Of a stretch of 64,000 nt of DNA, positions 1-64,000 are shown piece after piece. The notes beneath the pieces are model-generated. The model did no database searches and had not been told where the DNA came from. It was given only the letters and a program-made list of their open reading frames with translations. Each line of letters opens with the position of its first letter. Position 1 is the stretch's first letter. This stretch comes from Polytrichum commune (Eukaryota > Streptophyta > Polytrichopsida > Polytrichales > Polytrichaceae), in NCBI GenBank assembly GCA_950295325.1, contig OX485805.1, forward strand, positions 25,903,501-25,967,500. Direction: 5' to 3'. The position numbers were made by a program, and so were the translations under genes.

Positions 1-420
1 TATCACATTGGGACAAAAGTAAAGTATTCCGTTTCCATTCCCATATGGGCTGAAGTGCAAAGGAGTCCTCTTGAAGAACGTTGCTCTCTTATTATATGTG
101 TCCACCCAATCAACCAACTTCCTTTTCTCAACCCTTTCTCAAGCATCTAAACCTTCGGTGATTAACCTGATTTAAAATCCTTTTCCATACCAGATCCGGG
201 CAATCATCCACATGCCGATTCAGATTCACCTGCAATTGGCGCTTCCTCCGCATGGTGTGACTACATGAACCGAAGAGGCGAACTATAGGCGATTGAACCA
301 CGCTTAGATGAACTGTACGACGACAAATAGACAGATTGGCAAATGTTTTTTTCTCCGCATCTATTCCCTCCATCTCACATTGGGACCCGCTGTAGAAGTC
401 TACCACAATGACAACAAAAA
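1..420. repeat. Dispersed repeat, copy 1 (in intron 1 of the NYN gene)
   Basis: This stretch is similar in the same orientation and order to 34080-34570, which lies in the URED intron. Shared landmarks are aggagtcctcttgaag, a ctctctt...tatgtgt block, cctttctcaagcatct, gggcaa...tccacatg and cctccatctcacattggga. Divergence is high (many small indels), so both copies are old. No open frame, poly(A) tail or clear terminal repeat is visible; a SINE-like or MITE-like origin is possible but not shown. Confidence 0.55.
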
Positions 421-443
421 ACATGGCAGAAGTGAGACCAAAC

Positions 444-935
444 CTGAACGATCCCTCTAGTCTCCAGCCGATCCAGCTCCCGTCTCTCCCGCCGCTGGTC
501 CTTCACCCAGCGTGGCAAGTAAGAAAACGCAAACCGATTCGCGTAAGCGGCCACATCCACCACCTCGCCAAACGCTGCCGCCATGTCGATCAGCCGCAAG
601 GCTGCGTCATACGGGGGCACCTGCTTCGGGGGCTTGTTGTCCAGGTCCCAGAACACCGCCACTTTCCGGGACCCGTCTTCCTCTCGCACCGAATCCTCTT
701 GCGCATGATTTTGTGCAGATTGTGAAGAATCCGCATCGGAAGAAGAAGAGACTCCACCGGAGCCTGCAGAATCTGAATTTAAGGTCGCTGTTGCATCAAA
801 AGCGCTCTGCGACTGCGACTGTGCAGAGGAGTGGCGGAGGGCGAGAAAGGAGAAGAGGGAGGAAGAGGCGCTAGAGTTTGTGAATGGCCGTGGCCGCAGG
901 AGGTTGGCAATCAGGTTGCGCCCTTGGCGAGCCAT
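444..935 (-). CDS. NYN-domain protein, first exon (gene continues beyond the left edge)
   Basis: The exon starts at the ATG at 935 and encodes about 164 residues. Residues 1-90 are rich in Ser, Ala and Gln with few acidic residues at the very start, like an organelle transit peptide. From about residue 92 it carries the start of a NYN (PIN-like RNase) fold: a hydrophobic strand followed by WDLDNKPP, whose Asp residues belong to the metal site. Then come PYDAALRL and an Arg-rich stretch ending LDRLETRGIVQ. This layout matches plant NYN proteins that end in C2H2 zinc fingers; the remaining exons lie outside the window. A donor GT at 443-442 follows CAG and fits the point where similarity to the family stops. 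The gene is divergent from CHLI, about 930 bp away. The substrate is unknown; a role in RNA cleavage is inferred from the fold only. Confidence 0.72.
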
Positions 936-1864
936 TCCGCAATTTGGAAGCTCTTCTGCGCACGCTAAGGAAAGGCAGGAGGTTTGAAACTCTTGGCTGT
1001 GTTCGTTTCAGGGTGTAGGATTTAGGGTTTAAGGGCATCACCACCCCTCACACTGTATCTCTAAAATGTAACTCTACAGTACAGCAAGGCAGTCCTCCTT
1101 CCAAAGCTGCAAAACGGTCGGCCATCGACGGCGACGTGTTTTTCGGTGCCGGGATGTTCTGGGATGCTAATTCATATACAGGGGTGCAACAGGTTGAGAC
1201 GGCATATGTTCGAACTAGTTTAGGTACATTAGATATTTGATTTTAGCATGGCTTCCGGAATTTATCACCGACATCCATTTATGTTATTTGTCTTGCAAAC
1301 ACTAGGTGATATTTGAAGAGGGTGTTAATTCACACTCGGTGCCACATGATGAGTCACAAAGACCACTCTAATTAATATGGGACACCAATTTGAATGCCAC
1401 TGAATCAAATGTTCATTGAGGCAAGGGACTTGAGACATTTTCGTACAAGCGGTAACCCCATCATATCACCAACTCTAAATTTGGATACTACAAATGAAAA
1501 GGCAAATGCCATACTTCATTTTTGCATTGAGCAACCAACATGCGGTTTTTCATAAAACCCAGAAAAAATCACTGATGATGGGGGGTGAGGAGATGGGCAT
1601 GGGGATGGGGATGGCCACGGCTATGGGAATGGGTATGGCATGGAAGGAAGCCATATCCAATGAGAGATGCTCGGATGGAGAGCCCTATCCAATGCCAACC
1701 ACACGATGAGCTCACTCACTTAGCCTTTGGTGTCTCTGGATTCCCCTTCTTCGCTGCCTCTTTACTGCCTGTCTTCCAGCTCCACATTCAGAGGAGTGCT
1801 CGTTGCTACACTTCGCCTCGGGAATTAGGCCTCAAGCAGCTCCCAGAAGAATTAGGCACTCGCC
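936..1864. promoter_or_regulatory. Divergent intergenic region between the NYN gene and CHLI
   Basis: About 930 bp separate the two opposed start codons, so both promoters should be here. No protein-coding stretch is recognisable. 1585-1650 is a short G-rich run of imperfect gggatgggnatgg units. No unambiguous TATA box or light-response cluster was identified. The CHLI start has the strong context cgccATGgct. Confidence 0.4.
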
Positions 1865-4800
1865 ATGGCTTCGTTGCAGCTGGTGCGGGGAGCAGCAGCC
1901 GTGGCTGCTGCAACACTCGGCTATGGCAGTAGCAGCAAGCAGCAGGTGTCTTCTTCAGCTGGTACGCATTTGCAAATTTGAGCACATTCTCTTTGTCATC
2001 AGGGGTCCAATGTGGGAAATTATGTGAAAGGACATGGTGGGGAGGGTTTTGTGAGAATCCGGTGTTTGTGAGGTGTGGGATACTGTGGCAGCAGGTGTTC
2101 TGGGTTTTTGGGTTAGGATTGTGGAAGTGTTCTCTTGTTTTTTGGCGAATGTGAAGGTTGAGGGGTATTAAATTTCTGTGGGCGTGGGTGTTTGAAGGTC
2201 CAGGGAGCATGGGCGTTCTGATTATCTGTGAGGTTTATGTGGAAAAGTATGTGAAAGGATGTGGTGGGAGGATTTTGTGGAGAATTCGGTGTTTGAGGTG
2301 TGGGGATCTGTGGCAGCAGGTTTTCTGGGTTTTTGGGTTAGGATGGTGGAAGTGTTATCCTTTTTTGGGTAAAACTGTAGTTTGAGGTGTCGAAGGGAAC
2401 GCATTTGATTTTTGAGAGCACTGTGTTTGTCATCAGGGTTATGTGGAAACTTCATGTGAAAGGATATGGTGGGAAGATTTGTGGAGAATTTGGGTGTTGG
2501 GGTATTGGGTTTCTGTGGGTGTGGGGTTTTGAAGGTCCAGGGAGCTTGGGCATTCTGTTTGTCAGGGTTTCACGGAAAAACAAGTGAAAGGATATCATGG
2601 GAAGATTCTTGGAGATCCGATGTCTGGGGTGGGGGGATTTGCGGGTGCGGGGGTTTGAGGCAGCAGGTGTTCTGGGTTTTTGAGGTAGGATGGTGGAATT
2701 GATTTCTTTTCTTTGGTGAATTTGAAGTTTGAGGTGTTGGGTTTTTGTTGTGGGTCCAGGGAGCGTGGGCATGGGAGGCTTCTTCTTCCAAGGAGGGAGG
2801 GTGTCCTTGGCTGGGTGCCAAAGAAAGGAGGGCAGAGTATGTGGGCCATTGAGGGTGACCAATGTAGCCACTCCCGTCAAGGTCGAGGAGCAGTCTGCAG
2901 AGGTCGGTCATCTTAACCCTTTCCGATGCCTACATTTCAATCAAACAAAAACTATCAGTCAATGTGCGAAGTGAATACAATGTGGGAATTTGATCCTTAG
3001 ATTTGACAAGCTTTCATCCAAAGCTCAAATCATTGAGAGCTTCACGAATCGTCAAGGTCCTAACGATTTGAACAAGTGTAAAGTGGTCATGCTCAAAGTG
3101 AGATCATATCAAGGGGGTGAATGGTACTGTACAAAGGACAATTCATCCATGACAACCTAAAGAATTCTTCAAAGCCCATGAGCTTGGGGCCTACAAAACG
3201 AGAGCTTCAACTCTCAATATTCCTCTGCGACCTCCATGGAGTAGCTCAAGATTCTAACCCAGAGCTTGTCCTTAGTCGCTCCACATGATCAATCACGCCA
3301 TAATCTAAGCACTATAATCTAAGCATTATAAGCTCGGTAAAAACTTCAATCCCTCAAGTTTAAAGTTACAAGTGTAAATTGGACTTGAGTGAACAAAGAC
3401 GTGTAACATGAGGCTCCCTTCCACCAATGAAAAGGAACGCTCCTTTCTTCAAGCTCTAAATCTTCGAGAGGAAGACCTTATGTTGTGGAATTTACTTCAG
3501 CTCTGAAAAAACTAAAATCAGTTGGAATGTAAATTTGACACAGAGCAAGAAAGCCGCAAAGGAGAAGACTGCAAGGCCAGTGTTCCCATTCACAGCCATT
3601 GTAGGGCAAGAGGAGATGAAGCTTTGCTTGCTCCTGAATGTGATTGACCCCAAAATTGGAGGTGTGATGATCATGGGTGACCGAGGAACTGGCAAATCCA
3701 CAACCGTGAGAGCTCTTGTGGACTTGCTCCCAGATATTAAGGTTGTGACCGGTGACCCTTTCAACTCGGACCCTGAGGACCCTGAACTGATGAGCGAGGA
3801 GGTCCGGAAAAAAGTGCAGGCCAACATGGAGCTGTCTGTGCAAACGGCACGAATCAACATGGTGGATTTGCCTCTGGGAGCCACGGAGGATCGTGTTTGC
3901 GGAACCATCGACATTGAGAAGGCTCTCACGGAGGGAGTGAAGGCTTTTGAGCCCGGTCTGTTGGCAAAGGCAAACCGGGGCATTTTGTACGTCGATGAGG
4001 TTAATTTGCTTGATGACCACTTGGTTGACGTGTTGTTGGATGCGGCCGCATCCGGATGGAATACTGTGGAGAGGGAGGGTATTTCAATCTCGCATCCTGC
4101 GCGATTTATCTTGATCGGCTCCGGAAATCCAGAAGAGGGAGAGCTTCGTCCACAATTGCTCGACCGATTTGGCATGCACGCACAGGTATGTATAAAGAGT
4201 CATTAAGGGTTTTGGAGGGTATTTCAGAGGGGAGCTTGTCAAAGCGTTTCCCTCAGCAGAATGTGGGCGTATCCTGAAATGAATCAAACTTTTGTCTTCT
4301 GTTTTTCTTCCTCAGGGATTCTGTCAAAAGCCAAAAGATTATTTCCAAGCTTCTAAACTTTAAAAGCTTAGCATTACGTATCTCTTTTGATTCTTATTTG
4401 TGGTTTACTGGTTAGCGTTTTTTGTAAGTGTTGTCTGAACCTTGAGGATATTAGGTTGTGCATATTAAATTAAGCTCTGTGGGTTGGATGCATTCTACCT
4501 TTTCCTTCCCCTGCAATATTCTTGGTTTTATGAGCAGTGGTTACATAATCATCTGTCACAAGGCTTTTAAGGAATACACGTTTATGGTATTTAGTGTCAC
4601 GTACATAGTTGCAAAGGGCCTAAACTAGATGCCTAGAGTTATAAAGAATCACATCAGCTAATTGCCAATATAATACTATTCGTCAACATAAGTAATTTTC
4701 TTAAGTGAAGCATATCTGCATTATGACATTTAACGTCGCACATTTAGATACTTGAGATGATAGTTTTCCATTTTAGTATGCAAGGGGAAGATGCTTTTGA

Positions 4801-5533
4801 GGATACTAATGGCGAGTGTCATTTGTGTACTGAACTTTCTACACACTAAAGTTCACAAGGTTTTTCTGCAATGAAGGGCTATGACATTGGGGAACATGAG
4901 TAGATTTTGACTGAACTTTTTACACACTTAAGTTCACAAGGTTTTCATTGTATGTGGGATGCCAAGGTTTTTCTGCAATTGAGAGTGAGGGCCCAGTACA
5001 AAGCAAATCATTCTGTCAAAAAGTCATCGGGACTGATGGAGTTAATTTACAAAAACTCACAAACCTCATAAACTGACTCTGATATTTCATTCCGCTCTTC
5101 TTCAATTTTGCAGGTTGGTACAGTAAAGGATGCAGAGCTGAGGGTGAAGATTGTGGAAGAAAGAGGAATGTTTGATTCAAACCCCAAGTCTTTCCGCATA
5201 AGCTACGATGAATCGCAGGCTGAGCTTCGGAACCAAATTGACCGGGCAAGAGCCCTTTTGTCTCAAGTTAAAGTCGACCATGACCTTAGGGTGAAAATTT
5301 CTCAGGTTTGCTCTGAGCTTGATGTGGATGGTCTTCGAGGTGATATTGTGAGCAACAGGGCAGCCAAGGCCTTGGCTGCCTTGAGAGGGAGGACGGAAGT
5401 GACACCTGAAGACATCCGCACCGTGATGCCCAACTGTCTCAGGCACCGTTTGAGGAAGGACCCTCTTGAATCCATTGATTCAGGTACCTTGGTCATCGAC
5501 AAGTTCAACGAGGTTTTTGGATACTCGCAATAG
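1865..5533 (+). CDS. CHLI: Magnesium-chelatase subunit ChlI, chloroplast (4 exons)
   Basis: AAA+ ATPase subunit that powers insertion of Mg2+ into protoporphyrin IX with ChlD and ChlH, the first committed step of chlorophyll synthesis, in the plastid. Exons: 1865-1961, 2760-2902, 3544-4185, 5114-5533. All introns are GT-AG and phases agree, giving 433 aa, close to the usual plant length. Residues 1 to about 75 form an Ala/Ser-rich plastid leader starting [16 protein letters not shown]. Walker [10 protein letters not shown] is near 125-133 and Walker B ILYVDE near 227-232, followed by [16 protein letters not shown] (sensor 1/arginine-finger region). The last exon holds the C-terminal helical bundle and ends GYSQ. 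The donor after exon 2 is taken as GAG|GTCGGT because only this keeps phase with exon 3. Intron 1 is filled with tandem repeats, and the 3' end is duplicated downstream. The gene looks functional. Confidence 0.93.
1990..2750. repeat. Tandem repeats of about 215 bp, four imperfect copies, in CHLI intron 1
   Basis: Copies begin near 1995, 2225, 2430 and 2560. The recurring blocks are tttgtcatcaggg, atgtgaaaggatatggtggg, gaggtgtggg, gcagcaggtgttctgggttt and tgaaggtccagggagc. The last copy runs into the acceptor gtccag|g of exon 2, so exon 2's first codons (G-S-V-G-M) are themselves built from repeat sequence. The repeats are G/T-rich and have no conserved reading frame. Confidence 0.7.
2903..3543. 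other. CHLI intron 2
   Basis: 641-bp intron between the leader exon and the AAA+ exon. It is AT-rich, has no sustained open frame, and ends aatttgacacag|agc. No known element recognised. Confidence 0.6.
4583..4835 (+). repeat. Dispersed repeat in CHLI intron 3 (second copy at 60593-60845)
   Basis: The stretch from tatggtatttagtgtcac to gaggatactaat is colinear with 60593-60845, inside the hAT element. Shared blocks are gcctagag, gccaatat, gacattta and agatgatag. Just downstream, a short direct repeat (ctgaactttttacacact..agttcacaagg) occurs at about 4830-4866 and 4911-4944. Confidence 0.6.
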
Positions 5534-5904
5534 AAAACCTTCAAAAACCTTCAACATGAATTTCAAAAGAGTTAGGAACTTGTAGGTGTAGCAATGAGAA
5601 TTATTTAGGATATGGTGTAAGGAGGTTATTATTTGTGAGGCCTGATATTTTGAGAGAATGAAAATCACCAGGTTTGCAGTGCGGCGTTATCATCAGGTAG
5701 TCGAGAATAGACCAGCTAACAAGATCTCCACATAAGTCGATCGAAAATGTACATCATGATTCCTGTTCTGTCTTTTTAAAAGCATGATGGTGAATCTTGG
5801 GAAGAAGATTTTTCAACTCTTAGGCTACACGCCTCATTTACTCAATCTTGATTGGTGTAAAATATCCTTTGGACAGAATTGAGCACCCAAGTCATGGAGT
5901 TCTG

Positions 5905-6225
5905 TGAGGAAGCTTAGTCATTGACAATTTCAACGAGGTTTTTGGATACTCGCAACAGAAAACCTTCAATGTGAATATTAGAATGGAATTAGGGACTTGT
6001 AGGTGTAGTGGTGAGAGATTATTTATGATATTGGAGGAGGTTATTTTGAGAGAATGAATTCGGCAGGTTTGCAGTGGTGTTATTTGCTAGGTGTTTGAAA
6101 ACAGATTTGCTCGTCTGGAGTAACCAGTTCACGAGATCTCCACATAACTCAAGTGAAAAGGTAAATCATGATTCCTGTTCTGTTTTTCAAAGGAATGATG
6201 GTGAAACTTGGGGGGGGAAGATTAT
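5905..6225 (+). pseudogene. Tandem duplicate of the CHLI 3' end and 3' flank
   Basis: 5905-6225 repeats the end of CHLI exon 4 and its 3' UTR (5490-5800) in the same orientation, about 430 bp further on. The last codons are kept ([12 protein letters not shown]), but TAG has become CAG so the frame runs on. The downstream blocks aggaacttgtaggtgtag, gagaatga, ggtttgcagtg, agatctccacataa and atcatgattcctgttctg follow in order. Only the final exon tail is copied, so this is not a functional second gene. It may supply an alternative 3' end. Confidence 0.75.
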
Positions 6226-6425
6226 TCAACTTCAGGTTACCTATCTCAAATGGCCGCTCTCAAATGTTGTAAAATTATTACTTGGACAGAGACACATGGT
6301 TTGTATGTATGCATTGTCCTTGAGGCTTAGAAGTTATTTAGCAATCCACTCAGAGCAATTTTGCTTCCATCTATAGAAGAGGTGTTTATTCCTGGTCAGC
6401 ACCCCATCAGCAAGCTATAAGGTAC

Positions 6426-7130
6426 TGGAATTTGGCGGACGCTAGGCCCCCCATACGAACTTTAAGGGGTTCAGATTTGACAGCATTAGACGTTGCTCAT
6501 GACCCAAATGTGGAACTGTCCGATGATGATGTCATCTTGGCCGATGAACGGAAATTCATCCACATCATTGTGCCATTTGAATTTGTACAGTGGACAATGT
6601 TTTTCGTGCCTGCGTCATGCAATACATCTCACGTAGTTTTGTGTACTATATTGTTGAGTTCTAGTTATACATGACATATTATGCAGATTTTGTCCTTTAG
6701 ATGTATTTCCCCAAAAATTGTGGATCTAGATCCATACTATATAGTCTACCCCAACGAGCTTCAATGTCATTTTTTCATTATTTTGCGTGTTTTATGGAGT
6801 GGTATTGTGTTTGCGCTATTTTTTGCTTCCTCCATGTTTTTCCATCACCGTTGTCATTGGTCTTTGATTCACATGAGATGTGCACTTATTAGAAGCATTT
6901 TATTGATGGGTTGTTGCTACGATCAGTAAAGGGCGAACTTCATGTCATCTTGCGTTGATTTAGAGTTAGGGTTTCTTTCCGTATCTATGGACTCATTTGA
7001 TCATCATTTAGTGAGCGCATGTCATCCATCTTATGTCCCATTGAGGGCTCCAATCAACATCTATTTCAGATGATGAACTTGCACAAACAAACCATACAGT
7101 GTTTCAAGCAAAGCAAGATGATCTAAATAT

Positions 7131-7168
<38 letters not shown>

Positions 7169-8465
7169 AAATTCCTTTTTTAGGGTCATTTTGCATAGAG
7201 GACCCAGTATGGACAGACCGCGTGGAAAGTGGTATACTTGCCATTATCTTCTAGGACCGATTGGACAATTTCATTAAAGGAGAACAACGCCATACTCATT
7301 TCCCTTGCAAATACACCAAAGATATCTTAAGGGTTAACTTGCCGAACTCTTTGAGGACACCTCGTGCAAATAGTCTTGCGTTCTTATTGAGGTAAGTATT
7401 GTTCTCCATGTTCTTTGTCTAAATATCTGTTGAATAAGCAACTAACTCATTGTATGTTACATTCAATAATCAATACTATCAATATAGAGTGAAAAAATAG
7501 TGTAAGCATGGCGAAACTTTATGTCATTTGTATATATTTTAAATCTTTCCTAGAAATATATAGTCTAGGAATTATTTTCCATGTATCCTGCATAGAGTGC
7601 ATGTACTGTTGATACACCCTCACCTTCATCTCATGTTCTTCATAGTACTTCACATGTAACATAGTTGATATTTCTAACAACTCATCATTTGTCACCAATG
7701 TAACAAACAAAATATCTATAGTAGCCCTTTTCTTTCGGTATATCATATTCATGTGTAACTTTGGACCGAAGAATAAGTTTGCAATCCCTCTAATTCCATC
7801 AATGTTCACATGTGGACAATGAAGAATCCAAAGAATATGTTCTACTACCAAGAGCACTTCTTAATGGACCTTAATTCACAAGTATAAGAAGACTCGTCAT
7901 TCACCTTAGGCATCCAAACTGAATAACAACATTGGCTAAGTTTGGCCACAACAACACTCTATCAATTAATGCAACATTTGGGACTTTATCAACACATGTG
8001 AGTCAAAGTTTTCTATCTTTCAATGTCATGCATGTCCTTCAACTGAATAACCATAATTGTTTTAGGGGTGCCTTCTATTTGTTCCATGTTGATGCACATA
8101 CTTTATGTTTTGTGCATGCAAAACAATGAAAATGACATTGAAGCTCGTTGGGGTAGACTATATTGTCTAAATCTAGATCCACAATTTCCGGGGAAATAGA
8201 TCCAAAGGACAAGATCTGCATGATATGTCATGTACAACTAGAACTCATAAATATGATACACAAAACTAAGTGAGATGTGTTGCATAACACATGCACGAAT
8301 TCAAATGGCACAATAATGTGGACGAAAGCGTTTTCCGTTCATTGGCCGAGATGACGTCATCAGCGGACAATTTCACATTTTGGGTTATGGGCAACATATG
8401 ACGTTGTCAAAGCTGAAACCCTTAAAGTTCGTATGGGGGGACTTAGCATCCGCTCTCAAATTTCA
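6426..8465. mobile_element. DNA transposon with inverted repeats of about 360 bp (Mutator-like, non-autonomous)
   Basis: 6426-6790 and 8110-8465 are inverted copies. Shared blocks include ccccccatacgaacttta, gatgacgtcatc/gatgatgtcatc, gccatttgaatt, tgtggatctaga and ctaccccaacgagcttcaatg. Termini read TGGAATTTGG and, on the other strand, TGAAATTTGA. Long inverted repeats with a short interior are typical of Mutator-like elements. I could not find a clean 9-bp target duplication, so the superfamily is an inference. The interior has a (GA)n run at 7137-7165 and a 112-codon minus-strand open frame at 7519-7857 with no recognisable domain; no transposase is seen. Confidence 0.75.
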
Positions 8466-9667
8466 ATGAAACTAGGATTCAATTTCAATCAAGCCGGAAC
8501 CAATAGTGTCATGACACATGTCTTGATTTTGAGTGCTAATGTGAGGAGGAATGAGCAGTTAAAGTGAGCAATTAAAATGAGTAGTTATGATAGGCTCTAG
8601 ACATTGGTAATATGTTTGGGCCAACTTTTGGCTTTAAAAATTCATAGTAATTTCAATTTAAGAAATAAAAGTATCAAAACTTCTACAATCCTCCTAATTT
8701 CTATCTTCCTACAAGGGATGAATTTGCACTGCTTTATACTTCTCCAAATTTGGCATAGAATCTATTAAGTGATTGGTTATGGACGCCTCTACTCTAAAAC
8801 ATATCCCTGAAGATGAATGGGTTTACTTTTGAAGTCAATTCAACAATTAGTTGATTTATTGGGTTCCTACCTCATGGAAATCATACCTCTTGATTCCCCT
8901 TTTAATAATACCTTGACTACACTTTTAACACCTTGACACAGCTAGTAAATTTAGATTTGTTGGAACTGGTTAAATTTTACTTGAAGTTAAGTGAGCTTCA
9001 GATCTGTCTCAGTACCTCTGCTGATTCCTTTGTGTCTTTTGTGAGGGTACTTTGAGTCACTCTCAGCTTCAGCAACTTAAGAGGTTATTGTGACATAAAC
9101 CTCACACCAATCCTCTAAAGAAGTTTGTATACAGATTGCAAAATACTTGTGGTGTGTGTACAAAGTGCTAATGCCACTTACGCTGCATGCCCTATGACTA
9201 ACATAATCTACAAAACCTAAAGAGCAAATGAAACTACAGACCTAAAATTATCATCTACATATGTACCTACAGATGTACTGAAAATTGGAGATTGGAGTCT
9301 CCACTTTTGTCACTCGGTTGAGCAGCCAGAGTCTTACCACTGATACTATCCCATGCCAAAATCCTGAGACAATCCCAATCCCAATAAGCTTTTGGGAAAC
9401 ACCAATCGCACTGACAGAATGACCATGTGACAACAGCTCACAATTCTCCAATATTCTGGTGATCAATCAAGTCTATCTAGCAGACCTATAAAAAAAGATA
9501 CTGACCCACTGAATTTTCTCAATTGAAGGAGCCCTTTTCCACTCTGATGAGAGACGCTGCCAAGTTGGGTCATTTTCCTGATCCATAAATCTAGTGAATT
9601 TTGAGTGAATTACTATGAATGAATTGCAAAACTCCCGGTTCGCATATGAGATCGCACTTTGGACAAA
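8466..9667. other. Intergenic, no gene seen
   Basis: About 1.2 kb between the inverted-repeat element and the 3' end of the LAZ1-like gene. It is AT-rich with frequent stops in all frames. Part of it should be the 3' UTR of the minus-strand gene. Nothing else recognised. Confidence 0.5.
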
Positions 9668-12600
9668 CTACTTGGTAACAAGCAGCTTCCCATTTTCATC
9701 TCGCTGTTTCAGTTCTTTTGTAACTTCTTCATTCATCACCTCGCCTTGGCTGTTCTTCTCCACCCTCCGTGCTGTCGTCTCTTTTGTCGTGACATCGCCC
9801 TTGCTGTTCATCCCGAATTTCTCGCTCACGCTCATGCTTTCATCCCTCTCAACTTTCCCATCGTCGTTTGTCTCTTTCGTCGTGCTCGTCGTCTCTTTCT
9901 TCTCGGACAAAGGCGTCTTCTCTTTTTGTTGTGTGAAACTAATCGTCTCTTTACCTTGAATATCCTCGTTGGCGCTGCTGCTCGTGCTAGTGCCCGAAAC
10001 TTCCTCCTTCACCGTTTTTGAGGAATCATCGCCACCACCACTAAGCCGTCGCGAATGCGAAGAAGTAGACGACTCAGGAAAGTCGTGGGACTCAACACGG
10101 ACACGTTCTTGCGTCTCCACGATCTCGTCATCTTCGCTGTCATTGTCGTCATGGTTTACACGGTAAGTGCTTTCTTTCGAGACTTCCTCAGATCTCTTAC
10201 CACCCCAACTTTGGACCTTCTCATGAAAGTTTTCGTTCAATTTTGAGACGTTGTCTTGTAGTTTGTCGTTCATTTTACTAACATTTTCTTGGAAGGCTTC
10301 ATTGAAGTCTGAAATACCAGACTCTACAGGCTCCACTGCCTGTGCCACGGTCAGCTTCACATCCTCCACAACCTTTTCCCACAAAGACCACCAAACAACA
10401 CACAATTAATTCAGATTACTAGAGGCTTGATATGCATCAATTAAAGATACTGAAGTCAAAGGATCACAACAAGTATTGTAATAATATTCTATTTGGTCTA
10501 TGGTATTGCATTCATATTTAGCACAACCTATTGAAAAGAGGAAGTGAAAACAAAGTCATAAGTGTGATGGTGATTAGATATACATGTCATGTTTTTGAGC
10601 CTAGATTACTTATGCGAGCTCAAATCTCCCTATAATTCATTCTACATGTATGTACAGTAAGTGGGCTAACTTTAAACAGAGTCACTTTTGACACTTTAAA
10701 CTAAACATCAAGAAATAATTTAAAACCCCTCTGTATGACACCTGCAGGTCCAAATAGACCTCTCTGACCTTTAAGGGTTAAGGAGAAAATAATGCTTACA
10801 TGTTCACCACCTCCCATAACCACATCTTTTAAGCTCTCCTTCACACTTGTTGCGGCAATTTCGATATCTTCTTCAACCTCACCAGCAATACTATCAATCT
10901 GGTTCAGATTGTATTTACTTGGACGCCGATACGGAGTTGCTGGGTATACATAGATATGCGCCACTGCAGCTATTGCCATCTATGTGCAACACACAAAATT
11001 CTAATTAGGTGACAAACGAGGGTCACAAAATGATCCCAAGTAAGAAAATAGATATTTACAACACTCGGGATTTGATTAAAGCCAAAGTTTGGGTGCCAGC
11101 TATTCCTATGGACCATCATCCCAAGTGGTGTGTATGTCGCCCTCTAAACAATGAAGGCACCAATTCTTTTAAGAGTTGATTTCTGCACTAAGGGCACTTT
11201 ACACTAAGGTATGCGGGTGTTTTCAATTACTTTTCTTAATTGGACATTTATGTTTGACTGCTGTGTGGTTAGGTGAGGTCAAAGAACAAAAACCATAAAG
11301 ACTTATGTTTAAAAGACATTCGATTACGCCTTCAAATTTTATCAACTACTCGACACTTAATAGTGACGCAAACGGTAGAACCTATGTATTCAGTTAAGGA
11401 ATCATCATACATGCCCTTTTGATAACCTTAAATAAATCAGGGGAGGACTGACATTCAATCTGATTTTTGTTGATGCTTCATAGATTTGTTAATGCAACAC
11501 AAGTTTCATTGTGTGCATCTAAATGGTAGAAGTTGGAGAACATGAAAAATGAACCGAATAAAACCTACACACCTTAGAACTTGAGGGCCCATAATCATTG
11601 AAATCAATGAAGGGACCAAGGAAGTTTGAATGGATGAAAAACCTGCATGGCTTCCTACATGGAATGAAATGGATAATGTTTCATGGGCTACCAGAAATTG
11701 CGTCAAGCCCACCTCAAAGAAGTGGATCTCATACAAACCCAGGAGACCATGACACTTCAAAATCTCACAACTCTTGATTAATCATCGCTTATTGTGTAGA
11801 AGAGCCCACATGAGTAGAATGGTAATGAAATAGCATTCAATCATATACCTTTACACTGCACTTAAAGGCCCATGACCACACAAAATTCATTTTTCCATGG
11901 TACGACCTTTCAATGAGTATAAAGGGCCCTCACAATTTCAGTCACAGCCATTAGCCATAGTGTAGAGCTTCAAAAAGAAGAACCAACAGCCATGTAATAG
12001 TGCCACATAAAGTAAAAGAACCAGCTCACGGACTCTCTTTATTTAATTCTCTTCTCGAACAATATGATATAAAGAAAACATACCTCAATACAGATGATGA
12101 AGTCCTGGAGGTTTGTCTGAAGCATATCAGCTTGCTCATCCGTAGGATGGAATGGTAACCCCTTTGTTGCAATTCCAGTTGCAAAGAGGAGGGCAATGAT
12201 CACTCCTTGCCACCATGTTACAAAGACAACTGCCTTGAAACACAAGAACTTGGCCAATGGATTGATCTCATGGAGCTCCTTCTTGGTTTTGTAATAAAAC
12301 TGGACTAGACAGTAGAGAGCCCACATCTGGCTGAAATTTTGCACAAGTGTAATGTATGGATACCTGTGATCATCATACCATGCAGGGCAAGAATAACTGC
12401 GTAAGATTTGACAGAAAAACAAACAAGCTCAATACACACTAGGTATTCAATGGAAATCGATCGTTCAAAGGAAAATCTAAAATAGCAGCTTTAGGTCAAA
12501 CCAGTGGTGGTCTGGTATATAGGTGAATGCATGGTGTCAATGATCAACACCAACAATGGTATCCCAGAACCTACCCTTGGGTATCAAAATTGTAATACCA

Positions 12601-15084
12601 GTCATATATTGATATTTTGTGCGTATGTGAACGTGAGAGAATCTCTGTATACCCGAGTTATAATTTGGGTCAATACCATTCTAAACCATATTGATACTAG
12701 GGGGATATTGCCTAGGTATGAGGGTTCTTGCATGGTATATAGACCCGAATAATATTGAAAGAAAAAATATAATCAAATACCCATACGCTACTGGTAACAA
12801 AAAAAGACAATACCAGATCAAAACTGGTTCAAACATCAAGTTCTTTGCTCACAGGCAGCATTCCTTGCATGCAGCTTACAAAGGTTGCCATTGTTTAGGC
12901 ATCATAGAGTTGTTTGCGTTACTTGTAGATATTAAGAGCTCATGGAGATACAAAGTCCATACATCCCTGAAACCAAGCTCCAAGCTGAAAGATAATTTCC
13001 TAACGCCAAATAATCGAGAATAAGGAGGCAGCTCACCCCATGGTGAAATCAAAATCACCTTCGCCATACATGTCGAAGATGCTTAGAATCAGCGCTGCCC
13101 AAGAGCAGCCCACCTTGATAATCATCTGTACAAAATGCATTTATGGAACTGCGATGCTCAGGATTTTTTATTTGTTTACACATAAAATACTCTCAATGAT
13201 CTTCCCTCCTATTACTCCAATCCGTGGAGTGGAGACAAACAATTTATAAATTCTTGTGGAAAGTTTGTCTAAGATTGATTGCTCCTACAAATCCACTCCC
13301 ATGCTTTTGGCCTCGAAGTTCGCTCTCCCGTTGACACATAGTAACTACAATCAAAATAGGACCAAAGAAGGTTAAGTACAATCATCGCAACTACCCCCCA
13401 ACTACACCTTGTATTGTAGCTGGGCGAGGTTAAGTAGTTGTGGTTATGGTCGTCATCAATGCATTTTATCTCTCCTTATCTCTCAAAAACTAGAGTCAAA
13501 GAAAATAAGCTACAACCACCGACCATGAAAACGGCTCTTGTGTGTAAACTCACCTTGATTCACCTACTCTAGCTTGACGATCTAATTCTGTTGAATGGTT
13601 TACAATTTCAACAACCCACTTTGAGCAATGGAATCTATTTTGGTCCTTGAAACTTGTTTGAAAACTTACATATTGCACAATCCCAAACTTGGTGGTGTCG
13701 TAGAATGAGCGGCCGAGTGTCCATGGTTCCACGAACCATCTCAAAGGAAGTGGATGCACCACTTGAGGGGCATCAGTTTCTTTATCGAGCAATGGTGTTT
13801 GTGCTCCCACAGAGCCTTGCTTTGCCAGCTTCTGTACTGCCAATTCCTCTCCCCCTGTAGGATTCAATGAAAAATATATTTCGCTTCAACCTTGCCAACC
13901 TCATTCACGGAACATCCAATTGAAGTATTTAAATTAATTCACTCTTTGGAGGCGGAATCTTGACCATCACATACATGACTCTGTTTACAAAGGATGCAGG
14001 AAGCTTCAATGAATAAAAGCATTGTATTAGACATTACTCTTGCCAACCTCATCGAAAGAACATCCAATCAAGGTATAAAAAACAATTCATTCTTTCGAGG
14101 CGGAAATTTGATCACCAAATACATGAGTCTGTTTTCGAAGCATGCAAGAAGCAACAAGTTTCCATACCCCAAGCTTCCATACCCCAAGTTTTCATTGCCA
14201 CAACAGATCTTGTAAAGGAGCCTTGAAAAACCTGAAAGTCTGAAATTTAGGTAGACAAAGATAAATGTTCAGAATGTTATATACCTAAACACGCAATGAG
14301 ATATCGGCCAAAGGAGTATAACGCAAACGCTTCGTAGCAGTTCCCTATTATGTTGAAGTAGATCGCAAACGTTGGCTTCCATAAAGACAAAAACTGAGGG
14401 CTATGCAAAAGAACTCCAAATCAGAACCATTCCAAACCCTGTTTGATGAGGGATTCTCCCATAACCCTAGCTGATTCACCCCTATATGGAAAAACATACA
14501 TGTAAACACACAATCTCACTCATAATAATGACGGCTGGGACAATTACCGATGTGATAGTATACACGGGAACCATGACAATGATGCCTATCAGCCACTTTT
14601 GCTCCTGCAAGACCACAGGCTCAGGCATCAGCAGCTTTGCTCCAAAACCCTACTCACAGGTTTTGAAGAGAATTACACAATCAGAGACTAAAACCTAAAT
14701 GTTGCAATATCACTCAGCACCTGTACACACCGCGCCACGAATTTTACATTTAATATTCGAAAAGAAGATTTTCTTCAGCTGTCCTTGCAACATATCATGA
14801 ATAAAATGAACATGGTATTGAACCACACGCAAATTAACAGTCAGTTTAATTGAGAGAAAATCAATTCCTACCTCAGGTTTATTGTACCCTGAGAGGTGGT
14901 CAAACAGTAGATAAAATGAAAGTGAGAGCCCAAACAGCACAAATGCGGCCGAGATTATCAGTGCCCACGTAAGCAAAGTGAAGGTCCCCATCTTTAAGAT
15001 AAAAGTCTCCAAGGCTTCCGGATCGGCCGCCTTTTGCCATGCTCCCCTTCCCATGATCACATAGGGTATCCCAATGTCTGCCAT
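9668..15084 (-). CDS. LAZ1/TMEM184-like multipass membrane protein (DUF300, 8 exons)
   Basis: Organic-solute-transporter-alpha family; Arabidopsis LAZ1 proteins of this family sit in tonoplast/endomembranes and affect vacuole and brassinosteroid signalling. Exons (minus): 15084-14872, 14604-14548, 14393-14285, 13854-13670, 13125-13037, 12363-12084, 10979-10800, 10372-9668. Every junction is GT-AG and phases agree, giving 605 aa. Family hallmarks in order: a first TM helix; EQKWLIGIIVMVPVY; NCYEAFALYSFGRYL; a GGEEL tail; FGIVQY; then exon 6 with NFSQMWALYCLVQFY, INPLAKFLCFKAVVF and TWWQG. Exon 7 carries AAVAHIYVYPATPYRR. The last exon is a hydrophilic, Ser/Thr/Glu/Lys-rich cytosolic tail of about 235 residues, longer than the conserved core. 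The acceptor of exon 8 (gaaaag|gtt) is pyrimidine-poor and less certain. An earlier in-frame ATG at 15189 exists; 15084 is preferred because family similarity begins there. Confidence 0.87.
12499..12829. mobile_element. MITE-like element in intron 5 of the LAZ1-like gene
   Basis: 20-bp terminal inverted repeats: AACCAGTGGTGGTCTGGTAT at 12499-12518, and AACCAGTTTTGATCTGGTAT read on the other strand from 12829 (3 mismatches). The element is 331 bp, AT-rich and has no open frame. Target duplication is not clear. Confidence 0.5.
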
Positions 15085-15189
15085 GCTGTGAATTTTCAAA
15101 TGAAATATGTGCCCCACCGCTTCACGAACCAAATATTCGTTGCAATTTTTGTGGTTGCAACTGCCTGTTAGCTCCTGCTGGATTCCCAC

Positions 15190-17599
15190 CTAGCACGGGG
15201 CCTCCTTCCCTCTTTCATTTTGTCATAGATTGTATGCTGTAAAAACAAAAGGAGGTGCATTGCACAAAGTCAGAAACTCATAACGCTTAACCCAAATGAA
15301 AATACATGCCTCCCTTGTGCTTCATATCATACTGAAGTTTCTAAAACCTAAACCAGCATTCAACAGATTGAAAAAAAAACAATTCACGGCAACGACACGA
15401 CGAAAAATTGGGTACCAGTAACCACACACTTTAGAATTCAAAGTTTGTCATGACTTTAGAATACTGAGAGTAGGTCAATCGCTCTCTATATTTGAATTGG
15501 CTCTGCCAAGACACAATTACCTATTTTCCAAGCTCCACATCATTCTCACTAAGTGTGCATGTAAAATCCAAATCAAGACCGTAGCCTGCCATCGACGTTG
15601 ACATTCAATGATGAATGCATGTATGCATTATGCACAATCTACCATCAATTTAGGTTCATCATACATCGACCATACGTGTAGACAAAAAAATTGATGAAAG
15701 AGTAATTATAACGCTTACTACACCGAAAAAAGAAACGAACAATGTCCACTACCTAAGACGTCAAGTTTCTCATGGAAGCCCCATTAACAAACAGTTTTCA
15801 CGCATGCACTACCCTAATCCCTCCAAATCGTGATGCTGATGACCTTCTACTGCTTTTCTCCAATCCGAAACCTTCTGAACAGGTTTCTACCAATTTCAAC
15901 CACTCGAATTTGAATGAATGGCAGAAAAATGCATTCAAATTTGAGAGGTAGAAATTGGTAGACATCAATAACTGACATGACAGGTGAACAAACCCATCTT
16001 GCAAATTCCTCTGGAGCTCTAAAAGGAGTAACCCAAAATCCCCCCCAGCCCCACCTGACCACTCAAAAAAATCAGAGGAGCCACCAAAGCAAGAAGGATC
16101 TTCAAGCTTTCTGACGACCCTTTGAATTTGCAACAGAGCACTAATACTCCCAATACCCAAAACTCCGATTAAGTCACTCTCACCTGGCCAACAGTTGCTA
16201 CAGCCTCCCAAATACTTAACACTTGAATCTTGAAGCACTACAAGATCCCCCACACAGCCACAACACAGAGCTCCACCGCCAATGGGAATTTCTGTCTCAC
16301 TCCAATCTTGAGCTCGCTCAAAACAAATTCAAAGTACCCAACTCTGCACTCCAAGACTTCCCTTCAGGTGCAGTGCTAGAGCTGAAAGTTAGTTGGAGAG
16401 GTGTAATCTAAGTGGCTATGGCAGGCTTTGACTCAACTCGAAAAACTATATGCATGCAAATGAGTTATTGTTTACTTCGGGACTGAGAAGCCGGTGACTC
16501 AGGTGGTTCTTTGATGTGTGCATTTCTGCATTGTGCAACATGCAGAGAGAGAGAGACATACGTATGGTGATGTGGAGCGGTATAAGAATATGTATAGTTT
16601 ATCGTATAATACGGGGGCGTGATATCTCCAAGGTGGATGGGTTCCAAGTTGTATTTGCCTTCCTGCTCCCAGGAGTGCCACGTGTTGTCCACATGTCCGG
16701 AAGAGGACCTGTTTCCGTGCATGGGAGCGCTGCCACCTCAAAGATTTAAAAAGGTTCTTAAAAGGAATGTGTATGTGTGGTCCTATTCTTTTGGGTGGCA
16801 TTTCCAACTCCACAAACATGTGTGTTTCTTTAACTGGTGGATCGGCTTGAGAGTTGTCTTTTTGGGTTAGGGCAAGCCCACTCATTCTACACTTGCATCT
16901 GCACTTTTTTCATCTGCAATGCATATGCATATGCAAGAGAGTGTCCCACTCATCTGCAAATATCAAATGTAGATGAAAAGTAGATGTACTTTGGCTTCCC
17001 TCCCTACATATATCTTGATTAGGCACATGAGTTTTATATGAGAAGGGACAAGGTCATTTATTGATGGGATTTGACCCATACAGTACAATAAGTTAGTGAA
17101 TCTACCTAGCCTAGATACTATGTAAACATAAATTTGCAATGTGACTAAATTGTTAATTGTATTGCTATTCGTCACCTTCCGGGTGACCTGATGAGGTAAA
17201 AAAAATCAATTGAGGTGTAGGATGAGTGGTAGGAGTTCTTTGCTTCTGCATCTACATTCTGGATGGAGGCCACTTTCCAATCCTGGATGCAGATGCATAA
17301 TTCCCTGGCTCTTTTAAGGTATACCATGTCCACACCAAAGCCAATCACTGCTCCTTGGCAATAAGAGGAGTTTTTCTTGATAAGAAAGTTCATCTCTTTT
17401 CTGAAATTAACTGCTACTAATAAAGAATTTTTGTCCTACTCACAGTAACCTCATTGGATGTAATGTACTACAATTTCACTCATTCACTTCAATACATACA
17501 AGACAAAAACTCCTATCAAGATGGAAAATCTCTCACTGCTTTGGACTAGTTGTTGATCCTAATATGGGCATGGTAGTAAACAACCCTTGTTGGCTACTT
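15190..17599. promoter_or_regulatory. Upstream region of the LAZ1-like gene and intergenic DNA
   Basis: No coding region is recognised in these 2.4 kb; the open frames at 15798-16885 have no domain and look fortuitous. A perfect G-box core CACGTG lies at 16679-16684 inside tgccacgtgttg, of the type bound by bZIP/bHLH factors. Its distance of about 1.6 kb from the LAZ1 start makes a role uncertain. GA runs occur at 16540-16555. Confidence 0.35.
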
Positions 17600-17960
17600 C
17601 CTATTAAGACACCTATATTTGAGTGAGATGTGGTTTGGTGTGACTTGAAAAACAAATACCAAAAAGACATCATATGTCTAAAAGAGATTGGATTGCGTGC
17701 TCAAGATATGATAACCATTCTAAGCTTAATAGTCAACATAATGAGGGGGGCGGGCATATATGACCATTTAATGAGCACAAGAATCTTCGCATTTGATAAC
17801 AAATAAGATATTCATATGAACTCTAACAAATATGAGGAAAGTGGCTATAGCCTTCATTTGGATTAACCATCTTGTACTAATCACATGTTTCGTATCCTAG
17901 GAGAAGTGGGTAAGTCACAAAAAATAAACAAATAAGATCCATCTACCTTAAGTAGAAATT
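17600..17960 (+). repeat. Dispersed repeat family A, copy 1
   Basis: One of at least five copies in the window. Landmarks in order: gacacctatatttgagtg, ggtttggtgtgac, taaaagagattggattgcgt, gataaccattctaagctt, atgaccatttaatgagca, gaggaaagtggctatagcc, catgtttcgtatcctaggag. Other copies: 18820-19240 (+), 19290-19510 resumed at 30790 (+, split), 39950-40300 (-), 48540-48960 (-). No intact frame; the parent element is not identified. Confidence 0.65.
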
Positions 17961-18572
17961 CCGAAACTCGGAGAGTGTCGTTTCAAGTTCCATAATTAGA
18001 GTAGAGATGCAAAAGTTATAAAAGTTCAAAGGGAGGATTATCATTCCCTTTCAATTATCATAGAGATGTTTTCTAATTATGTCATAACATTCTTTAGCTA
18101 GGGGGTTGTGTTCAGTGGGGCCGGTACCCAATCCTCAAGATTCCAACATCAAGCGATATATGATGAATGTGAGATAGGAATGGTCAAAATCTTATATACT
18201 TAGTACATAGTGCATACGTTTGTCTCACTCCCACCAAAGCTAGGCCCCCCCAAAAAACAAGTGAAGTTACATTGTCTTGCTAGGTACCGGAGAATGTGAT
18301 GTAATTGTTGAATCTAGAATCATGACTATATTTTGAGCGCATACCTAGTCCAATCACATCGTAATACATGTCCTCTGGGCATCCATTCTTAAGTAGTATA
18401 ATCTTTGCCATATACTACTTAAATAGTAGGTGTCTAATCAAGAAGAGTGATCACATAATGCCTACATAACTCAAAGGCTAGATAGGTAAGTAGAACTTGA
18501 ACAAGCCTATTGTATCAAAAATTGTTGGTCGTACCATTGCTGCAAGGGGTGTGATGGATATGAAGAACAAAT

Positions 18573-18573
18573 C

Positions 18574-18609
<36 letters not shown>
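18573..18609. repeat. (ATT)n microsatellite
   Basis: About twelve uninterrupted att/tta units. Confidence 0.95.
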
Positions 18610-18819
18610 GTAACTAGTATGGGCCCATGTTGTCCCATGATGATAACAATGGGGTTAGGTGGGGTGATGGCGTTGAAATTTGTGCACGTTCTTCACTGTA
18701 TATTAGATATACATGTAGGTGTTGAACTTAAACCGATTTTTTTTTGCAAAAAGTAAAATCACAAGTAAATTCATATTGGTTAAAAGAAAAAATTGACCCA
18801 ATATCTAATGTGAAAGTTT

Positions 18820-19240
18820 TGAGATTGTACTTAGACAAACACCAACACTTTAAGACTACTATGAAGAACCCTAAAGTTTTAAGGATAAGTGGGCCTTTCA
18901 TGATTACTATAGTTCTAAATCAAATAGCTACATTTGTGTGGTTTGTGGTTAGGCATGGATTGAAGAATGCACACCAAAATGACATGTGTTTACAAGATAT
19001 TGGACTATGTGCTCAAAATATGGTAACCATTCTACCCTCAATAGTCAACATTATTGAGGAGGACCTATATGACCATTTAATCATAGCAAGAATCTTCGCT
19101 TTGACAATGAGTAAGATAATCATACAAGCCTTGAAAATCATGAGGCAAATTGGCTATAGACATGACATGAATTGGAATTGGCAATCATCTGAAACGAATT
19201 GCGTTTTTTGCAACATGAGAGAAGTGGGTGCAAAGCTTAA
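18820..19240 (+). repeat. Dispersed repeat family A, copy 2 (serves as empty-site paralogue)
   Basis: Colinear with copy 1 and the split copy. At about 19105-19118 it reads aatgagtaagataatc. This is the uninterrupted equivalent of the site where the LINE landed in copy 3 (aatgagtaag then the element, and gagtaagacat on the other side). Confidence 0.65.
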
Positions 19241-19289
19241 AGGGACCATTTAACACCCATTCACATTAATTTAGCTTCAAGGTAGAAGT

Positions 19290-19510
19290 GCCTAATTTGG
19301 GTATTTATCTTAATCGGACACCTATATTTATTTGAGTGGAATTTAGTTTGGTGTGGCTCCAAGAACATATACTAAAAAGACATGTGTTTAAAAGAGATTA
19401 GACTACGTACTCAAAATACGATAACCATTTTAAGCTCAATAATGAACATAATTGAGAACCTATATGGTCATTTAATGAGCATGGGAGTCTTCACTCTGAA
19501 AATGAGTAAG
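19290..19510 (+). repeat. Dispersed repeat family A, copy 3, left part
   Basis: Runs up to the left target duplication of the LINE (19503-19510, tgagtaag). It continues at 30790-30874 and then at about 31501-31545 (gtgtttcatattgtaggagaagtggg) beyond a second insertion. Confidence 0.65.
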
Positions 19511-19530
19511 AAAAAAAAAAAAAAAAGTAA

Positions 19531-19640
19531 CGCCCGCACATTGTGCCGGCGTGAATGCGAGCCCGTTGTCCGAATGCTAAACACGGCGGGCCGTGTTGTA
19601 GCATGGGGAGTTATACCTCCGTTAGGAGGTGGGCTCTGTT
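19531..19640 (-). other. Structured 3' UTR of the LINE
   Basis: GC-rich block in an otherwise AT- and GT-biased element. Pairings visible: 19531-19539 with 19543-19551 (9 bp, one mismatch, 3-nt loop); 19574-19579 with 19599-19604 enclosing 19581-19586/19591-19596 (ACACGG/CCGTGT); 19616-19620 with 19625-19629 (5 bp, GTTA loop); and 19559-19564 with 19631-19636 (GAGCCC/GGGCTC) closing the two inner hairpins into a three-way junction. It probably serves template recognition by the element's RT, as structured LINE tails do. Confidence 0.6.
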
Positions 19641-19702
19641 AGTAAAAAGAAAGAGAAAGTGTAGTGTAAGGGGGTTATTGTAAAGGAGTGGTGGGGAAAT
19701 AT

Positions 19703-21130
19703 TTAGGGGGGTGCAACGGGATTTTTTTTGTTATCGAGTTTTCTTTTATTTAAAACGAGGTATGTGAGATATTTGATGGCATTTTGGTGTATGTTTTTCA
19801 TGAGGATTTTGATATTAGATTTTGGGATTTTGAGGTCTTCTAATTTTTTGATGGAGTGTTCGTGTATGGCACCTCTAACTCCTGCTGTGATGGTTATAAG
19901 AGGGTTTATTTTCCATCCCTTGCTTTGTATAGTGTTGATTAATGGATCGTATTTGGCATGTTTGTGTGTTATGGCTTGTTCTGGGAATCTGTCGTGACAG
20001 TACGTGAATTCAATGAATTGGATGGTTCGTGCGTGGGATGGTAGCATGGGTGTTGGGGTGTGGTTAGGGGCTCCTATAATACATAGGATGTCGGGTCTTA
20101 GTCTAGCGTGACACTGACACCCGGTTTGAGGGCATAGACATTCGATGAGCCATTCGGGGACTGTTTGTTCTTGCTTGTTGTTGTTGATATTACCTGCATT
20201 TGTTAGTGTGTAATATCTGGTGTGTTTGTTGGCTTGGAGTGTTTGGGTGATGAGATGTACTGCCTTGTTGTGGCGTGCTATTCTTAGGCCCTTTAAGTAT
20301 GGGTGTTCGCACGTTGAGAGTAAGTGTGGCCATGTATCCCTTTCATTTTTACGGCATAATGTACAGTTTGGGTTTTGAAATTTGAGGGGCCAAAAAATAT
20401 TCTTTCTATGGTTACCCATGTATTGGGCATATCGAAATTTTAAAGTTTGGGTGATTTGGGCGTCCGTTATTTTATTGTTTTTCCAAAAGTGGTTGGAGAG
20501 TTTGTGGCTTATTTGGTCGTTGGATAGCCATTTGTCTACATATGGGTGTTTATGTTGGGCCAACCTAATTTCTTGTTTTACGTGTGTTTTTGTGATGAAT
20601 GTGTGCAAGTTGCGGATTGCCCCATTACGTGTGGCTGTGGGACAACTTGCTAGCCAATATGGTGTAGCGTGTGCGATGTGTATATGGGGTGTGGGAGTGG
20701 GTTTTTCTATATTTGTGCCTTCGTTGGCTAGCGCATCGGCTATTTCATTTCCTTTGATGCCCGTGTGGGCACGTACTTTATGTATATGTACTAAGTGTGG
20801 TGTTAGATAAATTTGGTGTATTATGGCGGCTATGAGGATTTTGTCCGGGTGGTGGTGTTGTGAGGTTGGGTGTTGTATATGATTACTAAGTAGATATATG
20901 CTATTAAGGCTATCTGTAAAGATGTGTGTTTCGATTTTTGTGACTTGAATGGTTTTGACTGCTATGAGTATAGCATTTAATTCTGCTCTAAGTATGTTTT
21001 GATATCCTGGTAATCGTTCTGCTATACGGATGTTTGCGTTGGGGCTATATACTCCTGAACCTGCGATATCACCCTCTATTTGACCTTCGGAGTTCTTAGT
21101 TGGTGGAATAAATGAGCCATATGTGTACAT
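19703..21130 (-). pseudogene. LINE RNase H, zinc knuckle and putative C-terminal nuclease domain
   Basis: 475 codons. The RNase HI fold is at 1-140: MYTYGS, then E50 in LRAELNAI, D73 in FTDSL, and HKVRAHTGIKGNEIADALA. The first catalytic Asp expected in YTDGS is Tyr here, so RNase H activity is probably lost in this copy. A zinc knuckle (CTLC, then H and C, 256-274) follows. At 345-425 RPDIL, FIEFTYCHDRF and ITAGVRGAIHEH give a D...E-x-T pattern plus a Gly-rich strand, which resembles a PD-(D/E)XK nuclease fold; this is inference from pattern only. The chain ends near the 3' UTR. Confidence 0.75.
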
Positions 21131-22427
21131 GCAATGTTGTGGGTGGAATTTGGGGGGGTGTTGGTGGTAATATTTAATGGGGAGGTTTGATTGGGGGATT
21201 GTTGGTGGGGGGGGGGGGATGTTTTTTATGGGGGCGTTTTTCCATATGTTTGAGAATTTAATGTGGTAATTTGGCGTTGTGGGTTTGATGGGGAATGTGT
21301 CTATGGGTGCGTTGATGGTATGTTCTAGTACTTGTGCGAGATCTTGTGGGGTTTTAGGCTTGGTGTGAGGTGGGCGTGGTTATGTATACATAGTATTGTT
21401 GTGAGCGAGGGTTCCACGTATTGGTAGTATTTTGGCCATTCCGGCGTAGGGTTATATAGTATGGTATGCGGAGGGATGGTTGCGAGGGTGTGTATGTCGC
21501 CACTTGTGGTAAGTGGGATTTGTTGTGTGGTCCAGTCGTTATGGTTGATTATGAGTATGGTGATCGTGTTTGAGTCTTCTTTGGCCGCCATTCTAGCCCA
21601 GTGGATGGCTTCAATGGTTGTTTTATGGTCTGTGGGGTAGGCTAAACCAATGCCTTTCCATCTAGATATTTGTGCGTGTCCTAGGGAGCCAAATATTATG
21701 TCTCGGTTATGGGGTGAGTGATGTTGTGTGGGGCATGTGAGTGGGGATGAATAGTAGGAGTGCGTGATTTTGAGGGAGTTTATTAATGTTGTGATAATTG
21801 TCGGGTGTATTGTATGGTGCATGTTTTGGGGTTGTATGTTTTTTGGCTTTCTTTTGGGGAGTATGGTTATGTATCTTTGTATTAGCCAAAGTATTTCAGT
21901 TTCAAAGTTTTGTGGTGGGGGTTGGAGGGCTTTTGTAATTTGTGAGAAGTGGTGGTAAGAAAATTGGTTCCATAGCCATTGTAGCCTTTCTGTAGTGATG
22001 GTGGCCATGTAGTTTCCTTTTTGGTCATATATGTTGGCTTCGGAGTTTTGTAGTTGGATGGTTGGTTGGTTTACTTGAATGTCTTTATCCGGGTTGCATT
22101 CTTGTATGGATAATTTTAGGTTGGTGATGTGAAGAGGGGGGTGTATGAATTTGTTGTCTTTTGATTGCATGTGATTGAGGCAATTAGCATATGTGTGGGT
22201 GGTTAATAGTTCAGCTTGCTTTGTGTGATATTGTGTAATACATAGTATGTTATGTTCTAGAAATATATTATCCGGGTGTAGTAGTTCTACCTCACTTCTC
22301 CATTGTTGTGTGATGCCTTGTGGAGTTTGCCATTGGCAAAGGTAGTTCGTCCTTATTGCTTGTGCACCCCATTTGTCTTTTTTGGTGGAGGTCTTTTCTT
22401 TTATTATTGTTTGGATTGCTTGTCCTA
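21131..22427 (-). pseudogene. LINE connector between RT and RNase H, frameshifted
   Basis: The reading frame starts in the G9 run at 22428-22436, runs open through ATG 22170 to TAG at 21327-21325, then resumes in a different frame (TPQDLAQVLEHTI) near 21340 and reaches the RNase H start at 21130. A G12 run at 21207-21218 is a second slip-prone site. The content is Gln/His/Thr/Pro-rich and has no recognised domain; position suggests the RT-to-RNase H connection. Confidence 0.6.
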
Positions 22428-24992
22428 GGGGGGGGGATATTCACCATGCCCTCGCTTTGTGTTGGTGTTTGTTGTATTGTGTTTGTAGAGTTTGTGGGTG
22501 GGGGGGGGGAACATTATTGTTGCTTGTTGGAGAGCCTCCTTGATGGTTTTGGGTATGTGTTTGTAAATGGATTGAAATTCTTTCGGGGTTAGTATGGCTT
22601 TGGTAGTAGAGTTTTGGATTTGTATTAGTGTGGTAATGCCGTATATGTATAGTTTGTCTAGATATTTTTGGGTCTTGGCTTTGGATATATCCGTTAGGGT
22701 GTTATAATTTGGGTTGGTTTTCCAAATTCTTTCTAGTGATGTTTCTTTGATGGGGAATGCTTGGCTTGTGGAATGGACGTGAATTTCATATTCTCTTTCA
22801 AGGAGGAAGAGTGTTCGGGCTATAGGGGAATGGACACATGCTTGTTGTTTGAGTTTGGGGAGGTATCGGGCCCCACCATACTTGGCCGCTATATGTTTGG
22901 TTAGCCCTTGGTATATAATGCCTAATTGGCCCGGGTCGTTAAGTGCTTGGATTAATTGTTGTCCTATGCATCGGATGTAGTCGGGTAGTAGGGAGGTGAC
23001 GTTAATGCCAAAGCTCTCTTGTGGGAGGTGGGTGAGAATGTTGGCCGAGCTTTTAGGAATGTTGCAAATTTCTTTGGTTAATTTGCTAATGATTTTGTCT
23101 AATTTTTTAATATCCGGTTTGGAGAATGGGACGGCGTAATAAGCGTATGCTATTCGCGGTTTAATGACTGTATTTAAGATTTTGATTTTTTGTGTGAGGC
23201 TAGCCGGTGAGGTAGTTAAGAGTTGGCTTTGTTGTTTGACTTTCTTCATCGTTATTTCTTTTTGTAGGTTCCATTTGAGTGATGGTGTGAGGTTTATTCC
23301 TAAATACGTATATGGTTCGTTTTGGGTGAGAATGGGGAAATTTTGAGAGTTGTATGTGATATGTTGTGATTGGATGTATGCTTTGAAGGTAGAGGGTTTT
23401 AGTTTAGATTTATTAGGGCATCCGGTAATGGCACATTTTGATAGATTGAGGTCCATGTGGGACCATTTCGCGAATTTTTGGAGTTTTGTCACTTGTGGTT
23501 GAATATGTAATATGTGGTCCGTTATAATAGCTAGGTCATCCGCGTATGCGGTTGTGGTACATGTGGCGGAGGACGTGTTGAAATGATAACCTATGTTATC
23601 TTTTTCTAGCCATCTTAGTAGTGGTTCGAGAAAAATGATAAAAAGATATGGGCTAAGGGTGTCCCCTTGTATGGTCCCGCGGCTTATTTCTATTGGGGGT
23701 GTCGTGCCAAAATGACTCCCGGTGAAGGATGTGGTGGAGTTGGTGTAGATATTGCCTACGATTTCTACCGCGTCTAATGGGTAGCCTAGGTCCTCCATTA
23801 TGGCTAGGAGTCTTGCGTGGTCTATAGAGCCGAAGGCATTTCTAAAGTCTATATAGGTTAAGTATATATATTTTGTGGTTAGTCTTGCATCTTCTAGTGT
23901 TGCTATGATCGTTTGAATTTGTCTCGAGGTATTTCGTTGTGGTCGAAAGCCTTCTTGGCTAAAGTGTAGTAATCTATGTTTTTCTCCGTAGCTTGTTAAG
24001 AGTGATGTTAGTGTACTAGTGTATAGTTTATAGATTGTATTAGCTAGGGAGATTGGTCTATAGTTGGATATGTGGGTGGGGTCGTCTTTTTTGTGTAATA
24101 AGATGGTCTTACTATGTTTCCAATAGTGCGGGATCGTTCTTTGTTTGTAACAATGTTTGAAAAATAGATATAGGAGGTCTTGCCATTGTGTGGGTAGTGT
24201 TTTAATGATATCATTTGGGATATTGTCTAGGCCCGGGGCTTTCCCTTTTGTTAGGCTTTTGACGCAACAATCGTACACTTCTCTAGTGAATTGGTTACTT
24301 ATTTGTGTATTGGGGTTGCCTCGTTTTTCTAGAATGATTCCTTGATGTGAGTGCCACGGATATCTTCTTACTGCGCATATGCACGTATTAGGGTGGTCCG
24401 TGATGTCCTCACATAGGGGGGCTTGTCGTTGGAATGAGGTTTGTTGGGTATGGTATATCTCCCTAGCTATTTCGGCGGGTTTGGTGAGGATTTGACCTTG
24501 GGGGTTTTGTATATAATCGAGTGTGTTGGTGGTTGTTGGGTGAAATATTTTTTTGTGGATGATTTTGGGTTTAGTATTTAGTAAGATTCTATATTTGTTA
24601 ATGGCGGCTTTGCAATTAAGTGAGGTTTGCTTGGTTATGATTTTGTGGGCTTCTGTCTTCGCATTTTTCCCTATAGTGGCTAGCTGAGCAATCCATGTGT
24701 GTATTTCTGTGGGATGTGGGGGTAGTGGTGGAATATTGGGGTTTCTTAGTAGTTGAAGATTTTTTATATCTGAGTGGTTATGTAGTTGTGTGTGCGGGTA
24801 GTGACATGCGGCTCTTATGGCTTTCCGGGTGTTATGGTATATTTTCAATTGATGTTTCCATTTATTCTGTTGGGTCCTGGGGAGAAATCCTCCTTGAGGT
24901 TTTACCCTATTTGGTAGTGGTGGGGTGGGGTAGGTCATGCATGTTTGTTCTATGCATTGACTGAGAGAGTTGGTAATTTCTTGGAGTTTGAA
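22425..24992 (-). pseudogene. LINE reverse transcriptase
   Basis: Open from the codon after TAA (24995-24993) to TAG at 22427-22425; the first ATG is at 24938. From that ATG, KGKAPGLDNIPNDIIK is at about 231-246, NYRPISL at 292-298, the catalytic YIDFRNAFGSID at 362-373, GTIQGDTLSPYLF at 421-433 and YADD at 465-468, followed by a thumb region. These are the non-LTR RT blocks in order, so the active site looks intact. It shares frame with the endonuclease ORF upstream. At the 3' side a run of nine G (22428-22436 on +) shifts the frame; the protein continues in another frame as LGQAIQTII and so on. Confidence 0.88.
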
Positions 24993-26552
24993 TTATGCGT
25001 CTTCCCATTGTGTTGGGGTAAGATATTCTTGGTGGAGTATTTGTGTAAGGTTCTCTATTGCTATATTTTGTTTTCCTATAAAGGTTGTTTGTAAGTTTTG
25101 GAGGTTGTTAGGGGGTATGGGGTATGTGATTCGTGGGGTGTTTATGGGGGTGGTGGATTCTTTGATGACTATAGTATTGGGGGCTAATTGTAGTTAGACT
25201 GGGTAGTGATCCGAGTTTTGGTTTAGGTTGGTTAGCGTGTGGCTATGAAGATTGGTGATATTGGGGTCGTTGGTGTAGAAGCCATCTATATGGCTAGTTG
25301 ATGTGTAGTTGTGGCCTCCTTGCCTTGTGAATTTTACTGGGTTATGGACCACTTTGAGTCCGTTGTTTCGTATGAAGCATGCCCATTCTTGGTCCTCCAT
25401 ATTAGGCGGGGTGGAAGTGCTATTATTGGTTCTTTCTTGTAGTAGTATGTCTCGGTTAAAGTCTCCGGCTAGTATGGTGGTGTGGTGGGGGTGTTGTACT
25501 ATGATGTTTTGAATTTGGTTTTGGATTTCGGGTATTAGGTACTCGTCATCTATGTGTGATGGCATGTACATGTTTAGGATGATTAGCGGTGTTAGTGGTT
25601 TGTTATTGATTATTATGGCTTGTAGGTAAGGTGAGATTAGGCTTGGGGTTGGTATTTTGGTGATGTTTTCGTTTGTGTATATTGATATTGGTATCATGGC
25701 TAGGATGCCACCTCTAGCTTGCGTGGGGCCCGCATATTTATTATGTCTTTGGGATGTGGTGTTTGAGTTGTTGTATATGATTTTGTATTCTTTTAGTTGG
25801 CGATCTATGTATGATGTGGATTTTATTTTTGGGATTTTGGTTTCTTGGATGAGTATAATATGAGGGTTGTTGTGTAGTGTTTGGGTGAGGTCTTGGATAC
25901 CGGGGAGGCTAGAGTTGATACATCCAGTGTTCCAAGTGATTATTTTCAGGGTTTGGGTTGTTGGGTTATTTGGCCTGGTATGTATGTGTGGAATGTCATA
26001 GTTAGGTATGTGTGTGTTGGGTTGGTATCCTTTTATTGTGTGGGAGCATTTAGTTAGTTCTTGCACTATTTTATTTGGGAGGTGGGATATTTCATTTTGT
26101 AGGTTTTCTGCGGTTATGGGTATTCCTTTAGCGATTTTGTCATTGATAATGGAATAAGCTTGTGGAATGGTGATTATTGTTGGGGTATGCAAGTTATGTT
26201 CATATGATGTGCGTGGGTGCATATTCATTGGCATTTTTTGTATTCTTCGGAGGATGGTTAGGTATCTGGGGTCAAGTTTGTTAGTCATTTTTTTATTACA
26301 TATTTGTGATAGTGGGCTATATGTTATAATAAGGGCATATATTTGGTGGTGTGTGGGGTAGTTTGAGAGTAATGATGAGTGGTTTTTTAGGTGTGTTAGT
26401 TCTTGAGAGTCGGGGGTGTTTTTGTTTAAATGGGGTTCAAATAGTTTTTCAAGGTGGGCGTATTGAGGTTTGAGTGTTAGGGTATTTGGAATAAAGTATT
26501 GTTTTTGCCTTTGTGTATATTCTTTGGGGAGGTTCTTGAGGATGGTTGAGAG

Positions 26553-26579
26553 CGGCCCCGGGTTTAGTTCAATGTCTCC
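26553..26579 (-). other. 2A-like (StopGo) ribosome-skipping motif 2
   Basis: Encodes GDIELNPGP, again an exact match to D(V/I)ExNPG|P, preceded by TWNNSTLILLH. It lies exactly 600 bp (200 codons) after motif 1, in the same frame and in a second copy of the surrounding module. Confidence 0.8.
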
Positions 26580-27152
26580 GTGGAGGAGTATGAGTGTAGA
26601 GTTGTTCCAAGTGTAATATGTTATGGTTTTAATTCTTGGTTTTGTGTGGTATGTGTGTGTTATGTAGTAGATGTTGCCTATATGTATCATTATATTAATG
26701 AGGGTGATTGTGTGGGTTGTGTTGTTGTGATTTGTGTGTAGGTTGTGTATTTGTTCATGTGTGGTGGATGTACATGTGGTGCCTTTTTTTTGGTTAGTTT
26801 CGTGTTTGGGGAAGGTAGTGAAAATACTATTGTGGTAATGTGTGTGATTATTATCGATGTGTTGATGTTTTGGTGATAGCGTGATGTGTGGTGGGAGTGG
26901 GAGTGTATGTGACTGTAGTGTGGGTGTTGTTGGTGTTTCCGTTAGGTAAGATTGTGGCATTTTTTTTTGTGTGTGGACTGATGATTTGTGTTGTAAGGGT
27001 GTTAGGTTTAGGTTTCGGGGGAAAGAGGCATGAAATTCAAATAATTCCTCTAGGTGTCCATATTGGGGTTTGAGTGTTAGTATTTTGGGTATAACATATT
27101 GGTGTTGTGTATGTGTGTATTCTTGAGGTCGGTTCATGGGAGTTTGTGATAT

Positions 27153-27179
27153 TGGGCCAGGATTAGGTTCCACATCTCC
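27153..27179 (-). other. 2A-like (StopGo) ribosome-skipping motif 1
   Basis: Encodes GDVEPNPGP, an exact match to the consensus D(V/I)ExNPG|P, preceded by TWNNSAIILQH. In known 2A peptides the ribosome skips the Gly-Pro bond and continues, releasing the upstream chain. Confidence 0.8.
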
Positions 27180-29171
27180 GTGTTGAAGGATTATTGCGGA
27201 GTTGTTCCAAGTGTAATATTTTATGGATTTAATTTTTGGATTTTTATGATGGGTGTGCGTTATGTGATATATGTTGCTTATGAGGGTTAGTATGTCTATT
27301 GGGGCCATTGGTGAGGTTATCTTATTTTGGGTGTTATGTTGGGTATTATAGTTGTTGTAGGAGTGTTTGTGTGTATTGTAAGTGTGGGTGTTGCCTTTAT
27401 TGGGGTTGGGGTGGTATGTGATAAGTGGGTGTGGTTGTTGTGTGAAGTGGTTGTGGGATGTGCATGAATGTGGTTTATTATATATATGGTTGTTGAGGGG
27501 GTGTGTGGAAGGGATTAAGGTGTTAATGAGGGATTGTGTTGTGGGTGTATGTTGTATTAGATTGTAAGTGGGGGTTGTGTAGTGGGTCTTGTTATGTGTG
27601 AAGGTTATACTAAATGGGATTTTTTTTGGTGGGGTGGTATGGGGGTTGGATTTGTTATGGTATGTAAGATTATCTTGGTGGGTGACGGGGGGGGGGGGGT
27701 GGCTTATCCAAATTATGAGGGTGAGACTTAATGTTATTATTTTTCTCATGCGGTAGTGTGGGTGTGTATGGGGGATTGGTGATGTGTGTGGGGGTAGCTT
27801 CCTTATGGGTTTTCCGGTTTGTATTTGATGGTGCTTAGTGTGGGTGTTTTTGTTGTGCCAATACAATGGTTTTAGTGTGTTTGTATATTTTTTGCTATAG
27901 GGGGGATATGTAGAGAGATACATAAAGTAAGAGAGTACTTGGAGTAGGAACAAGAATGTGGGCTCTTTATTATAAGATAACATCAAACTATAACATATAA
28001 GGTAGAGCGGCCATTTGTGATATGCTAAGGGGACACTATCCATTAAATGTGTGGGGTCCTTGATGGTACATTTGTTGGTTGTTTTGGAATCCGGGGGGGG
28101 GGCTTGGAGTGGTAGAGGTAGGGCGGTTGTATTGAGGCCGTGTATTGTTGGTGATGGGGCGGACCTATGCAATAGTTCCGGGGCGGCGGTGGAGAGACCG
28201 GTGATGATGCCTTGCATGCGGATGTTGGATTGTTGGAACTCATGTGCTATCGTACCAAGTAGCGCATGGAGGTTGGTGGAGTGGTTGGTGATGGTCGTTG
28301 TGGTTGCATCGTGTCTCCGATCCGTGTGGTTGTTTATGGTGGTAGTGAGAGAGCTAAACTTCTCATCTAGTTTATCCTCGAATTCCTTCATGGTTTTTGT
28401 AAGATGCTTCTCGGTGATGAGTGGGTGGAGGTTGGTGGCATTACCCATAGCTTGGATTTTATCCGCGATGACTTCTCTAACGGGAGCTTGAGCTAGTCGG
28501 ATCGCCGTCTTGTTGGGGGCCGTTCCATCGATGCTCCCATGGTGCGGAATGAAGTCGATGTGTCGTCCTAGAATGTAGGTAGACTTGTGTTTCCATGCCG
28601 TGTAGACCGCGGCGTTAAGACACTGAATGTGGCACCATCCTGCTTGCTTGTTGGTGGTACCTTGATTAGTGTTGCCAAAGCTAATGCCTACGACATTGTC
28701 TTCTCCAAAAATTTGCTTGATGGCCTTGGTGATGGCGGTTGGTGTCTCACGTTGTGGGAGGTTATTAGCCACTAGAGTTGTGCTAATTCGGAGTTCGGAT
28801 GGGTTGTCGCCATTCCTATCGCGGGTGATGCTCACTTGTAACCTCTCATTGTTGTAAACAATTCCTTCCTTGAGTACTAAATCCCTAGCCTCCTCCATGG
28901 TGAGAGTAAGAAAAGCAAAAATTTTATCGAGTTCCGGTTTGGCAAAACCCATAAACTCGTGTTGGTGGCCATTGTAGTAACTCTCTTGCACTAGTGACTC
29001 AAATATGGTAGATGTATGTTCATGGCGGAGGGTTTCACCTTTGAGGTGTAACCTTAGGTTGCGGGCTTTAGTAACTAATTCATACCCCTTTTCTACTTTA
29101 CCTATGACCCTTTCACCATCCTCCATTGCCATAACAAATGCTCTATGGCCTCTAAGTAACGCTATTCCATC

Positions 29172-30461
29172 TTATTGTGGGTTTTTTAGATGTACCTTAA
29201 TGAAACCCGCCCAATGTTTGGTGACGGCATTGGTCCCAATATCGATTGGGTTGGAGTAAGTTGAGCCAAGTGGGATGTCCATTTGTCGTAGTCGTTCCAC
29301 ACATGCTCCTCGTGCTTCGTGTTTGCTCATGCTTTTGAAGCCGTAGTCGAACCGGATGGTGATGTGGAAGCCCTCGGAAAGTCCGGTGGTGGTGTCCACT
29401 CTTTCTTGCCTTGGAATTTGCGTGAAGTGGAGGTGGTTACCGGGTACCGCATCCGGCCTCTCATTTGGATAACATATTTGTGGTACTCTTGGAAATGCAC
29501 GTCTAATGGTTTTGAACTCTATGACTTCATTTGTGGGGGTCCCTAATCTCTCAAATTCCTCAAGGGTACGAGTTTCATGGATGATTCCCTTACCCCTTTG
29601 TGTAGCGATGGCCTCGTGTATTGAGAAGCCTAACCACATGTGTGACACAATGTCAATGCTTGGGATTGCCTCTTTGGTGCGCGTGTTTGAAAGTTTGCTT
29701 GCGTCGGAGTTGAGTGCATGACCCCCTACTTCGCTCCTCCTACGTTTGGTGCTTTGTGTGTCTTTCACGGACTCTATCCTAGGACTTTTGTGTGGGTTGT
29801 TGGGAGGTGTCGCGTCATCGAGGTTGGTGATGTCCATTCGGTCGAGCGACATGACGGCTTGGCGGGGGGCGGCCAAGTACTCATCGTTTGAGGTAGAAAT
29901 GTGGAGGGAGCTTCCCCCATGCTCGGGTGTGACATTGTCGAGTTGCATGTCGATGTCGGCATCATGGTATGGTGTGGTTTTCTCTTTAAAAATTGCTGGT
30001 TGGCTAGGTGGTATGTCGATCTCTTCTTCATCCTCACTGTAATCTTGGATAAGTGCCCTCCTTCTTCCTGCACTTCGGGTGCTGGTGTTACGGTGCCTGC
30101 TGTTGGTGCTTCCGACCTCGATTCTAGAGCCGCCTCCTTCACTGCCATTAGCTGCTCCGGCTGCCTCCTTCCCGGCCGTTGGCTGCTTCTCTGCCGAGTA
30201 GAGCCTGGCTGCTCCCCGGCCGTTGGCTGCTTCCCATGTGCCTCCCTCTCCCGCTCCCGCCTCTGTGTCGATGTGGAACCCGCTGGCGCCTCCCGCTTCC
30301 GCACCTGCGCCGGTGTTGGGTTGCCCGCCGCTGATTCTCTCCTCCCTTCTCCCTTCTGCTTGACTCCTGAGGCTGCGACTGCTTGATCCTGAGTGGCGGA
30401 GGCGCTGCATTTGGGACGCTGCTGCTGAGTCCGCGGCTACTGGCTTACTGCTGGGTGTCAT
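29172..30461 (-). pseudogene. LINE ORF1, N-terminal part
   Basis: 429 codons from ATG at 30461 to TAA at 29174-29172. Residues 1-150 are low complexity (Ala/Gly/Ser/Glu/Arg) and GC-rich, unlike the rest of the element; 150-270 are acidic and basic by turns. From about 275 the chain becomes globular, with an RRM-like pattern around FHITIRFDYGF and WAGFIKVHLKNP. After TAA the same frame stays open for 13 codons into the ATG at 29132, and the protein character continues without a break. The TAA therefore looks like a nonsense mutation inside ORF1 (possibly from CAA), not its natural end. Expected role: RNA-binding partner of the element's RNA. Confidence 0.7.
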
Positions 30462-30479
30462 TGTGTCTGGGAGGGTGGG

Positions 30480-30660
30480 AAGAGAGGTGTGAGAGGTGGT
30501 GTGAGGTGTGAGAGGTGTGAGAGGTGTGAGAGATGTGTGTGAGGTGGGAGGGAGAGGTGTGTGGGAGGTGGGAGGGAGAGAGATGTGCGATGTGAGAGGG
30601 AGAGGAGTGTGAGAATGTGTGTGTTGGGAAGGTATTTGAGTGTGTGTGTGGAGCGAGAGA
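30480..30660. repeat. CT/GA-rich low-complexity repeat in the LINE 5' leader
   Basis: Many imperfect copies of gaggtgtgag and gagagaggtgtg on the + strand, i.e. CT/CA-rich in the element's sense. No open frame. Confidence 0.8.
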
Positions 30661-30874
30661 GATGGGCGGCTGTCTGTTGTTTTTGGGTGTGTGAGTAGAT
30701 TTGGGAGGTTGGTTTTGTGGGTTTCTACATACTTAGGGTGATGGGTTGGAATGTCAGATCTAATATGGGGGAGTGATGTGGATTTTGGTTGAGTAAGACA
30801 TTTAGATGGTGCTCCGCAAAATGATCAAGAAAGTGGCTATGGCCTCGGTTTGGATTTGCTAACCATCTCTCACT

Positions 30875-31498
30875 ATAGTAATCTCCCACTTATGTACGCA
30901 CCCATTTAAGTACGCATCCCAATTAAATGCGCAATTTTTTTGACAAAAATTAGGGTCGGTACTTTATTGTTCGAACATGTCAAGCATAGTCATTTGCCAC
31001 GAATGCATGAATTTTTTATGCTTGACATTAAATGTCAGTTTATTAACGTTTCACTGAAATGTCTCAAACAATCGTCGCAATTCATCATACATTTGTCATA
31101 CTTCCATTTGAACATTGGAGCAAAGCAGTTGGTCATCAATGTCGAGGACAATGTTATGTAGAGCTTCAAAGCCTTTGAGGTTGGTAGCACTTTTAGATTC
31201 ATCAAATGTCTCAATAGGTTGGATTCCGTTGCAACATGTTCTCCTGATTGCCCCAAACTGTCCGGATGGCAACTTCACTAACTTCTTACTCCAGCCCTAG
31301 CACCTACTTGCTTAGCGCGTTCAGCTTGCTCAACTTTGTAATGATTTCCACATCAATGGGCTTCGGTCAAGCGGGTTGCCTCAAGTTTCATCCGGTTCCC
31401 ATTGCAATTCATCGAAAAAAAGAGTCTAGAAAACGATATGAGTAAAGTACACACCAATGACTCCAATTCAAAGTGTGTACTTAAGTAGGAGATTACTG
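30875..31498. mobile_element. Pogo/Tc1-mariner-like non-autonomous element
   Basis: Terminal inverted repeats TAGTAATCTCCCACTTATGT (30875 on) and CAGTAATCTCCTACTTAAGT (from 31498 on the other strand) are flanked by TA on each side (30873-30874, 31499-31500). A start like CAGTAATCTCC and a TA target fit the pogo/Lemi group of Tc1-mariner elements. The element is 624 bp and sits in family A repeat copy 3, which resumes at 31501. Short open frames at 30940-31278 show no transposase motif. Confidence 0.7.
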
Positions 31499-31943
31499 TA
31501 AATGGCGTGTTTCATATTGTAGGAGAAGTGGGGGGAGGGCGAACCAACAAGTACATTGGTACCTTTCCAGATCATTGCAGTGAATCGCGCCGTCCAATTC
31601 TCATCCACTCCCAACCCAAGTGGATTTAACCATGGTTAAGAGGTGGAGTAGGCGGAATACTCTAGCTTTCTTTGCCATGTGTGAGGAAAACTATTTTTAA
31701 GCATCACTTTTTGGATACACATCTCATGATGCCGAGTCGCCAACTATTATTATTATAGCTTTCTTTGGCATGTGTTAGGAGAATTATTTTTTAGCATCCC
31801 TTTTTGGATCCACTCCCATGATGCCGGCTCTTATTATTATAACTTATAAATAAGAAAGAATGCCACATGCCAACTATAATTACTATATATTGAAAATAAA
31901 TTAATGGGTTAGGGTTTGAAATTTCAAAATAGGTGGTGTCCAT

Positions 31944-32280
31944 GCTTTTACTTTTAAATATATTAATGCACTCCTCTTTTATAGTGTGAGAATCCTATAT
32001 ACTAAGTCTTTAGGGTTTAAGGGTACACATAACAATGAGAAGATGTGCATTACACTATAAAAAGAGGATATTCCTGACAATTTTTCGGCTTGAAGAGCCA
32101 GTATGCAAGTAACGGTGGGGGAGTGCCACCCTAAAAAAATTTAGTGCATGCTTGGAGCCCTTCAAAGCGCATTTCGAGAGCCTGCCTTTCTGCCCAAGGG
32201 TGGAGATGCTCTAAAGACTTAGTATATAGGATTCTCACACTATAAAAGAGGAGCACATTAATATATTTAAAAGTAAAAGC
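31944..32280. mobile_element. Fold-back element with nearly perfect 69-bp arms
   Basis: 31944-32012 and 32212-32280 are inverted copies that differ at only a few positions, separated by a 199-bp loop. The arms are AT-rich and end gcttttacttttaaatatat. The loop holds a third partial copy of the arm motif cactataaaaagagga (about 32053) and a GC-richer tail (gggtggagatgctcta). No frame. Likely a MITE or fold-back transposon. Confidence 0.75.
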
Positions 32281-32599
32281 AAGTGCCGATTGATTGAGCT
32301 TTGTAAATCTCATTTGACAATCTCATTTGCAATTGCACTTACTTTTACTTTGTGACCAACTGTAAGTGCCGATTGATTGAACTCTTTCTTTAGTTGGCCT
32401 AACCCTATCTTCATCTGCACACATAAGAGGAGAAACACCAAATTGCATGTCCAAGCTCGTCGTGTATAGGATGAAAGAGCCGAGTATTGAAGTTAGTGCA
32501 GCTGGAAGCCCAATTGGGCTCCTGGCATTAGCGGGATTGATATAATGAGTCCAAAGACACTCGCAATGAGAACAATATTTACAAGGCGTCCCCAATTTC

Positions 32600-33310
32600 A
32601 TAACATAAGTTAGATTGGTCAAGCTGGCAAACACAGGATCTACAGTAGCTATTCTTAAGATGGAATTAGGGTTTTGTCAAGTGAGGAATTACTTAGAGTT
32701 TGTAAACTTTTTGATGTGAACTGAATCTTCAAGTATGAGATTTGGGGTCCCAAACAACATGATCTCTATGTTGCCAGTACTAACACCCAATGCAGTAATT
32801 GCATCTTGATGCTCTCAGTCATATAACGTGGAATGGTCGAGCTGGCAGCCCAGGATCCGCCGTAGCTCTGACTCAGATGGAAGTAGGATTTCCTCTTTGT
32901 TGCTGAATAGATTTTAGGTGAGAAAATATTAGAGTTTGTAGAGTTTTGATGTGAACTGAATCTTCAAGTGTGACTGGGGTTCCAAATTACGTGATCTACA
33001 TCTTTTCATACACCAATTGCATTTTGGCACTCAGATTGCATTCAGTACACCTAATCCAGCAATTGCAATTTGACGCTCTCAATTTCATAACACAGAATGG
33101 TCGAGCTGGCAGACACAGGATCTACAAGTAGCTCCGACTAAGATAGAATTAGGGTTTCATTTTTGTTGCTGGGTAGATTTCCAAGTGAGGAATTAAATAG
33201 AGTTTGTAGACTTTTGATGTGAACTGAAACTTCATTTGTCACTGGGGGTTTCAACAACATAATGTCCATCTTTCCATGCAGTAATTGTATTTTGGCGCTC
33301 TGAATTTGGT
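32600..33310. repeat. Three tandem copies of a unit of about 240 bp upstream of URED
   Basis: Each copy contains ggtcgagctggcag (or a close variant), caggatcta/caggatccg, agatggaattagggttt, gagtttgtagacttttgatgtgaactgaa and gcagtaattgca. Copies begin near 32610, 32840 and 33100, and the last ends about 140 bp before the URED start. They may duplicate promoter or 5' UTR sequence. Confidence 0.65.
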
Positions 33311-33451
33311 GTTTGAACAACTCTTCCGATGCGGTGGAGTCTGTGGACGACATACACTTGAGAGCAGTTTGCTCTTCTACAATGGATAAAGTGAGCTTAC
33401 GTTATTATTGCCGAAATTTTTAACGCAACGTAATATTTGGTTTATGCACAC

Positions 33452-35156
33452 ATGGATGATCCCGGTGTCCAATTAGGGTTTAAGAAATTGTTAGGCGCTA
33501 GTTTTAAGGAGAAAGCGCTCACAGGAATCCTCAAGGTGGAGAGGATCGCAGGGAGGTCTGCCGCAACTCGGACATTTGCAAAGTACCCCCTCAAGTTTCT
33601 GTTACCGAGAAAGATCGTTTCTCGGGGTGTGGATGCGGTGTGGATATTTGCCATTTCATATGGCGGGGGAATCGTTTCCAACGATTCTATCAGTCAGAAC
33701 GTGGATATTGGAGCCTCCTGCTCCGCTGTCATCACCACGCAAGCGTCCACCAAGATCTACAAGTCTGTGAATGGACAATTCTGTGAGCAGATCCTCCAGG
33801 CTCAAGTTGGCCCGGAAGGCTTCCTCGCTGTTTTGCCCGACCCCATCACCTGCTTTGCAAATTCTAAGTACATTCAGGTAAGATCTCAAGTGCACCGTCC
33901 TGAATCTTGATAGAATGAGAGTTTTGTTACTTTGTTTGCTGGGTCCTTTGAACGCGATTCAATAGCACGAAGTGCCCAAAGAATTAGCACACGTAAAGAA
34001 AAATTGATTCATCAGAACCAGTACAGCTTTTCCATGCCAAATGTTTTTCGCAAAATGAAAGAAAAAATATGGGATCCACGTCACGACAAAATGAAGTACT
34101 CCTCACCCACATGGCTCAAGTGCAAATGTCTCATTGCACTATAGCAAAGGAGGAGTCCTCTTGAAGAAGGTTGATGCTCTCTTATATGTGTGCACAGAAC
34201 CAATTGCCTTCCTTTTTGCAAGTGCAAACTTATGATGATTGCACTAGTGGTTAAGACGAAACTTAAGACGAAATCCTCTTGAAGGTGGTTGAGGCTCTCT
34301 TAAAAGTGTGCACACAACCGCCTTCCTTTCCTCAAGCATCTATGTGTTGCGGTGAGTAACCTGGGAGTCATTTCCCTTACTCGATTTGGGCAACTATCCA
34401 CATGTCAGTTGAAGGCCACATACAAGTCGTGCATCCTCCCTGTTTTTCACATGGTTAAATGCACCAACGACCAGTAGGAGATTGCCTTTCTTTCTGCTTC
34501 TAGTGCCTCCATCTAACAGATCCCATCTCACATTGGTTAGAGGATTCCTTATTCTATCATAATACCTGTTGTAATGACAGGTGCAAGAGTTTTATCTCTC
34601 AGCAGGCGCCAATTTAGTGCTCATAGATTGGATGACAAGTGGCCGCATTGACAATGGGGAGAGTTGGGAATTTGAGATGTACAGAAGCACAAACCACATT
34701 TATGTTAACGAACAAGAAGCCGATGGCGACTTCGGCAAGTCGAAACCTGTCTTCTTAGACTCTGTCTGTTTAGAGCAAGGTGTTGGAACATCGGTCGCAG
34801 ACCGAATGCAAGGTTTCCATGTGGTGGCGACAATGGTGATTTATGGACCAAAATTGGCAGGGTTGCGAGGCAGTGTTCAGAAGAAAGTGCAAGAGCTCAC
34901 ACAGGGGGCTTTCACACGACGAAAATCGGTCGAATTGACATCTCAGTTGAGAGATTATTCAACCTGCTCATCAAAGCGTGCAACAACTAACATCGAGCCT
35001 TTGATATTTATATCCTGTAGTACTATAGGGCTACAAGATGAAGGTTTAGTGGTGCGTGTAGTCGCGAGTAACACCGAACTCATGTATAACTTTTTCAAAG
35101 AGCAATTGGCTGTCATAGTCCATATTACTGGAGCTTGCCCTTATGCTGGCAGATGA
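33452..35156 (+). CDS. URED: Urease accessory protein UreD (2 exons)
   Basis: UreD binds apo-urease and, with UreF and UreG, guides nickel into the active site in the cytosol. Exons 33452-33877 and 34581-35156, GT-AG, phase 0, 333 aa; this is somewhat longer than most plant UreD proteins, mainly through an N-terminal extension and inserts. Family features seen: GGGIVSNDSI, TTQASTKIYKS, LPDPITCF at the end of exon 1; then SAGANLVLIDWMTSGR, ESWEFEMYRSTNHIY, PVFLDSV and a long amphipathic C-terminal part. An in-frame ATG at 33437 is also possible; 33452 (MDDPG) is preferred on length. The intron carries the second copy of the repeat found in the NYN intron. No frame damage, so probably functional. 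Confidence 0.9.
34080..34570. repeat. Dispersed repeat, copy 2 (in the URED intron)
   Basis: Colinear with 1-420 in the same orientation. It also contains an internal partial duplication: gtcctcttgaaggnggttgangctctctt occurs at about 34153 and 34270. Confidence 0.55.
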
Positions 35157-36507
35157 TGTTAGACTCCCACAATTCAGTATCCTCTGTTATTAACCCCTTT
35201 CAGCAAAGAATTCATTGCTACATGCAGTGATATGTAACATTGCATGCTGCTTGACAGCACAGAAACTAGATTTAACAATTTCATTGTAACAAAGAGTTGA
35301 ACTAATATGGGTATATTTGGATTGCTGACAAATGACTTGAGAATTTGTTAGTGTTTCTTTCCTTGTGGTGATTAGTATCAAGTGTCACTGATTACCTACA
35401 CCTTGTTACTCCATTCAACCCACTGTCGATTCAGTTGCATCCAACAATCGAACTGTGTTTACACAGAAAAATCCACCTTCTAAAATGATGTCATTATGTA
35501 CAAGACACTTATTCTAAGTTTTTTTGATGCCACATGAAAGTACATAACATTATTAAGCAGAGTGTGTTTGTTCATGTAGGCCCTAAGAACATAACCATGA
35601 GATGTCACAACCTAATGTAGATTCAAACTTCATGAGTCTCCTTGCACTAGGTTGGGGCATCCCATTGTTATATTCTCAAGGTCACATGACCATTTGCGCA
35701 TTGCTTTATAAAGTTATGTAGGTGGTTGTCTAGTCGTTATTTAAACCTTATTGCCCCCAAGAGCCTCTCTCAGAAAGAGAAGCCCCTACAAAGCACATCA
35801 TTTCTTCTTCCAGCCGACCCACTTAGCATGGAAATTCTTTAATGTTTCAAGAACAAATAGGTGCAAGTCTCATTCAATCTCGTTTTGATTTGAAGGAGAA
35901 CAATGCTCCAAAGTTTTATTTAAGAAGGTAGGTCACTGGGACTTGAAAAAGAAACAAACTTTAATATCTTGGGTGTTGCCCATTGCAAGGATTACCTATC
36001 TTTAGTGTTGTGGACAATGCCCGAACCAAAAATGTTCGAAATGACATTCTGAGAAACACTCTTTATCTTGTCAATAAAATTTGACCACCTCTAGAATAAG
36101 TGGCATTGATCCCAATTTTTTTGGAAAAGCCAAATTATTGAAAATATTATTTCAAAGCGAAAATAAGAGTAGCTCTAAAAAACTTGCCAACTTGTTGATG
36201 TCAGTAAACACTTAAACTTCCTGGCACTGGAGCAATTACCGATGAGCAACCACTAGAATAAATGTCAAAACAATAACCTCATTGTATTACATTGATACCT
36301 CAATTCCCAAGACACTTTTATTGATACTCCTCAGTGCAGCAACCCAGAAAAATGTGGCACCTCATCTTGACATGTGAGACTTATAGTACAAATTCACAAT
36401 GTTACAGCGAGCACTTTCTATGTCCAATAGCTCCTCTTGGCATTCCTGAAATTGAGGAGCCTTCAAAACTTAAGGAGACTTCAAGATAGATATGTTACAT
36501 ACATACA
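35157..36507. other. Intergenic between convergent URED and cupin genes
   Basis: 1.35 kb that should hold both 3' UTRs. No coding stretch, repeat pair or RNA gene recognised. Confidence 0.5.
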
Positions 36508-38476
36508 TCATTTAAAAGGGTCAGGGTTGTTCACTTCAGGTGTCCTTGACAACTGCACAATTAGTTGTTGGCAGGGCTTGTTTCCAACCACTCCTGAGTA
36601 ATGCTGTGGCTGATTCTGCGCAGGGGAGTCCTTGGTGTTGTCCTGAAACAACACATCTCCAGCCTTGAAATCATGCCTCGTTCCATCACTAGTCTTCACA
36701 TACCTGAAATCCATCCATTCAAAGAGCGACATGCTTAATGGGAACCTCAAAAAATACTTCATAAAGACAGGTCATTTACACAATCTGTAGAGTGAGTTCG
36801 GATAGAACAAACTCCACAAATTCATATGAAATTACAATGTTGATGATGTTTGAAGTAACCATAAGTGTCAATACTGCTCATTGCATATTGAAAATGTTTG
36901 GTCAGCATGCATGAGGAGAACCACTTCAACACTAATGGTACTCTGAGAGATAGATATAATTTCTTTTTCTAATCTAATTTTTTGCATCACATCGCTCTAC
37001 AGTTCCAGCAATTATCCACAATTGTCAAGTTACTCACTCATGCAAAATTGCAGAATAAGCAAGCCAATTTCATCATTTCTTTAAGATTTTGGATTCCATT
37101 GGCATCCAGGTACCGTGGTCAATGAGAAGCCCTTTTAAATATAAAACACAGAGACAGGTCATTTATGCGATCTGTAGTGAAAATTCAGAACGAACTAGAT
37201 ATTTCTTACAGAAATCCAATGTTGATGATGTTGAGGTTACCCTGAATGCCACTGAAGCTCATTGCATGTTGCAACAAATGTTTGGTCAACATGCATGATG
37301 AGGAGAACCACCTCACCACTTATGTTCCTTAGTGTCAACTCACTTAAGCAGAATTTAATGCGGGACAAGAAAGCAAATTTCATCAATTTTCAAGATTTTG
37401 AAAGAAGATTTGGAACGAACTCGACAACTCTTATGTTGATAATGTTGAGGTAACCCCGAAGTCACTCAGCTCATTGCATGTTGCAAATGTTTGGCCAACA
37501 TACATGAGGAGAACCACCTCATCAGCATTGATGTCACATAGTGTCATGAACTCACTTACACAGAATTTCGTGTGGGATAAGTAAGCCAAATCTCATCAGT
37601 TCCCAAGATATGGAATAACTAATCTTCACAGAATCAGGGTTGAGTATGGTTGATAATTCTAGTGGAACTACAGCTCATTGCATGTTGCAAATTTAGGTCA
37701 CCACACATGAGGAGAACCACCTCATCAACAGAAATGTCACATAGTGTCATCCACTATCTTATGCAAATTCTATGCGGAATAAGCAAGTCAATCTCATCAA
37801 TTCTCAAGATTTGGAAAAAAAAAATCTTCACAGAATGAGGGTTTAAGGATGGTTGGTAATTCCAGTGGCACACATACCAGGACCCGGAGAGCGTGACGAC
37901 GAATTGGACCTGCGGGCAACTATGGAGTGACTGCTCCAACCCAGGAGCCAGCTCCGTGAACACAATCTTGGAAGGCTCACCCCCAAAATCTGACCGAACA
38001 AACTGGGGTGATGAGGCGTAAGCCTTCAGGTCAAACCCATGCATCCTGCACTCCTTGAAATGGGTGGTACCATCCTCCGAAGCATAAATCTGGTAATACC
38101 GGAAATCTTCCGGCTGCTTCTCCTCATCCCCACCCTTGTTACCACCATCCGAGGATGCCATTCGAAGTACGCTTGGGGTTGCTGCCGAAACCAAGAAAAT
38201 GGCAAGAGTCGAGACCCCTATTACCGCTGCTCCTGCTCCTCCTCCTCTTCCTCCCGGGAACCCCAAGCCCAAGGGCGGTCTCAGATCCCAGGGACTTCTC
38301 AGGTTCAATGGAGACGAAGAATGCAACCTCGGTAGTGCAGGAGACGGCGATTGTTGCTTCCTCGAAGAACTTGTTGCAGGTGGGGATTGTCGGAGAGAAG
38401 ATGGAGAGATTGCAACCGAATTACATACGCGGGAATGGATGCTGCTGGGGATACTGCTAAGTGTGGCAGAAATCAT
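36508..38476 (-). CDS. Cupin-fold protein, probably plastid-targeted (2 exons)
   Basis: Exons (minus): 38476-37878 and 36703-36508. The donor is tcctg|GTATGT and the acceptor ttcag|G, restoring SWYVKTSDGT across the junction. Length 264 aa. Residues 1-75 are Ser/Pro/Arg-rich without early acidic residues (plastid-type leader), followed by a Gly-rich hydrophobic stretch (AAVIGVSTLAIFLVSAA) that could be a membrane segment. The single cupin domain follows: FTELAPGLEQSLHSCP, QVQFVVTLSGSWYV, AGDVLFQDN, PQHYSGVVG and QQLIVQLSRTPE. The His and acidic residues of a typical cupin metal site are only partly evident. An upstream in-frame ATG at 38641 would add 55 residues. Function unknown; conserved in plants. 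Confidence 0.78.
36750..37870. repeat. Four degenerate tandem repeats in the cupin-gene intron
   Basis: The recurring block is gctcattgcatgttgcaaa...tttggtcancatgcatgaggagaaccacctca, seen near 36875, 37255, 37470 and 37675, usually followed by gtcacatagtgtcat. Unit length varies from about 200 to 380 bp because of indels. No coding. Confidence 0.65.
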
Positions 38477-39780
38477 CCTAATTCCGCTGGCAAAATGTAG
38501 ATTTCGTTTGCAATTGGAGTTGGGAAATGTGGATATTTCCTTGTGATTGTTGATGGATTTGCTAAGTGTTAATTTATAGCGAGGTTTCTTATGATGATGT
38601 TGTGGGGGAGTGAGAGATGTGGGCAGGCCTTTTGCCTGCAAGGTGCCTCATCTGCTGCCAGGTGGACTGATAGTAGGTTAGCAGGTATGTGAGGGTGACA
38701 CGTGGGTAAAGGGATGGTTTGAACACTTTTGTGAGGTGGGATAACAAGCACCACCTCTATTGGGCCACCAATAAGGTAAGTGGGTGTTGAATGGACACTG
38801 TTTAGCTCTGCAGCCAGTTCTTGTAAGTTAGGATATGGAAACATGCACTTAAGGTAGATGAGGCTAATGTGGACACCTCCACCTTTGTTGAATCATCCAG
38901 TTGATGGATTCAAGCATTTTGAAATCGTTGAAAATCGGAGTTGAGGAAGGTGAAGGTGTTGATCTAGGTTTTGAAATCAAAGATTGTCTATTTTTCAATG
39001 TGGTGTCACAGAGGGGAACTCTTTTATCATCCAATGTTGTGTAAGCGGATAACATCATTGCCAAATTATACATGAGTCAGTTGCCAATGAAAACCAAGTT
39101 TAATGTTGATATTGGTTATGTCATGTCTCTAAAGTGGTCACATGTAAGATAAAATGTTGCCTAATTGTTTTTAATTATAGAATACCCACAATACAAGTTG
39201 GTCGGCACCTCACAGCCACATGCCACCTCTTAATTTGCCCACCTCAGGCACAAAAATCAAGCGTGTCATAACTCAGTGATAGCCCTCCTAATTATGAAGG
39301 ATGGTGGGTGTAGTTTTACTTTTGTGAAGGTGACTAACCCAAATATCATCACGGCGGAGCTAAATCACCCACAGAATTAAAGAAATTGTATGGCCAATTA
39401 GGAACCAAAAATAGGTGTCCAATTAAAGAAGCTAACCAAATGAGCCTCCTCTACCTTAGTGCGAGATGATTAACAAGAAAACGGTAGAACCGTGAGGCTC
39501 TGCACATAGGCTCCATTGGGTACGAATATTGGAGGCCTCTTAAAGGCCCGATAACTTTTCTAATGTCAAAGACCCCAAATATGATAGTTGTCCACTTTGC
39601 TCATGCCAATCCATGGCTATTTACTATACCAAACCTTTCTTGGATTTTATGCACCTTCTTCTCAAATGTGGGTCAAGGATTAAAGCTACTCGTTTATCAC
39701 CCGATTTAAAAAAAAAAAAATCAAGAACTGCCAAAATAATTATAGTTAACTAGATTTCTTTCAATGCATTTTAGGGAGCA

Positions 39781-39818
<38 letters not shown>

Positions 39819-39949
39819 CATATACATACATATAACTATAGTTAACATCCACATTAAATAAAGTGGACCAAAAAGAACAAGAATAAGTAATGTTCAAGTG
39901 TGAACACAAAGTGGTTAAAAAATTTGCTCTTGAAATGAAGAAGTTGATG
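38477..39949. other. Upstream of the cupin gene, mostly featureless
   Basis: No gene recognised. It contains an A12 run ending at 39720 and a (TA)n microsatellite at 39785-39812. Confidence 0.5.
39785..39812. repeat. (TA)n microsatellite
   Basis: About fourteen uninterrupted at/ta units. Confidence 0.9.
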
Positions 39950-40300
39950 CATATGGTAGTCTCTTACCTATAGACATAGCCAACAAATCCAAATTATGCC
40001 TGTAGCCTATTTCCTCGTGATTTTTGGAGCTTGTATGAATATTCTATTAGTCTCAAAGTGATGGATCTCTTATTGATTGATCTTATAGGTCGCTCGAATT
40101 CATATGTGTTGACTATTGAGCCTAGATGATTAACAAACATTGAGCACCTATAAGTCCAATCTCTTTTAGATATTCTTATCTATTTTAGAAGTCCGCATAT
40201 GTTTTGATATACATCTGAAGGTCAAAATTGAATATAATCAAGGGTCATGTAACTTTATAATCTGACCTTCTTGGTGTCTTTTCTTAAATCTACACGTAAC
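39950..40300 (-). repeat. Dispersed repeat family A, copy 4 (inverted)
   Basis: Read on the minus strand it gives the same order as copies 1-3, including ctaaaagagattggact, gctcaatagtc, caaaaatcacgaggaaat and ggctacaggc. Confidence 0.55.
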
Positions 40301-41479
40301 CATGCATTGGACTCACAAATAATGTAGATGTCTGTGAAGGATGTAACAAAATTAGAAATGCTAATCTTAGTGTGTTTATCACTTATATGGGTGAGACATT
40401 TATAAATGTTGTTTTGTTGAGTATCACCACATTTGCTATCAAGTGCGTCAATGTAATCAAGACTTTTCTTGGATTTTTCTTTTTCATTTACATTGGGGAA
40501 CGGCAGTCAATTGATTTTTTATTTTTTTTGTTTTACCAACCAAGGTCATTGTGGCTATGGATTTGCGATGGCCATGTGGGAGTCCAAAGTAAACCCACTC
40601 CTCAGTGGGTGTGCTCTTTGTAAATCACGCATAGCACATGTGTTTGTAGATTGATATATAATTAAACCCCTTGTTTACATGTCAAGTTTTGTTATGGATT
40701 CACTTATTCATGACAACCTTCATGAAAACATGTTTATTACAATTTTATAATCGATGGCAATAGCCAACCACCACCTTTAAATGCACAAACCTTCAAAATA
40801 TAGCATAGAATCAACACCTAGAAATGTCCACTAAAACATATGATCATCAACTTCTCTATTTAGATAGGATAGGACCATTTCCAAGGGTTTCCAATGTTTT
40901 TGAACTAAATCACTAGGATTAAGACTCTAGCAATTGGTTACTCCATTTATTGGGATGGCACCATCAGTTGGATGGAAGCACTTGCAATTGCGATAATCAT
41001 TTGCAAGTTGTGTTTTACGGGGAAATGGTTTATCTATGCATATAGAAAAATGTCTAATGTAGTACTATAGGGGGTCATACACATATGCATTTGGATTATT
41101 CATTTAGTTCTTCTCCATACATTGGTAGGTAGACATTTCTATGGAAGGAATTAGGCCCACCTACCTTAATATGTATATATGACATGACAAGGTTTTCATA
41201 TGAAACAGTGTCAAAAGCCATGCATAACTTGAGAAAACCATGGAATTCTCCACCATACTTGTATAGACATTTCTATATCTATGCATGTTTATATGCTTGC
41301 TTCAATTGTAGTTTGGCGGGCTCTCTAACACAATGCAATAGAATTGTTGTAGAATTACAAGGCACATATAAAAACCCAACACAAAGACCAATCCACCAAT
41401 ATGGAAGACCCGATGCCTCAACGTAACTTAATGGATCCTATATGTATTGTAATGCATGATGAGAAGTTATGGCGTTGAG
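40301..41479. other. Intergenic, no gene seen
   Basis: AT-rich sequence without a supported frame or known repeat; it may include flanks of the CACTA relic. Confidence 0.4.
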
Positions 41480-43260
41480 AGAAGGCCATATATGCACAAC
41501 ACCATATAAAACACATGGCTTGCCCTTGCAAACTTTGTAAAGAGAGCAAGAAACACATGGTAATGGATACAATTGAAAATCATCTCAAGCAAAATGGGAG
41601 ACACCACTCCTTGAAAAGATGGAGAGGCTCGGGTGCAATGGACGATTTTGATGATGAATGAGATAACCACATTTGTGATGGTGGAGCCTCCTTCCCCAAA
41701 CTTCTAGTGGACATGATTATTAGACTACAAAGGTTGTTTCAAAATGTGAATGCTATCCCATCTACAATTATCCCTCCAACCCGTGGACATCATGATGTAG
41801 GTCCTAAAGAACAACAAAACCTTAGAGACATGACGTCAAATTGGGAAGATGCAGAATTAGATGATAACGTTATTGAGGTTGTCCAACAAACCCAGACCAT
41901 TGTGAACGATGTGTAACCAATGACAAACTCTATGGAAAAATACAATAGAGTGATGGTAGAGGTTGTTGCATCTGTATTTGGAAATCCTTTTGGCAAACCT
42001 GAAATGAACAATGGGACAATGGGTTCAAGGGACACACCTCTAGATCATGTTGAGGATTTGAATCTAACAGATGTTTTGTTGTCATGCCATCCCTTGCTTG
42101 TGGGGGCCTCTGTGACAAAGTTGGCAGCCTCCATGTTTTTCATGACTATCTGCACAATGCATGGGGTAAAAAATAAATTCATGAATGATTTGTTATACTT
42201 TCTATATAAATACATATTGCTTCAACCGAATTCTATGTCTTCCAACATGTACTATGCAAAGGTGCTCGTGGAACAAGTCGTCCACAACTACGAGAGCATA
42301 CATGCTTGCAAGAATGAATGTGTGTTGTTCCAAAGGGGCACATACAAAAATATGAAAAAATATCCAGTTTGTATATTTTAATCGATTTAAAATTTATGGA
42401 AAATCACAAATGCTAGTGAGTGTCCTGAGACATTTCCCTTTAATACTCCTATTGGTTAGATGGACAAGTTACCAAAAATAGTTGTATTGTTGAAGTGGGC
42501 TTATTTAAACAAATCCACCCATGGCAAAATGCATGATGTATACAACTCACCAGTGTAGCATACCAAATTTCTTTTATTTAGAAGTGATTTCCGAAATATT
42601 CGTATGACGTTATCAACATATGGGCTCAACGCATTTTCATCCTTCTATGCCAATGGTCAATCTAGCTAGTATTTGTATTCATATATAATTTGCCTCTTTA
42701 AATGACCATAAAACATATTTTTGTCATTCTTATCCACTCATTCCAAGATAGTATAACATTGATGTATACATGAAACCAATTATAGAACAACCGAAAAACT
42801 GTGATGGTTTTATATGTGGCCAGATGACCATAACATACCGCCAGATTTCATAAAGAGGTTCATACTCAGAAGATGCTTGATGTGGATAATCAATGATTGG
42901 CCAAGATATGACCTCTTATCTGGAATGACACACGCCGGCTATGTTGGTTGCCCTCCATGTAGGCCCGAAGTAACATCAATATACTCAAGGGAGCTACATA
43001 AATGTTTGTCTACTAGATCACGATATTGGTTGCGATCAATGCATCACCCTACAGAATACCGGCCTATAGTGTTGCATTTGAAAATAATACAAAATTACGA
43101 GCCCAACCCATAAGGCCAACAACGAGCGAGATATTGGAACGAGCAACCAAGTACAAAACTTGGTTAGAAGCCGGCAATGTGGCAGGGGAGAGCTAAACCC
43201 ATCGAGGTGGCACAATGTCAAAAGAAGATCATATTTTTTTGAGTTGTCATATTTCAAGGT
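41480..43260 (+). pseudogene. CACTA (En/Spm) transposase relic
   Basis: 41487-41661 encodes a transposase-associated zinc-binding motif (MACPCKLCKESKKHM ... IENHLKQNGRHHSLKRW). 41920-42380 encodes a Tnp2 N-terminal region ending YESIHACKNECVLF. 42814-43080 encodes the Tnp2 segment with IINDWPRYDLLSGMTHAGYV, CPPC and WLRSMHHP. The pieces are in the right order on one strand but separated by stops and frameshifts. CACTA transposases act on ends starting CACTA; no such ends were located around this copy. Non-functional. Confidence 0.75.
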
Positions 43261-44010
43261 TGGTCTGAAACATACATACTACACATACATCGTTATCTAT
43301 AATTAAGTTTATGGGTTTGCACATGTAGGGAGATTATGAAAATACTGCATATAATCGATATTAACTTGTACTAGGATATATGTGCAGCATTTCCTTGTGC
43401 GCCATTACGATTATTTTGTGCTCCTATCCCATGTCCAGTATGTTTTCTACACCAACACAGAAAACATTGGACCTTAGCAAGTTGTACTACACAACAAGCC
43501 AAGATCTAGAAGGTCCTAAGTTTCTGACTACGAGGAATCCATAAACACTCGGATATGTGTTCCAACCTTAGAGGCCGAAACCTTGTTGTATTCCACATCT
43601 AACATTCCTAATATGGTGGGTGCTATAACGTTGTGTGAGAGAGACGTAGAACTTACAATAACATCTTTGCTTAGGGGTGATTTTGGCAATATATTCGATG
43701 AAGATTGAGTACGACCATGCCTCATAAAAGAGAGTAAAAACGACAACAAGAAGACGCACATGAAAATAAAAATGGAAAATTTGTTGCAATGCATGTTGTG
43801 TCTTCCACATGGGACAAGGACCATAGATCGTTGACGCACGATGTGTACATTGGTTCTCAACTCCCGACTCCCTTGTATGAGAGGTTGCACACATAAAATT
43901 ACAACATAGAAAGAACAACACAAATGCGGCACTTACTGCACAATTTATATCCATCAACAAGTGGTGGTGTATCATGATTTGTAGACTATAAATCGGGAAA
44001 GTTTGTTTCA

Positions 44011-44571
44011 TCACCTTGAAGGGCACCTTTCAAACAGGGGAGGCAAAAGCGTTTCAGAGACCAGAATGGGTTCTTCTATGTTGCACATTGATTCGTAGTC
44101 GCCAACAAAAATGGTTTGATGACCATATGAATCTCCAAACTTTGCATCATAGAGGTATCTCCCAAGGGACAAGCAAGTGGAGTTTTCCAAAACATGCTTG
44201 ACCACCCAAGTCTCTGCACATGTGGCCAGTGCAGGTTGGTTCACACATACAAATTTATTGGACAGTCTTCTGGTAGCTTCAAAGTCTCCATTCCAAGAGC
44301 CGTGACATTCTTCGCACACAAGGTTTGCCGCATTGTTGCCGCCACCACATGAGCATGTCCCATGCGCATGACCAAGCATAGGTGCACAACAACCATCCGG
44401 TGCAACAAGTTTTAGGGATGGGAAACGACTACCATGCATTCCCGCTGATGGTATATGTGCAACAACTGGTTGTTTTACGAAACAAGCATGTAGTTGTGAT
44501 CCAAAGCATTTCAGGGACCCGGAGGATACCCCTCCATTGTTGTCATCATTCCCCCCCTTAACATCCTCCAT
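44011..44571 (-). CDS. Unrecognised Cys/His-rich open frame
   Basis: 186 codons on the minus strand, 3' of the CACTA relic. It contains spaced Cys pairs (CSCGGG, VCEECHG) and several His, which hints at a zinc-binding protein, followed by a region with WVVKHVLEN. I recognise no family. An overlapping frame at 44511-44723 could be an upstream exon. It may be a remnant of a second transposon gene or chance; weak call. Confidence 0.25.
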   Translation of the reverse strand: MEDVKGGNDDNNGGVSSGSLKCFGSQLHACFVKQPVVAHIPSAGMHGSRFPSLKLVAPDGCCAPMLGHAHGTCSCGGGNNAANLVCEECHGSWNGDFEATRRLSNKFVCVNQPALATCAETWVVKHVLENSTCLSLGRYLYDAKFGDSYGHQTIFVGDYESMCNIEEPILVSETLLPPLFERCPSR

Positions 44572-45120
44572 AGGAGATTGAACAATGCCATGTACACTTG
44601 GAATTGTCGTAGAGGCATGCTACACCAAATGGGCTTGCAATATTTGTAACATTGACCCATTGCCATGTGCCAATGATCCCTGGATGGGCTGACCATCATT
44701 GTGGACACACCCGCTCCCTTCACTCAACAACAATGGACATCCTTGTCGAAGGAGATCCATGCATGCAGAATTGCCGTCCGCAGACACGATGTGCGGGAAG
44801 CCTCCAATGTGTACCTCCACTACGCACCCATCATATTACATTGGCTGCAGATTACAAACCAAAATATGCACATCAATTGGACTATGTTTGGTGATATTGG
44901 TATCATGTACAATGTACTGTTTATGTGTATTCAAATTTTGCATGAAACGCGTGTTAAATGTACCATTGAGAGCGTATTTGTGAGAGCTTTCCAAAGGTAT
45001 ATCATATGCCCATTTTGATGGAGAAATTAGTCTGAGATGGTTGGTCAAAGTTTTGGGGTCTGTGAAAGTACACTAGCCAACTTGTCAATCAACTTCTAAG
45101 AGCGATGTCCATGGGGACTC

Positions 45121-46420
45121 AAGGCCCCCCCACAGGGCCCAAAAATTACTCAACTTTGAGAATACACTTATCCCCATATATATATACACATATAAGGTTG
45201 TCTTCTTAAACTTCTATGTGTATATGTACTTGATAAATGGTAAAAAAAGAGCAACTTCCTCAATTGTATGTATGTACTAAGGTTCATACAAGTTAGTGCA
45301 TCCCTAGGGATTTATTCCTATAGGTTTTAGGTTGGGATTATTAAAAACAACTAGGGAAATTAAAACTCATATGCATGTCCATGTTGAATCTCAATCGAAT
45401 TTGTAACATAAACATATTAAAAGTCCATTAACATCCTTTATATATAAATTTGTTCTAAATTGGGTATATGTAATCAATGAGATCAATTCTAGTATTCAGA
45501 GGCCATTGGAGTTTTACCACTAGGGTTGGAGAATAATCATAGTTTTTGTTGGTGTAATAGCTGAGGGTGATTGTGGAATTCGGGTTGTTGGTGTTGGTGA
45601 TAGGATTTTAGAGGTTGAGTGGGATACTAGTATTGGTGGTAACGGTGGTGTTTTAGGGTTCGCTATTCTTTGCGAGAGGTGGATTACGAGACGGTGGGAT
45701 GACGACGCCCGTGTGGCAGCAGAGCCAGCGTTGCAGCTAACTGTTGGATTTCATTTTGTGGATTACCTAGCCTTCATTTTGTGTCGCGCTGAGGTTCTAC
45801 TCGTTTACCTCATATATATCCTTCCGTGAAGCCAATTGAAAAGAAAAGAAAAGAAAAGAAAAGAATGGCCACTTTAGGTTTGGGTTGGTTTGAAATAGTG
45901 CAACATACATGATGATTTTGGCCAAATTTCCATCATGTTTGTGTGGAGTTTTGACAGGTCCTCATTTGCGTCCACCTGGTTCTCAACTGTGTTCGCCACT
46001 CTTCGTCATCAATCCAAAGGCAATGCACTGCTTGAATAATCAATTGGATAAGTGTTGGTATGGTTGAAACCCTAATTTCTTGTCAAGAGCATGCAGATGT
46101 TTCTGACATTCCACTTCTATTCCAGGACTTGTTTGCAACTTTGCATTGAGGGCTTTATGGTAATTTTGAATTGTCTTGTGCTGCTCATAAACCCTCAGGC
46201 CGAAATCTATTGTATAGGTTGACTTTATAGCCGGACTGACATGCTTGACGTATTTGACTGTTGATGATTATCAATGAGAATTCATTTTAGCTTCTAGGAT
46301 TTAGGAATGGTGAGAGTCAGTTAGAATCTCCAGGACCTTCCTGTGCATGTCGATGGTGCTGAGTCTGCTGACTAAAGGAGTTTTCATTTTTGGGTATCTT
46401 GGCCACTGGACAATGTCTAT
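45121..46420. other. Intergenic with an open stretch at about 45540-45825
   Basis: The + strand is free of stops for about 285 bp from 45540 but has no ATG and no recognised domain; it could be an exon fragment. A (AAAAG)n microsatellite is at 45838-45865. Confidence 0.35.
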
Positions 46421-46635
46421 GATCGGGGAGAACCGGCAGTTAGTTACATACGAACTGGTTGAGTTTAAGAAATAACCGGTTGAAGTTCAAGATTTCAGGG
46501 GAATTACCGATCACTAAGGTATTCATGGAATATACTTCAAATTCATATAGAAAAACCGAAGTATGTCAACATGTAACCGGTTGGACTTGCAAACACTAGG
46601 ATCTCAACCGATTATGCCCATAAATCTCCCCGATC
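46421..46635. mobile_element. MITE-like element with GATCGGGGAG termini, copy 1
   Basis: Perfect 10-bp terminal inverted repeats GATCGGGGAG/CTCCCCGATC. Length 215 bp, rich in aaccggtt motifs. Flanks contain a near-identical direct repeat (actggacaatgt before, actggacaacgt after), which may be the target duplication. A second copy lies at 52551-52765. Confidence 0.65.
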
Positions 46636-46640
46636 ACTGG

Positions 46641-47680
46641 ACAACGTAAGGTTTTCATATTCTAAAACTTTGAATTTTTCTCCAACACAAATGTGAGATT
46701 TTGCAAAGTGTGTTAACAAGATTTTAAGCTTACAGAGTCATTACAGGTACATGCAAGGGAGTCGGACATTGTCTTCTCCAGTAATGGGTGATGCTGTTAA
46801 CATTCGATAAGCAGCAGGATTGCTGTCAAAGAATAATTTGAAGAGCAATTATCACTTAATTCAACCTTCTCATCTACAGTGTATTAAGGCATACGTCATG
46901 CTATGTCTTGGGGCCTCATATCATGGCGTGCAAATAATTGTTGGTACCATAGTGAGTGTGGTGTTGCAACAAGGTGGTTTTCGGGCTTGGCCATAAATCT
47001 TCCATGCACTAGTCCAGTGCCTAGATAACAATGAATACAACAATATGGAGGGTGCCTTGGGTGCTCTTTTCAAGGTCTGATACTAGCATGTGCATTCAAA
47101 ATTCTCTTAAGATCAAATTTAATTCATATCCAATCATCTTTCTATTTGAGAATATTTTGTTTTCCTTTCATTCTTCCCCCATGGGCCATGTAAACCTTAT
47201 CAAATCCTCACTGATTCGTATACATGGATTGGAATATTAAACTTGTGAATTTTTGATGTCTTGTCAACTGTATTTATTTACTTTTCTTTGAAACATTTTC
47301 TCATTTTCCATCGCTTTAATTATTGTGAACGTAATTTAGTGTCTTATTTCTTTGCTACAAATCTAAATTTGTATGTGATAGAAGATTAAAGTCTTCGATT
47401 TGACACTTTATTCAAAGAAAGTAAGAGTGCAGAGAAGTTTTTTTTAATTTTTTTTTAAATTAATCTTTTCTGTTACCTCACATATGAGCTGTGGTTGTTC
47501 ATGTGAATTGGGAGTTTTGAGAGCTCAATGTTGTTGATATTTGAAGTTCTGAATCACAGGTATTTGAGGAAATACCTTAAATGTTGGACTCAGATGTCCC
47601 ATGAGTTCCTGACTGCCTTATTAGTATTTTCCCCCTACTAGTTTACTCCACGTATTTGGTCAAGACCAGTTGCGGCACAT
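46641..47680. other. Intergenic, no gene seen
   Basis: AT-rich with no supported coding sequence and no recognised element. Confidence 0.4.
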
Positions 47681-48000
47681 AAAACTTCACCTAATAAACA
47701 CCAAACTAGACCCAATATACATCAAATTGGACCCAATATATACTAAAATGCATCCAATAGGCAATACATTGCAAAGTGCATCATTCCCATACCCAAACAT
47801 GAACCGAACGCCATCCAATAGCAACCCTACGGCACCCAATACAACCAGGATGGCAACCCATTTAAATCAAACGACACCCCATATTAACCGTTGTTGCACC
47901 CCATGCAAACCGGACTACAACCCGACCAACCGGAGGGCACCTCATACCTCCCTAAACCCAACCCATGCCACCCACTATATGGGCAAAGGGTATGCCTCAC
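47680..48000. repeat. Degenerate short tandem repeat (unit about 18-20 bp)
   Basis: Imperfect runs of acaccaaactagacccaata-like units (caccnna, acccaatata, catccaatag). Divergence rises to the right. It gives a fortuitous His/Pro/Thr/Asn-rich open frame at 47670-48005. Confidence 0.5.
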
Positions 48001-48539
48001 CCTAACAAATTTGATTGTAACCCCATATAATACCCAGTGGGTTTGAAACATCAACATTGGGAACACCACCTAGCTTTCGACTAGGCCATCAAGACTACAC
48101 CAACTTATTGCTACCACCGGATACCGGTGACCGCATCCATTGTGATTCCTGCAACCCTACACGGTTGATTTGGACAAGTTTTCTTCTAGTGACTTTGCCT
48201 ATATCTCTCATATAAGGCTTTAGCTTCCTAGTGGTACTTCCCAAATTCCCCTAGTGGCATAGAACGTCAAATGTTATCTAATAATTATTTTAAAAATTCC
48301 TATGGCCTCTAATATGCTTCAATGGCAAAGATTTGAAATTTACCTCAAAAACAAAACCATGTCCATAACAATACTCAGTTGGTGAGCTATCTTCAACTAC
48401 CATGCCTTCAGATTCAGTCTGAAGCTCTAGGATTCCAACATCAGGAGGCTCTAATCTTGAATTTGTTGTGGGGCCCATAAACATAGCTCATCAACTGAGC
48501 AATTTCATGTCTACTAATTAAGGTTGCAATTGAATAAAA

Positions 48540-48960
48540 ACTTTAAAAATATCACATATCTTTCTCCATCCACATAGTATTATCAATTTTTGCGAATATT
48601 TTTTGACTAGATCATAGAATCTCCTAGGATATGAAACACGAGATTGATGTGAGATGTCTAGCAAATCCATCCAAAATGCAGCCATAGCCAAATTCCTCAT
48701 AATTTTTGGAGATCACATGAACATCTCTATCAATAACAAAGCAAATATTTTCGAGCATAGTAAATGGTCATACAAATACCCTCAATTATGTTGACGATTC
48801 AACCTAGAATGGTTAACATATCTTGAGCATGCATTCCGATCTATTTCAAATAAATGTCTTCTTGGTATCCATTCTCGGAGCCACACCCAACCACACCCCA
48901 CTCAAATTTAGGTGTCCGATCAACACAAGTAACCGAATTAGGCACGTCTGTCTTGTGGGT
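48540..48960 (-). repeat. Dispersed repeat family A, copy 5 (inverted)
   Basis: The minus strand shows cggacacctaaatttgagtg, ggtgtggct, gctcaagatatgttaacc, tatgaccatttac, gaggaatttggctatggc and tttcatatcctaggag in the family order. Confidence 0.6.
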
Positions 48961-48979
48961 CACTCTTGTACCTAGTACA

Positions 48980-49830
48980 TGGACTAATTCAAGTTCCTTG
49001 TAGAACGCCCAATTCTATCTGCCCGATGAACCTGTTGCAAACATGAAGCTGGCTTCAAAGGATCCCGTTGTCGTTGTGTCAGCCTCATCTCGCAATCCTT
49101 GTCTACGGGAAGAATTGGACCAGTGATCATCCAATGTAGATTCACTGCTTATCGAACCTCACAGGCTTGTCGAAACCATACATCAAGCTCGGTTTGCATG
49201 CTGGCAAAAACGGCATCAATGCTTCGGTCACCAGGAACTGGCGAGCAACACGCATCTTGGGTCTAATTTTCCTTGTGTACGCCCAGTGCCATCTGCCGAC
49301 GAACCTGTTGCAGATATGAATCTGGCTTCAAAGAATCCCGTTGTGGTTGTTTCAACCTGACCTCGTAATCCTTGTTCTGTGGGAAGAATTGGACCAGTGA
49401 TCATCCAATGTAGATTCACTGCTTATCGAACCTCACAGGCTTGTCGAAACCATACATCAAGCTCGGTTTGCATGCTGGCAAAGACGGCATCAATGCTTCG
49501 GTCACCAGGAACTGGCGAGCAACACGCATCTTGGGTCTAATTTAAGTTGCTTTTCCTTGTGTCGCCCAGTGCCATCTGCCGACGAACCTGTTGCAAATAT
49601 GAAGCTGGCTTCAAAGAATCCCGTTGTGGTTGTTTCAACCTGACCTCGTAATCCTTGTTCTGTCGGAAGACTTAGAGCGGTGATCATCCAATGTAGATTC
49701 CCTGCTTATCGAAACTCACAGGCTTGTCGAAACCATACGTCAAGCTTGGTTTGCTTGCTGGCAAAGACGGCGTCAATGCTTCATCCACCAAGACCTGATG
49801 AGAAACACACGTCTTGGGTCTAATTTGAGT
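48980..49830 (-). pseudogene. Three extra tandem copies of the lectin-kinase 3' end
   Basis: Units of about 275-285 bp (about 48980-49260, 49261-49535, 49536-49830) repeat the last about 80 codons of the neighbouring lectin receptor kinase and its stop region in the same orientation. Each contains the equivalents of [25 protein letters not shown] and [17 protein letters not shown]. Small indels and stops break the frame between units. Copies 2 and 3 are more similar to each other than to the gene. Confidence 0.82.
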
Positions 49831-49848
49831 TCCTTGTGTACGCCCAAT

Positions 49849-52086
49849 TCAATCTGCCCATGAACCTGTTGCAAATATGAAGCTAGCTTCAGAGGATCCC
49901 GTTGTGGTTGTGCCGGCCCGACCTCGCCATCCTTGTCTGTGGGAAGAATTCGAGCGGTGATCATCCAATACAGATTCACTGCTATCGAATCTCACAGGCT
50001 TGTCGAAACCAAACATCAAACTCGGTTTGCATGCTGGCAAAGACGGCATCAATACCTCGCCCACCAGGACCTGGTGAGCGACACGCATCTTGGGTCTTGC
50101 ATCGGGATCCGGGTGGCAGCACAACAACCCAAGCTGCAACAAACACGTCAATTGCTCCACGTCAAACATTGATTCTAACCTAGGGTCTGCAACACGGAGG
50201 AGATGACCATCCTCGTGGGCACACCACACATAGTCGACCAGCGTCGTAAACTTTTCCTCCTCTTCCTGCTCTTCAGACAGGGTGAACTCGATCAGCGCAG
50301 GTCTTCCGCATGCCACTACCAGTGCGAGAACTCCAAAGCTGAAGACATCGGATTTTTCCGTTGCTCTCCCTGTGTGCGCCATCTCGGGTGCAATGTAGCC
50401 GAAAGTGCCTGCCAGGCGGGTTTGTTTGGAGGAAACGCTGTGGTTCATGAACCGCGCCAACCCAAAATCACCAAGATGCGCATTGAATTCCTCGTCCAGC
50501 AAGACGTTACTATCTTTTAGGTCTCTGTGCAGGACACGCTTCTTCCATCCATCGTGTAGGTAAGTGACCGCGGCGGCCACTCCCATCATGATGTGGTGGC
50601 GCTTCTCCCACGTGAGCACTGGCTTTGACTCATGAGACGGAAAAATCCATTTGTCAAGGCTGTTGTTGGGCATGTACTTGTACACAAGCAATAGGTGTTC
50701 ATTTTCCCAACACCAGCCGTAGAGCTGAACTAGGTTTCGGTGACGAATCTGGCTGATGACGGAAACCTCCGCAAGGAAATTGCCTGCAGCACGAGCTTCA
50801 GCGGATGATTGCAGCATGCGTTTCACAGCTACATCGATATTATTCATGGATCTCGTGTCTCTCACAGCCCCCTTGAATACTTGACCAAACCCCCCCTTGC
50901 CCAACACATGGTCCTCGCTGAAGCCATTGGTGGCGCTGCTAAGCTCCTCGTATGTGAACTGCCGTAACCACATGTGCTCCTGCTCAAACTGCATCTTGAT
51001 ATTCAAAGCAACCGTGTCCGCTCCTTCATCAAGTTGCCCCTGCGCTTGTTTCGCACGCACAATAGCACGACGACGCATGAGTAGAAGACACGCTGCAAGG
51101 CCAATAAGAAGAATCAAGGCCACCCCTGTGGCGAGTCCGGCGACCAGGCCAACCTGTGAATTACTTTTTTTCGCGAGCTGCATTATCAAATTACTGGAGC
51201 TTTGGAAGCTCCACGACTTGATGTGGTGAACCTCCGGAGCACTGGCAACTGAGCCACTGAATCCGACGTACATGTAGTCGTCAACCACGCCGCTTAGGTC
51301 AAGGTTCTTCACGGTTATGATCGGGGTTGCAGGCCTTGCCACACCTTGAAGGGTTGATCCTTTTGTGAAACGAACTTGTAGGGTTTGGTTTCCCCCATCG
51401 TAGTCAATCCAGGAAGTGAAGTCGTCGCCTGCAATGAGGTACACGCAAGAGTTTATTGAACTACATAGATCGAAGAAAGCTGTTGAGTTCATGCTGTTGA
51501 CATTGACACCGATGTGATTGGCACTAGGATCATTGAACTCGGGGTTTTCCCAAGTATCAAATTCCACTGCAAACACGTGGTTGTTTGCGTCTCCGTTGTG
51601 TGTCTTATTCAAAAGGCACATACAAGCACCGGCGCCTGCGAGTGTAGAATTGTGCTGGTTATAAGTAGCAAGCATGAAGGCGAACCCGGCGGAACTACTC
51701 CCCATAATTGAAAAAGTGAAGGCAGTACTGAACGAGGCTACTCTTTTTGGCGCAGTTGTATTAGAAGACGTCCGCATTTGGACAAGCTGTGAATACAGCA
51801 CCTGTCCACAAGTAAAGTTACGAAAGGGGCTGGCGCTGGAAGCGTCCGCATTGAGCAAGACGGAGGAACCGTTAACTCGTGAATCGTTCACAAATGTGAG
51901 CAATGAATTGTCACTGGAGCTGGAATTGAAGGTATTAAAGGCAAAAGTGGTGGTGTTCAGGCTAAGACCTTGACATGTGGACAGAGTTGTAATTGTCAGG
52001 TAGGCTAGAAGAAGCACTCGGCAGACTAAGAGGCGCCAACTTGAGGCTGCAAGTGAGCTGCCCAAAATCGTTGGAAGCAGCAGCAT
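49849..52086 (-). CDS. L-type lectin-domain receptor kinase
   Basis: Single exon, 745 aa, plasma membrane. Signal peptide 1-39, legume-lectin domain about 40-295 ([16 protein letters not shown] and NHIGVNVNS carry the usual metal-site residues), transmembrane segment about 312-337 followed by MRRR. Kinase domain about 392-680: glycine loop GKGGFG at 396-401, Lys422 in [14 protein letters not shown] at 520-527, DFG at 540-542, APE at 566-568. All catalytic residues are present, so an active Ser/Thr kinase is expected (RD type). The lectin domain of such kinases senses extracellular signals, often in defence; the ligand here is unknown. The C-terminal tail after 690 is Ser/Thr/Gly-rich. Its last segment is tandemly amplified downstream. 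Confidence 0.92.
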
Positions 52087-52550
52087 TTTGTCACCTCACG
52101 TAATAAACTCGGGCTAGCCCTACCCCATCCTCCCTGAACAATTGCAGGTATTGCTGTTCAACCCCCATCTATGGATCTGAAGGAGGTCTCACTTCTCTTG
52201 AACATCTTCGGTAAACGAAATCCAAGTTTCGTTGACAAGATGCACCCTGAGAAACAAATCACTGGTGTACTTACATCACAAAATCTTAGAATTATGTCAC
52301 TCCCGGTGCGCACACTCGCTTCAAAACTGCGCCGCAGTAGGCATCGCAGCGAGGGTGTCGGGTGTGAGCCTGCAGCGCAGGGGGGAAAGACGTCCAAAGT
52401 CACGATTCCATAGTCTTCGAGATTACTGCCCATGGTCGATCACTTCCAGAGATTTTCACAACTTGTCAGACCATGTCGACAAGAAATATTATCGTGTAAA
52501 GAAGCAACCTTGAAATTACTAACAACTTGTACTAACTGTCTTCCGAGCTA

Positions 52551-52765
52551 TGTCCGGGAAGAACCGGCGGTTAGTTACAGATGAACCGGTTGAGTTTGAG
52601 AAATAACCGGTTGAAGTTGGAGACTTCAAGAAAATTACCAAATCATTTTAGAGGAATGTATGGAATATACGTCAAATGGAATAAAGCAAATCCGGAAGAT
52701 GTCAACATGTAACCGGCTGGATTTAGAATCACTGGCATCTTGACCGACTATGAAATTTGGGTGGA
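52551..52765. mobile_element. MITE-like element, copy 2
   Basis: Colinear with 46421-46635 in the same orientation (gaaccggcngttagttaca, gaaataaccggttgaagtt, ggaatata, gtcaacatgtaaccgg). The terminal inverted repeats have decayed (tgtccgggaag at the left). Confidence 0.6.
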
Positions 52766-53809
52766 GTTATACTCTTGGCACATTGTGATGCTACCCGAAG
52801 ATCCTACAAGTGGTGTGCACGTAGGTGATATTGAACAAGTGATTGTCTATTTTTTTAATATAATAAAATTATATTAAACTAATGTTTTTTTACAAATTTT
52901 TGTGATGATGCCCTCAAGTACATAATGAATTCAAGGATCATGAAAAAAAATCCAACTTCAAAATAATTAAGGTCATGAAATCTACGTTCAAAACCAAACT
53001 CAACCATTTGCTTTTGCAACGATGCTAAGATGTGAGCATGCCAACGTGAGCCTAAGAGCGGTGAGTAGGGATTGTATGAGCCCACAACCTCCAAAAATTT
53101 CAAAATGATGTAATTTCAAAATGTTTTTGGTTAACAAGTCAGAGATCGATGTTTTTTCAATTAAAAATACTATGTTTATTTAAAATACCTATTACCACAT
53201 GACCGATGACCGAGGATTTTAGATTAAATAAACCTCACAAGGTGATGCTATTGCATGTTTTAAATTTTATATCATTGTGAGGCCAAACCCACCACCCTTA
53301 AGCGTCCTAGTCCGGGTGATGGTTTTGTGAGTCACATGTGTAGCACCAATTTCACAATATCATGGTAGGTACCCTCCATGTTAATGAATATCCCATGGCT
53401 CAAGATTGTGATACTTTATTATTGCTTGTTTCTTGAACAAGTGGGGCATTAGCCTTCTCTAGGGTCCACCCTGCACCCTTGGCCACACATGCCATTAAAG
53501 ATATGCCTCTAGCACCCTTAATCTTCACTTCCCTTGCCTTCCCCTTGTTAGGATCATTCATCTTCTCCATTCTTGTAAATGTAAGTTATTTTGATCAAGA
53601 GGATGCAAGTGTTTAAAAACACTGTTCTCAATAATCAATCTCAATTACACTTACTTGTGGAGCAACACCTAAAACTATATAGTCTAATAAATCCAACATC
53701 CACACATGTACCACGTCATCAAAAGGTAGTGTGACGTGGCCGTCATTTAATCTTGGTGATGCCACCCAAAATTAAGCCAAGCTTTAGGCCACTAACTAGT
53801 ATCCACTAA
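52766..53809. other. Intergenic, no gene seen
   Basis: AT-rich sequence upstream of the minisatellite; no recognised gene or element. Confidence 0.4.
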
Positions 53810-54330
53810 CCAATCCCAGCTAGTAGTAGCTATCGGCCACAGCCCAGAGTTAGCTCCAGCGCTACCAAGTTAGAACCAGCCTTCGGCCACGGTCCAGAGT
53901 TAGCTCCAGCGCTACCAGTTCAACCAGCCTTGGCCACAGTCCAAAGTTAGCCCAGCGCTACCAAGTTCAAACCAGCCTTGGCCACAGTCCAGAGTTAGCT
54001 CCAGTTCTACCAAGTTAGGACCAGCTTCGGTCACAGTCCAGAGTTAGCTCCAGCGCTACCAGTTCAACCAGCCTTGGCCACAGTCCAGAGTTAGCTCCAG
54101 TTCTACCAAGTTAGGACCAGCTTCGGCCACAGTCCAGAGTTAGCCCAACGCTACCAAGTTCAAACCAGCCTTGGCCACAGTCCAGAGTTAGCTCCAGCGC
54201 TACCAGTTCAACCAGCCTTGGCCACAGTCGAGAGTTAGCTCCAGTTCTACCAAGTTAGGACCAGCTTCGGCCACAGTCCAGAGTTAGCCCAGCGCTACCA
54301 GTTCAAACCAACCTTGGCCACCCTAAGCTA
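53810..54330. repeat. Minisatellite, unit about 55-57 bp, about nine copies
   Basis: The unit is cgctaccaagttcaaaccagcc, then ttggccacagtccagagttagc, tcca. Two variants alternate: one with gcgctacca..caaccagccttggcc, one with ttctaccaagttaggaccagcttcggc. This gives a higher-order period of about 112 bp. There is no ATG-started frame across it. Confidence 0.88.
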
Positions 54331-55600
54331 ACCCTCTAAGCAACTATCTACACACATTAATCACCTCAATTCCCTAATGGTCCAAGCTAGTCCTAACATT
54401 CTAACTCCACTAACTTCTACCTAATTCCACATATGGCATTAAACTCTAAGAGTTTCCCCCGCTTGGGAGGTATAAGAGAGGGATCTTAACTACTTAGCTT
54501 CACTAAGACTAGTAACCCACACACGTGGCTCAAGCTCTTAAGAGCTTGCTCCCTTGAGAGTGCTTGATGGAGAGAGAGGAAAATGAGAGAGAAAACACCT
54601 TAAGTAGCAAAGAGGGAGAGAGGGAGAGAGGGAGAGAGAGGTGAGGATAGGGTGAGAGGATTAGCACCCCCAATCACAATCCTTTAACCTTCTCCTCCAA
54701 AGTAGGGACTAATCCCCATCCACCAAGCTTCCTTCTTCCTAAACTACCAAGGTGGATCCAAAAGTGGGCATTTAACCCGCGGAGCTCACCTTGCTTCACC
54801 TTACCCCCTACTCACATAATCAAGGCATTCTCCTATTGAACTCAACCCTTGAAATAACCACACAACACATTCTAATGCCTAAACTTAAATCCACACCACA
54901 CTTCACTCTTTTTATGTTTTGTGAATAAACATAACACATCAAAGTCAAACAAAAATTGGGTTCGAAGAGTTAATCACCACATGTGGGCACGATTTTGGGC
55001 TCACAATCATGTTCAGGGAGGCCATCCCAAAGTGGGTTGACCAAATCATAGTACAGATAATTTAAATGCAATTTTGAGGATGAGAGGGAGCAAACGTTGT
55101 GAAAACACCATAGGATGTGGAACATCGGATACATAATAAAATATTACAATATTATAGCAAGGGATACATATTGGATTATAAATATAATAATTGGCTATTG
55201 GAATTTAGGTATTAGAATATAATATATCGATATGATATATCTACTTGATAGCATCTAATATTTATCAACTAACTTGCTCACTCACATGTCTTGATGATTT
55301 CAGCAGCAACAAACACTTGCTTAACTTCATCCCACTTGAGGGTAGGAGTGTGGATGAATGTGTCTTTCTTGTAATTCAATTTGCAGAAGTAATAGAAAAT
55401 GTAATAAAGGTATTTGCAATTTATGTACATGCCATGCTTTCCAATGAATGTTTTGTTCATGCATCCATAATGGGGACAAGTACAAGATGGAAAATTACAA
55501 AGTGTGATGTTATAAACTTTCTCATTAGAAGCAATCTTGGATGAAAGCGTGATAATAGCACCAAGTCAAGGGTAAGGAAGGAGGTTCACCCTGGTAATAA
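54331..55600. other. Intergenic with GA-rich microsatellite
   Basis: GAGAGG-type low complexity at 54568-54642, otherwise AT-rich. A TATA-like ggtataag stands at about 54470; no gene assigned. Confidence 0.4.
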
Positions 55601-55639
55601 TTCTAGTTACATTCCTTGCACTCTCCCACTGATTGCGGT

Positions 55640-57277
55640 GATTTTCAGTGGGTGCCTTACAACTTCAACGAACTTGTTTGCCATTCCAAAGAGAAGGGAT
55701 TCTTTCGGCATGTGTTGGTCGAGGATGAGTCCACAAAACATGTTGAAATACCCTAGACGAGGAGATAAGTCATCGAGGGGAATTGAACACGTTGGATTGT
55801 AGGCAAAACCCAGCTTCTTCAAGCTGAATGACTTCAATACGGGTAAGGTTGGTACCAGTAAGAACATGCCAAACTTCAAGGATTTTAGGTCATGTAAGAA
55901 CATGAGAACGCTTAGGTCCCATGACGCAACATGCAATTTGGTGTGGACAAAACCAAAATTCCTCGATTTCAACTGCCGTGCCCTTATACTCACGTTTCTG
56001 CCCTTTGTAAGTAGGGGCAGTAGTGGGTTTCCCATGCCTAACAACCAACAACTTGCATTTGACTTGTGTGTGTTTATGAATGGCGTGACATTGTTTCTGT
56101 GATTTGTGTGAGATTCTTGCAATGTGCCATTCCGATGTATCACAATTTGTTTCCACCACAGTTTGGATATGGGGCATGACATAGTTGACTTCCTCAGCAA
56201 TAGTTCCTAGTTGCACTCTAGTAGTGGCAAATCTAGTTTGAACCCGGGGATGAGAGAAATTAACTTTGTCAGGGCGATGAGAATCACCTTTAGATGCAAT
56301 CGGAAGATCCAATTTCCTTTTGGTGGAACCGAATACCTCTTCCCCTTCCAAGTGTGCAAATGTCTTCAGCGCCAAGCATCTCATTGAGTGCTTCGGCAAT
56401 TTTCTTTCCGTCTCTAGATGCCATAGCTCTTTTCAATTGCAAATTCTATTTAGAATGGCCTTTACCGGAAGGGCCCCCACATAGATAAGTTCTATAGTTG
56501 GTCATTTGCATGAAGGCTCGAATCCAATCATCACATGTGGCAACAAACAAGTCGGACCCGCATTTCCTTGAAGTTTGCATCCATTTGTTGTGCATTGTTT
56601 CTGCTAGGTTGCAAGTTGGGATGTTCGCCAATTTCTCTGTTGTGAGTTCTGCAAAAATGATGAATGTAGACATTATTGAAATGATTAAGAGATTAAGTCT
56701 TATAGAAGAAACAGAAAAAGGCACAAAAATGACAAAGGTCATACCATTTCCATGAATCCACCACACTGACAATACCGGAAATGCCAAAATGCGAGCCAAT
56801 CCTTGAGTTCACAAACTGTTGATTATGATGCAGCTCCAAAGGAGTACCACCAAACTTTGATTTCTAGGTACATTTTGTCCGCCTCGGACATCGAAGTTGC
56901 ATCCTTATATTGCCTGCAGAGTCGAATACATTGGTTTTGGAATTATTTGGCAATGTGTTTTTTAATATGCTTGTGCGAGCTTGTTGCCCAGTGGAATAAA
57001 CAATTCTTTTCACAGTCCACCATTGGAACGAATGGATCTCCCATCCCATACACAATGCGAACTGCATTAAAATTGGCTTAAGCACTGCCACACATGAATT
57101 CTCTAAATGTTGGATCAAACATCCCATTTTGTGTCATGATTTGATTCAGACAATGCCAAAAAATAAGTTGGCCTTCACTGCCCTCAATTTGCATATTGCA
57201 GACAGCAATGATCATTAATTTGCAATAAGTGCAGTCATAGACATGACATGCGATAGTTGATCATGATTACACCCTTT
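55640..57277 (-). pseudogene. Zinc-binding transposase-like gene, C-terminal half
   Basis: Continues the protein of 61329-62498 on the other side of the hAT insertion. From 57277 the frame that matches (STIACHVYD ... FHW ... IKVWWYS ... WLAFWHFRY ... GGFMEM) has stops TAA and TGA just inside and three further TAA. A GT-AG intron of 96 bp (56744-56649) follows, then LANIPTCNLAETMHNKWMQ and DLFVATCDDWIRAFMQ. After a TAG and a frameshift, the C-terminal part has GEEVFGSTKRKLDLP, a SEWHIAR..KQCHA zinc-like segment and EFWFCPHQIACCV. I know this only as an uncharacterised, expanded transposon-like family of seedless plants; the name is my inference. Confidence 0.6.
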
Positions 57278-57554
57278 CAAGGTTGTCTATCCCACCGTTA
57301 TGACGGTGTCGTGCCGTCATGACGTGTCGTGTCGTGACGGACCCCTCCGTCACGACACAATAGGGTCCACGTAGGGTCAACATAGGGGGAACGGACTAGG
57401 GTGGGTAAAATACTTACCTTCTTGCCAAGGTGGCGTCCTATGTGGCAGAAAACGCCGACGTGGATGTGGATATGCCTAGCGCTAGGTAAACCATTTTGCC
57501 ATTCTGTTTACCATTTTGTTAAAATCAAAGTAGTAAAAAACGACTAAAGAGGGT

Positions 57555-57660
57555 GTGGGGCGGACGGGGGACGAGGGTGGGGCAGACGGGGGGGAACGCG
57601 GGGGCGGACGGGGGGAACGCGGGGGCGGACGGGGGGAACGCGGGCAGGAACGGGGAACAT
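57555..57660 (+). repeat. G-rich tandem array near the left end of the hAT element
   Basis: Units ggcggacggggggaacgcgg, about four copies. Many G3-G6 runs give G-quadruplex potential. Confidence 0.85.
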
Positions 57661-57998
57661 AGACCCATTCATGACCCATAGACTTATCCAAAAGAAACAA
57701 AGGAACAATTGTGAAGCAACACAAATGATGGCGAGAAATGTTCATGTATATATTGAAAGTCGGCAGAATTAGGTCGTTGTCATGAATAGGTGTAGACCTT
57801 AGTACAAATCGACGCAACGATCTGAAACGATTGTTGAAGGATGTATTTGAAGAAGATTATGTAGTGGTTTTACACATTCATGCAATTCGGTAATGTCATG
57901 ACCTACTCCCTACAATGCATGTTGGCGCTATTGGAATATTCAAAGATGAAGAGCTGCATTGGTATGAGATCATAGGTTTTTTTTAATTATATTTTTAT

Positions 57999-58978
57999 TT
58001 GAACTTGCTTGAAGATGTTTTACAAGAGTTGAATAAATTGAATATGAAATTTAAATATGATATGGTTGATATCACAACTATTAATGCAATCATCAATTTC
58101 ATTATTTCAATTTATCACGTCAATTTAAAATCTAGGAATGAACCTATGTTGGGTCGTATAAGCAAGAATTTGGGAAAATTCTTGAGGAAATTTGCAAGAA
58201 ATCTTCAGTTGAGTTATGAAAATAATACAAGATATTGTGTTGTTCATGCATTGGCAACTGATGGGTATAACATTAAGTAGCAAGCCCGCATTGACCTTCT
58301 CAAAAGAGCATCAAACCGGCGCGTGCTTAAACTATTTGGATAGTTACTTTCAATGTTTAAAATTAATATGTCGGTTTGTAGGACAAAACTAATGCCAAGT
58401 GGTGGTAAAGGTTCTAATCTAGGCTAAATTACGATCTAAACAAATCTTAATAGCTATATAGCAACGGAAAACTTGGTGAGGTCAAAAAGGTAGTTGCACA
58501 CTTTGAAAAGTCTCCCGACACCCGCATTGGAAATATCTTTGATGCATTTTTGAAGTTTCTATATTTGATTAATTATCCATTCATTCACCCTTGCTTTGCA
58601 AATTTTTCCCTTCTTGTTGAGGTAAATTTGCGGGTACTCAAAGGGTACCTTCCTAGCCTTGCTACTTGATGTTATGGGCCCAATGAATTACAACCCTTCA
58701 TGTTATTGGGTGCATCTTATGTGCAAAAAGTTGTTCATACTTTGAATGATCGTTTATCATACCTCCCAATATTCAATGCAGCCAAACTTTTTAACCCTCG
58801 TAAATATCCAAGCGATGATAGTGATCGAAACACAAATACCGAATTGTGGCTCATAAGAATATTGTTGGAGTTTCAATACACTGAAGAAGAAAGTGACATG
58901 TGTAAAGGAGAACTATTGGAATTTATAGAAACACTTCTACATGAATGTGAGAACAAAACAATGGCATATATGTGGTAG
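57999..58978 (+). pseudogene. hAT transposase remnant
   Basis: 57999-58280 matches a central part (LQELNKLNMKFKYDMVDITT). 58700-58978 matches the C-terminal dimerisation part (LNDRLSYLPIFNAAKLFNPR, WLIRILLEF, ELLEFIETLLHECENKTMAYMW). Stops and shifts lie between them and the N-terminal catalytic part is missing or unrecognisable, so it is inactive. Confidence 0.65.
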
Positions 58979-59009
58979 CAATTTGTAATGGTTTAGGGTT
59001 TAGGGTTTA

Positions 59010-59395
59010 TAAACCACAAATGTTGAAGCACAAATTCGTGATTTGTTGAATGAGAGTGACGTTCGGATGCGTGTGGGTTGTCAAACCATATGAACCACTA
59101 AGGTTGAATCACAATTTTGTGATTTGTTGAATGAGAGTGGCATTCGGATGCGTGACATGGGTTGTGAAACCATATGAACCACTAAGGTTGAAGCACAAAT
59201 TTGTGATTTGTTGAATGAGAGTGACATTCGGATGCGTAACATGGATTGTGAAACCATATGAACCACTAAGGTTGAAGCACAAATTTATAATTTGTTGAAT
59301 GAGAGTGGCCTTCGGATGCGTGACATGGGTTGTGAAACCATATGAACTACTAAGGTTGAAGCATAAATTTGTGATTTGTTGAATGAATGGATAAC
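59010..59395. repeat. Tandem repeat, unit about 89 bp, about 4.5 copies, inside the hAT element
   Basis: The unit contains gaaccactaaggttgaagc, acaaatttgtgatttgttga, atgagagtg, cattcggatgcgt and catgggttgtgaaaccatat. Copies differ at a few positions. Confidence 0.88.
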
Positions 59396-60592
59396 TAATA
59401 AAATATAGAATCTTTAAAGAGGTATCTAAAAGGTTTCCAATGCGGGTGTCGGGGAATTTTTTCCAAAAAATGCAACTAACTTTTTGACTTCACCAATTTT
59501 CTTTTTATTCCTATTGTGTTGTCTTTATCTTACCAACGAGAATTGGATCCTCTACATCTTGGTTTACATCAATTATTATATATTTTATGAAGTTATTTGA
59601 GCTCAGTATATAAGTAAAGCCTTTAGACTCACACATATAACGAGGGTAGAGTATCATGGATAGAATGGGAGAGAAAAGAGACATGTTTGAGGGTCTAGGA
59701 TGTGATGAGGATATAGAGAATTTAGGAAAACTCATATTCCATTCAATCCATCACCCGAGCGTAAGAGAGATGAGAGAAGTACTAGAGATCGATTTCGTGA
59801 TGACTATATTATGACCCCCTTCTCACAATCTACACAAGCATAGAAGTTGAGGGCGGAGGAGGACCAACGACGATATGCGGTCAAATTCGAGATCGATGCG
59901 GTGGAGATCCAAATGATATGGTTGATTTGAGCGCGGATATTTTACGGAAGCCCAAGGATGTGGATATGGATGACAATTCAATCGACATTGAAGAAGTCAA
60001 GGTAGCGGGAGAATCTTCAAGGACTTTGCCTTATCGTAAGAAGAAAAGAGGATTATCGCCTCATCGGCTACCATTGAAGGAATGGATGAAAGACCGAACA
60101 ATTAGCTAGATTGATTTACTTAGGCCGGATCCTCTTCCGCCAAGATTGGACCCTCGATGGAAGCCACAAGCATCACGAGGTTGCCATAACGGAAGTCAAG
60201 TTGACGGAATGAAGTGAAATATTAGATTATGCATGGTTTGTTCATGTATGTGATTTATAAAGGGCATTTGTATCGTCGTCCCAATAATGAAGTTATTACT
60301 TGTACAATATATTGTACCACTTTTAGGATTTTTTATTTTTATTTAAAAATTCAACCAACCGTTTATTATTGCATACTTCTATGCATGTTCATCGTTGTCT
60401 TACAAAATTTGAAATTTTAATGTTATATATAGAGTAGCAAATATGTGTATTTTAGTGTATTTGTCCTTATGACAAATTGTTGTATAGATCAAAAATCTCC
60501 ATAGCGGTGATAATTTGTTGATCATCATACTACATTGGTTACTTTGTTGCTTGAGGGATCTCTAATTAGTTTTGTGTGGATAAGTAAACTGG

Positions 60593-60845
60593 TTATGGTA
60601 TTTAGTATCACATATATTATTTGCGAAGGACCTAAGTTAAATGCCTAGAGGACTCAAAGTGCCAATATGACATTATTTATGAACATTAGTAACTTCATAA
60701 AATGGAAAAATATTTACATTATAACATTTAGCATTGCACATTGGAATACTTCAGATGATAGCTTGCGTTTTAGTATCAAGGATACTATTGAGCATACTAA
60801 TAAAAAGTGACATATGCTTCCATTTTAGTGTGCAAGTGATAGATA
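60593..60845 (+). repeat. Dispersed repeat (second copy of 4583-4835)
   Basis: Colinear with the repeat in CHLI intron 3, nested in the hAT element. Confidence 0.6.
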
Positions 60846-60939
60846 TTCTTAATTCATTTGAGTACATGGGTGGCTATTACGATGTATTTTGGTGGATGGA
60901 TGAATTCGGAAGGCAGGGCGTTAGTTAGTTAGGGAGAAA

Positions 60940-61095
60940 AAGGGGCGGACGGGTGGGAACGCGGGGGTGGACGGGTGGGAACGCGGGGGCAAACGGGTGG
61001 AATGTGGGGGCGGACGGGTGGGAACGGGAGCGGAGGGGGGGGGGACGGGTGGGAACGGGGCGGACGGGGGGGGGGCGGACAGGGGTTTGATCGGG
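60940..61095 (+). repeat. G-rich tandem array near the right end of the hAT element
   Basis: Repeats of gggggcggacgggtgggaac with runs of up to ten G. The counterpart at 57555-57660 (gggggcggacggggggaacg) is near the left end and also G-rich on the + strand, so the arrays are direct, not inverted. Confidence 0.85.
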
Positions 61096-61328
61096 GGCTA
61101 GTAATATTTTTCCCACTTTACCTCTACTTTGCTGACATGTCATCACATGTGGACATCTTACATCCTACGTGTCCGAAATGGGGTAATGTAATTACACACA
61201 AAATTCGGTAAAATTCAAGTCCGTCAGGATAAAGACAGCATCCGGCATAATGTCGTGACGGATACGTGTCGTGACGGCACGACATTATGCCGAGATTGGC
61301 CTCCATGACGACACAATAAACAACCCTG

Positions 61329-62498
61329 CATCCTTCTGACACGGTCAAACATAACAAAACAAACATGACAATTTTGGAGGTCGCCCCCTAGTTGCATCCG
61401 CCGTACAAGATCAACACCACTCGTAGGTCCATCCACAAGCATCTTCAACAAATAAACCTTCTCATGGCCTTGGCCCGGGAATACACTCTCGTGGATGTAT
61501 TCCATTTTGGCACGTCCTTTCATGTCAAGAATACGATCAATCTCGCCACTGCCTTTGTTGTTGTTCTGGAAAGAGGATATCATGTTGTGAATGTTGGGTG
61601 AGCTAAAGAGATGAAAATTATCCTTAACATTCTCCAACGCATCACCGCAGAAGATCTCTTTTGGTCCATGTCCATAGTGAATAAGAAATGTGTTGAAGAA
61701 GTCCTTGCTTGCGGCAAGGGCAATGGTGAAGGTTCTGGTGGATGGAGTTCTGGCCACTTCGTGAGCGATCAATCCAGTGATTGCTTCAAAAGACTCTTTG
61801 TATTGGCCGTCAGCAACTGGATGGGAATGGGCTCCCAAGTGAATGCACGCACGTGAAAAATCTTTGGATCTGAGTACATAATAAATCCGCAAACTACAAA
61901 GATTGAAGCAAGTAGGAGATTGGTCACAGATTCTACAAAGCACAGTAGAATTTGGTGGAGGAATAAGACCTAGGCTAAAAGAATGGTTAGTGATTCCAAT
62001 CCACTCAGTTTCGTTACTCTTTGAAGATCGTATACAGTGTTCACAGCTTGTATTCTCACAAATCAAATGTCCATCACAATAAGACTTTCTAAACTTCAAA
62101 CCCACGTCATTATGGATGTTGGACGTACTGGTGCGACACCATGTGTGACTATCATACTGTTTATCCATGCCCTCCATGCCTTTAGTCCCAAAAATGGACC
62201 CACGACATGGAGGCAACTCAAAGAGAACATCGCCATTGAATGTAGCAAGGAGGAACATGACCTGATGATATTCAATGACATCAAAGTTAATATGAGCAAG
62301 CTCATTTCGTAATCCGGGCAATAAAGATAATTTGCGACGGCATTGCAATACAGTAAGGGAATCGTGAGGATTTGGGGGAAGAGGAGGATGAAAAAAACTG
62401 AACGATGCAATACTAGGAAGGGTAGTACGGATGTCACGACCCTTGTTAGTTTTTCTTAACTTAGCTTGACCGCCTCCCAACTCTAGCAAGTGCCACAA
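61329..62498 (-). pseudogene. Zinc-binding transposase-like gene, N-terminal half
   Basis: 390 codons open from ATG 62498 up to the hAT insertion site. Seen in order: PPCRGSIFGTKGM at about 95-107, FRKSYCDGHLICEN, CEHC, a pair VLCRICDQSPTC, RIYYVL, and CIHLGAHSHPV near 218-228, which together look like a zinc-binding DNA-binding region of the FLYWCH/WRKY-GCM type found in Mutator-like transposases. Then SSPNIHNMISSF, PGQGHEKVYLLKML, SGVDLVRRMQLGGDL and FVMFDRVRRM, where the hAT begins. This half has no stops although the other half is riddled with them. No characterised function known to me. Confidence 0.65.
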
Positions 62499-63094
62499 GC
62501 GCTAACCTGCACATCCCACGCACATGCATGGTTAAGTCCCAATACCGCGGACCTCCAAGCTCATGGCTTGGTCACCAAGCCATCCTACACATGCATTCGG
62601 GATTCTCCCCTTAGTAGATAGCCAATGGCTAATGTGGACTTCCATCCATGGAAGTCCACTCTTGAGTTGCTTATTAGAGTTATCTTTTAATTCAATTGGA
62701 GTTTTTGTAGGAAGTTGGTTGTTTCGCATGCATAATTTTTCATGTTCGGTAAGTTTTGGATGCATGCTTGGAATTAATGTGGAGGTTTGAACGAAGGATA
62801 TACCCAATTTATAGCACACATGTTCATTGGGTACCAAACTCATTTTGGCATCTCTTGGCATGCCAACATTTTGCACTTCATCCAAACACTTTGGCATCTC
62901 TTGGCACTTCATTCAAACAAGAAACTTGTGCCAAGTGCTATGGTGGTCTGAAGCTGCTTGGATGAAATGCCATTCGGGCAAGTATTGAATAAGTTATGCA
63001 TGTTCAAACCTTGGCAGTCCCGGGAGCCATTCCCAGGCCACTACTGCAACAGGCCGTTGTCTTGGGACAACACTCCACTCAAATGGTCATATCT
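62499..63094. other. Intergenic, no gene seen
   Basis: No supported coding sequence. A short direct repeat (tttggcatctcttggca) occurs twice near 62843 and 62889. Confidence 0.4.
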
Positions 63095-64000
63095 CACTAC
63101 TAGAAAATCATGACCAAATCAATACAAAATCAACAAATCTATGTTGATATGGGCATTGCAATGACCAATTTCACTGATTTTTGAACTTTTGTAAAAATCA
63201 ACAGTTTGCTGCCTATTTTTTTATTGATCTGAATAGTACAATGACCAAATCAACAAAATTTTAGTAACTGTGAAATATTTTTTGGATTCTTTTTGGAATA
63301 TTCTAGAATCTCTTTAATCTTTTGCAATTGGACTCAGTTTATGGACTTGTAAGTGTATGGGTGTGGAAATAATTATGAATTCGAAGGAAAGAAAATATTA
63401 TAGATAAATAATGATATTAAATAATAATAATAGACGGTAACTAGTAAATGATATACTATAAAAGTAAATGATAATAGCATACCGTAAATAATAAATAATA
63501 ATCTGTAAACTGTAAATTATAGATAGTAAATAGTAAATAGTAGGTTGAAAACAACAAATAGTAGGAAATAAAAAATAAAAAGTAAATAGTAAATATCAAA
63601 AAAATATTACACAATAAATATCAAACAATTTATATTAGACAATAAAATTAGCCAATAAATAGTCAAAGGAAGGCAGTAAATTATATACAGTAAATATACA
63701 GTAAAGAAAGGCAGTAAATTATATACAGTAAATATATACATCAAATATTTATTGTAAATATATACAGTAAATATACAGTAAAGGAAAGCAATAAATTATA
63801 TACAATAAATATATACATCAAATATTTACTGTTAATATATAAAATAAATATATACATCAAATATTTATTGTTAATATATAAAATAAATATATACATCAAA
63901 TATTTACTATAAATATTTACATCAAGTAGGTAGTAGAGAGAAAATAGTGGCCTTAGTCTAGAAAGGTTTAAAGCACTCCATATACATCATGTGTGATGTG
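63095..64000 (+). mobile_element. Probable terminus of a CACTA transposon running off the right edge
   Basis: CACTACTAGAAAA at 63095 is a typical plant CACTA terminal sequence. Subterminal copies of atgaccaaatcaa (about 63109 and 63241), with a partial one at 63172, resemble the transposase-binding arrays of this superfamily. From about 63410 the sequence is AT-rich low complexity (agtaaata, atatacatcaaatattta). The other end and target duplication lie outside the window. Confidence 0.5.

Follow-up and report, generated by a model that had tools for sequence, protein, structure and literature searches.

Two exact 2A-like motifs within a single reading frame of a plant retrotransposon raise the question of whether a land plant makes natural use of StopGo recoding, in which the nascent chain prevents one peptide bond from forming and translation continues beyond it, and, if so, how many products such an element would release. 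The locus lies in a 64,000-nucleotide stretch of chromosomal DNA, here called the window. Its host is firmly a green plant and likely a moss; the assembly includes a 146,561-bp contig bearing the plastid genes rbcL, atpB, accD, psaA and psaB, and the best PDB matches of psaA are 8htu and 6l35, which we take to be moss photosystem I. A piece of rbcL also resides in a nuclear chromosome (C3:14137891-14138196), likely as a plastid-to-nucleus insertion. Apart from the retrotransposon, the window contains genes of plant type: a frame for a lectin-domain protein kinase (Lectin_legB and kinase; 49849-52095, minus strand), a UreD exon (34578-35156, plus strand) and a Mg-chelatase/MCM-like exon (3460-4206, plus strand).

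The element in the window and its relatives

The two motifs, GDVEPNPGP and GDIELNPGP, are located at residues 665 and 865 in a frame that spans 1,325 residues from stop to stop (25194-29171, minus strand), for which the composition of the frame itself would predict 3e-6 occurrences of D[VI]ExNPGP. Both sites carry the 2A core (D/G/C/N)(V/I)ExNPGP and both are flanked by the RRM-like part of ORF1 on one side and the endonuclease on the other, so that the exact D(V/I)ExNPG/P matches and the placement reported in the first-pass annotation are each borne out, on the minus strand. Judged from their sequence, they appear to be authentic 2A/StopGo sites carried by a LINE that resides in a plant genome. 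The features of the element are collected in Table 1.

Table 1. Features of the window element and of a GC-rich element in its relatives (window positions unless a locus is named)
Feature	Position	Strand	Remarks
First part of ORF1	29172..30824	minus	Cut off by in-frame stop 29172-29174
Second part of ORF1	28044..29171	minus	RRM-like and coiled-coil region
C-run	28093..28102	minus	10 C on minus strand; puts ORF1 end into ORF2 frame in window copy
ORF2 AUG	28041..28043	minus	Overlapping stop-start AUGGAUAG; leader begins MDSVPLAYHKWPLYLIC
First copy of duplicated 2A unit	27030..27266	minus	
Putative 2A/StopGo site 1, GDVEPNPG/P (distal unit)	27153..27179	minus	D codon at 27176; L-rich context ...NNSAIILQHGDVEPNPGP
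Second copy of duplicated 2A unit	26424..26666	minus	
Putative 2A/StopGo site 2, GDIELNPG/P (proximal to endonuclease)	26553..26579	minus	D codon at 26576; Preceded by L-rich ...NNSTLILLHGDIELNPGP; conservation assessed codon by codon in 59 stretches
Post-2A domain	25947..26555	minus	Starts with P of NPG/P; an alignment of 12 sequences from three subfamilies has 21 invariant columns
AP-type endonuclease domain	25197..25949	minus	Alignment to L048 and L045
Reverse transcriptase frame	22425..24992	minus	RVT_1, E 2.1e-33
PCIF1_WW-like segment	21325..22440	minus	E 1.7e-6, under Pfam cut-off in window
RNase H segment	19703..21379	minus	PF00075, E 7.6e-13
GC-rich element	L048:3376-3395; L049:3710 and 3863; L050:3065; 16 further loci of L024-L043		

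Its domains and frames identify the window element as a defective member of a large family of non-LTR elements (LINEs). A stop interrupts ORF1 where relatives stay open, at least two more fall between the endonuclease and the reverse transcriptase (25194-25196 and 24993-24995), and the frame changes behind the latter. In the relative L048, ORF1 runs to at least 723 residues, and ORF2 occupies a frame of 2,919 codons with the Pfam order Exo_endo_phos, RVT_1, PCIF1_WW and RNase_H. This order recurs in L044 (PCIF1_WW under the cut-off) and, with frame interruptions, in the window; L045 has no RNase H match within the 10 kb examined. The endonuclease is followed by the reverse transcriptase in one frame in L048, L044 and L045, the order of APE-type non-LTR elements, which the window retains in interrupted form. 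Pfam missed the endonuclease when the frame of the window itself was searched; this domain was identified through 43-45% identity between relatives, one of which exceeds the Pfam cut-off, with Exo_endo_phos above the cut-off in L048 and L044 and just below it in L045.

The remaining parts of the element are less readily assigned. ORF1 has no curated Pfam match and its model is poor (mean pLDDT 45.8); Foldseek ranks tandem-RRM proteins highest, among them nucleolin and NONO/SFPQ, and this modelling supports an RRM-like ORF1, with nothing more specific. The Pfam search of the window frames returned no match for the post-2A domain, which is predicted, at low confidence, to be helical (mean pLDDT 55.5). 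The best PDB sequence matches of the reverse transcriptase are R2 proteins, which do not place its clade. The PCIF1_WW-like segment between the reverse transcriptase and RNase H reaches E 2.5e-12 in L048, above the Pfam cut-off, and is weaker in the window, L044 and L045. PCIF1 itself is known as an mRNA cap methyltransferase, and no LINE with PCIF1_WW was among the literature matches listed.

Occurrence and conservation of the 2A site

Across the genome searched (408 Mb in 64 contigs, seven of 42-78 Mb), the DNA pattern for D[V/I/M]ExNPGP has 273 matches versus 0 for the reversed pattern, a control on which a chance origin of the motifs was rejected. One hundred of these places were listed, covering C1 and C2 up to 64.1 Mb, and from them 20 were picked deliberately outside the match list of a 323-residue query from the window and examined with 1.5 kb around each. 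All 20 precede the same post-2A domain, P(M)P(N/D)(I/L)L..HP..., two being visibly frame-shifted or deleted soon after, and they constitute two further subfamilies, B and C, beside the window's own subfamily A. The upstream contexts read ...YYTWNNSTLILLHGDIELNPGP in A, ...YYFINKL.LLKCGDIE.NPGP in B and ...LLLLSGDIETNPGP in C. Those of A and C have little in common beyond the L-rich end, a stretch closing in SG, CG or HG that was recognised by eye in all three subfamilies, and the post-2A domains of the three are 28-33% identical. Pattern matches in IMG/VR (36) and GTDB contigs (388), databases that do not hold plants as such, yielded 0 confirmed relatives.

The 323-residue query, which itself contained the motif, has at least 144 matches in the genome among the best candidates scored; 60 of these were examined and 59 span the second motif. 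These 59 stretches are not independent: the window is one of them, L008 and L018 are a single locus entered twice, and some elements contribute paired units. Across the 59, the core residues G, D, I, N, P, G and P depart from the consensus in 14 of 413 cells (3.4%). Departures over the flanks of the same stretches amount to 226/1,118 for the 20 residues upstream and 376/1,733 for the 30 downstream (20-22%). Synonymous departures number 121/399 in the core, 245/892 upstream and 243/1,357 downstream; since the core varies this freely at synonymous positions and departs in only 3.4% of its residues, it has the peptide-level character expected of a 2A. The Asn and the second Gly are invariant (59/59), with all four codons used for the Gly before the break. 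Outside the seven-residue core, p14 is E in 40, Q in 11 and H in 8 stretches, and p15, the x of the motif, is a freely variable position. Such conservation is what characterises a peptide-level signal.

A second sample was drawn with the endonuclease of L048 as the query, which gave 150 matches, 70 of them on C1 and C2 and 68 within the part of these contigs that the pattern list covers fully. An exact 2A site lies 625-1112 nt upstream of 49 of these 68, and in 47 of the 49 at 625-669 nt. The other 19 comprise four with GDIHPNPGP, three with GDIKxNPGP, five with one NPGP residue changed, four whose exact site is 1.6-3.5 kb upstream on the same strand (presumably in the same element) and three without a call (L100, L105 and L108). 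Absence of the motif from related elements had been named beforehand as one finding that would speak against 2A sites here; relatives instead keep it at the homologous place.

The least decayed copies deserve separate mention. Nine endonuclease matches lie in frames of at least 2,000 codons, and these include five with the exact site, three with GDIKPNPGP (L102, L119 and L120) and one with GDIELNLGP (L121); Lys at p14 occurs also in L098 and in L095, the latter of subfamily C. The presence of Lys in long-frame copies implies that at least one recent sublineage multiplied with the charge at p14 reversed. Either GDIK is functional in the host or the element can do without the site for a while; on the same sequences, either the variants are active or recent copies have no need of a canonical site. 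In the sections of one survey that were consulted (PMC12846837), E14Q kept 26-56% of activity in F2A-type tests, His at p14 exceeded 95% in a natural context, and no report on Lys at p14 was found there. The GDIKPNPGP sublineage, with its long open ORF2 frames, offers a natural test of the need for the p14 residue.

A separate observation concerns a GC-rich element of about 20 nt (CTCGGCCTACCGGCCTCGCC) located upstream of the 2A in subfamilies B and C. It is translated in different frames in different copies and would thus act, if at all, as nucleic acid. Its 15-mer GGCCTACCGGCCTCG occurs 322 times in the genome versus 0 for the reversed sequence, and on C1 68 of 83 occurrences are followed within 5 kb by an exact 2A of their own strand, and none has an opposite-strand 2A nearby. 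With up to three mismatches allowed, the element was not found in the window, L001-L023 or L044-L047.

The ORF1/ORF2 junction and the duplicated 2A units

Where the sites belong in the coding plan of the family is indicated by the end of ORF1. A scan of 27 subfamily A loci, with a pattern that itself demands a stop-start overlap, found AUG(G/A)AUAG at the ORF1/ORF2 junction in 15, and in 12 of these 15 the conserved ORF1 end QAPP(G)F is in frame with the overlapping UAG. The three junctions in which it is out of frame, those of the window (L001), L011 and L012, have differing C-runs just before. The window has 10 C and its 99.3%-identical relative L002, which keeps the ORF1 stop, has 11; the single frame from ORF1 to the endonuclease is therefore a state of the window copy, and such a frame was dropped as the design of the family in light of the 12 in-frame junctions. 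Since the UAG and AUG overlap at the ORF1 end, the 2A sites lie in the ORF2 leader and should free the endonuclease-reverse transcriptase from it. They stand about 170-294 residues after the ORF2 AUG in the junction loci, L045 having 2As 170 and 324 residues after its junction AUG. No such stop-start junction was found in the subfamily B and C sequences examined. The C-run before the ORF1 stop varies within subfamily A (10, 11, 14 and 20 C in L001, L002, L005 and L007, respectively) and could be a slippage site.

The occurrence of two 2As in one frame, as first annotated, is true of the window frame, though not as two separate sites: both belong to one internally duplicated unit that recurs in the family. 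The two window units, of about 80 residues each, agree in 172 of 243 nucleotides and 51 of 81 residues once aligned, and a site in each copy of one unit means one duplicated motif, not two independent gains. A functional 200-residue product between the sites was likewise dropped, the segment being a partial unit copy plus low-complexity sequence. The matches to the 323-residue query cluster to at least 102 loci, in which units projected from the alignments number one in 67, two in 29, three in 5 and none in 1, giving two or more in 34 of 102. Unit spacing falls into classes of about 159/306, 258, 462, 486-489, 600 and 792 nt, which indicates several duplication events. NPGP is kept in 33 of 35 units at 15 chosen multi-unit loci, a set with related pairs in it (window/L002, L045/L046 and L112/L118). 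Four loci (L112, L113, L117 and L118) combine A-type units with a B-like unit (...LLxQCGDIHPNPGPMPxLL...), and such mixed arrays suggest, by their sequence, an exchange between subfamilies.

Proposed translation, alternatives and known systems

It is probable that the window holds a broken copy of a LINE whose intact relatives encode ORF1 and then an ORF2 composed of a leader, one or more 2A sites, a domain of about 200 residues, endonuclease, reverse transcriptase, PCIF1_WW-like segment and RNase H, with ORF2 translated by coupled reinitiation and its leader released at NPG/P. In the window's subfamily, ORF2 would probably start by termination-coupled reinitiation at AUGGAUAG, and the ribosome would translate the N-terminal leader first. 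The nascent L-rich...GD(I/V)ExNPG chain would then block the next peptide bond at NPG/P and free the leader, after which the same ribosome would resume at the proline to produce an endonuclease-reverse transcriptase protein with an N-terminal proline. As the 2A unit has been duplicated repeatedly, one or two additional short peptides would be expected from some of the elements. The chances appear evenly balanced for the wider proposition that a land plant naturally uses StopGo and that a long-kept LINE 2A has turned into a movable, duplicable module, with two or three 2As, some from different subfamilies, yielding a variable set of peptides from one stop-start-coupled ORF2.

Other accounts of the motifs must be weighed against leader release. 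NPGP could be conserved as part of a folded protein and not as a skipping signal, a reading compatible with its place at the start of a conserved domain and with the persistence of Q, H or K at p14; it is nonetheless unlikely, as the fixed and free positions are those of a 2A, the upstream sequences of subfamilies A and C are otherwise unrelated, and arrays keep the motif in units with an incomplete downstream domain. The polyprotein of the first-pass annotation, in which one frame would release ORF1, a 200-residue peptide and the endonuclease-reverse transcriptase, draws on the window frame, which opens within ORF1 and continues across both 2As and the endonuclease, and C-runs of unequal length could in principle slip. 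Twelve of the 15 junctions, that of the near-identical L002 included, place the 2As within ORF2 instead, and the window copy is broken in ORF1, leaving this scheme rather improbable.

We likewise hold out little prospect for a targeting role on the sea urchin model, in which the 2A would act as a switch within a signal-like leader, the skipped product being cytoplasmic and the unskipped one directed to membranes. ORF2 leaders do start with hydrophobic stretches (MDS....WPLYLICYSLML), and sea urchin proteins provide a precedent, yet the distance from AUG to 2A is much greater than in signal-peptide 2As, and subfamilies B and C lack such a recognised start. An origin of the elements in contamination, or in a small number of insertions acquired recently from an animal, would fit the 2A-LINEs known in trypanosomes and sea urchin. 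It is very improbable given matches on all seven large contigs, the kinase, UreD and Mg-chelatase/MCM-like frames that share the window, and three subfamilies whose divergence in the post-2A domain implies long residence.

Should leader release hold, the hundreds of genomic sites in one plant lineage would become a source of native plant 2A sequences, making available natural variants at p14 (Q, H and K) and in the upstream stretch, a record of 2A site duplication and exchange, and a means of finding out whether release of its enzyme from a leader is essential to a LINE. Work by Heras in 2006 and Odon in 2013 reportedly placed 2As in non-LTR retrotransposons, namely L1Tc/ingi of trypanosomes and APE-type LINEs of animals. 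According to the parts of a 2026 virus survey that were consulted, StopGo works in plants, no natural use by plant viruses was found and cellular use is rare (PMC12846837); the context for 2As and LINEs was further drawn from parts of PMC4981915 and PMC5009743, among others. No plant LINE with a 2A was found in the literature searched, which did not cover Odon 2013 or Rao 2025, and priority is unproven.

The family resembles L1Tc/ingi and the animal APE-type LINEs, so far as the accounts consulted describe them, in bearing a 2A octapeptide near the N-terminus of a protein with endonuclease and reverse transcriptase, and differs in its plant host, in the two- or three-unit arrays in a third of the loci of one subfamily (34/102), in the PCIF1_WW-like segment between reverse transcriptase and RNase H, and in the AUGGAUAG overlap of ORF1 and ORF2. 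Picornaviruses with several 2A(NPGP) sequences likewise part short accessory stretches by successive 2As whose number differs among close relatives (PMC11512398, in part), whereas here the host molecule is a chromosomal LINE whose additional units can be seen to derive from its own 2A unit by duplication or exchange. The upstream stretch, as judged by eye, is like that of the LLLLSG StopGo class in being L-rich, in ending (A/S/C)G before D and in having D at p12 (PMC12846837, in the sections consulted), and is unlike it in the His that precedes this Gly in subfamily A and in the p14 variants Q, H and K. Finally, the overlap of the ORF1 stop with the ORF2 start is shared with the silkworm LINE SART1, whose ORF2 is driven by such an overlap, and with other stop-start coupled LINEs (PMC5972666, in part), but the overlap is UAAUG in SART1 and AUGGAUAG in the present family, where a 2A follows further on in the same ORF2.
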